Positions 1 to 35,740 of a stretch of 35,740 nucleotides of DNA are shown here, in pieces (positions within the stretch are counted from its first letter, which is position 1; each line of letters opens with the position of its first letter). The stretch covers positions 1-35,740 of the IMG/VR virus record IMGVR_UViG_3300007735_000668; one strand, given 5' to 3'. The translations under genes and the position numbers were made by a program. The stretch is from a virus. The notes beneath the pieces were generated by a model. The model did no database searches. It was not told the DNA's origin and saw only the letters and a program-made list of their open reading frames with translations.

Positions 1-127
1 GAAAGTTACACTGTAAGACATACCAGAATATGAGCCGCTCGAAGGCTGCGTTATGCGCGTAGATTGGCCCGGTGTGAGCGCGCACGGATTCCGGAAAAGG
101 ATCAGTGGGCCGCCACGTAACAACCTC
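1..127. repeat. Left copy of 127-bp terminal overlap (contig circularisation)
   Basis: Bases 1-127 are identical to bases 35614-35740. The DNA polymerase reading frame continues without interruption across the join. The length of 127 equals a widely used maximal assembly k-mer, so this is most likely a closure overlap of a circular assembly. The non-redundant unit is 35,613 bp. A true short direct terminal repeat is the alternative but is less likely in the middle of a polymerase gene. Confidence 0.9.
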
Positions 128-256
128 ATCGTCGTCAAACGCGTAGGACATGCAAAGTACGTCGGTGCTTCCGTCTTGAGCATAGGAATAGACCCCTTTT
201 GTTTTAAGATCGCAACGGCTTCTAGTCTCAAAATCACACCAAAGAATATTAGGCAT
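1..256 (-). CDS. Family A DNA polymerase, N-terminal exonuclease part (continues at 35613)
   Basis: This is the 5' part of the DNA polymerase gene whose remainder lies at 33923-35740. The ATG at 256 begins a protein reading MPNILWCDFETRS, in which D8 and E10 form the DxE motif I of a 3'-5' proofreading exonuclease. Joined through the circular junction, the gene encodes 648 residues. The start overlaps the stop of the upstream HNH gene by 8 bp (249-256), and no separate strong ribosome binding site is seen, so translation is probably coupled. It is truncated here only because the circle was opened inside the gene. Bases 1-127 of this piece are the same DNA as the last 127 bases of the window. 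Confidence 0.9.
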   Translation of the reverse strand, partial: MPNILWCDFETRSRCDLKTKGVYSYAQDGSTDVLCMSYAFDDDEVVTWRPTDPFPESVRAHTGPIYAHNAAFERLIFWYVLQCNF

Positions 257-758
257 ACATATACCCGTCGCGATACCGCGCAGCAGTATGCCGCCCGACG
301 TTGAATTTTGTAGCTACGTCTTTAAGTAACATGCCTTTGCGCAGGTCAGCCTGTAACTCAAGCATCTGCTCTTTGGTTAATTTAGCTTTTTCACCTAAGC
401 GACGACGATCCGCGCGGTTTTCCTGTACGGTGCCCCAAGCTAAATTATCGAGGCTATTGTTTGTCGGGTCGCCGTCTAAATGACGACACTCCATACGCGT
501 GCGGGCGTCTTGTACACCTACGAACGCGGACAATACGAGACGGTGAACATAGTGTGTTTTTCTATCCAAGTGCACTGTCAGATGACCGCTACGCAATTTA
601 CTTTGCGACAGCACCTTGCGCGCGCTACGAACGCGACCTTGATCACTAACTTCATACCGAGTCTCGTAACCTAGCACTGGCTTCCAAGTCTCTTTCATAC
701 GCGTGGTTTTCATAGTTATAGGTGGGGTACTCGCTGCGTCCGTCAGTATCGCCGCCAT
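249..758 (-). CDS. HNH endonuclease with NUMOD4 domain and C-terminal helix-turn-helix
   Basis: This is probably a free-standing homing endonuclease. From the ATG at 758 it is 169 residues. A NUMOD4-like segment (KETWKPVLGYETRYEVSDQG) comes first, then an HNH core reading CRHLDGDPTNNSLDNLAWGT, as in NUMOD4-HNH proteins. The C-terminal 45 residues (LTKEQMLELQADLRKG, later VATKFNVGRHTAARY) look like a helix-turn-helix for DNA binding. I chose 758 because AGGA sits two bases before it. ATGs at 713 and 698 lie closer to the domain, and a TTG at 803 is also possible. The gene sits between a putative DNA-binding protein and DNA polymerase, a usual place for phage homing endonucleases, and its stop overlaps the polymerase start by 8 bp. 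The domain call is firm; the start is uncertain. Confidence 0.85.
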   Translation of the reverse strand: MAAILTDAASTPPITMKTTRMKETWKPVLGYETRYEVSDQGRVRSARKVLSQSKLRSGHLTVHLDRKTHYVHRLVLSAFVGVQDARTRMECRHLDGDPTNNSLDNLAWGTVQENRADRRRLGEKAKLTKEQMLELQADLRKGMLLKDVATKFNVGRHTAARYRDGYMYA

Positions 759-852
759 TTTCCTGAGTGTGCGACGAGAAAGTGTGGGGTTTTTGACCCT
801 CAATGCTCCATGTCCCCACTACCGCGACAGCATCCGCTTTCCCCCGTGTTAC

Positions 853-1494
853 TTAGCCGCGACGACGACGTGCTGGCGCCGCTTCAGCCGGTGCTTCGGC
901 CTCTGCTGCTGGCACGTCGCTTTCGCCGTCCATAGATACCCACTCGACAATCTCAAAGACCGGCGTGTAGATGCGACCGTACGACTTGTGCTGATAGTGC
1001 TCTTTCTTCAAGCGCACGACCGGCACCGGCTTGCTCTGATCCTTTTCGACCTGCTGAGCAATCGCAACGGCTAACTGCTGTACCGCACGCTTACCGCCAA
1101 CGGATGTCACGGTGTAACGTGCTTCCATGTCCTTGTCAGCGCCAGAAAGGCACTTCAACGACATACCGACCTGCGGCTCCCAACCCTTCTTGGCGTTCGG
1201 TGGCGCTGCTTCCATCTCTGGTAGCGGCTCGGTGACAGATACCATCTTCTCACCTAGCACTTCACCTTCACCCCAAGCAATGAAACCATGCAGGAACGAG
1301 AACGGATTGACCGCCCACGTTGCATCGTCCTCGACTTCGGTTTGGTCAGCACCGAACACCCAGTGACCGGTCTTGTCCATTTTCAGGATGACCGTACCGG
1401 CTGGCCCGACTTCTGTCTCGAGCGCGCGCAGTGCAGTAGAAAGGGTTGAAACGGCAGGCAGGTTAGCGCCTTTGAAGGTTACGATATTGGACAT
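853..1494 (-). CDS. Putative replication-associated DNA-binding protein (213 aa)
   Basis: I do not recognise a named domain. The 213-residue protein has a mixed alpha/beta-looking body with several aromatic residues (GHWVFGADQ, FSFLHGFIAWGEGE) and an Ala/Pro/Glu-rich tail that ends in RRRRG. Its start is well supported by AAGGAG eight bases upstream. It lies directly downstream of the Cas4-like nuclease and upstream of HNH and DNA polymerase in one minus-strand operon. Proteins in this position in phage replication modules are often single-stranded-DNA-binding proteins, and that is my inference here from position and size alone. The basic C-terminus differs from the acidic tail of classical SSB. 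Confidence 0.75.
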   Translation of the reverse strand: MSNIVTFKGANLPAVSTLSTALRALETEVGPAGTVILKMDKTGHWVFGADQTEVEDDATWAVNPFSFLHGFIAWGEGEVLGEKMVSVTEPLPEMEAAPPNAKKGWEPQVGMSLKCLSGADKDMEARYTVTSVGGKRAVQQLAVAIAQQVEKDQSKPVPVVRLKKEHYQHKSYGRIYTPVFEIVEWVSMDGESDVPAAEAEAPAEAAPARRRRG

Positions 1495-1505
1495 TACTGT
1501 ACTCC

Positions 1506-2627
1506 TTAGGAAAGTTTAGAAAGGGCTGCAGTCAACTGCTTCCCGATTTGCAACACCGCTGGCCTCGGATCAGACTCCGGTGCCAACGTACTACCCGACG
1601 ACACTGCAACTACCAGATCGGCGGGGAAGTCTAGTTTAGCCTTTTTCAAGACTTTTTCTAACTGCGCAGGCGACTTTATCTTCGTGTCGTACGCATCTTC
1701 AATACCTTTGGCGTCAACCCACGCCTCAATCGCTTCTTCCTTGACCCACTGACGACGCGCTTGTTTCGGCACCAGCTTGTACCCTGGCACCGGCTGACCT
1801 TGCTCGAGCATCGTCATCGCCAGCTCACGCAAGTCACTCAAGTAACTCTCAATCGCGGCAGCCTGCTGCAGCTGCTGACTGATCTGATCAGCTGGCAGGT
1901 TAACCAGCTGCACCTTCAGCGCACGCTCGACCGCGCCAGTCATCTGCGGGCAGATCGGCTTGGCAGCACACCAGCGGCAGTGGTCACCCGACTGCATCGG
2001 CGCGTTCGGCCAGCTCGAGAGACGCACGGCGTACAGCAGCTCTTGCTCGAACTCCTTGACACGCTCGAACGTCGTCACCCAGCGGCGGATCGCAGGCGGC
2101 TGCACGATGATGCACTCGATCTCGGTGGCACCTTCGAACACCCACTTGGCCGCTTCGGTACGCAGGGCAGCGGCTGCGTAGAAGAGCAGCTGCGGATTCT
2201 CTTCGGCGTCAACGACTACCCCGTCACCGAACTTCCAATCGATAACGAATGCACGGTTATCACGGCGGCCAAGTAGATCAGTGCTGCCGAACACGTCAGG
2301 CAGAAAATCGCCAAAATCAACGCGAGTTTCAACCATGTACTCCATTCGCTTTTCTGGATCAATTTCATCGAGGGCCGCGAGAGCGGGAATAATTTTCTCA
2401 TCGATTAGCTCCTGGGTAAGTACCTGATCTTTGTAGGTGGCGCCGATGCACTGCTCCGGCTTCTTGTCGAACTCAAGCAACTCGGCGATGACGTTGTGCA
2501 GCAGCGTGCCACGGTCGGCGTGTTCGGAAGATGGCTTGGGCGGCATCTTGGCGCACAGGTTGACTGACGCTGGGCAGTTGATGACGCGCTTGGCGGTGCT
2601 ACCGCCGACAATATTGGAGTGATTCAT
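1506..2627 (-). CDS. Cas4-like PD-(D/E)XK nuclease (DUF2800-type)
   Basis: This is a 373-residue nuclease of the PD-(D/E)XK superfamily, likely acting in phage recombination or DNA end processing. Visible active-site residues are H44 (RGTLLHNVI), D117 (FGSTDLL) and D130-x-K132 (FVIDWKFG), followed by PQLLFYAAA as the QhxxY-like motif. Four cysteines placed as in the iron-sulfur clasp of Cas4 and AddB nucleases are C18 (NCPAS), C217 and C220 (CRWC) and C226 (ICPQM). This pattern matches the DUF2800 phage family. The ATG at 2627 overlaps the upstream gene's stop by 4 bp (ATGA), indicating translational coupling. It is the second gene of the operon driven from the divergent promoter region. The exact substrate is not shown by sequence. 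Confidence 0.88.
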   Translation of the reverse strand: MNHSNIVGGSTAKRVINCPASVNLCAKMPPKPSSEHADRGTLLHNVIAELLEFDKKPEQCIGATYKDQVLTQELIDEKIIPALAALDEIDPEKRMEYMVETRVDFGDFLPDVFGSTDLLGRRDNRAFVIDWKFGDGVVVDAEENPQLLFYAAAALRTEAAKWVFEGATEIECIIVQPPAIRRWVTTFERVKEFEQELLYAVRLSSWPNAPMQSGDHCRWCAAKPICPQMTGAVERALKVQLVNLPADQISQQLQQAAAIESYLSDLRELAMTMLEQGQPVPGYKLVPKQARRQWVKEEAIEAWVDAKGIEDAYDTKIKSPAQLEKVLKKAKLDFPADLVVAVSSGSTLAPESDPRPAVLQIGKQLTAALSKLS

Positions 2628-2839
2628 ACAAAGTTTACCTTTCGCACTTGCATCATGGCATCGGCAAACTTATACGCTATCGATGCAGCGCACAGCGCAA
2701 AATCTTCATCAATTTCATTTGCCAAATCTAGCGTTTCTTCGTCGGCTATAACCGCCGGAAGTGCTTTCGCCGCAAAGTAATCGCGCAAGTCCATACCTTG
2801 ATGGCTTTTCTCGTCAAGAATATAAGGGAAGGCTTTCAT
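2624..2839 (-). CDS. Small conserved phage protein, first gene of replication operon (71 aa)
   Basis: The product is 71 residues beginning MKAFPYILDEKSHQGMDLRD. A central DYFAAKALPA segment and a C-terminal ASIAYKFADAMMQVRK helix resemble a small protein common in Proteobacterial phages and prophages, whose function I do not know. I chose the ATG at 2839 because AAAGGAG lies eight bases before it. An upstream in-frame start at 2899 would sit inside the promoter. It is the promoter-proximal gene of the minus-strand replication operon and overlaps the nuclease gene by four bases. Confidence 0.8.
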   Translation of the reverse strand: MKAFPYILDEKSHQGMDLRDYFAAKALPAVIADEETLDLANEIDEDFALCAASIAYKFADAMMQVRKVNFV

Positions 2840-2870
2840 AATGTACGCTCCTTTAGTGTTTTGAGCCTCG

Positions 2871-2899
2871 ACTGTACCCCCGCAAATAATTCTTGTCAA
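2871..2899 (-). promoter_or_regulatory. Sigma70-like promoter for the minus-strand replication operon
   Basis: On the minus strand a perfect TTGACA (2899-2894) is followed after 17 bases by TACAGT (2876-2871). It points at the 71-aa gene and the replication operon. Its -35 box shares bases 2894-2898 with the -35 of the opposite promoter, so the two could not be occupied fully independently. Confidence 0.75.
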
Positions 2900-2922
2900 A
2901 CACTTTTTTAGGGTGTTATATT
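2893..2922 (+). promoter_or_regulatory. Sigma70-like promoter with extended -10 for the plus-strand operon
   Basis: TTGTCA (2893-2898) is followed after 18 bases by TATATT (2917-2922), with TG at 2914-2915 giving an extended -10. The expected start point, about seven bases after the -10, falls on the ATG of the VRR-NUC gene at 2929, which has no Shine-Dalgarno site. The transcript may therefore be leaderless. Confidence 0.7.
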
Positions 2923-2928
2923 TCGGCC

Positions 2929-3201
2929 ATGCTTGAAAAAGAAATTGAGAACTATTTTGTGTGGGCCGTCGAGCGGGCTGGCGGCAAGACGTACAAGTTC
3001 AAGTCTCCCACACAACGCGGGGTTAGTGACCGCTTAGCGTGTATGCCTGATGGCACCACATGGTTTGTGGAGCTAAAGACGAAGGGTGGCCGACTGTCAC
3101 CGTTACAGAAACGATTTGCCGCTGATGTTACTGCGCTGCAGCAGAACTACGCGTGCCTATGGACGAGGGAGCAGATAGATGAGTGGGTTAAACAGAGATG
3201 A
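2929..3201 (+). CDS. VRR-NUC domain nuclease
   Basis: This 90-residue protein is a minimal VRR-NUC (PD-(D/E)XK fold) nuclease. D34 lies in RGVSDRLACMPDG, and E48-x-K50 lies in WFVELKTKGGRLSPLQ, the family signature. Such stand-alone proteins in phages often sit next to an SNF2-type helicase, as here (3393-4730), and are thought to cut branched DNA. The ATG at 2929 is chosen because the conserved domain begins immediately there. A TTG at 2893 would lie inside the -35 box. No ribosome binding site is visible and the predicted transcription start coincides with the start codon. It overlaps the next gene by 23 bp. Confidence 0.92.
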   Translation: MLEKEIENYFVWAVERAGGKTYKFKSPTQRGVSDRLACMPDGTTWFVELKTKGGRLSPLQKRFAADVTALQQNYACLWTREQIDEWVKQR

Positions 3202-3403
3202 GATTAATCGAATTATCTACGACAACGAGCTATTTCACGGCACTATGGCGTTGGGCGTGGTGATGGATGCTGACCACTTAGAACGCTTTGCCAACCTAGT
3301 CGCAGCAGCGGAGCGCGAGGCGTGTGCGAAGGTGGCGGAAGATGGACTGATAGGGCATACGATTGCCAAAGCTATCCGCGCTAGAGGCAACGATGCAACT
3401 TAG
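3179..3403 (+). CDS. Small conserved phage protein with LVAAAEREACAKV motif (74 aa)
   Basis: The protein has 74 residues. It contains the segment LERFANLVAAAEREACAKVA, which recurs at the C-terminus of many small phage proteins of unknown function. It is predicted to be mostly helical and soluble, without membrane segments. The ATG at 3179 has GGAG eight bases upstream, inside the end of the VRR-NUC gene. Its end overlaps the helicase start by 11 bp, so expression is tied to both neighbours. No function is assigned. Confidence 0.8.
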   Translation: MSGLNRDEINRIIYDNELFHGTMALGVVMDADHLERFANLVAAAEREACAKVAEDGLIGHTIAKAIRARGNDAT

Positions 3404-4730
3404 ACCCTACCAGGACGAAGCGGCTGACTTCCTGTACGAGCGTGACCGCGCGATGATCTTGGCGCCCGTGGGCGCAGGTAAGACCGCGATCACGTTGACG
3501 GCTATGCGCGACATGCTTCTTGATGGCCACGCTCGCCGCTTTTTGGTGCTGGCGCCAAAGCGCGTTTGCACCGACGTCTGGCCGGTAGAGCAGCCGAAGT
3601 GGGCGCATCAGTTGACGCTTGCTGTGGCAATCGGAACACCAAGAGAACGTAACGAAGCGTTGGACAGCGGCGACCTGATAGTGGTCACTAACTACGACAA
3701 CATCCAGTGGCTGGCTGAGCAAGACCTGTCGTCGTTCGACGCGGTGGTGTTTGATGAGCTGACCAAGCTGAAGAACCCCTCCGGCGCGCGGTTCAAGGCG
3801 CTGCACAAGATCATCGACCAGTTCAAAATCCGTTGGGGTCTGACCGGATCGTTCACCAGCAACGGGCTCGAGGACGTCTTCGGGCAGTGCAAAATCGTCG
3901 ATGAGAAGCTCTTAGGGCGCGCCAAGGGTGCCTTCCTGCAGCAGTACTTCGTCTGTATGAACCGCGACTTCGGCGAGTGGATGCCGCGCCCCGGCGCCTT
4001 GCTGCAGATCATGGAGAAGATCAAGCCAGCGACGTACGTGCTGGAGCCAGGCGAGTACCGCGACAAGCTGCCGCCCTGCCACGTCGTTGAGCTGCGTTGC
4101 CAGCTAGATGACCGAGGCCCGTACGAAAAGATGAAGCGCGACTTTGCGGTACAGTTTCCGACTGCCGAGGTGCTGGCCGCCAACGCGGCGGCTGTTACGT
4201 CTAAGCTGCAGCAGATGGCCTCTGGCTTCGTGTACGACAGCCAGCGGGTGGCGACTGCTGTGCCTGGGCAGTTTGCGGCAACCAAGCAGTCGATCTGGTT
4301 TAGCAGCCACAAGTTTGAACGATTGGATGAGTTACTCGAGGAGAATCAACATGCCAATACGATCTTGGTTTACCAGTTTCAAGAGGAGCTGGCGGAAATT
4401 AAACGTCGCTATCCGAAAGCGCAGACGCTCGACGATGAGAAAGCAATTGAACGCTGGAACGCTGGACATATCGAACTGCTGGCCGTCCATCCAAAAAGCG
4501 CAGGACACGGGCTTAACTTACAGCACGGAGGATGCCTTATGGCTTTTATATCTCTACCGTGGAGCCTTGAGCTGTACGAGCAAACCATCGGACGTTTGCA
4601 TCGTTCCGGCCAATTGCGCGAGGTATGGGTGTATATCCTCGCCGCTGAAAACACGGTGGACGAAAAAATCTTCGCTGCCCTACATGACAAACGAGCCATC
4701 TCAGACATCGCAATGGAGGCCCTGAAATGA
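3393..4730 (+). CDS. SNF2-family (SF2) DNA helicase/translocase
   Basis: This 445-residue ATP-dependent SF2 enzyme is of the phage SNF2 type. Motif Q-like RPYQDEA is near the N-terminus, Walker A is APVGAGKT (residues 24-31, K30), and Walker B is VFDELTKL with D121-E122 (DELT rather than DEAH). Motif III-like LTGSFTSNGLEDVFGQ follows. Motif V is AGHGLNLQ, and motif VI is QTIGRLHRSGQ at about 397-407. It probably remodels or unwinds phage replication intermediates together with the adjacent VRR-NUC nuclease (inference from known pairing). The ATG at 3393 has GAGG at good spacing; an upstream start at 3363 lacks this. The gene overlaps its neighbours on both sides (11 bp and 4 bp). Confidence 0.95.
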   Translation: MQLRPYQDEAADFLYERDRAMILAPVGAGKTAITLTAMRDMLLDGHARRFLVLAPKRVCTDVWPVEQPKWAHQLTLAVAIGTPRERNEALDSGDLIVVTNYDNIQWLAEQDLSSFDAVVFDELTKLKNPSGARFKALHKIIDQFKIRWGLTGSFTSNGLEDVFGQCKIVDEKLLGRAKGAFLQQYFVCMNRDFGEWMPRPGALLQIMEKIKPATYVLEPGEYRDKLPPCHVVELRCQLDDRGPYEKMKRDFAVQFPTAEVLAANAAAVTSKLQQMASGFVYDSQRVATAVPGQFAATKQSIWFSSHKFERLDELLEENQHANTILVYQFQEELAEIKRRYPKAQTLDDEKAIERWNAGHIELLAVHPKSAGHGLNLQHGGCLMAFISLPWSLELYEQTIGRLHRSGQLREVWVYILAAENTVDEKIFAALHDKRAISDIAMEALK

Positions 4731-4924
4731 CATTAGCAGAACAACATGCCGCACGCTTACTAGACCGCGCGCGGGATGAGCACGACATCAGAGCGGCGGA
4801 GCTGTTGCGCCAGTTCGGGCGGGTGCACGCCGTGGCCACCGAAATGGCACGCGCCAAGACGCACGAACAACGCAACGCGGCGTACAACGAGATGATCGAT
4901 TTAATCAAAGGCAAAGCCGACTAG
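4727..4924 (+). CDS. Small helical phage protein (65 aa)
   Basis: The product is 65 residues, charged and almost certainly helical (LLDRARDEHDIRAAELLRQF, then EMARAKTHEQRNAAYNEMI). The start codon overlaps the helicase stop as ATGA, so it is translationally coupled. I do not recognise the family. Position directly after a helicase suggests an accessory role in the same process, but nothing in the sequence proves that. Confidence 0.75.
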   Translation: MTLAEQHAARLLDRARDEHDIRAAELLRQFGRVHAVATEMARAKTHEQRNAAYNEMIDLIKGKAD

Positions 4925-4933
4925 GAGACGACC

Positions 4934-5218
4934 ATGCCACTACTTACCGCTGCTGTACTCGCTGCTGCCGGGCACTCGGTTAGCGCCAACAACTACTTAA
5001 GCTACACCAACGACATCAGCGTGCAGACGGTGCTGACGCAAGACCGCCCTGACTGGTGCCGAGGGCGCAAGCTGATGTTTGACATCGACGGGTTGCAGCG
5101 TGCCTACTACGGCTGCTGGAACGACTCACAAGGGTTTGCGCACATTCTGATGGTCGACGGCAGCCAGCGCATCATGCCGATTACGCAATTTTCTAAACTG
5201 ACTGGAGACGGGAAATGA
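4934..5218 (+). CDS. Unknown protein with hydrophobic N-terminus (94 aa)
   Basis: This 94-residue protein opens with MPLLTAAVLAAAGHSVSANN, a short hydrophobic stretch with small residues that could be a weak signal sequence, although it lacks the usual N-terminal lysine or arginine. Two cysteines (DWCRGRK and YYGCWND) in the mature part could form a disulfide if exported. AGGAG lies seven bases before the ATG. It overlaps the next gene by ATGA. The family is unknown to me. Confidence 0.75.
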   Translation: MPLLTAAVLAAAGHSVSANNYLSYTNDISVQTVLTQDRPDWCRGRKLMFDIDGLQRAYYGCWNDSQGFAHILMVDGSQRIMPITQFSKLTGDGK

Positions 5219-5361
5219 CTGACTTTACCAAATATGAAACACAGCGCGAAATTTTGATCGACTACCTGCATGTGATGATCGCCCGCAGCGACTGGCATGG
5301 CGTCTCGGACGTGGCCAACGATCTGCGCGAACTGGAGGCCGAACAACGTGAGAAGAATTGA
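5215..5361 (+). CDS. Small conserved phage protein (48 aa)
   Basis: The reading frame from the ATG at 5215 gives 48 residues beginning MTDFTKYETQREILIDYLHV and containing SDWHGVSDVANDLRELEAE. Similar short proteins with a W-H-x-V-x-D-x-A-N-D-L core are frequent in Proteobacterial phages. It is predicted to be a helical hairpin. The start overlaps the previous stop by four bases (ATGA) and the end overlaps the next gene by 14 bp, which supports it as a real member of the operon despite its size. Function unknown. Confidence 0.75.
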   Translation: MTDFTKYETQREILIDYLHVMIARSDWHGVSDVANDLRELEAEQREKN

Positions 5362-5521
5362 CTACTGGAAGGCTAAGCTGCCTGCTGCACGCGCCGAAGA
5401 GCGGGCGCGGCAGCGCGAGCTAAACCAAATGGAGCGCGCATTCCAGCGTGCAGTTGACGAAGTGACACGGATTGAAACAAGGATAGAAAATGAAAAAGTT
5501 AAGCTGGCGCGCGTTAAATGA
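5348..5521 (+). CDS. Small coiled-coil protein (57 aa, GTG start)
   Basis: Starting at GTG 5348 the product has 57 residues and is almost entirely a charged helix (AARAEERARQRELNQMERAF then VDEVTRIETRIENEKVKL), with a heptad-like pattern suggesting a coiled coil. GGAGG lies about ten bases upstream. A longer frame from 5297 would overlap the previous gene by more than half and has no binding site. Function unknown; oligomerisation is the only thing the sequence suggests. Confidence 0.65.
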   Translation: MRRIDYWKAKLPAARAEERARQRELNQMERAFQRAVDEVTRIETRIENEKVKLARVK

Positions 5522-5684
5522 TCAGCTGCCCACGCTGACTGAGGAAGAGGTGTTTGCCATGTTGACTGCTGAGCTTTTGCATGAGAAGCGCAGCTCGATC
5601 CTGCAGCGGCTGCACCAGCGCTACTGCGCGCTGCGGGATGCCCGTGAGCGGGTCGAGGTGCTGAGCCAGGCGGTCAAACCATGA
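5490..5684 (+). CDS. Small conserved helical phage protein (64 aa)
   Basis: The product is 64 residues: MKKLSWRALNDQLPTLTEEE followed by VFAMLTAELLHEKRSSILQR and a basic, helical LHQRYCALRDARERVE segment. This arrangement (short basic lead, acidic turn, two helices with RLHQRY) is one I know from many Proteobacterial phage early regions, without an established function. AGGA stands six bases before the ATG. It overlaps its neighbours on both sides, by 32 bp and 4 bp. Confidence 0.8.
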   Translation: MKKLSWRALNDQLPTLTEEEVFAMLTAELLHEKRSSILQRLHQRYCALRDARERVEVLSQAVKP

Positions 5685-5926
5685 AATGTATGACCTGTAA
5701 TGAACGCACCTACGTTGTCAACGTCATCAAGATGGCCGGTGGCCTGCGACGCCAGCGCAAGTGCAAGTCGTGTGGGGCAGGCGCCTACAGCGCCGAGGTG
5801 TGGCTGAAAGCAACGGCCAATGGGGCCGAACCTGTTTATACTAAGGAAGAGGCAGCGTTAATAAAAAAGAAAGCAGTCAACGCGCGCCGTGCAAATGAAG
5901 ATAGGAGAAAGAAAGATGCTTCGTGA
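5681..5926 (+). CDS. NrdR-like zinc-ribbon protein (81 aa)
   Basis: This 81-residue protein carries a zinc ribbon: CMTC at residues 3-6 and CKSC in RRQRKCKSCGAGAYSAEV. The spacing and the basic run before the second pair resemble the N-terminal zinc finger of NrdR, the repressor of ribonucleotide reductase genes, but the ATP-cone domain is absent. A lysine- and arginine-rich tail (ALIKKKAVNARRANEDRRKK) could bind nucleic acid. The start overlaps the previous stop by ATGA. A DNA- or RNA-binding regulator is the simplest reading (inference). Confidence 0.75.
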   Translation: MKCMTCNERTYVVNVIKMAGGLRRQRKCKSCGAGAYSAEVWLKATANGAEPVYTKEEAALIKKKAVNARRANEDRRKKDAS

Positions 5927-6098
5927 TGGTTACTTTATCAAGGAAGAGCCTCCCAAGATCGGCGCGCATTACACGCCGCAGTTCTACCAGAAGCCTGCAA
6001 CGCCCGAAGAGCGCTTTGTGCAAGACGTGATGTTGGGTATCATGCCCTACAAGGAATCGTCGCTCACCAAGCTCTTGGGGAGGCTGCTACGGATATGA
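5916..6098 (+). CDS. Small unknown protein (60 aa)
   Basis: From the ATG at 5916 the product has 60 residues, beginning MLRDGYFIKEEPPKIGAHYT. It is proline-rich at the N-terminus with a helical, basic C-terminus (SSLTKLLGRLLRI). AGGAG is placed nine bases upstream. In-frame starts at 5889 and 5895 have no such site. It overlaps the zinc-ribbon gene by 11 bp and the next gene by ATGA. No recognised family. Confidence 0.7.
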   Translation: MLRDGYFIKEEPPKIGAHYTPQFYQKPATPEERFVQDVMLGIMPYKESSLTKLLGRLLRI

Positions 6099-6277
6099 AA
6101 GACCTTGTTGTGGTGTACTACGCGGCCATCGCGGTGGCCACGTTTACCTTTTTGGCTATCGGTTTGCCCGAGCCCAAGGGGCCGTCACCGTTGGAGTGCG
6201 CGACTAAGGATACTGTTATCTGGCAGACGACGCGTGTTCACGTCATCTGTCAGCAGCTGCGTCGCCGTCCTGTCTAA
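6095..6277 (+). CDS. Small single-pass membrane protein (60 aa)
   Basis: The 60-residue product begins MKDLVVVYYAAIAVATFTFL, giving one hydrophobic segment at about residues 4-24, then a polar tail with two cysteines (LECATKD and HVICQQL) and a basic end RRRPV. It may be an inner-membrane anchored protein with a periplasmic tail. It is the last gene of the operon, and its stop overlaps the stop of the convergent endolysin gene. Proximity to lysis genes is suggestive, but there is no lipobox or spanin signature. Function unknown. Confidence 0.7.
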   Translation: MKDLVVVYYAAIAVATFTFLAIGLPEPKGPSPLECATKDTVIWQTTRVHVICQQLRRRPV

Positions 6278-6693
6278 GCAATCTTGGCGCCTGTTTGCAG
6301 CTGCGCCAACGTCAACCCGCCGGTGTATTGGAAGTGCGCCATCTCTCGAAAGCGTTTCCAATCACCGGCCCATTCTAGTCCTGCTTCTTTACCTAGTCTG
6401 CCGACGGTCTGCCAGACGGGGTCTTTGGCATCCCATACGGGTTTGCCATTGCGGATTGGAACCACATCCACAGCACACCGGTAATTATGAAAAGACTGAC
6501 CAGCGCGTGCATTGGTGACGATCCTTCCTGGTGCGGTTCTGCCTTGTGCGTAGAGCGCTTCCTGACTGGCGTTGTCACGGTAGGTACTGGTGACCAGCAA
6601 GTCGATGCCCTGCGCCTTGGCGTTGCTTAGAAAACAACCGACCCGCTTCCGTACTTCGGGCAGCAGATCGTCCAGACTGCGGCTGTTGATCAT
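6274..6693 (-). CDS. Endolysin, peptidase M15 family (L-Ala-D-Glu or D-Ala-D-Ala peptidase)
   Basis: This 139-residue peptidoglycan peptidase has the M15 zinc-site pattern: SFHNYRCAVD gives H69 and D76, and REMAHFQY gives E117 and H120. The N-terminal part (LLVTSTYRDNASQEALYAQG) is also typical of VanY- and T5-endolysin-like enzymes. It would cut cross-linking peptides of the cell wall at the end of infection. There is no signal peptide, so it needs the holin encoded immediately upstream. The start overlaps the holin stop by ATGA. The usual G in SxHxxGxAxD is R72 here. It ends convergent with the plus-strand operon, with overlapping stop codons. Confidence 0.92.
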   Translation of the reverse strand: MINSRSLDDLLPEVRKRVGCFLSNAKAQGIDLLVTSTYRDNASQEALYAQGRTAPGRIVTNARAGQSFHNYRCAVDVVPIRNGKPVWDAKDPVWQTVGRLGKEAGLEWAGDWKRFREMAHFQYTGGLTLAQLQTGAKIA

Positions 6694-6854
6694 CCCTTGG
6701 TGACCATACCGACGATGCCCGCCAAGGCCAGACCTACGGTGACAATCTGGTCTGCCATCGCTGGCGCAATAGGTACGCCCATCGCGGTCAAGAACAACAG
6801 AACGCCACGCCAGGTGGATGGCTCTCTAGCACGATCTAGGATGTAGCTTTTCAT
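6690..6854 (-). CDS. Holin (54 aa, two membrane segments)
   Basis: The minus-strand frame from ATG 6854 encodes 54 residues. A basic start (MKSYILDRAREPSTWRG) is followed by two hydrophobic segments, about residues 17-32 (VLLFLTAMGVPIAPA) and 36-51 (QIVTVGLALAGIVGMV), and a short basic end. The REPSTW lead before two membrane helices is characteristic of a small class II-like phage holin family. AGGAGG lies five bases before the start, and the TGA overlaps the endolysin ATG. Its role is to form the membrane lesion that releases the endolysin. Confidence 0.9.
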   Translation of the reverse strand: MKSYILDRAREPSTWRGVLLFLTAMGVPIAPAMADQIVTVGLALAGIVGMVTKG

Positions 6855-6868
6855 AACGCCTCCTGTGG

Positions 6869-7090
6869 TTACTTGTCCTGCTTGTGGTCAAGTTTGTCGA
6901 AGATTTTACCCAGCATGTCGCGTATCTCACGCAAATCTTCCTTGTAGTGCTCGCGCGTGACGTAGGTGTGCGGCATGGCACGCACGTCGGTGTCCAACCG
7001 ATCCAACGAACGATGGATGTTGTTGAGCACCCAGCCACCGAAAAATCCGGCGATTGCCACCGCAATGTTGAAGAGAACTTGCGTGTCCAT
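6869..7090 (-). CDS. Membrane-anchored lysis-cassette protein (73 aa)
   Basis: The 73-residue product has one N-terminal membrane segment (VLFNIAVAIAGFFGGWVLNN, about residues 5-24) followed by a charged helical domain ending DMLGKIFDKLDHKQDK. Similar proteins stand just before holin genes in many podoviruses, and the layout resembles XhlA-type membrane proteins; its exact role in lysis is not established. It starts one base after the stop of the upstream tail gene. There is no strong ribosome binding site, so coupling to the upstream gene is likely. A holin modulator is a possible role (inference). Confidence 0.8.
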   Translation of the reverse strand: MDTQVLFNIAVAIAGFFGGWVLNNIHRSLDRLDTDVRAMPHTYVTREHYKEDLREIRDMLGKIFDKLDHKQDK

Positions 7091-7091
7091 C

Positions 7092-7733
7092 TTACGCCCA
7101 TGTACCTACGTTCACGTTAGCACCTGATGCGCCAATCGGATAGATCATAAAATAGCTACCTGCTGCTGTGGTGTATGCACCGCCTGGGGCTGCCGACAAT
7201 GTGTATTGCGGAATTAGCGTGCCGCCAGCGTTAATAGATACGGTGCCTTTTATAGTAAAGGTATAGTTCTGGGCAGCAGTTGTTGTTGCCGCGCCAAAAG
7301 TAGTGTTGGATGCAGTAGTAATATACCAAGTAAGCGCGTTTACCGTTAAATCCGTAAGCGATGTAGCACTTCTTGTCCATATGGGTTGGTACGCAAGGTT
7401 ATTTAGCGTAGCTGTCCCACCAAAACCAAGACCCAAAGTATGGCTTGTCGTTCCAGCAGATTTAGAGAGCACAACAACAGATTCAAACGCATACACCGTA
7501 CTCGCAGACAGCGTTACACCCACACCAAAAGTGCTTTGCGCCGTGTTGACGTTAGCCCCTGCTAGACCGGAGTCCAGACGGAAGAACTGCGCTCCTGGCA
7601 CAACGCCGCGCTGAGTACCCTGTGGGGTTGCGTAAAACACCTTGCCATCGTAATTAAATTCTCCGGCAACAGCCGTACCTAAAGTATCGGTATTCAGAAT
7701 AAAGTTATCTGTGCCGCTAATGACTACTGGCAT
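7092..7733 (-). CDS. Virion/tail fibre-like protein (213 aa)
   Basis: The protein has 213 residues and is rich in Thr, Ser, Ala and Gly with alternating hydrophobic residues, as in beta-structured phage fibre or adhesin proteins. It starts MPVVISGTDNFILNTDTLGT, and a later GAGG-spaced site precedes the ATG. The frame is continuous and typical of late tail proteins. It follows two paralogous fibre-like genes and precedes lysis genes, so it is expected to be a late virion protein, perhaps a receptor-contacting tip. I cannot assign it to a named family. Confidence 0.75.
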   Translation of the reverse strand: MPVVISGTDNFILNTDTLGTAVAGEFNYDGKVFYATPQGTQRGVVPGAQFFRLDSGLAGANVNTAQSTFGVGVTLSASTVYAFESVVVLSKSAGTTSHTLGLGFGGTATLNNLAYQPIWTRSATSLTDLTVNALTWYITTASNTTFGAATTTAAQNYTFTIKGTVSINAGGTLIPQYTLSAAPGGAYTTAAGSYFMIYPIGASGANVNVGTWA

Positions 7734-7735
7734 AA

Positions 7736-8353
7736 TCAGCCCTCGTAAAGAATGTTGATGGTTCCGGCGTCAAAGGTATCGGACGGTGAGCCTGTTGCGC
7801 TACCGATAATACGCAATCTATCTAACGTTGCTGCTGTTGTTTTATTTCCTGAAAATAAAAACATAGTCCCTTGAGAACTCGTTCCGATAACGCCACTAGC
7901 AACCCAAATATTTCCTGAGATATTTGTTAGCACCATGTGTCCACTAACTAAAAACGCAGCAGTTTGCGAAGTGTTTTCCATCCCAAAGCCGGTAGTAAAA
8001 TTTATAGCCCCAACAACACCAGTATATGCACCAGTAATTACGGCTGCCGTTGCGTTATATGAAGTTATTTCATACCCACTAGAAGTCCCTAATTGAACTT
8101 GTAGTGCATTTGCGCCGTTTGTACTTACACCACTAAACATCACCGTAATTCGTCTGACCCACGACGGTAAACTTGTAAACTCAACGCTTGTACCGGACGC
8201 TGTAACCGCAGTACCTGCTTTTAGCTGACCATATGCGCCGGTAGACGTCACATTAAACTGCGTCGTGCCATTACTTTGGAGCGCCAGATCGCCGCTGGTG
8301 TCAGCGGTCTGGATATAGCCCGTTGAGGTTGATGCGTTAAGAGTGACCGCCAT
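7736..8353 (-). CDS. Tail fibre-like protein, paralogue A (205 aa)
   Basis: This 205-residue beta-rich virion protein has an N-terminal lead (STGYIQTADTSGDLALQSNG) seen in many phage fibre proteins. Its C-terminal domain of about 150 residues is clearly homologous to that of the gene at 8510-9091. Shared landmarks are PSWVRRITVMFSGVS, SGHMVLTNISGNIW, TLDRLRI and DTFDAGTINILYEG. The two therefore arose by duplication. GGAG lies about nine bases upstream of the start. It is probably part of the tail fibre or a decoration; the receptor specificity is unknown. Confidence 0.8.
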   Translation of the reverse strand: MAVTLNASTSTGYIQTADTSGDLALQSNGTTQFNVTSTGAYGQLKAGTAVTASGTSVEFTSLPSWVRRITVMFSGVSTNGANALQVQLGTSSGYEITSYNATAAVITGAYTGVVGAINFTTGFGMENTSQTAAFLVSGHMVLTNISGNIWVASGVIGTSSQGTMFLFSGNKTTAATLDRLRIIGSATGSPSDTFDAGTINILYEG

Positions 8354-8358
8354 AATGT

Positions 8359-8499
8359 TTACTCCGCAGGTTGTTCAGCTTGTGGTTCAGCAGGCGACTC
8401 AGCAGGCACTTGGGCAGCCTCAATCGCTGCAATCTCTTCAGCCGTCAGTTCGACTTGAGTCACTTGGCCGGTCTGTACGTCCACAACGATTCTGTGCAT
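8359..8499 (-). CDS. Small tail-region protein (46 aa)
   Basis: The frame from ATG 8499 encodes 46 residues: MHRIVVDVQTGQVTQVELTA, then EEIAAIEAAQ and a Pro/Ala/Glu-rich tail. The V-x-V-x-T-G-x-x-x-x-V-x-L-T-x-E-E pattern recurs in small proteins next to phage tail fibre genes, some of which are annotated as tail assembly proteins. AGAGG is seven bases before the start. It lies in the 150-bp gap between the two paralogous fibre genes and so separates the two copies. A tail assembly helper is a guess from position. Confidence 0.7.
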   Translation of the reverse strand: MHRIVVDVQTGQVTQVELTAEEIAAIEAAQVPAESPAEPQAEQPAE

Positions 8500-8509
8500 G
8501 ATTTACCTC

Positions 8510-9091
8510 TTACTCGTAAAGAATGTTGATTGTGCCAGCATCAAAGGTGTTTGTGCCTGTGCGGGTAACGCTGACGCGGTCTAAAGTTGCGGAAAGTGTT
8601 TTTGTTCCTCCGCCAAATGTTCCTGCTGTTGACCCATCTAATGTCGCGCAATGCGAACTAATCCAAGTATTGCCTGTGATGTTTGTCAGCACCATGTGAC
8701 CAGAACACAAATTAGCCGCAGTCGCAGCCCGTATGGCAAAACCGGATGTGCTGCTTAATGTTCCCCCAGCAGAAGCCGTTGTAGATGTTGACGTTGACAC
8801 ATAGCCAGTAGTTTCTATACCGCCGGAGTCACCTAACTGCACTAAAAAACTATCTGTTCCTGATAGCGATATACCATCCAACATTATCGTAATTCGCTTC
8901 ACCCACGAAGGGATGCCAGTAAAATCAGCAGACGTTGTGAAGTTTGTAACCGCTACTTGAGCAGTACCCCTAACAATAGGCGCAAGGGTATCGGTCACCG
9001 CCACTAACGTCTGTGTGCTTGACCCCGCTACCGCAGGAGCCGATACCGTAATCGAGCCGGATGTATCGCCTGATAGAACTAAAGAAGCCAT
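8510..9091 (-). CDS. Tail fibre-like protein, paralogue B (193 aa)
   Basis: From ATG 9091 (AAAGGG upstream) the product has 193 residues: MASLVLSGDTSGSITVSAPA, a lead common to many aquatic phage fibre proteins, followed by the duplicated domain. Matching landmarks with the 7736-8353 product are PSWVKRITIMLDGIS, SGHMVLTNITGNTW, TLDRVSV and NTFDAGTINILYE. A start at 9112 would overlap the previous gene. The two copies differ in their N-terminal leads and in surface-loop lengths, as expected for exchangeable receptor-binding or decoration modules. Confidence 0.8.
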   Translation of the reverse strand: MASLVLSGDTSGSITVSAPAVAGSSTQTLVAVTDTLAPIVRGTAQVAVTNFTTSADFTGIPSWVKRITIMLDGISLSGTDSFLVQLGDSGGIETTGYVSTSTSTTASAGGTLSSTSGFAIRAATAANLCSGHMVLTNITGNTWISSHCATLDGSTAGTFGGGTKTLSATLDRVSVTRTGTNTFDAGTINILYE

Positions 9092-9101
9092 GATTAACCC
9101 T

Positions 9102-9992
9102 TTACAAAACAACCCAGCGTGAGCCGGTAGAGACGGTGACCACGACTGGCGCGGTGATCGCGGTCAGCGACACCGACTGCGAGTTATTGACCGTGTACGT
9201 GCCTTCGCCACCTGTGCCGGTGCCCAACACCGTGATCGTCGTGTTAGCGCTAATGCCCGAACCGACAATCACAGAGCCCACACCCACAACCCCCGAGGTG
9301 ACGCTATCAATCGTCAGCGTCGTGCCTGCGATACTGCCGGTGCCAACGAAGCCGCCGCCCAGCGTGATCGGGCCGGTGGTCATGGCATTCTTGGTCGAGG
9401 GGATTGTATAGCTGATCGTGACGACCTGGTCGTTCTCGATGAACACCTCATCATTACCGCCGCCCGTGGCACCCGCCGCGCCGCCCACCTGACCCCAGGC
9501 GCCATTGGCATAGCCTTCGAACAGATCAAGCGTGGTGTTGTAGCGGAACATGCCTTCAGATGGCGAGGCAGGCCGGTCAGTCGTTGCCCCCACGGGCATC
9601 TGCACGTAGCCGGTGCCGGAGAAGGTGACGTTCAGCGTGGCTGAGAGCGTCGTGAACGCGCCGCTGTTCGGTGCCACGTCGCCAATCGGTGGCGGCGAGC
9701 CGAACGATAGGTTGTCAACAGGCACCAAGATGTTGTCGGTGGTGTACTGCTGGACGTCGTTCTCGTCGGTGACGACGAACTTGTACGCGATGGTCGGCTG
9801 CAGCCAGATGTTGGCCATGCCACGCGAGTCAAGGATAATCGGGTTGGTGTTAGCAGTCGCACCCGTCTGGCTGGTGTACGTCGCAATGGGCGTGGTTGTG
9901 CCGCCAGCGTAGGTGTAGACTTTACCGGCAACGAGCGGGTCGCCGTTAGCGTCGAAGAATTGCTGCTTGGGTGTTGGGGTCAAGGATGCCAT
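9102..9992 (-). CDS. Tail fibre/tailspike-like protein with head-binding-type N-terminus (296 aa)
   Basis: This 296-residue protein has three parts. Residues 1-95 ([20 protein letters not shown] through the YTTDNI region) form a particle-binding lead shared by many podovirus fibres. The middle contains a fibre-type [20 protein letters not shown] segment. The C-terminus has a [17 protein letters not shown] ... [14 protein letters not shown] motif that is split by a module of about 60 residues ([18 protein letters not shown] to [13 protein letters not shown]). It occupies the position of the P22 tailspike, after the ejection-protein genes. No endo-glycosidase domain is seen. AGGGAAG precedes the ATG. 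Confidence 0.85.
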
Positions 9993-9996
9993 GTAA

Positions 9997-11988
9997 TCAC
10001 TTCCCTAAGTTGTTCTGACTTTCGGCAGCTAACGCATTAGATATCTGCACGCCGCCCAGTGTCAATGGCGACCGCACCCCAAAGCCTGTCTCACCGCTCG
10101 TCATGCGCGCAGCGCCTTTAACCCCCCGCGCAAATGGATCGGTCAACTTTTCACCTTTGGCTTTGCGTGCTAATGCTTTTTCCAACACGTCGGCTGCCAC
10201 ACGCGGGTCTAGCATTTCTGCCGCTAGTTCTAGCGCCGCCTTTTCGTTAATCTTGCCCTGCAAACGATCAATAATTGTGTTTGCAATAGTAGCTAGTTTG
10301 CTAAAAAACGCGGGGGATTTAGCCAATTCTGCTGCGGGGATAGCTTTACCGCCCGCCGCGCCAGCTCTAGCTTGCGAAGTAAACTCGGCCTCGCGCGCCA
10401 AATCCTTGCGGATGCCTTCAACAACTTTTACTTGGTCTGGCGTTAAAACTTCGGTTAATTGCTGGTATCGATTTTGCCCTGTTGATCGCTTTAATGTCCC
10501 TGGCGCATCTTTTACTGCCTGAGAAAAAGCGCCTGCGCGTTCGCCTACCGGTGTCTCAACCGCTGGTTTTAATTTACCCTCTAAATACTGCCCGACTTGC
10601 ATCATGTTAATCGGCTTGCTTAGTTCGGTATACGCCTCGCGGGCGGCGGCGTAATTAGCGGATTTACCTTCAAACCACTTTAAAAATTCACCACGCGTAT
10701 TTTTAATTGCCGAAATCTCATTAGACCCTAAACCAAAAGTTTTTGGGTCTTTTATGAGGTCATCCATTGCCAACTTAAGGTAGTGCAAACTTTTACCGTT
10801 AAATTTAGCGTATTCGGCGGGAATAGTTTTAGTGTCAAGCGGTCTACCTTCTACATCTACAATCGCAGACCCTACTTTTTGTTCAGGTACGTTTTTACCT
10901 ATCTGGAATGTTTCGTTACGCTCGCTAGCTAGTTGTCTAGCCCGCGCTAACGCTTTTTCCATTGAAGGTCGTGAAAGCAGCTCAGTAAACGTATCGTCCG
11001 CCAAAATAATCTGTTTGTCGGCCTTACCATACAAAGGTTTAGTGACTGATTGGCGCAAATTTTCTGCCGCTGTTAACGCCGCTTCATCTTTGGCTACGGT
11101 ACCTAACGCTCGTTCACGCGCTGCTTTGTTTACTATGTCGCGTTCTCTATACGCTGTAGGCATACGATCTGCAACTTCAGCTTGCAAGGCTGCATATCTA
11201 GTTGACCCTGCAGGCGTAGCAGCAACGCCTGCTGTTGGCATCCCGCCCGCCACGTATTGATCGTAATTGCGCAGGGCGTTAATTATCTCCGGCCCTCTAC
11301 CTTCAGCGGCATCAACCAACGCGGCAAATTTAGGGTTAGCAACGCGGGTTAGGTAGTTTGTCGTTGCGCCGCCTACCTTACCGGCAAACTCAATCGTCGG
11401 TGATATCAACGAAAACGGGTCGGTACGACGTGCGCCAGTCTGCAACATTGATGCTGCTTGGCTTAGAGGCGCCGATGCCGATGGAGCTACTTTAGCCGTA
11501 GCTTTGGCGCCCAGTTTACCCAAGCCTGCACCGCCGCTTAATAGAAGCGACAGATCAGAAATAGCTGTGATGGGTTGCTCAGCAAGCGTTCGTTTTATGG
11601 CGTCATAGCTGCCATATTTGTTTGCGTACTCTCCACCTACTGTACGCGCCACATTAGTTGCACGTTGCGCTGCCTCAGGGTTGTTATCGAGCGAATCAAT
11701 AAAATCCCGCGCTGGTTTAGGTATGCTCATGCGCAGCGTACCGGCGGCCAAATCTAATACACCTGTAAGCGTCTGCGCTGGGTTTTCAACAGCTTCTATT
11801 AAACCTGAAACTTGCTTTTTTAAGTCGCCAGGCGCGCTGAAAACCGCTTCCATAGGCACATCAATTAAGTCGTACCGACGACGCGCAGCAGGTACACCTT
11901 CGTCTTGCGGCGTTGGCGCTATCGGAGTAGCCGTAGATACGTCAAAACCAGCGCCCGCTGGTTTTGCTGTAGCAAGGTCAAAGGCCAT
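9997..11988 (-). CDS. Large internal virion / DNA ejection protein (663 aa), P22 gp16 position
   Basis: This 663-residue, largely helical, alanine-rich protein begins [20 protein letters not shown], a repeat-like lead (LATAKP, VSTATP) that I know from large podovirus internal proteins. A moderately hydrophobic Gly-rich stretch ([20 protein letters not shown]) near residue 150 could insert into membranes. Position and size match P22 gp16 (609 residues), an ejection protein needed to move DNA into the host. The sequence similarity itself is not visible to me, so the function is inferred. Its ATG shares one base with the upstream stop (TAATG), and GAGG lies upstream. Confidence 0.75.
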
Positions 11989-13715
11989 TATTTAACCTCT
12001 TCAAACTGTTTGCCATCAGGGCTGACATACGCACGGTTGCCGTCTTTGTCCGTATGTAACGTCCAACCCTTACTATTCTTTGCTGGCGTTCTGTCGCGTG
12101 GGCCCGTCTTAAGTATAGGTGGAACCGTTACGGATTCAGTGCTAATGCCTGTCCCTTCAATCGCTGATTTGGGGATGGTTTTTGAGCGCTTGTTCCATTT
12201 ATCTGCGGTCGCAGCCGCCGCTTTATGGGCAAGTTCAGCCAAACGCTTAAGCGAAGTTGCTTCATACGTAATTTGACCTGCTTTAGCCCGCTCCAAAAAC
12301 TCACGGTCTTTATCGGTAAAGCCTTGTCCAGAACCCAACCCCGACGACTTAATTGCGCCGAGGGTGCTATCCGCCAAAGACGATAGGAGGACTTCAGTAT
12401 TGGTGATGGCTTCGCTTTCGCTGCCGCCGCCCAAACGAAGAAACTTGGACATTTGCAGCTTGATGTTTGCGGCGGAACCGGTAATAACTTGACCGCTTTG
12501 CAACAAGCCTAAAATGCGGTTTGCAGTGTTGGCCGCTTCAGGCGCGCGTTCTGCAGCTTCCATTAATGCAACATCTTTATTCGCGATGCCGCCCGCAAAT
12601 TTTTCGCCGTATCCCTTCTCTGTGGATAGCCCAACATTAAACGTAGGTGCTTTACCTTTTTCGGAAGCGGCAATTTGCCCCTCTAACACTTTAATCAAAC
12701 GCTTATTTTCTGGCGTGGGATTTTTCTCGAGCTCAATTATTTGTTTCTGCGCATTCAGCACGTTCAAGAAATCGCCTGATAGCCGTTTACTCTTTTGTTC
12801 TTCAACGTAATTTGCTTGGATCTTATCGGCTTTCGCTTTGTCTGCTGGGGCCCCCGTGCTGTACAGCGCTTCTGCGTACGGGTGCAAACCAGGCATACCG
12901 TCGTCTCTACCTGTAACCGCTACATTTGGTAAAACTCTGCTGTCTGCAGCAACAGCTGCTGGTTGCTCTACAGCCGCGTCAGATACCGGTGCACCCTCGC
13001 TAGTAGCGTCAACCGCAGGCGCAACTTTCTGAGTGTTTAGCTGTAAGAACTCATTTTTAGGCAGCGGATAACGGCCTGCAGCCAACTCCGCATTTACGTA
13101 CGCAGAGTAGTCTGCGCTGTCTTTGCGATCTGTCGCCTCTAAAATTTTATCGCCGCTAAGCTGTATTTGCGACATGAGCCAACCACGTCGGTCTTTCTGA
13201 AATAACTCTTTACTTTTTTGTACCGCCATTTCGCGCGGCATCATTTTAGTCGCGTACGGACTAAAATCTGGGTCGTCGTAAAACGCGGCTGCGTGCGCGC
13301 CAGCTTCGTCGGGCGTAGTAACTGCAAAAGGGTTATACACTTCGCGATGAAAAGCTAACTTTTTACTTAGTGCTTCGGCAGCTTCTTTTTTTTGCTGTGC
13401 TTTTTTAAAGTCAACTTCAGCAGCGACTTTACCGCGCTCTAACAAACCTTTTTCAATGTTCGGCGCTAACCCCGGTGCTTCCGCATAAAGGCGGTTGCGA
13501 AACTCATCTGAATCAGGTTTAAGGCCGCTGGCAAATAGCTGCCGCAAAGCGTTTTCTTCTTGCCTTGCACGCGCGTATTCCTGCATTTTCATCGCATTCA
13601 AATTCGATGCTTCTTGCAACCCGCGCAGCTCCATAGCACGCGCCATAGCATTCATTGGCGGTTCAATCTGAATGCCTTTGAGCTGCCCTGGGATGGTGTA
13701 GTCAATAGTCGCCAT
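11988..13715 (-). CDS. Internal virion / DNA ejection protein (575 aa), P22 gp20 position
   Basis: The 575-residue product starts MATIDYTIPGQLKGIQIEPP and has a long helical N-terminal region (ALRQLFASGLKPDSDEFRNR). The middle is Ala/Pro/Val-rich and looks disordered (PVSDAAVEQPAAVAADSR). The C-terminus ends with WTLHTDKDGNRAYVSPDGKQ, a small beta motif common in phage structural proteins. Position and approximate size match P22 gp20 (471 residues), an ejection protein. AGGG precedes the ATG, and it is one-base coupled to the following gene. Function by synteny only. Confidence 0.75.
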   Translation of the reverse strand: MATIDYTIPGQLKGIQIEPPMNAMARAMELRGLQEASNLNAMKMQEYARARQEENALRQLFASGLKPDSDEFRNRLYAEAPGLAPNIEKGLLERGKVAAEVDFKKAQQKKEAAEALSKKLAFHREVYNPFAVTTPDEAGAHAAAFYDDPDFSPYATKMMPREMAVQKSKELFQKDRRGWLMSQIQLSGDKILEATDRKDSADYSAYVNAELAAGRYPLPKNEFLQLNTQKVAPAVDATSEGAPVSDAAVEQPAAVAADSRVLPNVAVTGRDDGMPGLHPYAEALYSTGAPADKAKADKIQANYVEEQKSKRLSGDFLNVLNAQKQIIELEKNPTPENKRLIKVLEGQIAASEKGKAPTFNVGLSTEKGYGEKFAGGIANKDVALMEAAERAPEAANTANRILGLLQSGQVITGSAANIKLQMSKFLRLGGGSESEAITNTEVLLSSLADSTLGAIKSSGLGSGQGFTDKDREFLERAKAGQITYEATSLKRLAELAHKAAAATADKWNKRSKTIPKSAIEGTGISTESVTVPPILKTGPRDRTPAKNSKGWTLHTDKDGNRAYVSPDGKQFEEVK

Positions 13716-13717
13716 AA

Positions 13718-14428
13718 TTAACCCTGTGTGCTAGAGACATCCATACCTTGATAGGGTGATCTACTAAAATCGGGACGCGGTGCGTTTGGCCGCCCAAAAT
13801 ACCGATCCATCATCTGCTGGTTCTGATAGTAGTTCACGCCTTGGCCTAGCGCATTCGTCAACGCGTTTGCAGTGTTCACGTAGCCCGACGCGCGGATGTT
13901 GCCCATTGCAACAGCGTTTGCCGCTTGTGCTTGCCCTAATTGACCGGCTTGATTAGCAATATTTTGCGAGGTTGTTTGGCCCATGCCTGCCAAACTTTGC
14001 AGCGGGTTAAGCCGCGCATTACGTTCAGCTTGGTAACGGTTAAATGCGTTGGTGAATTCATCCGATGCAAGCTCTTGGCCAAAACGCGTAGTACCCCGTA
14101 AAGTAGCGCCGGACTGACCCATACCTCTTGCTAACGCGCTATTTTCTAGGGCGCGTAGGCCTTCTTTCAGCCGAAATCCGTAACCGGGATCAGCCTGAAA
14201 CTTGGCCATTGTGAACGGCTCATAGCGCGATGCGGCTATCAATTCGGGCAATGCGTTGACGCCTGCTTGGCGAAACGGCTCTTGCAGCGCAACTTGACGC
14301 TCAAACATTCGCTCTTGCGCGGCTGTACTTTCACGCGTAGCCGCAGCTTGCGCTTTAGAGGCTCTGTTGCTGGCGCTTGCGCCAATAGCTGCGCTGCCTA
14401 CAATTGCTGCTGCTGTCCATCCAGCCAT
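13718..14428 (-). CDS. P22 gp7-like DNA ejection protein
   Basis: This 236-residue protein opens with a small-residue hydrophobic stretch (AAAIVGSAAIGASASNRASK), then a heptad-like helix (ERMFERQVALQEPFRQAGVN). The conserved core reads AKFQADPGYGFRLKEGLRAL and GATLRGTTRFGQELASDEF. This core is the hallmark of the gp7-like phage DNA ejection proteins (P22 gp7 is 229 residues). Such proteins leave the virion with the DNA and help build a channel across the envelope. AAGGAG lies eight bases before the ATG. It overlaps the preceding gene by 31 bp. Confidence 0.87.
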   Translation of the reverse strand: MAGWTAAAIVGSAAIGASASNRASKAQAAATRESTAAQERMFERQVALQEPFRQAGVNALPELIAASRYEPFTMAKFQADPGYGFRLKEGLRALENSALARGMGQSGATLRGTTRFGQELASDEFTNAFNRYQAERNARLNPLQSLAGMGQTTSQNIANQAGQLGQAQAANAVAMGNIRASGYVNTANALTNALGQGVNYYQNQQMMDRYFGRPNAPRPDFSRSPYQGMDVSSTQG

Positions 14429-14925
14429 AAGGCTTCTCCTTCGGTTTCGTTCGTAAGTGCTAGACGTTTGCGGGCATCACCCAATCCGCACTCCGGCACG
14501 ACGTAAAGCCGTTCTTCAAGTAAATCTAAATCTTGGCAGTCGTCTGGGTTATTATAAATATCCACCCAAACCACTTCATCTTCAAACACCCGCCCTGCCC
14601 GCTGCTCGCCTGCTTTAGCATCAAACTCGCATGGCGCGTTTAGTATGACAACATCAGTATCAATGTTTACCGCAATCTTGCCTTTTTCCAACCGTACGCG
14701 GTAGCCAGTTTTATGCGCTGCGCCTGTTAAAACTGTCCACGGCGGCACCGTAATCTTTCGCTCATACACGCCAGGCAAAAACGTGTGGGTGGTCACAATA
14801 TCTGCTTGCGGCGCCTGCAACAGCTCATCTTGTAGTGCAACAACCTTTTGCCGCATTAGCTCCGGCGTAACCACCGCCGTGCCATCATGGTTAAATAGTT
14901 CAACCGCGTTCACATCACCACCCAT
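14398..14925 (-). CDS. Conserved phage structural-region protein (175 aa), P22 gp14 position
   Basis: The 175-residue product has a compact beta-rich centre (YERKITVPPWTVLTGAAHKT, GYRVRLEKGKIAVNIDT) that suggests a cupin-like barrel, followed by an acidic, Asp-rich segment (VDIYNNPDDCQDLDLLEERL). I know similar proteins from many phages beside ejection-protein genes, without firm function. Its place between the fibre gene and the gp7-like gene and its length match P22 gp14 (172 residues). The ATG lies within the fibre gene's end (16-bp overlap), and its own end overlaps the next gene by 31 bp. Confidence 0.78.
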   Translation of the reverse strand: MGGDVNAVELFNHDGTAVVTPELMRQKVVALQDELLQAPQADIVTTHTFLPGVYERKITVPPWTVLTGAAHKTGYRVRLEKGKIAVNIDTDVVILNAPCEFDAKAGEQRAGRVFEDEVVWVDIYNNPDDCQDLDLLEERLYVVPECGLGDARKRLALTNETEGEALWLDGQQQQL

Positions 14926-16232
14926 CGTGAGCCGCTGGCTACTGTCACCGTCGTGCCGCTCGCCACCGTAATCGGCCCAGCTGACATGCCCGACGTACCT
15001 GCTGCAATGGTATAGCTGACATCAATCGTTAGATTATTGACAAATATGCCATTGCCCGCTATGAAATGCTCAGATGTTAATTCACCTGTGCTGGGTTTGT
15101 ACAGATATTTGGCGTTGCTGGTATAGATGGTCGACAACGCGCCGGAGGTGGCTGCCGCGAAGGTCGGGTAGACATTCGTTGCGGTTGTCGTGTCGTTTGA
15201 GATCGTCGCGCCCGAGCCGCTGGCCAACGCCCAAACCGCTGTCGTACCGTTTGAGGTCAAAACGTAATTGTTCGCCCCAATCGGCAGGCGAGTCGAGCTG
15301 TTGGCACCGTTGCCAATAATCAGATCGCCCGTGCTGGTAACTGGCGACAAGGCGTTAAACGCTGCGCCCGCCGTTGTCTGGCCTGTACCACCGTTAGCAA
15401 TCGGCAGCGTGCCGGTTACCTGGGTAGTCAAGCTAACATTGGAAAGCGTGCCACCAAGTGTCAGGCTGCCGCTAGATGTCACCGTGCCGGTTAGGCTGAT
15501 GCCGTTGACCGTGCCGGTGCCGGAGACGCTGGTCACCGTGCCAACATACTGGTCGTTGGAGGTGATCGTAAAGTTTGGGTAGGTGCCGGTAACGCTCGTC
15601 GTACCCGCGCCGGTAAGTGACACCACTTGATCAGGCGCTGTGTTCGTAATCGTAAAACTCGGGTACGTACCAGACGTGCTGATGCCCGTGCCGCCAGTCA
15701 ATGACACCACTTGGTCTGGCGCGGAATTATCAATCGTGACCGCTACCGAGCCGTTATAGGTTGTACCAACGCTGTATGAAATGCCAGTGCCCGCCGTCAA
15801 CGCATTGGCTACACTGCCTGCTTGGCCGGTTGTGTTTTGGTTAAGCGTTGGTACGTCGGCAACCTGAATAGCGCTCAAAGCCGCGTTAGTGCCGTTTGAG
15901 CGCAGGTAATAGCCTGACGTTTGCGTGCCTGTTAGCGCGGTAATGGCGGCTGCTGCCGTAGTCTGGCCCGTGCCGCCGTTATCGACATCCAGCGTGCCTG
16001 CCAGCGTGATGGTGCCAGACGTCGTGACGGGGCCGCCCGAGGTTGTCAGGCCTGTCGTGCCGCCGGAGACATTGATTGAGGTGACCGTGCCTGACCCACC
16101 GCCGCCTTGGTTGGCTTTGTTTAGCAGATTTAGGAAGAACCGATACCAGTCACGCGACACCATCCCCGTCCGGTCGTCGGTGATCGGCGACTGGTTCTTG
16201 GGTATTTGCGGTTCGTTATCGGCGTTAGGCAT
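14910..16232 (-). CDS. Gly/Thr-rich tail fibre-like protein in the tail-needle slot (440 aa)
   Basis: The first 40 residues (NEPQIPKNQSPITDDRTGMV, then SRDWYRFFLNLLNKAN) form a lead found in many short-tailed phage fibres. The rest is repetitive beta-structure rich in Thr, Gly and Ser. Internal repeats are visible: APDQVVSLTG twice, GTYPSFTITN and GTYPNFTITS, and NGGTGQTTAAAA and NGGTGQTTAGAA. The C-terminus (SYTIAAGTSGMSAGPITVAS then VTVASGSRWVVM) is a motif also present, split, in the 9102-9992 protein. The gene follows the gp10-like gene, where P22 encodes its tail needle gp26. It overlaps that gene by 8 bp. It is probably a tail tip or fibre; receptor binding is inferred. Confidence 0.85.
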   Translation of the reverse strand: MPNADNEPQIPKNQSPITDDRTGMVSRDWYRFFLNLLNKANQGGGGSGTVTSINVSGGTTGLTTSGGPVTTSGTITLAGTLDVDNGGTGQTTAAAAITALTGTQTSGYYLRSNGTNAALSAIQVADVPTLNQNTTGQAGSVANALTAGTGISYSVGTTYNGSVAVTIDNSAPDQVVSLTGGTGISTSGTYPSFTITNTAPDQVVSLTGAGTTSVTGTYPNFTITSNDQYVGTVTSVSGTGTVNGISLTGTVTSSGSLTLGGTLSNVSLTTQVTGTLPIANGGTGQTTAGAAFNALSPVTSTGDLIIGNGANSSTRLPIGANNYVLTSNGTTAVWALASGSGATISNDTTTATNVYPTFAAATSGALSTIYTSNAKYLYKPSTGELTSEHFIAGNGIFVNNLTIDVSYTIAAGTSGMSAGPITVASGTTVTVASGSRWVVM

Positions 16233-17658
16233 TGGTGCCGGACAACACTAACTCGGCACCCAAAATAGCAATCTTGACGGGGTCGGTGCCGGACACCTCG
16301 TACACGCGGTCACGCAGCTTGTCGGTCATACCTAGCCGCCGCCAGAAGGCACGGTAGCCGTAGTTGCCGATCTTGCCCATGCCCGTCCAATGCTCGTTTG
16401 ACCAGGTGTGACCGCCATCATCCGACCAGCGCATGATGACCTGTGGGTCGTTGCCTTGGCCGGTGATCAGACCGACACCTGTCTCGCACTCAAGCTGCAG
16501 CGTGTGCTGAGCGGTGCGCTTTAGGTTGTTCTGGCCGGTGGGCAGCGCCCGCCACGATCGCAGCCACTTCTGTGGCAGGTTGTCGTCAGCAAACACATCG
16601 AGGTCATACGCGTAAATCTTGCCGTTCTGGAAGTCACCAACGACGACCTCGTTGTTGTAGAACATCTGGCAGTTCGCACGGTGGCGGATAAAGTCACCAT
16701 TAGCAAAGCCTGCACGCTCATGCCATGCGCCGGTGGCTACGTCGAACACCCAAGTTTTCTGGGCAGTCGGAAAGCTCAGCACGTAGAAGGCATGGCCGTC
16801 TTGCTGATAGGTAAAACCGATAGCGTCCGAGATAGAGCCGTAGCTCTGGATAGCGTATTCAACTGCATGGGTTGAAATGCGCTGGCCGGTATAGCCTTGA
16901 GCACGGAACACCACACCTTGGCCGCGGGCATCAGCACCAAGCCAAAAGAGCGAGTTGTCCATCTTGGCAACCGAGTAGGTTGCCGCGCAACCTAGTTCGT
17001 TGACAGCACCTTGGATGCGCGCCAACGGGAAAGGTGAGGTGCCTGCGTTGTACCAGACCTCAACCGACTGGGTGCCAAACAGCCACACCTCGCGGTGGTC
17101 GACAAACAGCGACACCAAGTTGTCCGGCATACCTTCGGCGCTGGCAAAGCTCAACGGATCAAGCTGCGTGCCATCCAGCAGCTCAGACACCCAAAACTTC
17201 TGGGAGTTAGGCTCTTGGAAGATAAAGTAGCCATCCAAATAGCCAACTGTCACCGCGCCGGGAAAGTCTACGTCGGTGATCTCGGCGTACGCTTCGGTTG
17301 ACGCGTCATAGATAAACCCTTCAGGGTTTGCCGCGATGAAGAGCTGCGTGCCGTTGTCGACCATCGACACAGGCCCAGTGCCCGACACGCCGCCGATCTG
17401 GGTGACCGTCCAGTTGGTGTCAACCCGATACAGCCGGGAGCCTGACACCACGTAGCCATACCCACCGTACGACCATAGGCCACGGATTGGGCCAGTACCG
17501 ACAGTAGCTAACCGACGCAAGCCTGGCGCCCGGTTCAGGTACGCTGGCTCGTTGCCTTCTGGCGACGGTGTGATCTCTGGGTACAGGTTGACCATACGTG
17601 CCGCTGCAGCGTTCAAGCTGCGCGCGACGTACGATTGGCCGAGGATAGGCGTCTTCAC
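16225..17658 (-). CDS. P22 gp10-like packaged DNA stabilisation / tail hub protein
   Basis: This 477-residue protein matches the gp10 family in length (P22 gp10 is 472) and in style. A conserved start (GQSYVARSLNAAAARMVNLY) and PAYLNRAPGLRRLATVGTGP are followed by beta-propeller-like repeats with Trp and Gly-Asp turns. In P22, gp10 joins the gp4 ring to the tail needle and keeps DNA inside the head. It begins with GTG at 17658, only three bases after the gp4-like stop, and has just a weak AGG site, so it is likely coupled to gp4 translation. The neighbours on both sides fit the P22 order. Confidence 0.92.
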   Translation of the reverse strand: MKTPILGQSYVARSLNAAAARMVNLYPEITPSPEGNEPAYLNRAPGLRRLATVGTGPIRGLWSYGGYGYVVSGSRLYRVDTNWTVTQIGGVSGTGPVSMVDNGTQLFIAANPEGFIYDASTEAYAEITDVDFPGAVTVGYLDGYFIFQEPNSQKFWVSELLDGTQLDPLSFASAEGMPDNLVSLFVDHREVWLFGTQSVEVWYNAGTSPFPLARIQGAVNELGCAATYSVAKMDNSLFWLGADARGQGVVFRAQGYTGQRISTHAVEYAIQSYGSISDAIGFTYQQDGHAFYVLSFPTAQKTWVFDVATGAWHERAGFANGDFIRHRANCQMFYNNEVVVGDFQNGKIYAYDLDVFADDNLPQKWLRSWRALPTGQNNLKRTAQHTLQLECETGVGLITGQGNDPQVIMRWSDDGGHTWSNEHWTGMGKIGNYGYRAFWRRLGMTDKLRDRVYEVSGTDPVKIAILGAELVLSGTNA

Positions 17659-17661
17659 GGC

Positions 17662-18372
17662 TTAGAAGTTACCTGCGTAGATGTTGTAACGCTGGTGGGT
17701 TGCGACCAGCGAGTACGGCATGGACATCACGTCATCTGGGTTGTTGATGCGCTTCAGATTCCGCTTAGATGTCATTGCGATCCGCGTTACTTGCGGCATG
17801 GGCTCAACACCAAACTCGTTGGCAATCTCCATCGCCAAGTTGTATTTGAACGCCCGCAGATAGCCTGGCGGGAAGGACAAGGCCGTGTTTAACGTAGCTG
17901 GCTTAGTCAGCTGCTCCACCGACACAAAATGCCATTCCAAAAGCCGTGTAGGCTTTGGGTAAATGGTCATCGTAATGTCAGGGAACGTATTGTTGACGAA
18001 CATGACCTGCGGGTACGTGCTGGTCACGGTCTTGACCGCAATACCGTTGTACTGCTGCTGATTGATCAGCTTGATGCCGTACGAGACGTTAGTCTGCGGG
18101 TCACGGAAATACGTGGCGTCGTCAATCAGAATGGGGCGGTTACCCTCAAAATTGCCGGAAGGCCCTAGCGTGCGCGTGATTTCGCCGGGCGGCCAGTTAA
18201 ACACCTGGTCTTCCGTAGAAAAGACGGCTAAACGCTCAGTATTCCACGAATCAATCATTTGATTCATGGCGGCTAGCGCATCTTGCGCTGCTTGCGGGGA
18301 AGGCTCTTCACCTTCAGCCAGCTGGCCGATAAGCCGGAGGGCCGCTTTAATCTGGTCGAAGGCGGTTGCCAT
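17662..18372 (-). CDS. P22 gp4-like head-to-tail adaptor (head completion) protein
   Basis: This 236-residue protein shows the family pattern of gp4: a helical N-terminus (AFDQIKAALRLIGQLAEGE and DALAAMNQMIDSWNTERLAV), then a conserved core with PPGYLRAFKYNLAMEIANEF and an Arg-rich end. In P22 the 166-residue gp4 forms the ring under the portal and can also degrade peptidoglycan. This one is longer, mostly in the central beta-rich segment. AAGGAG stands seven bases before the ATG. It is followed at once by the gp10-like gene. Confidence 0.9.
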   Translation of the reverse strand: MATAFDQIKAALRLIGQLAEGEEPSPQAAQDALAAMNQMIDSWNTERLAVFSTEDQVFNWPPGEITRTLGPSGNFEGNRPILIDDATYFRDPQTNVSYGIKLINQQQYNGIAVKTVTSTYPQVMFVNNTFPDITMTIYPKPTRLLEWHFVSVEQLTKPATLNTALSFPPGYLRAFKYNLAMEIANEFGVEPMPQVTRIAMTSKRNLKRINNPDDVMSMPYSLVATHQRYNIYAGNF

Positions 18373-18381
18373 TCAAACTCC

Positions 18382-18582
18382 TTATTCTGCCGCTACTGCC
18401 TCTACAGGAGCGCGGCCACGACGACGTTTGGGTTCCAGCTCGTTGACTGGCGCCGCTTCTTCGGGAGCCGAAGGCGTGTCGGGATTATACCGCTCCCATC
18501 CGTTTTGTTCATCAAAATCGGCCTCTAGCGCCATTGTGGCAACTTTGCAGCCGTGAACCGGGTGTCGGAGATAAATTGTCAT
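18382..18582 (-). CDS. Small conserved phage protein, no Shine-Dalgarno (66 aa)
   Basis: The 66-residue product starts MTIYLRHPVHGCKVATMALE, with a conserved-looking ENGWERYNP-type motif (here QNGWERYNPD), and then an acidic Pro/Ala-rich linker ending in a basic patch (PKRRRGRAP). Such short proteins sit near head-tail genes of many phages; the function is unknown. The start codon has no Shine-Dalgarno site. Instead a cUUCGg-capped hairpin (18590-18609) ends seven bases upstream of it. An internal ATG at residue 17 lacks a site as well. Confidence 0.75.
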   Translation of the reverse strand: MTIYLRHPVHGCKVATMALEADFDEQNGWERYNPDTPSAPEEAAPVNELEPKRRRGRAPVEAVAAE

Positions 18583-18589
18583 AGGGTGT

Positions 18590-18609
18590 ATAGGGGCCGA
18601 AGCCCCTAT
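18590..18609 (-). other. cUUCGg tetraloop hairpin C (intergenic)
   Basis: On the minus strand an 8-bp stem ATAGGGGC/GCCCCTAT closes a TTCG loop. This is the very stable C(UUCG)G form. No T-run follows, so it is not a standard terminator. It lies between the 134-aa gene and the 66-aa gene. Confidence 0.8.
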
Positions 18610-18612
18610 TGG

Positions 18613-19017
18613 TTATGTTAAGCAGTGGATCGTCGAAAAATTGACGATAACTGCTTCAGATAGCGACCCTGCCGTTAGATTGCGCAGAGTTATAACCGCC
18701 GAGCCAGAAGTCATGCTGGAAACATAAACCGTGTATGCGCCAGTAGTACCGCCACCGGACACATTTACGATAATCGTATCGTTAGCAGAAATAAGGCTGT
18801 TATTCAGCGTAAAAGATACCGCTGTGTTACCCGCCAAAGCGGCATTGTTCATCGTAATGCGGCCAGCAGACTTGTTTATTGTAACTGCGGTCGACTTGTC
18901 TGTGGCTTGCGTTGCTGATCCTTGCGCGCCGGCTGCGTACCCAAGTTCTTGACTTGCATAGCAAGTAGTAAATTCGGGGTCTGCATACGCCACGCCAACT
19001 GCTTGAGTATTAGGCAT
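18613..19017 (-). CDS. Candidate capsid decoration/head protein (134 aa)
   Basis: The product has 134 residues and starts MPNTQAVGVAYADPEFTTCY. The rest is Ser/Thr/Gly/Ala-rich with regular hydrophobic alternation (AVSFTLNNSLISANDTIIVN, TYVYVSS-like turns), indicating a beta-sandwich fold. A strong AAGGAAC site precedes the ATG. It lies two genes after the coat gene and is bracketed by two UUCG hairpins. A capsid decoration or head fibre protein is the likely role, inferred from position and composition; I recognise the type but no named family. Confidence 0.72.
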   Translation of the reverse strand: MPNTQAVGVAYADPEFTTCYASQELGYAAGAQGSATQATDKSTAVTINKSAGRITMNNAALAGNTAVSFTLNNSLISANDTIIVNVSGGGTTGAYTVYVSSMTSGSAVITLRNLTAGSLSEAVIVNFSTIHCLT

Positions 19018-19034
19018 GATCGTTCCTTAAGTAA

Positions 19035-19052
19035 CGGGGGCCGAAGCCCCCG
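19035..19052 (-). other. cUUCGg tetraloop hairpin B (intergenic)
   Basis: The minus strand carries a 7-bp GC stem CGGGGGC/GCCCCCG around TTCG. It sits in the gap between the 137-aa and 134-aa genes, just upstream of the latter's AAGGAAC site. No T-run follows on the coding strand. Confidence 0.8.
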
Positions 19053-19058
19053 AGGTTT

Positions 19059-19472
19059 TTAGCCAACGCGATACAAAGTCCAAGTACCGACGCCGCTCTT
19101 GCGAGCACGGAAGATTTGCGCCGTACCAGCAGTTGCAACGACAGTCATCAAACCAACCAGCGTCCAACCAGTGTTGGTTACCAGTGTAATCACACCAGAG
19201 GTGTTACCGTCGACGTTGATTACCGAAAAGTCAAACGAAATGCCTGGCTTGTCGGAGTTAGGCAGCGCAGCTTCTAGATCAGCTACGGTTGGCAGCGTGT
19301 AGCTGGCAGCCGATGCGCCTGGGCTGCCAAGCAGAATGCCGTTAAGCACTTGAGCTGCGGTCAGCGTTGCAGTTGCGGTAGCCGTTGCCGGCACTGGAAT
19401 AACTTGAAAAATTGTTTCGTTGAGGTTGCCATCACCAATCTGATAGCCGCCTGCGCCGTTAGGAAGAGCCAT
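19059..19472 (-). CDS. Candidate capsid decoration/head protein (137 aa)
   Basis: This 137-residue protein begins MALPNGAGGYQIGDGNLNET. An Ala/Thr-rich stretch (VPATATATATLTAAQVLNG) is followed by a beta-rich domain with DFSVINVDGNTSGVITLVTN and a WTLYRVG end. Short beta-rich proteins with such VIN...GVITL...GWTLVG strands often follow phage coat genes. The gene is directly downstream of the coat gene with AAAGGAA before its ATG. A role on the capsid surface is inferred. Confidence 0.72.
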   Translation of the reverse strand: MALPNGAGGYQIGDGNLNETIFQVIPVPATATATATLTAAQVLNGILLGSPGASAASYTLPTVADLEAALPNSDKPGISFDFSVINVDGNTSGVITLVTNTGWTLVGLMTVVATAGTAQIFRARKSGVGTWTLYRVG

Positions 19473-19502
19473 GATGAATTCCTTTCAAATAGAGTCGTCA
19501 AT

Positions 19503-19518
19503 GGGGGCCGAAGCCCCC
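19503..19518 (-). other. cUUCGg tetraloop hairpin A (after coat gene)
   Basis: On the minus strand a 6-bp stem GGGGGC/GCCCCC encloses TTCG, eight bases after the coat gene stop codon. There is no T-run after it. It may protect the coat mRNA 3' end or act as a leaky terminator. Confidence 0.8.
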
Positions 19519-19526
19519 ACCAGTGC

Positions 19527-20729
19527 TTAGCCCCAGAGGCGGCAAGCCATTTGTGGACGGATTGTGCTAAAGCCGTACAGAACGTCGATACGGCAAGGCA
19601 GACGGTCGTTGTTGATGTCGTACTGACGAACAACACGCATCGAAATACCGTTATGAACTTGGCGAGAAGCCATGTCCACGCCTTGTGGCATCAACAGATC
19701 GGCGGTTGCGAAAGTGATCGCATCTTTGTGATAAACCAAGTTCTGCGGGTAAGTAGTTGCAGACGAACCCAACATAGTAACCACAGCGCCTGCAACCGGC
19801 AGCACGTCAACAGTTGCCAGAGCCTGACCAGCGGAGTACAGAGCTGGGAAGATCGACAGCGTTGCAGTAGACGAACCAGCAGCAGCGGCAGTCACAACGA
19901 ACTGTTGCAGCGAACCAGTCGACTCACGGGTTTGTGGGTTGACAGCGTTAACACCAGCGATGGTGAACACGTCGCCGACGTTCCAAGTTCTGCTTGAGCC
20001 AGTAAAGCTGATTGGCAGAGTAGACTGACCTTCGGTCGTGACAGTCGAAGTCACGGTGATCGAAGTACCCCAAGTACCGTTGGTGTGTTGTTTGATCGAC
20101 TGAGACATGTTGACTTCGTCGAAGCCCAGCACGCCCATGCCCATCATGCCGTTCTTGAACTGGCGGCTGATGGTGTCGGTTGGGTTAAACAGACCTTTCA
20201 TGCCTTCAACCAGACCAGCGTTAGCCGCTGGGTTAACAGTTGCGTAGCGTGGCGACATTACAGCTGCGTTTTCGTTCAGCTTCTGCTGAGCTTGCAACAG
20301 AACGAGCGAAGTCGAAGGCACGGTGCCAGGAGTACCGACCGAGTTACCGATGTTTTTGTATGCGTTAGCAACGTCTGCATCGATGCTGGAGGCCAGCTGC
20401 GAAATACGAGGCTTCAATACACGCTCTGCGAAGTCATCCAACTGCATGGTGAGTTCAGCGGAGGTGAAGTTCACGCCGATGTGCTTCTGCGAAGCAACAG
20501 TCAGAGTGGTGAACTGTTCGTTGTCGTCCTGCACTTGCAGAGCGGCACCGTCGGTTACCAACGCGCGATCTGGTAAACGGATACGCAGTGTGGAACCAAT
20601 TTTTGCGCCTTCAACGGCGAAAGAGTCGTCGTATTGACGATTGACGTTACGAGTGAGCACCAGGTTGTTCTCGAGGATTTCGAGAGCCTTGCGGGTGATC
20701 ATGTCGATGGTAAGAATCGAGTTTGCCAT
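19527..20729 (-). CDS. P22 gp5-like major capsid (coat) protein
   Basis: The 400-residue product begins MANSILTIDMITRKALEILE, followed by NNLVLTRNVNRQYDDSFAVE. This is the signature start of the P22 coat family (P22 gp5 is 430 residues, with the HK97-like fold). A beta-rich insertion (SSRTWNVGDVFTIAGVNAVN) corresponds in position to the telokin-like I-domain of gp5. The end (YGFSTIRPQMACRLWG) also matches the family. A good AAGGA site precedes the ATG. It lies after the scaffold gene as in P22. Confidence 0.95.
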   Translation of the reverse strand: MANSILTIDMITRKALEILENNLVLTRNVNRQYDDSFAVEGAKIGSTLRIRLPDRALVTDGAALQVQDDNEQFTTLTVASQKHIGVNFTSAELTMQLDDFAERVLKPRISQLASSIDADVANAYKNIGNSVGTPGTVPSTSLVLLQAQQKLNENAAVMSPRYATVNPAANAGLVEGMKGLFNPTDTISRQFKNGMMGMGVLGFDEVNMSQSIKQHTNGTWGTSITVTSTVTTEGQSTLPISFTGSSRTWNVGDVFTIAGVNAVNPQTRESTGSLQQFVVTAAAAGSSTATLSIFPALYSAGQALATVDVLPVAGAVVTMLGSSATTYPQNLVYHKDAITFATADLLMPQGVDMASRQVHNGISMRVVRQYDINNDRLPCRIDVLYGFSTIRPQMACRLWG

Positions 20730-20747
20730 GATATTCCTTCAATAAAG

Positions 20748-21533
20748 TTAGCGATTACGTTGAGCTTCCCACTTTTTCATCTGACGCTGGCGCTCTGCCT
20801 CAATCCACTCTGACGTGCTCATGTTTTTAATCGAGCGTGGGTCAGTCGTGTCATAAGACGGCGATCCAGAGCCTCTGCCCGATATGGGCGCGATGGGCGG
20901 TGGGGCGCTTGTCGTTTTCTTCAAAACCGGCTCAGAAGCAATTTTTGCTTCAATCTTGCCAATCTCTTTGGCCTGTAAGATAGGCGAATTCAGTGCGGCA
21001 ATACGCGCGGCTTCTTTCGGATTTGAGCCCAAGTAATACGCAATATCAGGGCCAATATCCGACGCTTGAATCGTCTCAGCCATCGCGTTAGAGATTGGCA
21101 GCTTGGGGTTGTAGGCGACTTGTTCAAAGTCGTCATACTTACCTCGAGCCTCTTCTTCCCTATCGTGATACGCCTCAAGCAGATCCATTTTCTGCCGTTC
21201 GAGTTCGCGCTTAGCCAGCAGCTCTTCCGCTTTGCGCGTTGCCAGTGCATCGGCATACGCATCGACAGAATCAAACTGTTCTGGCGGCGGTAACTCTGCA
21301 GGCGCAGGCGCTGTTTGCGCTTTGCGACTCTGCTCGCGTTCCCACTTCCTTTGCTCTCTTGCAAGCCTTTTGCCTACGATGGCATCCAATTCTTCTTGTG
21401 TGAAGGTCTTGGTCTGCTGCTCGTTTGGCTGGTCATTCTCCGGCGCTAGTGTTTCTTCAGCTACAGGCTCTGCCGTCGGTGCCTGTTCTGGCGCGGGTGA
21501 ATCCGCTAACTGATTTTGAAGCTCGTCTGACAT
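20748..21533 (-). CDS. Scaffolding protein
   Basis: This 261-residue protein is charged and helical, with an acidic Pro/Glu/Gln-rich N-terminus and the segment FTQEELDAIVGKRLAREQRK typical of phage scaffold proteins. Coiled-coil-like KAEELLAKRELERQKMDLLE follows, and the basic C-terminus (ERQRQMKKWEAQRNR) resembles the coat-binding helix-turn-helix end of P22 gp8 (303 residues). It directs coat assembly and leaves before DNA packaging. It sits between the portal group and coat, as in P22. AGGA lies before the ATG. Confidence 0.88.
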   Translation of the reverse strand: MSDELQNQLADSPAPEQAPTAEPVAEETLAPENDQPNEQQTKTFTQEELDAIVGKRLAREQRKWEREQSRKAQTAPAPAELPPPEQFDSVDAYADALATRKAEELLAKRELERQKMDLLEAYHDREEEARGKYDDFEQVAYNPKLPISNAMAETIQASDIGPDIAYYLGSNPKEAARIAALNSPILQAKEIGKIEAKIASEPVLKKTTSAPPPIAPISGRGSGSPSYDTTDPRSIKNMSTSEWIEAERQRQMKKWEAQRNR

Positions 21534-21553
21534 TGTCGATTCCTAAAGAATCC

Positions 21554-21570
21554 CTGACGTACCGCGTCAG
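21554..21570 (-). other. Small intergenic hairpin upstream of scaffold gene
   Basis: A 6-bp stem CTGACG/CGTCAG with a 5-base loop lies between the 88-aa gene and the scaffold gene. No T-run follows. It may affect mRNA stability; evidence is only the inverted repeat. Confidence 0.45.
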
Positions 21571-21587
21571 TTCGGTTTACAGCAAGA

Positions 21588-21854
21588 TTACTCGTAAATT
21601 ACTGTTGCAGCAACTGTTCCGCTAATCACTACATAAATTCCGTTTTTGGCGTACGCCCCGTCCAGCGGCAGCAGGTACGATGTCGCCGCAGCGGGGGTGA
21701 AAGTGCCCAAAATAGTGGTGGTAGTCGTTGCGGCTGCCGAGTCGTAGACCGTGATGGTCGGCGTGCTCGATGCGGCGCTGACAAAGATGCCTTTCAGCTT
21801 ACCGGCCATCGGCTTGATGTTGGCAGTCGCGGTGATGTAGGTGTAATTGGCCAT
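21588..21854 (-). CDS. Small beta-rich virion-region protein (88 aa)
   Basis: The 88-residue product (MANYTYITATANIKPMAGKL, then GIFVSAASSTPTITVYDSAA and a GIYVVISGTVAATVIYE end) has the strand pattern of a small beta-sandwich protein. I know this type from structural clusters of many phages, where the central T-I-T-V-Y-D-S/N motif is constant; the function is not established. GAGGT precedes the ATG. It lies between portal-associated genes and scaffold. Confidence 0.75.
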   Translation of the reverse strand: MANYTYITATANIKPMAGKLKGIFVSAASSTPTITVYDSAAATTTTTILGTFTPAAATSYLLPLDGAYAKNGIYVVISGTVAATVIYE

Positions 21855-21862
21855 GATTTACC

Positions 21863-22225
21863 TCAAGCAAGAAACTTCAATTTGTAAATCGTGGACAGGT
21901 ACAGCCCAACGATCTCATCAATAATGTTTTGCAGCGGGCTGTCCGCCTTATCGACGACCTTGTACCGCATGTCTTCGATTTCTTCAAGCTGGTCTTGCAA
22001 AAACTCCAGAATGTTGCCTGGCTTCTTGGTCGACTGCAGCGAGATGGCACCGATCAGCCCGTGACGGCCTTGGTAGGCTTCCGCAAACTTGTCCGCCAGC
22101 TCGACGATTTCGTCGTAAAACGTATTCAGTGCCATGTGCTTGGAAAAGCTACGGGTGTTCAAATGCACCGAATGAGCCACATCGCGGCCCAAAAACAGAA
22201 TGCCTACAAAGTTTGCGCAGCTCAT
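21863..22225 (-). CDS. DUF5856-like helical protein (120 aa)
   Basis: The 120-residue protein is all-helical and carries the motif FLGRDVAHSVHLNTRSFSKH followed by MALNTFYDEIVELADKFAEA and YQGRHGL. This is the hallmark of the DUF5856 family seen in many phages and resembles a four-helix, ferritin-like bundle by pattern. Its start overlaps the portal stop by ATGA. Its role is unknown; the linked position suggests it is produced with the portal. Confidence 0.82.
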   Translation of the reverse strand: MSCANFVGILFLGRDVAHSVHLNTRSFSKHMALNTFYDEIVELADKFAEAYQGRHGLIGAISLQSTKKPGNILEFLQDQLEEIEDMRYKVVDKADSPLQNIIDEIVGLYLSTIYKLKFLA

Positions 22226-24468
22226 AGTCGTGGTTCCTCAGGTGGCATTTCGCCCATTTCCGGTGGCATTTGTTGCATGTCAGGTGGCATCATGCCCATT
22301 TCCTCGCCCATTTGGGGCATTTCGCCCGGCAGCTCCAAGCCGCCTTCGCTCATGGCCAAGTCGCCTGTGCTCATGATGTCGCGCAGGGTCTGCATGACGA
22401 CGTCTTGCACTTGATCGGGCGACATGGCCGCGCCGACTGCGGATAAACGCTGCGTCTCGGCTTGGTAGGCCTTGATCTCGGCTTCGAAATTCTTGCGCTC
22501 CAAGTCCTGCACTTCGATGGACTGACCGACGTTCTGCAACATTTGTTGCATTTGCTGCAGCTCTTGGCCCATCGCTTCCATCTGCTGCTTGGCCATCTGC
22601 ATTTCGGGCGACTCGTCGCTGCCTTCCATAATCTTCGGATCGATGATCTTGGCAAAGCGTGCTGCCATTTCCTGCGCACCAGGCCAGTCCATGTTCTTGA
22701 TGAACAAATCGCCTGCAACCTGCCAGAGCTGCGGGTTGGACTGCAGGATCATGCCCATCGCATCCAGTGCTTCCTGACGCTTGGTGAGATACGACGGGCC
22801 GGTGGTCACCACGACGTCGTACTTACCAACGCCGGGGTTGTAAATCTTGTCGATGACAATGTCGTTCTGGTCGCGAATCTCACGCACCGCTTCTTGCTGC
22901 ATCGGGTCGAGCTTGACCATGTCGGTGTCGCCGTCGACGCCAATAATGCGAGCGATGCGCTGGGTGTCGTAAATCTTCGGAATCAGGTCAACAATTTGAC
23001 GGGTAACGTGCCTAATAGCCCGCGCCAGATTGTCCACGTAATGATAAGTGCCAGTATCAGACTGACGCTCTCGCGCCATAATCGCCTTGCCGGAGCGCTC
23101 GTTAGACGTTGCGCCCAAGCTCGTATCGTACTGGCCAGTCGTTGACTTGATATCATCAGACGCCCCCATCTTGGCTTGGATCAGCCCGGTCTGCGGCAGC
23201 GGCGGTGCGGCGCGCTGCGGTAGCGGCAGCACGGCACCCGAACCATCCGTCACGTCAGGGTTGACCTCCAGATACGGCCAGTTCTGCGTGTTGGCCGTCT
23301 TCCACTGCATTTCGTAGCCTTCAAACTGGCCACCATACCCAATAAACGGTGCCTTGGGCGCCAAGGCCAGCATCTCGGCTTCTTGGCTCGTCCAGTAGTT
23401 GTACATGCGCTGGGCATCCTTGGCGTTGCGCACCAGACCCGACATGTACAGCTTGCCGTCGACTTCAAATTCGTTGCCGATCACGCGGATGACCGGAATC
23501 CAGTGGCCTGCCCAGTCGTTCGACTCGAGCATCTCATAGCCGTTGGTCTTGCACCACTTAACCCGCTTGGCATTCACTTCGCGGGTGCGGATCGGCTTGA
23601 TGCCCATCTGCTTCATCTGCTTGGCCTCGGGCGAACCCTCGAACGCCGTGATGTTGCCTGGGTACAGGTGCAGCGTGGCCTTGTCGTACTCGATGTAGTA
23701 GTACTCAGCGATTCTGACGGTATCCTGGTTGATCCAGACCGAAATCGACTGGTCGCCCACGCCTTGCGCTTGTAGCGTTGAGAGCGGGCTGGCGTCTGGG
23801 AACATGCGCTCGTAGTCGGAACGCTGCAGGTCTTCAGTAATGAAGCACCACTTAGCATCCGCACCGCATGGGTCTTGGATGGTTGGATCCATGTAGACCG
23901 AAAAGCTGTTGCGAATGCGTGCAATCTTAATGTCTTGATCGAACGTGTCGTCGTCGCAGTATTCCGTCAGGATGCGGATGTAGCCTTCGCCGTAGCTGAC
24001 CTGGTTCTCGCAGGCGGTGTCGTAGGCGACATCGGCGTCCGAGATGTACTCGATGTGCCTGACCATACCGTTGTAGATTTCGGCAACTTCAGGGTCAGCG
24101 CGGTCGTCAGCGGGTATAACTTTGCCGCTCGGACGGTTTTGTCTTTGGTCATTGGTGACCTGCCGTACGTGCTGGGGCAGCTTGTTGATCGTCAGCGTCG
24201 GGCGGGCGTTGATGGTCTGCCCTTGCACGGCGCCACGCGTTGCCAACACGTCCGCTGGCCACTGCCAGTGGTTATCGGGCGAGCCTGCATAGAAACGCAG
24301 GTCGTCTAGTTCGTCTTCCCGGCTTTCAGACAGCGCAGAAATGGCCATAGTCAGCCGTTTGCGCATGGTCGACAACACATCTTGTGTGTCTTTCTTCATG
24401 TCGTCTGACGGCGGGTTTCCGCCAATATCAGCGACTTTTGCCGCCTTATTTATGCCGGTGTAGTCCAT
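22222..24468 (-). CDS. P22-like portal protein
   Basis: At 748 residues it matches the P22 gp1 family (725). Recognisable segments are DDLRFYAGSPDNHWQWPADV, TINKLPQHVRQVTNDQRQNR (the usual Q-x-N-R-P segment) and KWCFITEDLQRSDYERMFPD. The C-terminal part is a Gln/Met-rich helix (KQQMEAMGQELQQMQQMLQN), like the portal barrel region, followed by a Met/Pro repeat tail (MMPPDMQQMPPEMGEMPPEE). It forms the dodecameric DNA entry ring at one capsid vertex. Its ATG follows the stop of the 48-aa gene with no gap, so translation is probably coupled. Confidence 0.95.
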   Translation of the reverse strand: MDYTGINKAAKVADIGGNPPSDDMKKDTQDVLSTMRKRLTMAISALSESREDELDDLRFYAGSPDNHWQWPADVLATRGAVQGQTINARPTLTINKLPQHVRQVTNDQRQNRPSGKVIPADDRADPEVAEIYNGMVRHIEYISDADVAYDTACENQVSYGEGYIRILTEYCDDDTFDQDIKIARIRNSFSVYMDPTIQDPCGADAKWCFITEDLQRSDYERMFPDASPLSTLQAQGVGDQSISVWINQDTVRIAEYYYIEYDKATLHLYPGNITAFEGSPEAKQMKQMGIKPIRTREVNAKRVKWCKTNGYEMLESNDWAGHWIPVIRVIGNEFEVDGKLYMSGLVRNAKDAQRMYNYWTSQEAEMLALAPKAPFIGYGGQFEGYEMQWKTANTQNWPYLEVNPDVTDGSGAVLPLPQRAAPPLPQTGLIQAKMGASDDIKSTTGQYDTSLGATSNERSGKAIMARERQSDTGTYHYVDNLARAIRHVTRQIVDLIPKIYDTQRIARIIGVDGDTDMVKLDPMQQEAVREIRDQNDIVIDKIYNPGVGKYDVVVTTGPSYLTKRQEALDAMGMILQSNPQLWQVAGDLFIKNMDWPGAQEMAARFAKIIDPKIMEGSDESPEMQMAKQQMEAMGQELQQMQQMLQNVGQSIEVQDLERKNFEAEIKAYQAETQRLSAVGAAMSPDQVQDVVMQTLRDIMSTGDLAMSEGGLELPGEMPQMGEEMGMMPPDMQQMPPEMGEMPPEEPRL

Positions 24469-24615
24469 TTATTTCGTCTTTTTAGCGGGTTTGGATGCCG
24501 CGCGCTTAACAGCGTAACTTATCGCGACCGCTTGCTTAATCGGTTTTCCACTTTTTACTTCCGTGCGAATGTTCTGTTTGAAGGCTTTTTCCGATTTTGA
24601 CTTCATCAGCGGCAT
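24469..24615 (-). CDS. Small basic phage protein, DUF6496-like (48 aa)
   Basis: The frame from ATG 24615 encodes 48 residues: MPLMKSKSEKAFKQNIRTEV, then KSGKPIKQAVAISYAVKRAA and a lysine-rich end. The S-K-x-A-x-x-x-N-I-x-T-E-x-x-x-G-K-P-x-K-Q-A-V-A-I pattern is a widespread small phage family. AAGGGGAAG precedes the ATG, and the stop is immediately followed by the portal ATG. The high positive charge suggests nucleic-acid contact, perhaps in packaging (inference). Confidence 0.82.
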   Translation of the reverse strand: MPLMKSKSEKAFKQNIRTEVKSGKPIKQAVAISYAVKRAASKPAKKTK

Positions 24616-24616
24616 G

Positions 24617-24778
24617 TTACTTCCCCTTCTTCGCCGTTTTGGCTGATTGCTTGAACGCCTTGGCGGTCGGCGCGCCAGCTGAGCCTGGTTTACGCATCTT
24701 TTCGCCGCTTCCGGCCTTGATGCGCTCGCGTTTAGCGTGAATGTTCGCGTACAGTCCTGGGTCGCCTGGCTTTTTCAT
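24617..24778 (-). CDS. Small basic phage protein (53 aa)
   Basis: The frame from ATG 24778 gives 53 residues containing GLYANIHAKRERIKAGSGEK and MRKPGSAGAPTAKAFKQSAK. This G-L-Y-x-N-I-x-x-K-R-x-R-I-x-x-G-S-G-E-x-M-R-x-P-G motif is common in phages between terminase and portal genes. It is strongly basic and probably disordered, and the function is unknown. The ATG shares a base with the upstream stop (TGATG). Confidence 0.82.
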   Translation of the reverse strand: MKKPGDPGLYANIHAKRERIKAGSGEKMRKPGSAGAPTAKAFKQSAKTAKKGK

Positions 24779-25035
24779 CAGCATTTCCACCTTTTCAATG
24801 ACGCTTTGGCACGTTCGCCATCCTTCGCCTTCGCCGCTACTGCACCCATGCGGGCGCAGAACGACTTTTTCCTACCCTCATCCGCTTTTGTCTTCGGATT
24901 CGGCGCAGGCGGCTTCAAGTTCGAGCCCGTCTCGCGGTTGTACTTCTCACGCCCCTTGGCGGTCAGGCCAGCACCCTTGCTGACCGGCAACTTCTCGCCC
25001 CGTCCAACGCTCAGCGACACGCCTTTCTTAGCCAT
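24778..25035 (-). CDS. Small basic phage protein, DUF6321-like (85 aa)
   Basis: From ATG 25035 the product has 85 residues. The core (EKLPVSKGAGLTAKGREKYN, RETGSNLKPPAPNPKTKADE and GRKKSFCARMGAVAAKAKDG) is the conserved DUF6321 pattern found in many phages near terminase. The start overlaps the terminase stop as TAATG; an in-frame start at 25050 is less likely. The protein is basic with one conserved cysteine (SFCARM). Function unknown, possibly packaging-linked from its fixed position. Confidence 0.85.
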   Translation of the reverse strand: MAKKGVSLSVGRGEKLPVSKGAGLTAKGREKYNRETGSNLKPPAPNPKTKADEGRKKSFCARMGAVAAKAKDGERAKASLKRWKC

Positions 25036-26573
25036 TACGCACCTAACCAACTAGTTGCGGCGACTGGGCGCTGCGTATAGCCATCACTGCGCCGTGCCGC
25101 ACGCTCGTAGCCTGACTCGCGGCTGGCCACCGGAAACGCGAACGTCACCGCAAGGGCGTCTGCTGCATCCGGCGAGGCGAGGCCGCGTGACTTCATCTCT
25201 TTCTTGCCTTCCAAATAGATCGTGCCTGACGAATCGGGCTTCTTCATCGGGCCGGTCAAGTCCGCTTTCAACTGCCGATCATTCGGGATGCTGGCCGTTT
25301 TGAGCCATTCCTTCATCGCGCCCCACATCTCGGCGCGCTTGTTACCCCACATGACCGGCTTGCTGGACTTCCAGCCGAAGTTCACTCCCCGCACCTTGTA
25401 TCGCTGTTCTTTTAACCTGTCAAGTATGCCGTAGCCAAGACCACCTTCATCGATGATCGTCAGTGCTGGCCGGTACTCCTCGATGGCATCGATCACCCGG
25501 CCAACGGTCGTCATGGTGTCCTCGCCGTGGTAGCGCTTGATCGCGACTAAATCCCGTCCTTGCCGGACGACGATGACTGTTGCGTCCGCGCCGCCGCGAG
25601 CTGGGTCAACGCCGATAATAATTGGCGCCGTTTCGTCCTTGTAGCGTGGCCGACTGGCGGCGTCGTCGATAGCACTCGCACCAATAAACTGATCTTCGCC
25701 AGCCGATGGAAATTCACCGTAGACTTCAACCCGAGCCTGCGGCGAATCTTCGCCATACTCCGCAATGATCTGCTCATAGATTTGCTTGTCCGTATCTTCG
25801 ACTGTGCGTGAGTCGATGTTCTCCGTCTGCCAGAAGTTGCGCTTGGCGTGGAAACATTCGTAGAAGTAGCCTTGGTTGCGCCGTGGGTTGCTGAACGCAA
25901 ACCAGTACCGGTCTAGGATTGGTTCGGTGAAGAAGCCCGCACCGACCGACCAGATGGCGTCTGGTATACCGGAGGCTTCATCGAAGATTAGCATCATGCC
26001 GTCGTGGTTGTGCACACCCGCGTAGCTGTCGGGGTTCTCTTCCGACCACAGCTTGCCTTCGGCTGCCCAGTAGCGCGTACCCTTCTTCAAGTCGCGCTCG
26101 ACCAGTTCCGTCAGCCACTTGGCGGGGGTCAGCTTGGTTGCGCTGATCTCCCACCAGTGGTTGTTGATCACCATCGCCTGCCACTTGGTCAGCTCACCCC
26201 ACGTCACGGAGCGCAGCTGCGCCTCACTGTTGGCGGACACGATGACGGAAGACCCGATGCGAGTCGTCAGCATCCACAGCACTAGCCATGACACCAAGGC
26301 TGACTTACCGATACCTCGGCCAGACGCGACCGCTGTGCGCAGGGCGTCCATGTCGACCTGCCCCTTGTTGGTCTTGATGTGCGTGGCAATGCGTCGCAGT
26401 ATCTTGCGCTGCCAGGTGCGCGGTCCTTTGAACTTGGCCAGCGGTGTGTTGGCTTGCCCCCACGGGAACGCGAACAGCACGAACGCCTCGGGGTCGTCGG
26501 CTATCTGCGGCGCCCATAGGCGCGCCATCAGTAGCTGTTCGCCCTCGGCGTCATAGATCGGCTGTTGCGCCAT
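25035..26573 (-). CDS. terL: Terminase large subunit
   Basis: This 512-residue protein is the DNA packaging motor and nuclease. The ATPase domain shows Walker A ASGRGIGKS (residues 83-91) and Walker B MMLIFDEA (193-200, D198 and E199). The RNase H-like nuclease domain shows D323 in GVDPARGG, D375 in IIDEGGLG, and SPDAADAL with D469 and D472 as candidate metal ligands. It works with the small subunit encoded just upstream (23-bp overlap) and docks on the portal. P22 gp2 is 499 residues long. Only a weak binding site precedes the ATG, so coupling to the small-subunit gene is likely. Confidence 0.95.
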   Translation of the reverse strand: MAQQPIYDAEGEQLLMARLWAPQIADDPEAFVLFAFPWGQANTPLAKFKGPRTWQRKILRRIATHIKTNKGQVDMDALRTAVASGRGIGKSALVSWLVLWMLTTRIGSSVIVSANSEAQLRSVTWGELTKWQAMVINNHWWEISATKLTPAKWLTELVERDLKKGTRYWAAEGKLWSEENPDSYAGVHNHDGMMLIFDEASGIPDAIWSVGAGFFTEPILDRYWFAFSNPRRNQGYFYECFHAKRNFWQTENIDSRTVEDTDKQIYEQIIAEYGEDSPQARVEVYGEFPSAGEDQFIGASAIDDAASRPRYKDETAPIIIGVDPARGGADATVIVVRQGRDLVAIKRYHGEDTMTTVGRVIDAIEEYRPALTIIDEGGLGYGILDRLKEQRYKVRGVNFGWKSSKPVMWGNKRAEMWGAMKEWLKTASIPNDRQLKADLTGPMKKPDSSGTIYLEGKKEMKSRGLASPDAADALAVTFAFPVASRESGYERAARRSDGYTQRPVAATSWLGA

Positions 26574-27000
26574 GTGTCAGTTTGGTGGGTAAGGTTTGTG
26601 GTTGCTGTTCGGTGATCAGACCGTCGATCACACGCTCTTGCGCCTGTTGCAGCGCCTGCGTGATGCTGATCTTGTTCGTGATGTCGACACTAATCTCTTG
26701 ACGTGCTGTCCAGCCGTGGCTGTGCTGCAGTATAGCCAGCGCCGCCTTGGCGTCGCCTGCGCGGGCTGCGTTGCGCAGATGCTGCGAGGCCTCCATCTCG
26801 GAGTCAGCACGGCCCTTCTGTTCCGCCATCGCAGCCACAGGATCGAGCTCGCACAGCTGCCGGTACTCGGTCGGCAGCAATCCAGCCGCTAACGCCAGCG
26901 AGTCACCTTTCAGACCCAAAGCAGCGGCGTCATAGATCGCCTGGAGACGCGCTTCGGTCGCCTCCACTTTGCGCGGGGTGAACGGGATGGATTTGAACAT
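26551..27000 (-). CDS. terS: Probable terminase small subunit
   Basis: The 149-residue helical protein lies immediately upstream of the large subunit and overlaps it by 23 bp. An N-terminal helical part (EARLQAIYDAAALGLKGDSL, ALAAGLLPTEYRQLCELDP) looks like a helix-turn-helix DNA-recognition region. A central AGDAKAALAILQHSHGWTAR and a C-terminal helix (ITQALQQAQERVIDGLI) follow, as in other small terminases with C-terminal oligomer-linked tails. No Shine-Dalgarno is seen before ATG 27000. A TAATAT lies eight bases upstream but no matching -35 is evident. The role is inferred from position and domain pattern. Confidence 0.82.
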   Translation of the reverse strand: MFKSIPFTPRKVEATEARLQAIYDAAALGLKGDSLALAAGLLPTEYRQLCELDPVAAMAEQKGRADSEMEASQHLRNAARAGDAKAALAILQHSHGWTARQEISVDITNKISITQALQQAQERVIDGLITEQQPQTLPTKLTHGATADL

Positions 27001-27100
27001 GCGAGGAATATTAGCAAATTATGTTTTGCTTGGGGTGGGAGCTATAAAATAAAAAAAATTTCGCGTAACACCTCCGTGATCGTGACCGCCCAGGCGCCGG

Positions 27101-27120
27101 CCCCCACCCCCCCCTCCCTC
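27101..27120 (-). other. Potential G-quadruplex tract
   Basis: The minus strand reads GAGGGAGGGGGGGGTGGGGG. It contains enough runs of three or more G to fold as a four-stranded quadruplex. It lies about 100 bases upstream of the small terminase gene and next to the repeat array. Confidence 0.5.
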
Positions 27121-27123
27121 AAA

Positions 27124-27268
27124 GTTAGTGAGCACTCACTTCATGCAGCCAGGTTAGTGAGTACTTACTTACAAGTTAGTGAGCGCTTACTAACAGTTGC
27201 TAGCCTAACAAGTTAGTGAGTACTAACTTACAGTTGCTAGCCTGGCAAGTTAGTGAGTACTCACTAAC
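27124..27268. repeat. Five 20-bp palindromic iteron-like repeats
   Basis: Copies start at 27124, 27153, 27175, 27212 and 27249. All begin GTTAGTGAG. The last, GTTAGTGAGTACTCACTAAC (27249-27268), is a perfect palindrome; the others have one or more changes in the right half. The last three are spaced 37 bases apart and their 17-base linkers are nearly identical (AGTTGCTAGCCT then AACAA or GGCAA). The pattern suits binding of a dimeric replication initiator, repressor or small terminase. Confidence 0.9.
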
Positions 27269-27290
27269 ATCTGTGGGCGGTTTAGGTTGC

Positions 27291-27327
27291 CAACAAAAAG
27301 CGAGGGCCGAGGGCCCTTTTTTTGTTG
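27291..27327. terminator. Strong bidirectional intrinsic terminator
   Basis: The core stem AGGGCC/GGCCCT (27303-27308 with 27312-27317) has a GAG loop. It is flanked by CAACAAAAA on the left and seven T then GTTG on the right. The flanks can extend the stem, and each strand has a U-run after the hairpin. No gene on either strand obviously ends here, so it may insulate the two operons or end a short untranslated RNA. Confidence 0.8.
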
Positions 27328-27345
27328 CCTTTTTGCTACTAAATC

Positions 27346-27354
27346 TGTGGATAA
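27346..27354 (-). promoter_or_regulatory. Perfect DnaA box
   Basis: TGTGGATAA on the plus strand is the complement of the consensus DnaA box TTATCCACA. It is set in A/T-rich DNA beside the iteron array. One perfect 9-mer could arise by chance in a genome this size, so its weight comes from its location. Confidence 0.6.
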
Positions 27355-27377
27355 CTTTTTTCTTGCCAAAAAGCTAT

Positions 27378-27588
27378 GTTAGTCATGTTAGTCATGTAGT
27401 CATGGAAATAAAATCGCACGGCGCGCAGACATGCGCACGTCATGGCATGGCATTGTTGCCATATAGATATCAAAAATAAAAACCCTTAAGGTCCAATCTA
27501 AAAAATGACTACGATGACTAACAAATAGTTAAAAGCCTGATCCTGCCTTGATTCCCACGTTAGTCATCACGCGATTTTTCATGACTAA
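27378..27588. repeat. Second repeat family: 9-bp GTTAGTCAT in both orientations
   Basis: GTTAGTCAT occurs at 27378-27386 and 27387-27395, with a shortened GTAGTCAT at 27396-27403. The inverted form ATGACTAAC or a variant occurs at 27505-27512, 27514-27522 and 27581-27588. A further direct copy is at 27559-27567. The motif shares GTTAGT with the larger palindromic repeats, so one protein might bind both. Confidence 0.8.
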
Positions 27589-27653
27589 AAATCAGCTAAA
27601 TTCCGTTACAAATCAGTGCCATTCCGACAACGCAAAAAAGTGTAAAATAATCC

Positions 27654-27681
27654 TTGACATTGCAAAACAATCTGCTACAAT
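27654..27681 (+). promoter_or_regulatory. Strong sigma70-like early promoter
   Basis: A perfect TTGACA (27654-27659) is followed after 16 bases by TACAAT (27676-27681), with TG at 27673-27674 forming an extended -10. It would start transcription near 27688 and drive the plus-strand early operon from 27744. Confidence 0.85.
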
Positions 27682-27743
27682 GGTTTTCAGCAACACAATG
27701 ATTTACAGAGTAACTGACTATTTTTTAATCACGGGAGCAAAAA

Positions 27744-27854
27744 ATGCAGACACTAGAAAAAATTATGGGCGCGATTCTGATAGCAGGTCTTGCCTACACT
27801 TTCATCACAATGGTTTTTTTGGCGATTGCAATCGTCATTAAAAACAGCGTCTAA
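27744..27854 (+). CDS. Membrane microprotein (36 aa)
   Basis: This is the first gene after the strong early promoter. It encodes 36 residues with a hydrophobic segment at about residues 9-32 (AILIAGLAYTFITMVFLAIA) between a short MQTLEKIMG lead and a KNSV end. GGGAG is six bases upstream of the ATG. An inner-membrane location is expected. I know no family for it. The promoter, binding site and closely following genes make a real gene likely. Confidence 0.7.
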   Translation: MQTLEKIMGAILIAGLAYTFITMVFLAIAIVIKNSV

Positions 27855-27901
27855 ACCGAATCAGGCCCGCGCAAGCGGGCCGCAAATCAGGGAGCTAAAA
27901 A

Positions 27902-28048
27902 ATGACTACAGAACAAGCCGCACTCCAGGACGCGCTCAATACTGCGTATTTCGCATTTGCCGCGAATCCGTCCGACGAATCACTATCCGATGCTTACAGC
28001 GCCGCACGTGCGGCATTGTTTGCAGCGTTAACTAATCAAGAGGCCTGA
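27902..28048 (+). CDS. Small unknown early protein (48 aa)
   Basis: The frame from ATG 27902 encodes 48 residues: MTTEQAALQDALNTAYFAFA, then ANPSDESLSDAYSAARAALF and AALTNQEA. It is Ala-rich, acidic and helical, and could form a helical hairpin. GGGAG lies upstream, and the next gene starts three bases after its stop. Function unknown. Confidence 0.7.
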   Translation: MTTEQAALQDALNTAYFAFAANPSDESLSDAYSAARAALFAALTNQEA

Positions 28049-28050
28049 CC

Positions 28051-28341
28051 ATGACTAAATTCGATGGTTTTAAGAACTACGCTACTTGGATGGTCAATTT
28101 CCACATATTTACCGGTTTTGACCCACAGCGAGAACTCAATTATGTGGGTGATGACAATTATTGGAAAAGAAACCTACCGGACGTGCTGCGCGAGTATGCC
28201 GAGGAAACCATTATCTATCGGCATGAGGGCATTGCCGACACGCTGTTAGCTGACTGCGCGCGGCATTTCCTAAGCGAGGTTGATTGGGATCAAATCGCGC
28301 AACGTCTACTCGCTAAACACGCCGAGGTTAACCATGCTTAA
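28051..28341 (+). CDS. Small early protein with NYATW motif, DUF7249-like (96 aa)
   Basis: The 96-residue product starts MTKFDGFKNYATWMVNFHIF. The G-x-x-N-Y-x-T-W segment marks a family of small phage and plasmid proteins (DUF7249-like, from memory). A helical domain follows (LREYAEETIIYRHEGIADTL) with FLSEVDWDQIAQRLLAKH near the end. No catalytic motif is apparent. It lies in the early operon, with the next gene overlapping its end by 8 bp. Family members are of unknown function. Confidence 0.78.
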   Translation: MTKFDGFKNYATWMVNFHIFTGFDPQRELNYVGDDNYWKRNLPDVLREYAEETIIYRHEGIADTLLADCARHFLSEVDWDQIAQRLLAKHAEVNHA

Positions 28342-28420
28342 AGATATTCTTACCATTCTCGGCGCGCTATTTATCGGCGCGTGGCTATACGTGATGCTTG
28401 TTTTCATAATGTCAATGTGA
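28334..28420 (+). CDS. Membrane microprotein (28 aa)
   Basis: The frame from ATG 28334 encodes 28 residues, MLKDILTILGALFIGAWLYV followed by MLVFIMSM. Almost all of it is one membrane helix. It overlaps the previous gene by 8 bp and is followed ten bases later by the next start, a layout that favours a real gene, although its binding site is weak. Function unknown. Confidence 0.55.
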   Translation: MLKDILTILGALFIGAWLYVMLVFIMSM

Positions 28421-28430
28421 GGTGCTGACC

Positions 28431-28733
28431 ATGTCTTATAAAACTGAATTCCCCCATTTTGTACTTGACGTCGAAATTCCTGAGGGCGTCACCGATCAAT
28501 CGTGGCATAACGATGCATGCCCACGTTTTGAGAAGGACTTGCCGGACGGACGCTATCTGAGCATTTGGGTAGATTTCGCAAACCCTGCCGCGCGCGAATC
28601 CTCGGATTGCAACCGCTTTGCGGTAGACCTGCACGAATCCGATACAACGTATCTGCGCACGCTGCTTAGCTCAGACAATTGGCAGGAAATTGTCGATTTC
28701 ATAAATACGCCATTCGAGGAGAAATTGTCATGA
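28431..28733 (+). CDS. Unknown early protein (100 aa)
   Basis: From ATG 28431 (GAGGTG seven bases upstream) the product has 100 acidic residues. It begins MSYKTEFPHFVLDVEIPEGV, with a beta-strand-like core (RYLSIWVDFANPAARESSDC, RFAVDLHESDTTYLRTLLSS). This small acidic alpha/beta protein has no recognised motif. A GTG at 28422 is a weaker alternative start. It overlaps the next gene by ATGA. Acidity and early timing would suit a DNA-mimic or host-inhibitor role, but that is speculation. Confidence 0.75.
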   Translation: MSYKTEFPHFVLDVEIPEGVTDQSWHNDACPRFEKDLPDGRYLSIWVDFANPAARESSDCNRFAVDLHESDTTYLRTLLSSDNWQEIVDFINTPFEEKLS

Positions 28734-28945
28734 GAGAAACTGAACTATTCGGGCATGAGCAATTCGTATGCTATTGGCGCTGCGGTATTGACGATCACGT
28801 CACGGAAATTCACGGCGCTGATTTCTTCACCAAAGAAAACGGCTACTCGGCCGACGATATCGAATCGCTTGCCAATATATTGATCGGCGAATCGGCGGAC
28901 ATTAGCGGCCCGACTCAGTCGCATTACGTGCTGCGCATAGTCTAA
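28730..28945 (+). CDS. Unknown early protein (71 aa)
   Basis: The 71-residue acidic product starts MRETELFGHEQFVCYWRCGI, continues DDHVTEIHGADFFTKENGYS, and has an ADDIESLANILIGES helix. The start at 28730 is supported by GGAG and by the ATGA overlap with the preceding stop. A frame from 28679 would overlap the previous gene deeply. No known family. Confidence 0.72.
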   Translation: MRETELFGHEQFVCYWRCGIDDHVTEIHGADFFTKENGYSADDIESLANILIGESADISGPTQSHYVLRIV

Positions 28946-28957
28946 AAAGGGTGAACC

Positions 28958-29065
28958 ATGTTCAAAGTCTGCGATCACATATTTGCCACACTTTCCGAAG
29001 CAATTGCATATGCGGATTTTTTGGCCGTTACTTGTAACGAATTTGTCTGCGTTGAAGAAGTTTAA
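28958..29065 (+). CDS. Small unknown early protein (35 aa)
   Basis: The frame from ATG 28958 encodes 35 residues: MFKVCDHIFATLSEAIAYAD then FLAVTCNEFVCVEEV, with three cysteines. The AGGG at 28948-28951 is well placed as a binding site. It fills the gap between two larger genes. Composition is compatible with a small folded alpha/beta protein. Function unknown. Confidence 0.6.
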   Translation: MFKVCDHIFATLSEAIAYADFLAVTCNEFVCVEEV

Positions 29066-29088
29066 TAATTATTTGGGAGCAAATAACA

Positions 29089-29298
29089 ATGAAAGTTAAA
29101 TCCGACAATTTCACGTCAATGAAGGGCCATGTTGCTGATGGTTGCATTGTGGTTGCACCTTCCGGTAAAGAGTTCACCCTTAAAAACACCTTGAAAGGGT
29201 GGATTCTTAACGGGCCGGACGGCTTACCTTGTTCCGGTAATCTGCCGTCCGCCTTTGATGTCGAATACTTTGTTGTTAACGGTCTGCAAACTCATTAA
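29089..29298 (+). CDS. Unknown early protein (69 aa)
   Basis: The 69-residue product (MKVKSDNFTSMKGHVADGCI, VVAPSGKEFTLKNTLKGWIL, then NGPDGLPCSGNLPSAFDVEY) looks like a small beta-barrel. GGGAG stands ten bases before the ATG. The end is followed by a small GC hairpin at 29306-29322. No recognised family. Confidence 0.72.
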   Translation: MKVKSDNFTSMKGHVADGCIVVAPSGKEFTLKNTLKGWILNGPDGLPCSGNLPSAFDVEYFVVNGLQTH

Positions 29299-29305
29299 AA
29301 CCGCC

Positions 29306-29330
29306 GCCGGACGGCTTCCGGCTTTACTTT
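29306..29330 (+). terminator. Weak hairpin after the 69-aa gene
   Basis: GCCGG (29306-29310) pairs with CCGGC (29318-29322) around a 7-base loop, followed by a broken T-run TTTACTTT. It could be a weak attenuator within the early operon. Confidence 0.35.
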
Positions 29331-29345
29331 TGGGAGAATGTAAAC

Positions 29346-29684
29346 ATGACAAATATTTTTGAACAATTTCAAGGCGCAGACCTTGACCGCTTGGCCGAGT
29401 GTATCAAGGCCGTCAAGGCCGCCGGTCTGACCATCGACAAATACACTCAGGCGGGCGTCAATCAAAACTCCGGTAACGTGTGGATTTGGGGTGAATGTTG
29501 GGCGGGCTGCGTCTATTACTCTATCGGGTTTGATGTCCAATGGTCTTACTCATGCCCAGAGTGTGGCGAAGAACATGATTTCGACACTTATCAGGCGCTC
29601 GAAAACTATGCGAGTGAATATGATTATGATCGTTGCGAAACCTGCGCCCCTGAAACCGTAGAGACCGAAACCAAGGGGGACTAA
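29346..29684 (+). CDS. Cysteine-rich, zinc-ribbon-like early protein (112 aa)
   Basis: The 112-residue acidic protein has a helical N-terminus (ADLDRLAECIKAVKAAGLTI) and an aromatic beta part (SGNVWIWGECWAGCVYYSIG). It contains two CxxC pairs, CPEC at about residue 78 and CETC near residue 102, which could bind zinc. A Glu-rich tail ends it. GGGAG precedes the ATG. It is expected to be an early protein, perhaps contacting a host or nucleic-acid target; no family is recognised. Confidence 0.75.
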   Translation: MTNIFEQFQGADLDRLAECIKAVKAAGLTIDKYTQAGVNQNSGNVWIWGECWAGCVYYSIGFDVQWSYSCPECGEEHDFDTYQALENYASEYDYDRCETCAPETVETETKGD

Positions 29685-29688
29685 TACC

Positions 29689-29961
29689 ATGCAGACACTA
29701 CACATCGACGGCACCACGTACCGCGTCAAGTTCGATCGCGATCCGCTCGAATTAGCGAAAGCGGCCCGCAAACCCTGGAAACCAAAGAAACCAAAAGATA
29801 TTCGGACATTTCCGACATGGACGCCTGCAGTATCAACGGCGGACTATATCCGCCGGTTCGATAATCTGAATTGCCTACAGTCTGTCGATTATTTTGGCGC
29901 CAGCGCCGAAACAGCTGCGCAGTATGACCCATCAATTCCACTATTCGAGGTGTGCGAATGA
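29689..29961 (+). CDS. Unknown early protein (90 aa)
   Basis: The 90-residue product begins MQTLHIDGTTYRVKFDRDPL, followed by a basic, proline-containing segment (AARKPWKPKKPKDIRTFPTW), then an acidic aromatic part (FDNLNCLQSVDYFGASAETA). No recognised motif. It starts five bases after the previous stop and overlaps the next gene by ATGA. The Lys/Pro patch may bind nucleic acid or a protein partner (speculative). Confidence 0.72.
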   Translation: MQTLHIDGTTYRVKFDRDPLELAKAARKPWKPKKPKDIRTFPTWTPAVSTADYIRRFDNLNCLQSVDYFGASAETAAQYDPSIPLFEVCE

Positions 29962-30338
29962 AGACAGCAAATTTGACCGGTGCGGCCCTTGATTGGGCGG
30001 TAGCAAAGTGTGAAGGAAATCAAGGTGAGCGCTTTATGCAGATATTTACACACCAGAGCAAGACGGGGCAGGGCTACTGCTATAGCCGCGACTGGGCACA
30101 AGGTGGGCCGATTATTGAGCGAGAGCGAATCTGTATTAGTAGCCGCGAGAATAAACATTGGAAAGATAAAAAATTCTGGAGTGCGTACATCTACCGATGG
30201 GCCGTGCACATGGGTAAAACTGAAGAGTTCATTTGTTGCTTTGAAGCAGATACCCCACTCATTGCAGCCATGCGCTGCTACGTGGCAAGCAAACTCGGTG
30301 ACGAAGTAGAGTTGCCAGAAGGGCTCACCAATGAATAA
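29958..30338 (+). CDS. DUF2591-like phage protein (126 aa)
   Basis: The 126-residue product starts MKTANLTGAALDWAVAKCEG and has the conserved YSRDWAQGGPIIERERICIS, and near the end TPLIAAMRCYVASKLGDEVE. These three blocks define the DUF2591 family of small phage proteins with no known function. GAGGTG lies before ATG 29958, and the start overlaps the previous stop by ATGA. The family is found in many enterobacterial and other Proteobacterial phages. Confidence 0.9.
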   Translation: MKTANLTGAALDWAVAKCEGNQGERFMQIFTHQSKTGQGYCYSRDWAQGGPIIERERICISSRENKHWKDKKFWSAYIYRWAVHMGKTEEFICCFEADTPLIAAMRCYVASKLGDEVELPEGLTNE

Positions 30339-30609
30339 CGCACGCGACGATGCCCGCGCTGTCGCTGGCGCAAAAAATCGGCCCTATCCGCACTATTTGG
30401 AGCGCGTCGAGCTGCTACTGGATGATGTTATGTTTCGGTTATGGGTAGACTTCGAACCGGCGGATCGAGCCGTGGGCGTTAATGCCACCGCTTGGATTGT
30501 CCATGCGCACGTCGGCGATAGTCCGGCCGACATTGCCGATTATCTGAACGACGCGACGATTAACCGCCTAGAAGCGGAAGCGGCCGATTATCTATCCGGC
30601 GGTGACTGA
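30331..30609 (+). CDS. Unknown early protein (92 aa)
   Basis: The 92-residue acidic product begins MNNARDDARAVAGAKNRPYP. It has an Asp-rich middle (ELLLDDVMFRLWVDFEPADR, HVGDSPADIADYLNDATINR). The start overlaps the DUF2591-like gene by 8 bp, and AGGG lies upstream. No recognised family. It is followed with a one-base overlap by a tiny membrane-peptide frame. Confidence 0.7.
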   Translation: MNNARDDARAVAGAKNRPYPHYLERVELLLDDVMFRLWVDFEPADRAVGVNATAWIVHAHVGDSPADIADYLNDATINRLEAEAADYLSGGD

Positions 30610-30668
30610 TGGCGGCGCTCATAGGATTGTTTCTTGCGGCACTTTTCGCAATCCTGCTAGGATTGTGA
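30609..30668 (+). CDS. Possible 19-aa membrane peptide
   Basis: The frame from ATG 30609 encodes MAALIGLFLAALFAILLGL and stops. The whole peptide is one membrane helix. The start overlaps the preceding stop as TGATG, which would allow coupling, but no Shine-Dalgarno is present. Two other membrane microproteins in the same operon make it more credible. It could equally be a chance frame. Confidence 0.35.
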   Translation: MAALIGLFLAALFAILLGL

Positions 30669-30689
30669 CGCTGGGCGCTCCCCCCAGCG
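30669..30689 (+). other. Hairpin after the early operon
   Basis: CGCTGGG (30669-30675) and CCCAGCG (30683-30689) form a perfect 7-bp stem with a 7-base loop directly after the last stop codon. No T-run follows; it may protect the RNA 3' end ahead of the terminator at 30707. Confidence 0.55.
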
Positions 30690-30706
30690 ATCAGTGCCAC
30701 TTTTGG

Positions 30707-30734
30707 CCCGGCCTTGCGCCGGGTCTTTTTTTTT
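30707..30734 (+). terminator. Intrinsic terminator of the plus-strand early operon
   Basis: CCCGGC (30707-30712) pairs with GCCGGG (30718-30723) around a 5-base loop, followed by TC and nine T. It is a standard rho-independent terminator just before the convergent primase-helicase gene. Confidence 0.9.
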
Positions 30735-30745
30735 ACGCCAGCGGA

Positions 30746-33064
30746 TTACTTGACCAAACGCACGGCGGCGGGCGGCGGTGTTTCCTCTACCATCCGGCGC
30801 AGTTCAGATTTCGACACGGTATCGGCCAGATCAGGCGCAGCGAATACATGCTTGCGCGTGCTAAATTCCCTCGACATAAGCCGCCCCATGTCCACCCATC
30901 CGGCCTCTTTAAGCGCGTGCAAAAGCGCTTGCTGTACTACCCTAGTACCCATCGGCGCACCGCCTTGTAGACGGTCACAGAGCGCGTAGAAGGGTGATGC
31001 AACCACGCCCGCTGAGAATTCACCCAAGCGGCGCTCGATCATCTCGACAAGGTACGATTCGGCCGTCGATCGGCCTTGCTCGACCATGATGATTTTGGCC
31101 TCGGTAAGCGGTGGGGTGCCTCCAGGATTGAACCGCGACACGTCACGCTGGTACAGCCACGCTGCTACCGCTGAGCATCCGCCGTTATCCATCCAATCCC
31201 AAAAGCGTTTGCCGTCTTCCTCGGCCATGCGCGGCGCGTCTGAGTACACCACAAACCAGCGCCGATCTTCAGACGGTAGCGACAACGGCACGCGCTCATT
31301 CGAGAACGCAAGCACAAACATTCGATTCAACGCTTGGTACGGGTGCATTCCCTTGCGGTTAACGGTCACAAACTCGGGCGGCGCTGCAATAATCGGTTTT
31401 AGATGGTTCTCGAGCGCGCGACGGTCTTTCGCTTCGCTCTGGCGCAGCTCTTCGAAGACCATCACCTCGGACTCGTAGTTATAGCCCCACTGCGACTGTA
31501 TTTCCTCGTTACGCACAACCGCTACGTTGCGCCGGATCTCGCGCTGACCCCCAACAGCCCACAAAAACGGCTCGTATAGCGAATCTTTACCGCTACCTTG
31601 CTTGCCGATATGCAGGATTGCATGGTTAATCTTAACGTCGGGGTGCTGTATCTTGTGCGCCAATACGTTAAGCAAATGCTCTCGCTCGTATTCCTCAGGA
31701 ACCATCCGGTGCAAATGGTCAAGCCAAGGCGTTATATCGCCCGCTACGCACGCCGGACGCGCGTTTGACCAGCGATTGCCGAATACTTGGCCCTCACGCG
31801 ATACCAGCACCGTCTCGCCAGCGGCGTAAGTAATGCCGGTGACGGTCAATGCGCCCTTCTTCTGACGGTTCTCATCAAAGCAAATTGACGCCTCAATGCG
31901 GCGCGGCGTCTTGCTCTTGTGTAATGAGTAGCAGCTAACGTGTCGAAAGAGTGCGTTAAAAGTGCCGCGACTAATCTCGCGTCGATCCACCATATCAAAG
32001 AACGCATCTTCGTTTTCAATATACGCGAAGCGCTCATACCAGTTTTCCTTCTCAACCCTATCTAATTGCTTTTTCTCTACCTCGGCGATCACCTCGGCGC
32101 CCTTGTCGGGAAACGCCTCGGTGGGCTGCAGTTTGGCAAGCGTCTGATCCATGACGGCCGCCAACAGCTCATCGCGCAAGCCTGGCGCGTGTTTCGGACC
32201 GCCCTGCGCGGCCACCCAATCAAGGAACGTGTGCGAGTCAAGATCAAGGCAATGCGAGTGCAGGCAACAGTACGCACGCATGGCGGGGTTGTACCGGCCC
32301 TCGGGGTTGCCATCGGTGTGCTCGCCCGAGTTCGGGCAAATAACACCCGCCCACCCTTGCGGGTTCGGGCGCGAGAGTAGCAGCCCCTGCCCCGACAGCC
32401 ACGCCATCACATCATCCGCCCCATCGTCGGATAATCGGATCGGGCGCAGCGTCAGCGAGTCAGCTGGCGCGGGCGTCACGCCTAGCCCTGCGCAGAGCTC
32501 ATCCAATGTGTACTCGCGCTCGGGGTGGAACTCGACCAAGCGAGCTGCGAATCGGTTCTTGTTCGGTTTTAAGTTGATCGAACCTGGTAGCCGAAAGTTG
32601 CGCACAGGGTTGCAGGCGCCAGGGTCGGTGTAGCCTGCATCCGCTATCGCGCGGATCGCAGCAGCGTACTCGCCCTTCGTCGGCTGATCACTGAATGTGT
32701 AGCCCCACTGGTACGAACCCTCGGACGTCTCGATGACCCACGTCGGCGGCACGGTCGGGGTGTTCGGCGCTTTCTCGGGGTCGCCTACGTCATCGAGTAC
32801 CATCACCAGCACGTACTCGCAATTGGCTGCGGACGCGCTCACATGGCCGTTTTCGAAACGGTCGATGATGAATGACGCCGTGTTGCCGTAGATCGCCCAA
32901 TCAGGCTTGATGTTGTGACTCGGCAAGTACGCAGGCCACGTACACTTGATGGCGCCATCGGCGTGGAACTGCAGCTCACCGCCTTTGAGTTGTGGTTTCT
33001 GGCGCACAATCAGCGCCGCCTCGCCTTCAGGCGCGAGATTCTGGTAGTATTCTAGAAATTCCAT
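30746..33064 (-). CDS. Primase-helicase (primase-like domain, zinc motif, SF3/D5-like ATPase)
   Basis: This is a 772-residue replication protein. The N-terminal 210 residues include a metal-binding-like VLVMVLDDVG (D91-D92) and RNFRLPGSINLK, typical of RepB/archaeo-eukaryotic-type primase domains in phages. A cysteine/histidine cluster (CPNSGEHTDG, later YCCLHSHCLD) near residue 250 looks like a zinc finger. The C-terminal ATPase has Walker A GKQGSGKDS (K493) and Walker B VMVFEELRQ (E538), then NRMFVLAFSNERVPLSLPSE, matching D5/SF3-like DUF5906 helicases. It should prime and unwind at the replication fork. AAGGA lies upstream. It is the last gene of the replication operon. Confidence 0.9.
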   Translation of the reverse strand: MEFLEYYQNLAPEGEAALIVRQKPQLKGGELQFHADGAIKCTWPAYLPSHNIKPDWAIYGNTASFIIDRFENGHVSASAANCEYVLVMVLDDVGDPEKAPNTPTVPPTWVIETSEGSYQWGYTFSDQPTKGEYAAAIRAIADAGYTDPGACNPVRNFRLPGSINLKPNKNRFAARLVEFHPEREYTLDELCAGLGVTPAPADSLTLRPIRLSDDGADDVMAWLSGQGLLLSRPNPQGWAGVICPNSGEHTDGNPEGRYNPAMRAYCCLHSHCLDLDSHTFLDWVAAQGGPKHAPGLRDELLAAVMDQTLAKLQPTEAFPDKGAEVIAEVEKKQLDRVEKENWYERFAYIENEDAFFDMVDRREISRGTFNALFRHVSCYSLHKSKTPRRIEASICFDENRQKKGALTVTGITYAAGETVLVSREGQVFGNRWSNARPACVAGDITPWLDHLHRMVPEEYEREHLLNVLAHKIQHPDVKINHAILHIGKQGSGKDSLYEPFLWAVGGQREIRRNVAVVRNEEIQSQWGYNYESEVMVFEELRQSEAKDRRALENHLKPIIAAPPEFVTVNRKGMHPYQALNRMFVLAFSNERVPLSLPSEDRRWFVVYSDAPRMAEEDGKRFWDWMDNGGCSAVAAWLYQRDVSRFNPGGTPPLTEAKIIMVEQGRSTAESYLVEMIERRLGEFSAGVVASPFYALCDRLQGGAPMGTRVVQQALLHALKEAGWVDMGRLMSREFSTRKHVFAAPDLADTVSKSELRRMVEETPPPAAVRLVK

Positions 33065-33084
33065 TGCAGTCCTTGTAGTGAAAG

Positions 33085-33109
33085 AGCCACCCCGCCAGGT
33101 GGCTTTTTT
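33085..33109. terminator. Hairpin between PAPS-reductase-like and primase-helicase genes
   Basis: AGCCACC (33085-33091) pairs with GGTGGCT (33098-33104). On the plus strand it is followed by six T, on the minus strand only by CTTTC. On the coding (minus) strand it may be a weak attenuator; on the plus strand it would stop antisense RNA. Confidence 0.55.
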
Positions 33110-33110
33110 A

Positions 33111-33926
33111 TTAGATACTGCACCATCCGCATTCTTCTGGCGTCAATTCTCGCACTTCTGCGCCGTCTAAAAAACTGCGCACATCCCACACGCGGTGCAC
33201 TTTAATGTACTTCCGAGGGTTACCTTCTTGCTTAAACTTTTCTTCTATTTCTAACAAGCGTTCCAGATTTTGCCGCCCAAACGGATCACTTGCAACCAGT
33301 GACCATTCTGATTTGCGCATCAACAGACAAGGATAGCACCCCACACGTTTATGCCCTTTGGCGTACAACGGATTCATCGGCGCATTCTCGGCTTCCAAAT
33401 GCGCAAATACATCTTCCGTAGTCCACGTCACAATTGGCAGACGTGTAGGGATACGCCCTACGGACTCACGCAATTTTTTATTGCTACTATAAAAGCCGCT
33501 GATATCACCTAAATCAAAGACGTCTTCCGCGCTTAATTCGCCGTATCGTTGCGTACGGTCGCGGCTTTCATCAGAACGCATACCAAACCAAATTTCGCAG
33601 TTGTCATTGTTATACCCTTTTTCCTGCAACCAATGCAAAAACGGCTCTTGCTTTAGTTCGCGAGTGCAGCCACGCGCCGCACTATTTGGGAAATACTGCA
33701 CTTTTTTGATAAACCCAAACATATCACCGTGTTTACTTTTAGTATGCTCAACCGTAACCCCGTAAAAACGTTCGATTTCTTCGACGTGTTTATAGGTAAG
33801 TGGGTGGTCGAACCCGGTGTCTTGGTGAACGCATACAATTTGCTCTCGAGGGATTCGGGCTAGTGCAAGCGAAAGCACAACCTGAGAATCCTTACCGCCA
33901 CTGATTGGTACAATAGTTGTTTTCAT
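33111..33926 (-). CDS. PAPS-reductase-like ATP pyrophosphatase (adenine nucleotide alpha hydrolase family)
   Basis: This 271-residue enzyme has the PP-loop SGGKDS at residues 9-14, which binds ATP for adenylation. RGCTRELKQEP resembles the W-C-T-R-x-L-K block shared with PAPS reductase and DndC. Two CxxC pairs, GCYPC and the C-terminal CGWC, could bind metal or an iron-sulfur centre. The lack of other sulfate-assimilation genes and the place between DNA polymerase and primase-helicase argue for a role in nucleic-acid modification or thiolation rather than sulfate reduction (inference). Its ATG overlaps the polymerase stop by four bases. Confidence 0.9.
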   Translation of the reverse strand: MKTTIVPISGGKDSQVVLSLALARIPREQIVCVHQDTGFDHPLTYKHVEEIERFYGVTVEHTKSKHGDMFGFIKKVQYFPNSAARGCTRELKQEPFLHWLQEKGYNNDNCEIWFGMRSDESRDRTQRYGELSAEDVFDLGDISGFYSSNKKLRESVGRIPTRLPIVTWTTEDVFAHLEAENAPMNPLYAKGHKRVGCYPCLLMRKSEWSLVASDPFGRQNLERLLEIEEKFKQEGNPRKYIKVHRVWDVRSFLDGAEVRELTPEECGWCSI

Positions 33927-35740
33927 TTTCCATACCTCGTCATTACTTCAACCTCTGCCGACAATGGCAGACCATCCGCCCAATCGGGCGGCGTACACAT
34001 CACTTGTTGCAGGGTATTGGGTGCATCGGGATTGGCCGTCTCCAGAACGATCTCATCATGTACGTGCAGCACTACCTCATCCAGCTGGCGTAAAGAATGC
34101 CGCAGCAGATCGTTGGCGACTGCCTGCGTTATATTCTCACAGGCCAGCCCCCGCCACAAGCGAGCACGCGGCCATTCCTTCGCATCCGCTGCCGGTTTCC
34201 ACGCGGCCTTCACGTACGTGATCTCATCGCCCTCAAACTTAGCAAACGGATAGCAAAGAATACGGCCCGACGGCAGCGCGTACCAGAGATGCTGGCGGTC
34301 GTACAAGTACGTCACACGTCCGGCGGAGAACTCGCGTCCAGGGTTGCGCAGCGCGCGGGTGTACGCCTCTTCGAGCTTGGCCCAGTAGCGCACCGCCCAC
34401 GCATTCGAGCGGCGCCATGCGTCGACAATCCGACGGGCGTCGGACTCCGGCAGGATGACGCCGTAGTTGCGGCCCATCGCGGCGAACGCACCGACCGAAC
34501 CACCGAAGCCAAGCGAGAGAATCGCGACCTTGCCGATCTGGCGCTGCTCCTTGTCGACCGCATCCTCGGCCACGCGGTAGATACCGGCGGCCTCACGTTT
34601 GTAGATGTCACGGCCATCGCGAAAGACTTGCAGCACCTCATCGGCCTGCGGGTCGGCGGACGCCCACGCAGTAACGCGCGCCTCGACGGCAGACCAGTCA
34701 GCAACAACGAATTGTTTACCAGGTGCAGGGATCAGTGCGGGCCGGAGCATTCCCTTGAGAACATCAGTAACGCGTTTTCCAAATCTTGGGGTGATGCTGT
34801 GGCCTCTGACCATAGCGTGCCGTACATCATCGGGCTCTGCTGCACACTTGCGGGTGAAGTTGTGGACTTGAGCGCCGTAGCTTGACGCGCGCCCAGTGGC
34901 CGAACCTCCTGCGAAGACAAATGCACCTCGTACACGGTAATCAACTTCGTCAGCCAGCTCGCTAAGGCGGCTGAACTTCGCAACCGACGACGCCCAGAGA
35001 TCGTCGGCACATTGAATGACGTCCGCAACATGGGTCGGAATCTCATCGGGGTTTTCCTCTGCAAAAGCCAATAGATTGGCGCGTACCGCCTTATCGATAC
35101 TGTACTTCAAGTCGCCATCTTTGTAGACCTCCATCATCTTCAACGCCTGCGGCCCGACGCGCTCGAGCACCCACTGGCGCATCTTGGGGCTGCGCACCGA
35201 CAGAATCTCACCCTCGGTCAAGTCGGCTACCAGCGTTTCAATCTCTTCGAGTTCGGTCGATGCGTACTTGATCGCTGCTTGAGCTAACGGCAAGTCCAGC
35301 AGCACGCCACGGTCGTTGATGCGCTCGTTGACATGGTAGTCGGCCAGCTCCTGCTCGGACAGCGGACGCATGGCCTGGCTGATCGCGCGCATGGTTCTGA
35401 CGTCCTGCTCGCAGTAGGCGACCATCTCGGCCATTAGCTCTGGCGAATTGTTAAACGATCCATCAGCGCGAGGGATGGAAAGAGCGCGGATAAGTTGGCT
35501 TCCTCGGTGGTCTTTGCGCATGTTGCTGCTGATGGCGCGTCCGACGTCTTCAAGGCTGCCCGGTAGGCAGTTAGCACGCGCTTGAGCAGCGGTGCAGACG
35601 AACTGCTCGAGTTGAAAGTTACACTGTAAGACATACCAGAATATGAGCCGCTCGAAGGCTGCGTTATGCGCGTAGATTGGCCCGGTGTGAGCGCGCACGG
35701 ATTCCGGAAAAGGATCAGTGGGCCGCCACGTAACAACCTC
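33923..35740 (-). CDS. Family A DNA polymerase, main part (5' end continues at base 256)
   Basis: This part carries the rest of the exonuclease region and the polymerase domain. The frame is open through the right edge and joins the 1-256 segment to give 648 residues. In full-length numbering, motif A is VVADWSAVEARV with D391. Motif B is the KEQRQIGKVAILSLGFGGSV region. Motif C is HVHDEIVLE with D605. These catalytic residues fit an active replicative polymerase related to DNA polymerase I. It is downstream of HNH and overlaps the PAPS-reductase-like gene by ATGA. The apparent GTG start at 35698 is internal and not real. Confidence 0.95.
   Translation of the reverse strand, partial: EVVTWRPTDPFPESVRAHTGPIYAHNAAFERLIFWYVLQCNFQLEQFVCTAAQARANCLPGSLEDVGRAISSNMRKDHRGSQLIRALSIPRADGSFNNSPELMAEMVAYCEQDVRTMRAISQAMRPLSEQELADYHVNERINDRGVLLDLPLAQAAIKYASTELEEIETLVADLTEGEILSVRSPKMRQWVLERVGPQALKMMEVYKDGDLKYSIDKAVRANLLAFAEENPDEIPTHVADVIQCADDLWASSVAKFSRLSELADEVDYRVRGAFVFAGGSATGRASSYGAQVHNFTRKCAAEPDDVRHAMVRGHSITPRFGKRVTDVLKGMLRPALIPAPGKQFVVADWSAVEARVTAWASADPQADEVLQVFRDGRDIYKREAAGIYRVAEDAVDKEQRQIGKVAILSLGFGGSVGAFAAMGRNYGVILPESDARRIVDAWRRSNAWAVRYWAKLEEAYTRALRNPGREFSAGRVTYLYDRQHLWYALPSGRILCYPFAKFEGDEITYVKAAWKPAADAKEWPRARLWRGLACENITQAVANDLLRHSLRQLDEVVLHVHDEIVLETANPDAPNTLQQVMCTPPDWADGLPLSAEVEVMTRYGK
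35614..35740. repeat. Right copy of 127-bp terminal overlap
   Basis: It is identical to bases 1-127 and should be removed once when the circle is closed. It lies inside the DNA polymerase gene. Confidence 0.9.

Follow-up and report, generated by a model that had tools for sequence, protein, structure and literature searches.

The protein SlmA stops the bacterial cell from dividing across its DNA. This TetR-family protein, a nucleoid-occlusion factor, recognises a 12-bp palindrome, GTGAGTACTCAC (SBS; PMC3116907). An E. coli cell contains ~500 SlmA dimers and 24-52 chromosomal sites, and a multicopy plasmid carrying two SBSs imposes a lethal, SlmA-dependent division block on this species, since the SlmA-SBS complexes spread through the cell and inhibit Z-rings; when placed within a promoter spacer, an SBS causes repression (PMC3573117). 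Phages are known to halt the division of their hosts by small proteins, and lambda Kil, an FtsZ inhibitor, is a phage-encoded peptide (PMC3961180).

Here we describe a locus of a freshwater phage, represented by the IMG/VR record IMGVR_UViG_3300007735_000668, which was analysed at its full length of 35,740 nt (hereafter, the window). Five near-palindromes of 20 bp are packed into 145 bp of its non-coding DNA (positions 27124-27268). They resemble the chromosomal SBSs of E. coli and V. cholerae in the 12-bp palindrome, its core and its symmetry, and the candidate host encodes a SlmA with the same recognition helix; the chromosomal sites, in contrast, are scattered, and those of E. coli lie mostly within coding DNA. 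We consider it probable (roughly 60%) that the array consists of clustered near-consensus SBSs, which would recruit the host SlmA, antagonise FtsZ and hold off division. Like the plasmid pHC534 (multicopy, with two tandem SBSs; PMC3573117), the phage genome would then be a replicating DNA molecule loaded with SBSs, although pHC534 is a laboratory construct whose effect was measured, whereas that of the phage is proposed from sequence. The proposed end, i.e. the absence of a Z-ring during infection, is the same as in the case of Kil, but the phage would provide DNA sites and the host the inhibitor. Among the open-access papers searched, none was found to describe phage-borne clusters of SBSs, which does not in itself prove their novelty.

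Architecture and surroundings of the array

The first-pass annotation of this DNA had described five palindromic 20-bp repeats, one of them perfect, placed between divergent operons, and our analysis confirmed this arrangement (Table 1). The five GTTAGTGAG-type copies are the only ones in the window, and 6, 8, 9, 8 and 10 of the 10 possible base pairs are palindromic in sites 1-5, respectively. The distances between consecutive starts are 29, 22, 37 and 37 bp; thus, the last three copies do recur every 37 bp. The linkers separating them, each of 17 bp and reported as conserved, have 15 of their 17 bases in common. A weight matrix gave the five copies scores of 25-33, compared with ~10 for the top-scoring site elsewhere in the window. 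All 5 matches of the 12-mer GTNAGYRCTNAC in the window fall within the array, while each of four control palindromes has 0; in 21 genomes of the family (the window counted) the respective numbers are 57 versus 0, 4, 0 and 1. Sites 1-4 differ from GTGAGTACTCAC by 1-2 bases, so that the array consists of exact or close variants of the SlmA consensus, by which an SBS is recognised.

Table 1. Features of the array region and the flanking operons (window coordinates)
Feature	Coordinates	Strand	Remarks
Site 1	27124..27143		GTTAGTGAGCACTCACTTCA; 12-mer core GTGAGCACTCAC at 27128-27139
Site 2	27153..27172		GTTAGTGAGTACTTACTTAC; core GTGAGTACTTAC
Site 3	27175..27194		GTTAGTGAGCGCTTACTAAC; core GTGAGCGCTTAC
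Site 4	27212..27231		GTTAGTGAGTACTAACTTAC; core GTGAGTACTAAC
Site 5	27249..27268		perfect palindrome GTTAGTGAGTACTCACTAAC; 27253-27264 exactly the SlmA consensus GTGAGTACTCAC
Terminase large subunit gene (terL)	25035..26573	-	same leftward operon as terS
terS-position gene	26551..27000	-	first gene of the leftward packaging/structural operon
Probable terS -10 box, TAATAT	27008..27013	-	7 bp ahead of ATG; near-leaderless
A/T-tract and G-rich block	27046..27119	-	between array and terS; conserved
Terminator-like hairpin, AGGGCC-GAG-GGCCCT + T-run	27303..27323	+	adjoins array
DnaA-box consensus, TTATCCACA	27346..27354	-	sequence match
Tandem 9-bp repeats GTTAGTCAT (n=2)	27378..27395	+	further copies at 27514 (reversed) and 27559
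Probable early rightward promoter, TTGACA-16-TACAAT	27654..27681	+	clear of the array

The array separates terS (start codon at 27000), which is transcribed leftward, from small genes directed rightward. Its sites lie ~125-270 bp upstream of terS and overlap neither of the flanking promoters (that of terS and the early rightward one). The terS-position gene, whose product matched no Pfam or PHROG profile, is placed where phage DSL-LC05 has its terminase small subunit gene. Since the TAATAT box is so close to the ATG, the terS mRNA may be leaderless; a comparable close-set -10 precedes terS in several relatives. The A/T-tract and G-rich block is retained in relatives that lack the array, is found also in DSL-LC05 and MW202483, and is possibly a packaging or (late) control element, as far as its sequence indicates. 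The same G-rich block and A/T tract occur upstream of terS in two distant relatives, in which other palindromic repeats, TGACCCAsTGGGTCA and GTTTACrTAAAC, are present in place of the array (L265, ~3500-4300; L266, ~3900-4100).

On the other side of the array, a DnaA-like box is present in 66 of the 113 upstream regions of terS relatives, and the word of the 9-bp repeats changes from phage to phage (ATGACTAAC, ATTGCCTAC, ATTGCCCAC and ATGACGTGC, among others), as though the specificity of an initiator, or of some other reader, had switched. Because the conserved DnaA box and these separate repeats lie beside the array, an origin may be near. Cumulative GC skew, whose calculation had been recommended, follows the coding strand and rises all the way round the circle; it reveals no origin-terminus pattern and was uninformative. 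The map is taken to be circular since the window ends (1-127 and 35614-35740) share exactly 127 bp (114, 123 or 127 bp in relatives), a typical assembly k-mer size; the repeat is probably an assembly overlap of k-mer length in a genome that is circular or permuted, and not a biological terminal repeat.

Distribution of the palindrome in phages and bacteria

A search of related phages upstream of terS, suggested in the first-pass annotation, revealed at least two exact 12-mers at the same place in 93 of 113 distinct relatives (i.e. distinct regions upstream of terS relatives). Their spacing forms clusters at 22-23, 26-30 and 37-40 bp, and both copy number and spacing are highly variable. Of 34 longer records, 29 contain the core AGTDAGYRCTHACT, with the matches listed located almost all in a single array per record, while its reversed control pattern had zero matches across the same 34 records. 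Absence of the repeat from close relatives with the same flanking genes had been named as an observation that would refute the proposed functions, and to some extent this is what we found: the array is missing from L050, L037, L058, L053 and L055. The TerS of L050 is 98.7% identical to that of L096, which has the array, and TerS was therefore ruled out as its reader. Arm positions 3/18, 7/14 and 10/11 vary among the copies and do not covary, which argues for a protein reading duplex DNA and led us to reject an RNA hairpin or attenuator. A different perfect palindrome, GTGAAACATGTTTCAC, composed of everted parS halves, was observed in L041, L045, L095, L102, L129, L136, L141 and L192; array-free relatives contain half-sites similar to those of GTGAAACATGTTTCAC, separated by a spacer.

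The same palindrome was also identified in unrelated phage families, next to other types of terminase, where it is usually clustered and intergenic. Strict sites were found as pairs in 67 viral contigs, versus 12 with an everted-half control; the pair is intergenic in 59 of the 67, and 37 have it within 1.5 kb of a terminase (of several types) or of a gene preceding one. Comparison of the array DNA with plasmids yielded nothing useful, and comparison with isolate phages only three weak matches, one of which pointed to Rhizobium phage V1VFA-S. This phage-plasmid (L374, L377, L378) contains 15 sites, the majority having the related form AAGTAAGNNCTTACTT; the sites share the invariant core AGTnAG..CTnACT with those of the window, but are dispersed, mostly single and intergenic, adjoin -10-like elements, show a GTAAG half-site bias and reside in an alphaproteobacterial host (Rhizobium). 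Another unrelated record, G594 (L359-L363), carries at least 15 palindromes of the same core, which are dispersed and for the most part intergenic, and lie in short gaps between genes, near or just upstream of -10-like elements. Both sets resemble phage-wide operators, for which no repressor was identified. Sites similar to parS (core GTTTCACGTGAAAC) were noted at L209:7260, L452:12758, L459:3570, L239:1314 and L228:8262, and the reversed control for this core had no matches; in L209, L452 and L459, a perfect TGTTTCACGTGAAACA lies at most ~50 bp from the palindrome array. The presence of perfect parS beside some arrays may point to a broader mimicry of host chromosome-organising sites by such phages.

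The strict palindrome was detected at 22 places in 84,980 bacterial genomes, compared with an estimated ~4 expected. At 18 of the 22, a TetR-family gene starts 19-83 bp away; these genes come from Actinobacteria, Cloacimonadota, Acidobacteria, Gemmatimonadetes, Proteobacteria and other groups (the TetR_N domain was confirmed in three of them). The remaining places belong to two phage contigs, L268 and L272. This identifies the palindrome as a TetR-type operator, a conclusion that bears on its sequence and not on the phage locus. A profile of ten such TetRs found no homolog in the window, ~300 phage loci and 20 relatives, nor in 18 unrelated palindrome-bearing contigs, and a viral scan with the TetR alignment A2 revealed no relative. 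A phage-encoded TetR was thus rejected as the reader, none having been found in the window, its relatives or the palindrome-bearing contigs. The phage array is an operator-like site without its own repressor, the cognate TetR not being found on the same replicon. Among the functions proposed in the first-pass annotation (origin, operator or pac site), that of an operator stands, i.e. the array consists of protein-binding palindromes of operator type between divergent operons, while an initiator is unsupported and the small terminase is contradicted.

SlmA as the probable reader, and its competitors

The candidate host was deduced from the binning of phage contigs into two MAGs, and may not be the host of the window phage. 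Both of these MAGs, which hold palindrome-bearing phage contigs, encode SlmA as called with NF007015 at its cut-off. One of the two contains a phage contig of this clade, and in the family to which that MAG belongs, SlmA exceeds the cut-off in 28 of 31 genomes, while E. coli alone does so among 14 control genomes; Caulobacter, the sole alphaproteobacterial control, has no SlmA above it. The MAG SlmA matches SlmA structures in the PDB at 9e-46, and the recognition helix VSEAALYRHF, as in E. coli, is present in all eleven SlmAs examined, including that of the MAG (one of the two was compared). The TetR-type operator, the exact core of site 5, the failure to find a phage TetR and the presence of SlmA in both MAGs together make SlmA the likely reader of the array, as judged from sequence. 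Chromosomes of the candidate family show no enrichment in strict SBS-like 12-mers, but neither does the ori side of E. coli (253 kb), and this lack is therefore uninformative with regard to SlmA. An operator of some common regulator of the candidate host order was rejected, as the 20-mer occurs in only two of 399 genomes, namely the phage-contig MAGs; a 17-mer was found in 1 of 120 other genomes of the candidate family. Two records named as Campylobacter phages A11a and A18a (MG065691 and MG065686) contain a slmA gene that matches the E. coli query with 100% identity, probably as contaminating host DNA.

The array-free close relatives and the promoter palindromes of V1VFA-S and G594 weigh against the SlmA reading, as does the assignment of the host by MAG binning. 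The occurrence of V1VFA-S in Rhizobium and the lack of a SlmA above the cut-off in Caulobacter indicate that a similar core may have a non-SlmA reader. It might be host SlmA, or a TetR paralogue with the same helix, that controls terS or the early operon, timing the late genes to the division state. The TetR-operator evidence applies equally to this scenario, an SBS 167 bp ahead of the start site allows SlmA to activate chb in V. cholerae (PMC5519180), the array being ~125-270 bp ahead of terS, and the palindromes of G594 accompany -10-like elements; we nevertheless regard it as unlikely, because the array is clear of both promoters, varies widely in copy number and spacing, and is dispensed with by relatives whose TerS is nearly identical.

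Quite improbable, in our opinion, is a non-TetR phage regulator or a replication initiator, for which the palindromes would be operators or iterons. The DnaA box and short direct repeats adjoining the array are in line with such a reader, as is the use of a similar palindrome by V1VFA-S beside -10-like elements, but close relatives exist without the array, and no protein common to all palindrome-bearing families was found. None of the accessory genes of the window that were tested follows the distribution of the array, which eliminated them as candidates. Replication initiation had been one of the two preferred explanations, and nothing we found ties the palindromes to it. The other, a pac site for the small terminase, is scarcely credible: the array adjoins terS here and lies near terminases in several other families, and the circular map with its 127-bp end repeat would suit it, but nearly identical TerS proteins are encoded by an array-bearing and an array-free phage (L096 and L050), one palindrome accompanies unrelated TerS types, and as a candidate for packaging the conserved A/T-tract and G-rich block is preferable.

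Possible consequences for division control during infection

If SlmA is the reader, a division-control function of the array is plausible by analogy with the E. coli plasmid. Host SlmA would bind the array beside terS and, as the phage DNA multiplies, SlmA-SBS complexes would antagonise FtsZ polymerisation, so that host division might be held off during the lytic cycle, or the phage DNA shielded from the septum. Five sites in each of about a hundred genome copies would approximately equal the number of SlmA dimers. The extension of this mechanism to many unrelated aquatic phages, whose terminase-side SBS clusters would constitute an anti-division device made of DNA only and requiring no phage protein, is tentative, at slightly short of even odds; phage replication would there raise the number of SBS copies and convert host SlmA into a cell-wide inhibitor of FtsZ.

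If this is true, arrest of division through host regulatory DNA sites alone would represent a strategy different from the small proteins known so far, very cheap, and spread over unrelated phage families. It would also give nucleoid occlusion an ecological role in infection, and SBS clusters could serve as a marker for phages of SlmA-bearing hosts.

Follow-up and report, generated by a model that had tools for sequence, protein, structure and literature searches.

Between the small terminase gene terS (26551-27000, minus strand) and the early genes on the plus strand of this phage genome lies a cluster of 9-bp repeats, upstream of terS, and the question raised by this locus is what the repeats are for and which protein reads them. 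The window, by which we mean the whole stretch of 35,740 nucleotides analysed here, is a 35.7 kb phage genome encoding a portal, a terminase, DNA polymerase A, a primase-helicase, a DUF2800 nuclease and a SNF2-type helicase, and our search found no phage records with similar DNA. It carries a 127-bp repeat at both ends (1-127 and 35614-35740), as in a circular map; since two related contigs also have an end repeat of 127 bp and one has 123 bp, this is probably the overlap of a circular assembly and not a biological terminal repeat. The genes at 249-803 and 33111-33926, which by eye we take to encode an HNH-type endonuclease and a PAPS reductase-like protein, have no or few matches among 21 related records.

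The repeat family of GTTAGTCAT occupies 27378-27589 with four exact and three near copies, arranged in four blocks. Block A holds three plus-strand copies in tandem, two of them exact (27378..27386, where relatives carry other words, and 27387..27395) and the third, GTAGTCAT, one base short (27396..27403). Block B consists of two reversed copies, namely GTAGTCAT on the minus strand at 27505..27512, which reads ATGACTAC, the reverse of GTAGTCAT (inverted repeat I4), and an exact copy on the minus strand at 27514..27522. Block C is a single direct, exact copy on the plus strand (27559..27567) and block D a reversed near copy, TTTAGTCAT, on the minus strand with one mismatch (27581..27589). All four exact copies in the entire record fall inside this cluster. 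When one mismatch to GTTAGTCAT is allowed, the whole window contains 12 matches against 5.05 expected, a number reached by 2 of 100 shuffles, so that near copies elsewhere are unsurprising and the striking feature is how the copies cluster. Only two sites in the genome have any 9-mer at least four times within 215 bp, the GTTAGTCAT cluster and a palindromic array to its left, and such clusters arose in 0 of 2000 dinucleotide shuffles of 27270-27740 and in 0 of 50 shuffles of the whole genome. The repeats are real and chance is excluded as their source; a sequence-only reading of this DNA had reported at least seven full or near copies in both orientations with three in tandem, all of which we found where it had placed them, and the comparison with genome and shuffled sequence that it had proposed comes out in its favour, with the array as the only match.

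The surroundings of the repeats are those of a candidate replication origin. To the left are five copies of a 20-bp palindrome, GTTAGTGAGnnCTCACTAAC (27124-27268, upstream of terS), a terminator-like hairpin (27304-27323, GGGCCGAGGGCCC and a T run) and, between the hairpin and the repeats, a perfect DnaA box on the minus strand, TTATCCACA (TGTGGATAA on the plus strand; 27346..27354), called with the DnaA consensus. To the right is a sigma-70-like promoter sequence near 27654. The stretch between blocks A and C (27441..27560) is AT-rich, with 100-bp windows from 27441 to 27461 reaching 67% AT, among the highest values of the genome, and by its composition it may serve as the unwinding region. 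Several copies of a short intergenic word, an adjoining AT-rich region and a DnaA box, the last being a feature of many origins if not of all, are what characterizes an iteron origin and are found together here. The GC skew of the genome shows no turn at the repeats, with its minimum at 35248, and is uninformative on the origin.

In order to compare the locus across relatives, we searched with terS, which returned 80 viral contigs, and extracted the sequence upstream of terS in the window and in 63 of these contigs; 49 were non-redundant and 36 were read. A genome collection added two loci only, and a scan seeded with L155 returned mostly contigs already in the set. The palindromes and the DnaA box recur in the relatives, and the blocks keep their positions and have similar neighbours, yet the word that fills them varies (GTTAGTCAT, GTTGGCTAT, GTAGGCAAT, GTGGGCAAT, GTGGGTCAT, GTGGACAAT, GCACGTCAT or TTGGGTCAT). 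L013, L025 and L016, for instance, carry GTGGGCAAT, GTGGGTCAT and GCACGTCAT, respectively, and two words are mixed within many phages, such as GTAGGCAAT with GTTGGCTAT in L005 and GTGGATAAT with GTGGACCAT in L037. The terS and terL of L005 are 97% and 99% identical to those of the window, and the two loci agree at 215 of 275 spacer columns but at only 30 of 54 iteron columns; for L008, which has the same word as the window, the values are 216 of 275 and 47 of 54. The words therefore turn over faster than the DNA around them. In L206 and L207, the deepest relatives, the wings described below differ and no clear word of this iteron family was found in either.

The protein that follows the word is the primase-helicase (772 amino acids; 30746..33064, minus strand), which is present in 23 of the 26 records searched and which we propose as the initiator. 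In an alignment of 22 primases the last 60 residues cluster by word and not by overall kinship, with the motif GRLMSREFSTRKHVFAAP in the window and G003 and GRLMSREFSARKHVFAAP in G005, all of which have GTTAGTCAT, and GRLASREFSTKKHIFCAP in G001, which has GTAGGCAAT/GTTGGCTAT. A primase search gave 80 loci, and a set of 92 loci was reduced to 70 for a column scan by removing L155, which has one site, and those with at least 98.5% primase identity to a kept locus. Sites were collected by one type-blind pattern, and each variable column was scored by leave-one-out prediction of the word composition of a locus. Over the 503 variable columns of the primase, residue 730 ranked first (0.402) and residue 735 second (0.287), the next column reaching 0.206. 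The best columns of the other proteins scored 0.157 for terS (88 columns, same 70 loci), 0.127 for terL (351 columns, 66 loci) and 0.142 for polA (425 columns, 41 loci). The closest control for linkage is provided by two genes that lie between the primase gene and the repeats; their best columns reached 0.137 (44 loci) and 0.053 (47 loci), against 0.475 and 0.426 for residue 730 on the same loci. In a partial Mantel test the word correlated with residues 726-745 given residues 1-600 (r 0.279, p 0.001), and a small partial correlation was left for residues 1-600 (r 0.128). The small early genes were also considered as readers of the word and rejected, being mostly not conserved, and the two conserved ones are poor predictors.

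The domains of the primase-helicase were examined by profile and structure searches. Pfam matched DUF5906 at residues 486-602 above its cut-off and RepB_primase at 86-169 weakly, below the cut-off, with no Toprim match at E 0.01; PDB entries 6k9c and 6k9e, which are labelled Primase and presumably represent the NrS-1-type primase, match 478-608 weakly. Primase and helicase are thus found in one chain, as in a P4 alpha-type initiator, and the order of a weak RepB_primase match, DUF5906 and a predicted winged helix may correspond to that of pRN1-type proteins. A model of the whole protein (mean pLDDT 67.7) was set aside, and the C-terminal region was modelled from the last 135 residues, with a mean pLDDT of 81, rising to 94 and 96 in the two blocks containing the wing. 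In this model two helices (692-700 and 711-720) are followed by a strand (724-729), a loop (730-737) and a further strand (738-742), an arrangement that predicts a winged helix with residues 730 and 735 in the wing loop. The codons for 730-737 lie at 30851..30874 (minus strand), about 3.2 kb from the repeats with early genes between, and, taking the domain model together with the covariation of residues 730, 731, 732 and 735, we propose that they hold the determinants of specificity. VIA-align gave a best Z of 6.0, to an extended winged helix, among weak matches to varied winged helices. Foldseek returned no match for the C-terminal domain at E <= 0.001, a PDB profile search returned two chance hits only and Pfam none for the window's domain; the solved P4 domain was absent from the fold and profile match lists, there was no sequence or fold match to it, and the fold had no significant match to any solved initiator domain. 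In a 24-row alignment variation is seen in the wing loop, the helix preceding it being largely invariant, and specificity therefore appears to lie in the wing.

We then asked how individual wing residues relate to individual bases. Among the 172 C-terminal columns, over 143 loci, residue 732 was the most informative on base 1, residue 731 on base 2 and residue 730 on base 3, and from this covariation the code looks collinear and antiparallel. At loci found from another seed, GTGGAC words occur in 19 of 20 with K730, the twentieth contig being too short to reach the repeats, and the class without R732 has TTGGGTCAT or ATGGGTCAT, found without a pattern. Two rules, K or R at 730 with G at base 3 and R732 with G at base 1, were stated before later loci were collected by two further scans (93 loci non-redundant with the earlier ones, 56 with a clear word); loci with a word score below 8 were excluded at this step (24 of 73, 4 of 46 and 37 of 93). 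In these 56 loci, read with a word pattern written after the raw list had been viewed, in which bases 1, 3, 4 and 7 were free and the others restricted, G3 is present in 28 of 33 K/R730 loci versus 5 of 23 others, and G1 in 45 of 48 R732 loci versus 1 of 8 others (Fisher 4e-6 for each). Of the five K/R730 misses, one is L349 and the other four have C as third base (xxCC or similar words); three R732 loci are without G1.

For all 143 clear-word loci, a set from which 4 of 147 had been dropped as their extracted word was xxCC, taken as a reverse-phase reading of TTGTGGAC, K/R730 goes with G3 in 70 of 71. G1 is found with R732 in 101 of 105 loci and with other residues in 2 of 38, T731 with C2 in 5 of 6, and S731 with T2 in 131 of 135. 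A730 occurs with G (36), A (10) or T (6) at base 3 in 52 loci and so reads as permissive, and the ten M730 loci have T (6), A (2) or C (2). The wing types and their own words are exemplified by the window (M730, GTTAGTCAT), L005 (A730, GTTGGCTAT), L163 (K730 and R732, GTGGACAAT) and L312 (K730 and S732, ATGGACAAT). L027 and L034 do not fit, having GTGGGTCAT with an A730 wing that is elsewhere paired with GTTGGCTAT. A single GCACGTCAT, the word of the N730 wing type, is present in the putative origin of the window at 27435-27443, and also in L130 and L131.

The pairing of wing and word has arisen repeatedly. On a tree of the primase without the winged helix (136 rows, a further 7 of the 143 being too short), K/R730 changed at least 24 times and R732 at least 11 times. 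In independent pairs the base changed the same way as residue 730 in about 11 of 18, and as residue 732 in about 8 of 9, and the opposite way in none for either; for residue 731 there are only three independent pairs, all of which obey the rule. The combination of GTTAGTCAT with M730-S731-R732 recurs in L398, L438 and L441, where the rest of the primase is 62% identical to that of the window.

In light of these data, we propose that the 9-bp repeats are the iterons of the phage origin and are bound by the primase-helicase through the wing of its C-terminal winged helix, a reading to which we assign a probability of roughly 0.83. The most likely mechanism, modelled by analogy on the iteron-binding C-terminal domains of P4 alpha, SaPI Rep and Cch2, is that the winged helix would bind blocks A to D, after which the primase-helicase would open the AT-rich stretch, its helicase ring would be loaded and the primase would prime synthesis by the phage polymerase. 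Only 40 of the 70 loci have a perfect DnaA box close to the putative origin; the box is independent of the word, and its presence suggests that host DnaA may assist. The wing loop would set specificity, reading in the order opposite to that of the DNA: at base 1, R732 would pair with G, and G, A or S at that residue with T or A; at base 2, S731 would pair with T and T731 with C; at base 3, K730 and R730 would pair with G and M730 with T, A or C (mostly with A at base 4), A730 being permissive. Residue 735 would correspond to bases 3 to 7, and word and wing would evolve together. That the code is collinear and antiparallel at about one residue per base, and that wing and word have switched jointly many times, outpacing the DNA around the iterons, we consider somewhat better than an even bet. 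Fast joint switching would be expected if diversifying selection acted on origin identity, whether it came from co-infecting phages, from satellites or from nucleases directed at origins.

Other explanations have to be weighed against the same data. The repeats lie upstream of the sigma-70-like promoter at 27654, and initiators that autoregulate through iterons are known in general, so they might be operators for that early promoter, acting through the primase-helicase or a regulator, with the origin elsewhere; however, what the word tracks is an enzyme with primase and helicase domains and no small regulator, most of the small early genes lack conservation, and the repeats have AT-rich DNA and a DnaA box among them, which makes this reading improbable. 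Their position upstream of terS also recalls a packaging start, of pac or cos type, read by the small terminase encoded in the adjoining gene, as terminase sites are often near terS. We rejected the packaging site, and hold it very improbable, because the word is poorly predicted by the terS columns, the best of which falls far below primase residue 730 on the same 70 loci. Equally slight is the probability that the primase end and the repeats merely move together by recombination, with no contact between them. Phages are mosaic and the partial correlation with residues 1-600 persists, as passive covariation would have it, but the wing codons are kilobases away with intervening genes that predict the word poorly, within the primase itself the signal peaks at the wing residues, the independent pairs never go the wrong way and the same pairing is seen in distant lineages.

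The sequence-only reading had further suggested that one protein reads a common half-site, GTTAGT, in both the palindromic array and the 9-mers, and indeed GTTAGT is present in both in the window. Of the 70 related loci, 56 have at least two palindromes irrespective of their iteron word, and exact GTTAGT half-sites of the array number 116 of 202 for loci with A at primase residue 730, 104 of 182 with K, 18 of 28 with R, 15 of 22 with G and 16 of 22 with N, loci whose typical words are without GTTAGT; in the three GTTAGTCAT phages they number 21 of 30. The shared half-site was rejected because the array keeps GTTAGT whatever the iteron word, so this reading is already contradicted and we give it almost no credence. 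Judged by the covariation, the 9-mer follows the primase wing and the array does not, and the reader of the constant palindromes should then be another, constant protein. What stands of the earlier proposal is a family of short protein sites in the early and origin region, with a link to the start of replication as its best reading.

Rep of the geminiviruses is a rolling-circle protein of plant single-stranded DNA viruses that is not known to have a winged helix, and in this it differs from the phage protein. PMC12548392 describes geminivirus iterons whose places are conserved and whose words differ among close relatives, matched to Rep, a likeness to the fixed places and changing, protein-matched words seen here. 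Closer in architecture is P4 alpha, described in passages of PMC4234260 as combining primase and helicase in one protein with a C-terminal winged helix that binds origin repeats; the protein of the window is likewise a single primase-helicase chain with a predicted C-terminal winged helix, and has putative origin repeats, but the P4 primase is a Toprim enzyme and only a weak RepB_primase/PrimPol match is found here, and a wing code is absent from the passages on P4 alpha in that source. The same source gives pRN1-type proteins (PrimPol, SF3 helicase and winged helix), including that of phage BIP-1, the domain order predicted here; for BIP-1 its authors found no iteron origin and proposed a stem-loop, unlike the present phages in which iterons track the winged helix. 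In the Rep proteins of SaPIs and PICIs and in SCCmec Cch2 the C-terminal domain of the helicase recognises short iterons, and in PICI origins two iteron sets flank an AT-rich region (excerpts of PMC7581432 and PMC6092414); there the origin is directly downstream of rep, whereas in the window about 3.2 kb, with early genes in it, separates the 3' end of the primase-helicase gene from the repeats. According to passages of PMC8263062, the RepA_N DNA-binding domain and the origin of Vibrio PLE covary and swap together, and a phage nuclease attacks the origin via the iterons; that protein belongs to another family and its whole domain differs between two groups, in contrast to the many single wing-residue changes described here. 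Among the titles and abstract openings listed by our searches of the open-licence literature there was nothing on a wing code or on iteron covariation in such phages.

If the proposal is correct, these phages show in nature, and at population scale, the code by which a replication initiator recognizes DNA; the code has switched many times independently, so that its rules can be stated and tested in a few binding assays. It would also assign origin and initiator for a phage group common in public viral contigs, weaken the case for a stem-loop origin with replication proteins of this type, at any rate within this group, and turn the cause of the fast turnover of origin identity into a testable question.

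Some relatives carry additional elements upstream of terS. In L006, L007 and L023 the putative origin region contains an insertion, an additional small open frame (about 85 codons) that has TAACGTTA-like repeats. L015, L027, L034, L040, L052, L056 and L057 have an insert with an imperfect inverted repeat around TTTAAAATCAAGGGCTT, located between the DnaA box and block B and replacing the usual tandem block A. In L387 and L389, which have an H730 wing, ACGGCTACG is repeated very often (score 32) between primase and terS, where iterons would be expected, and may be either an origin repeat or a coding repeat.
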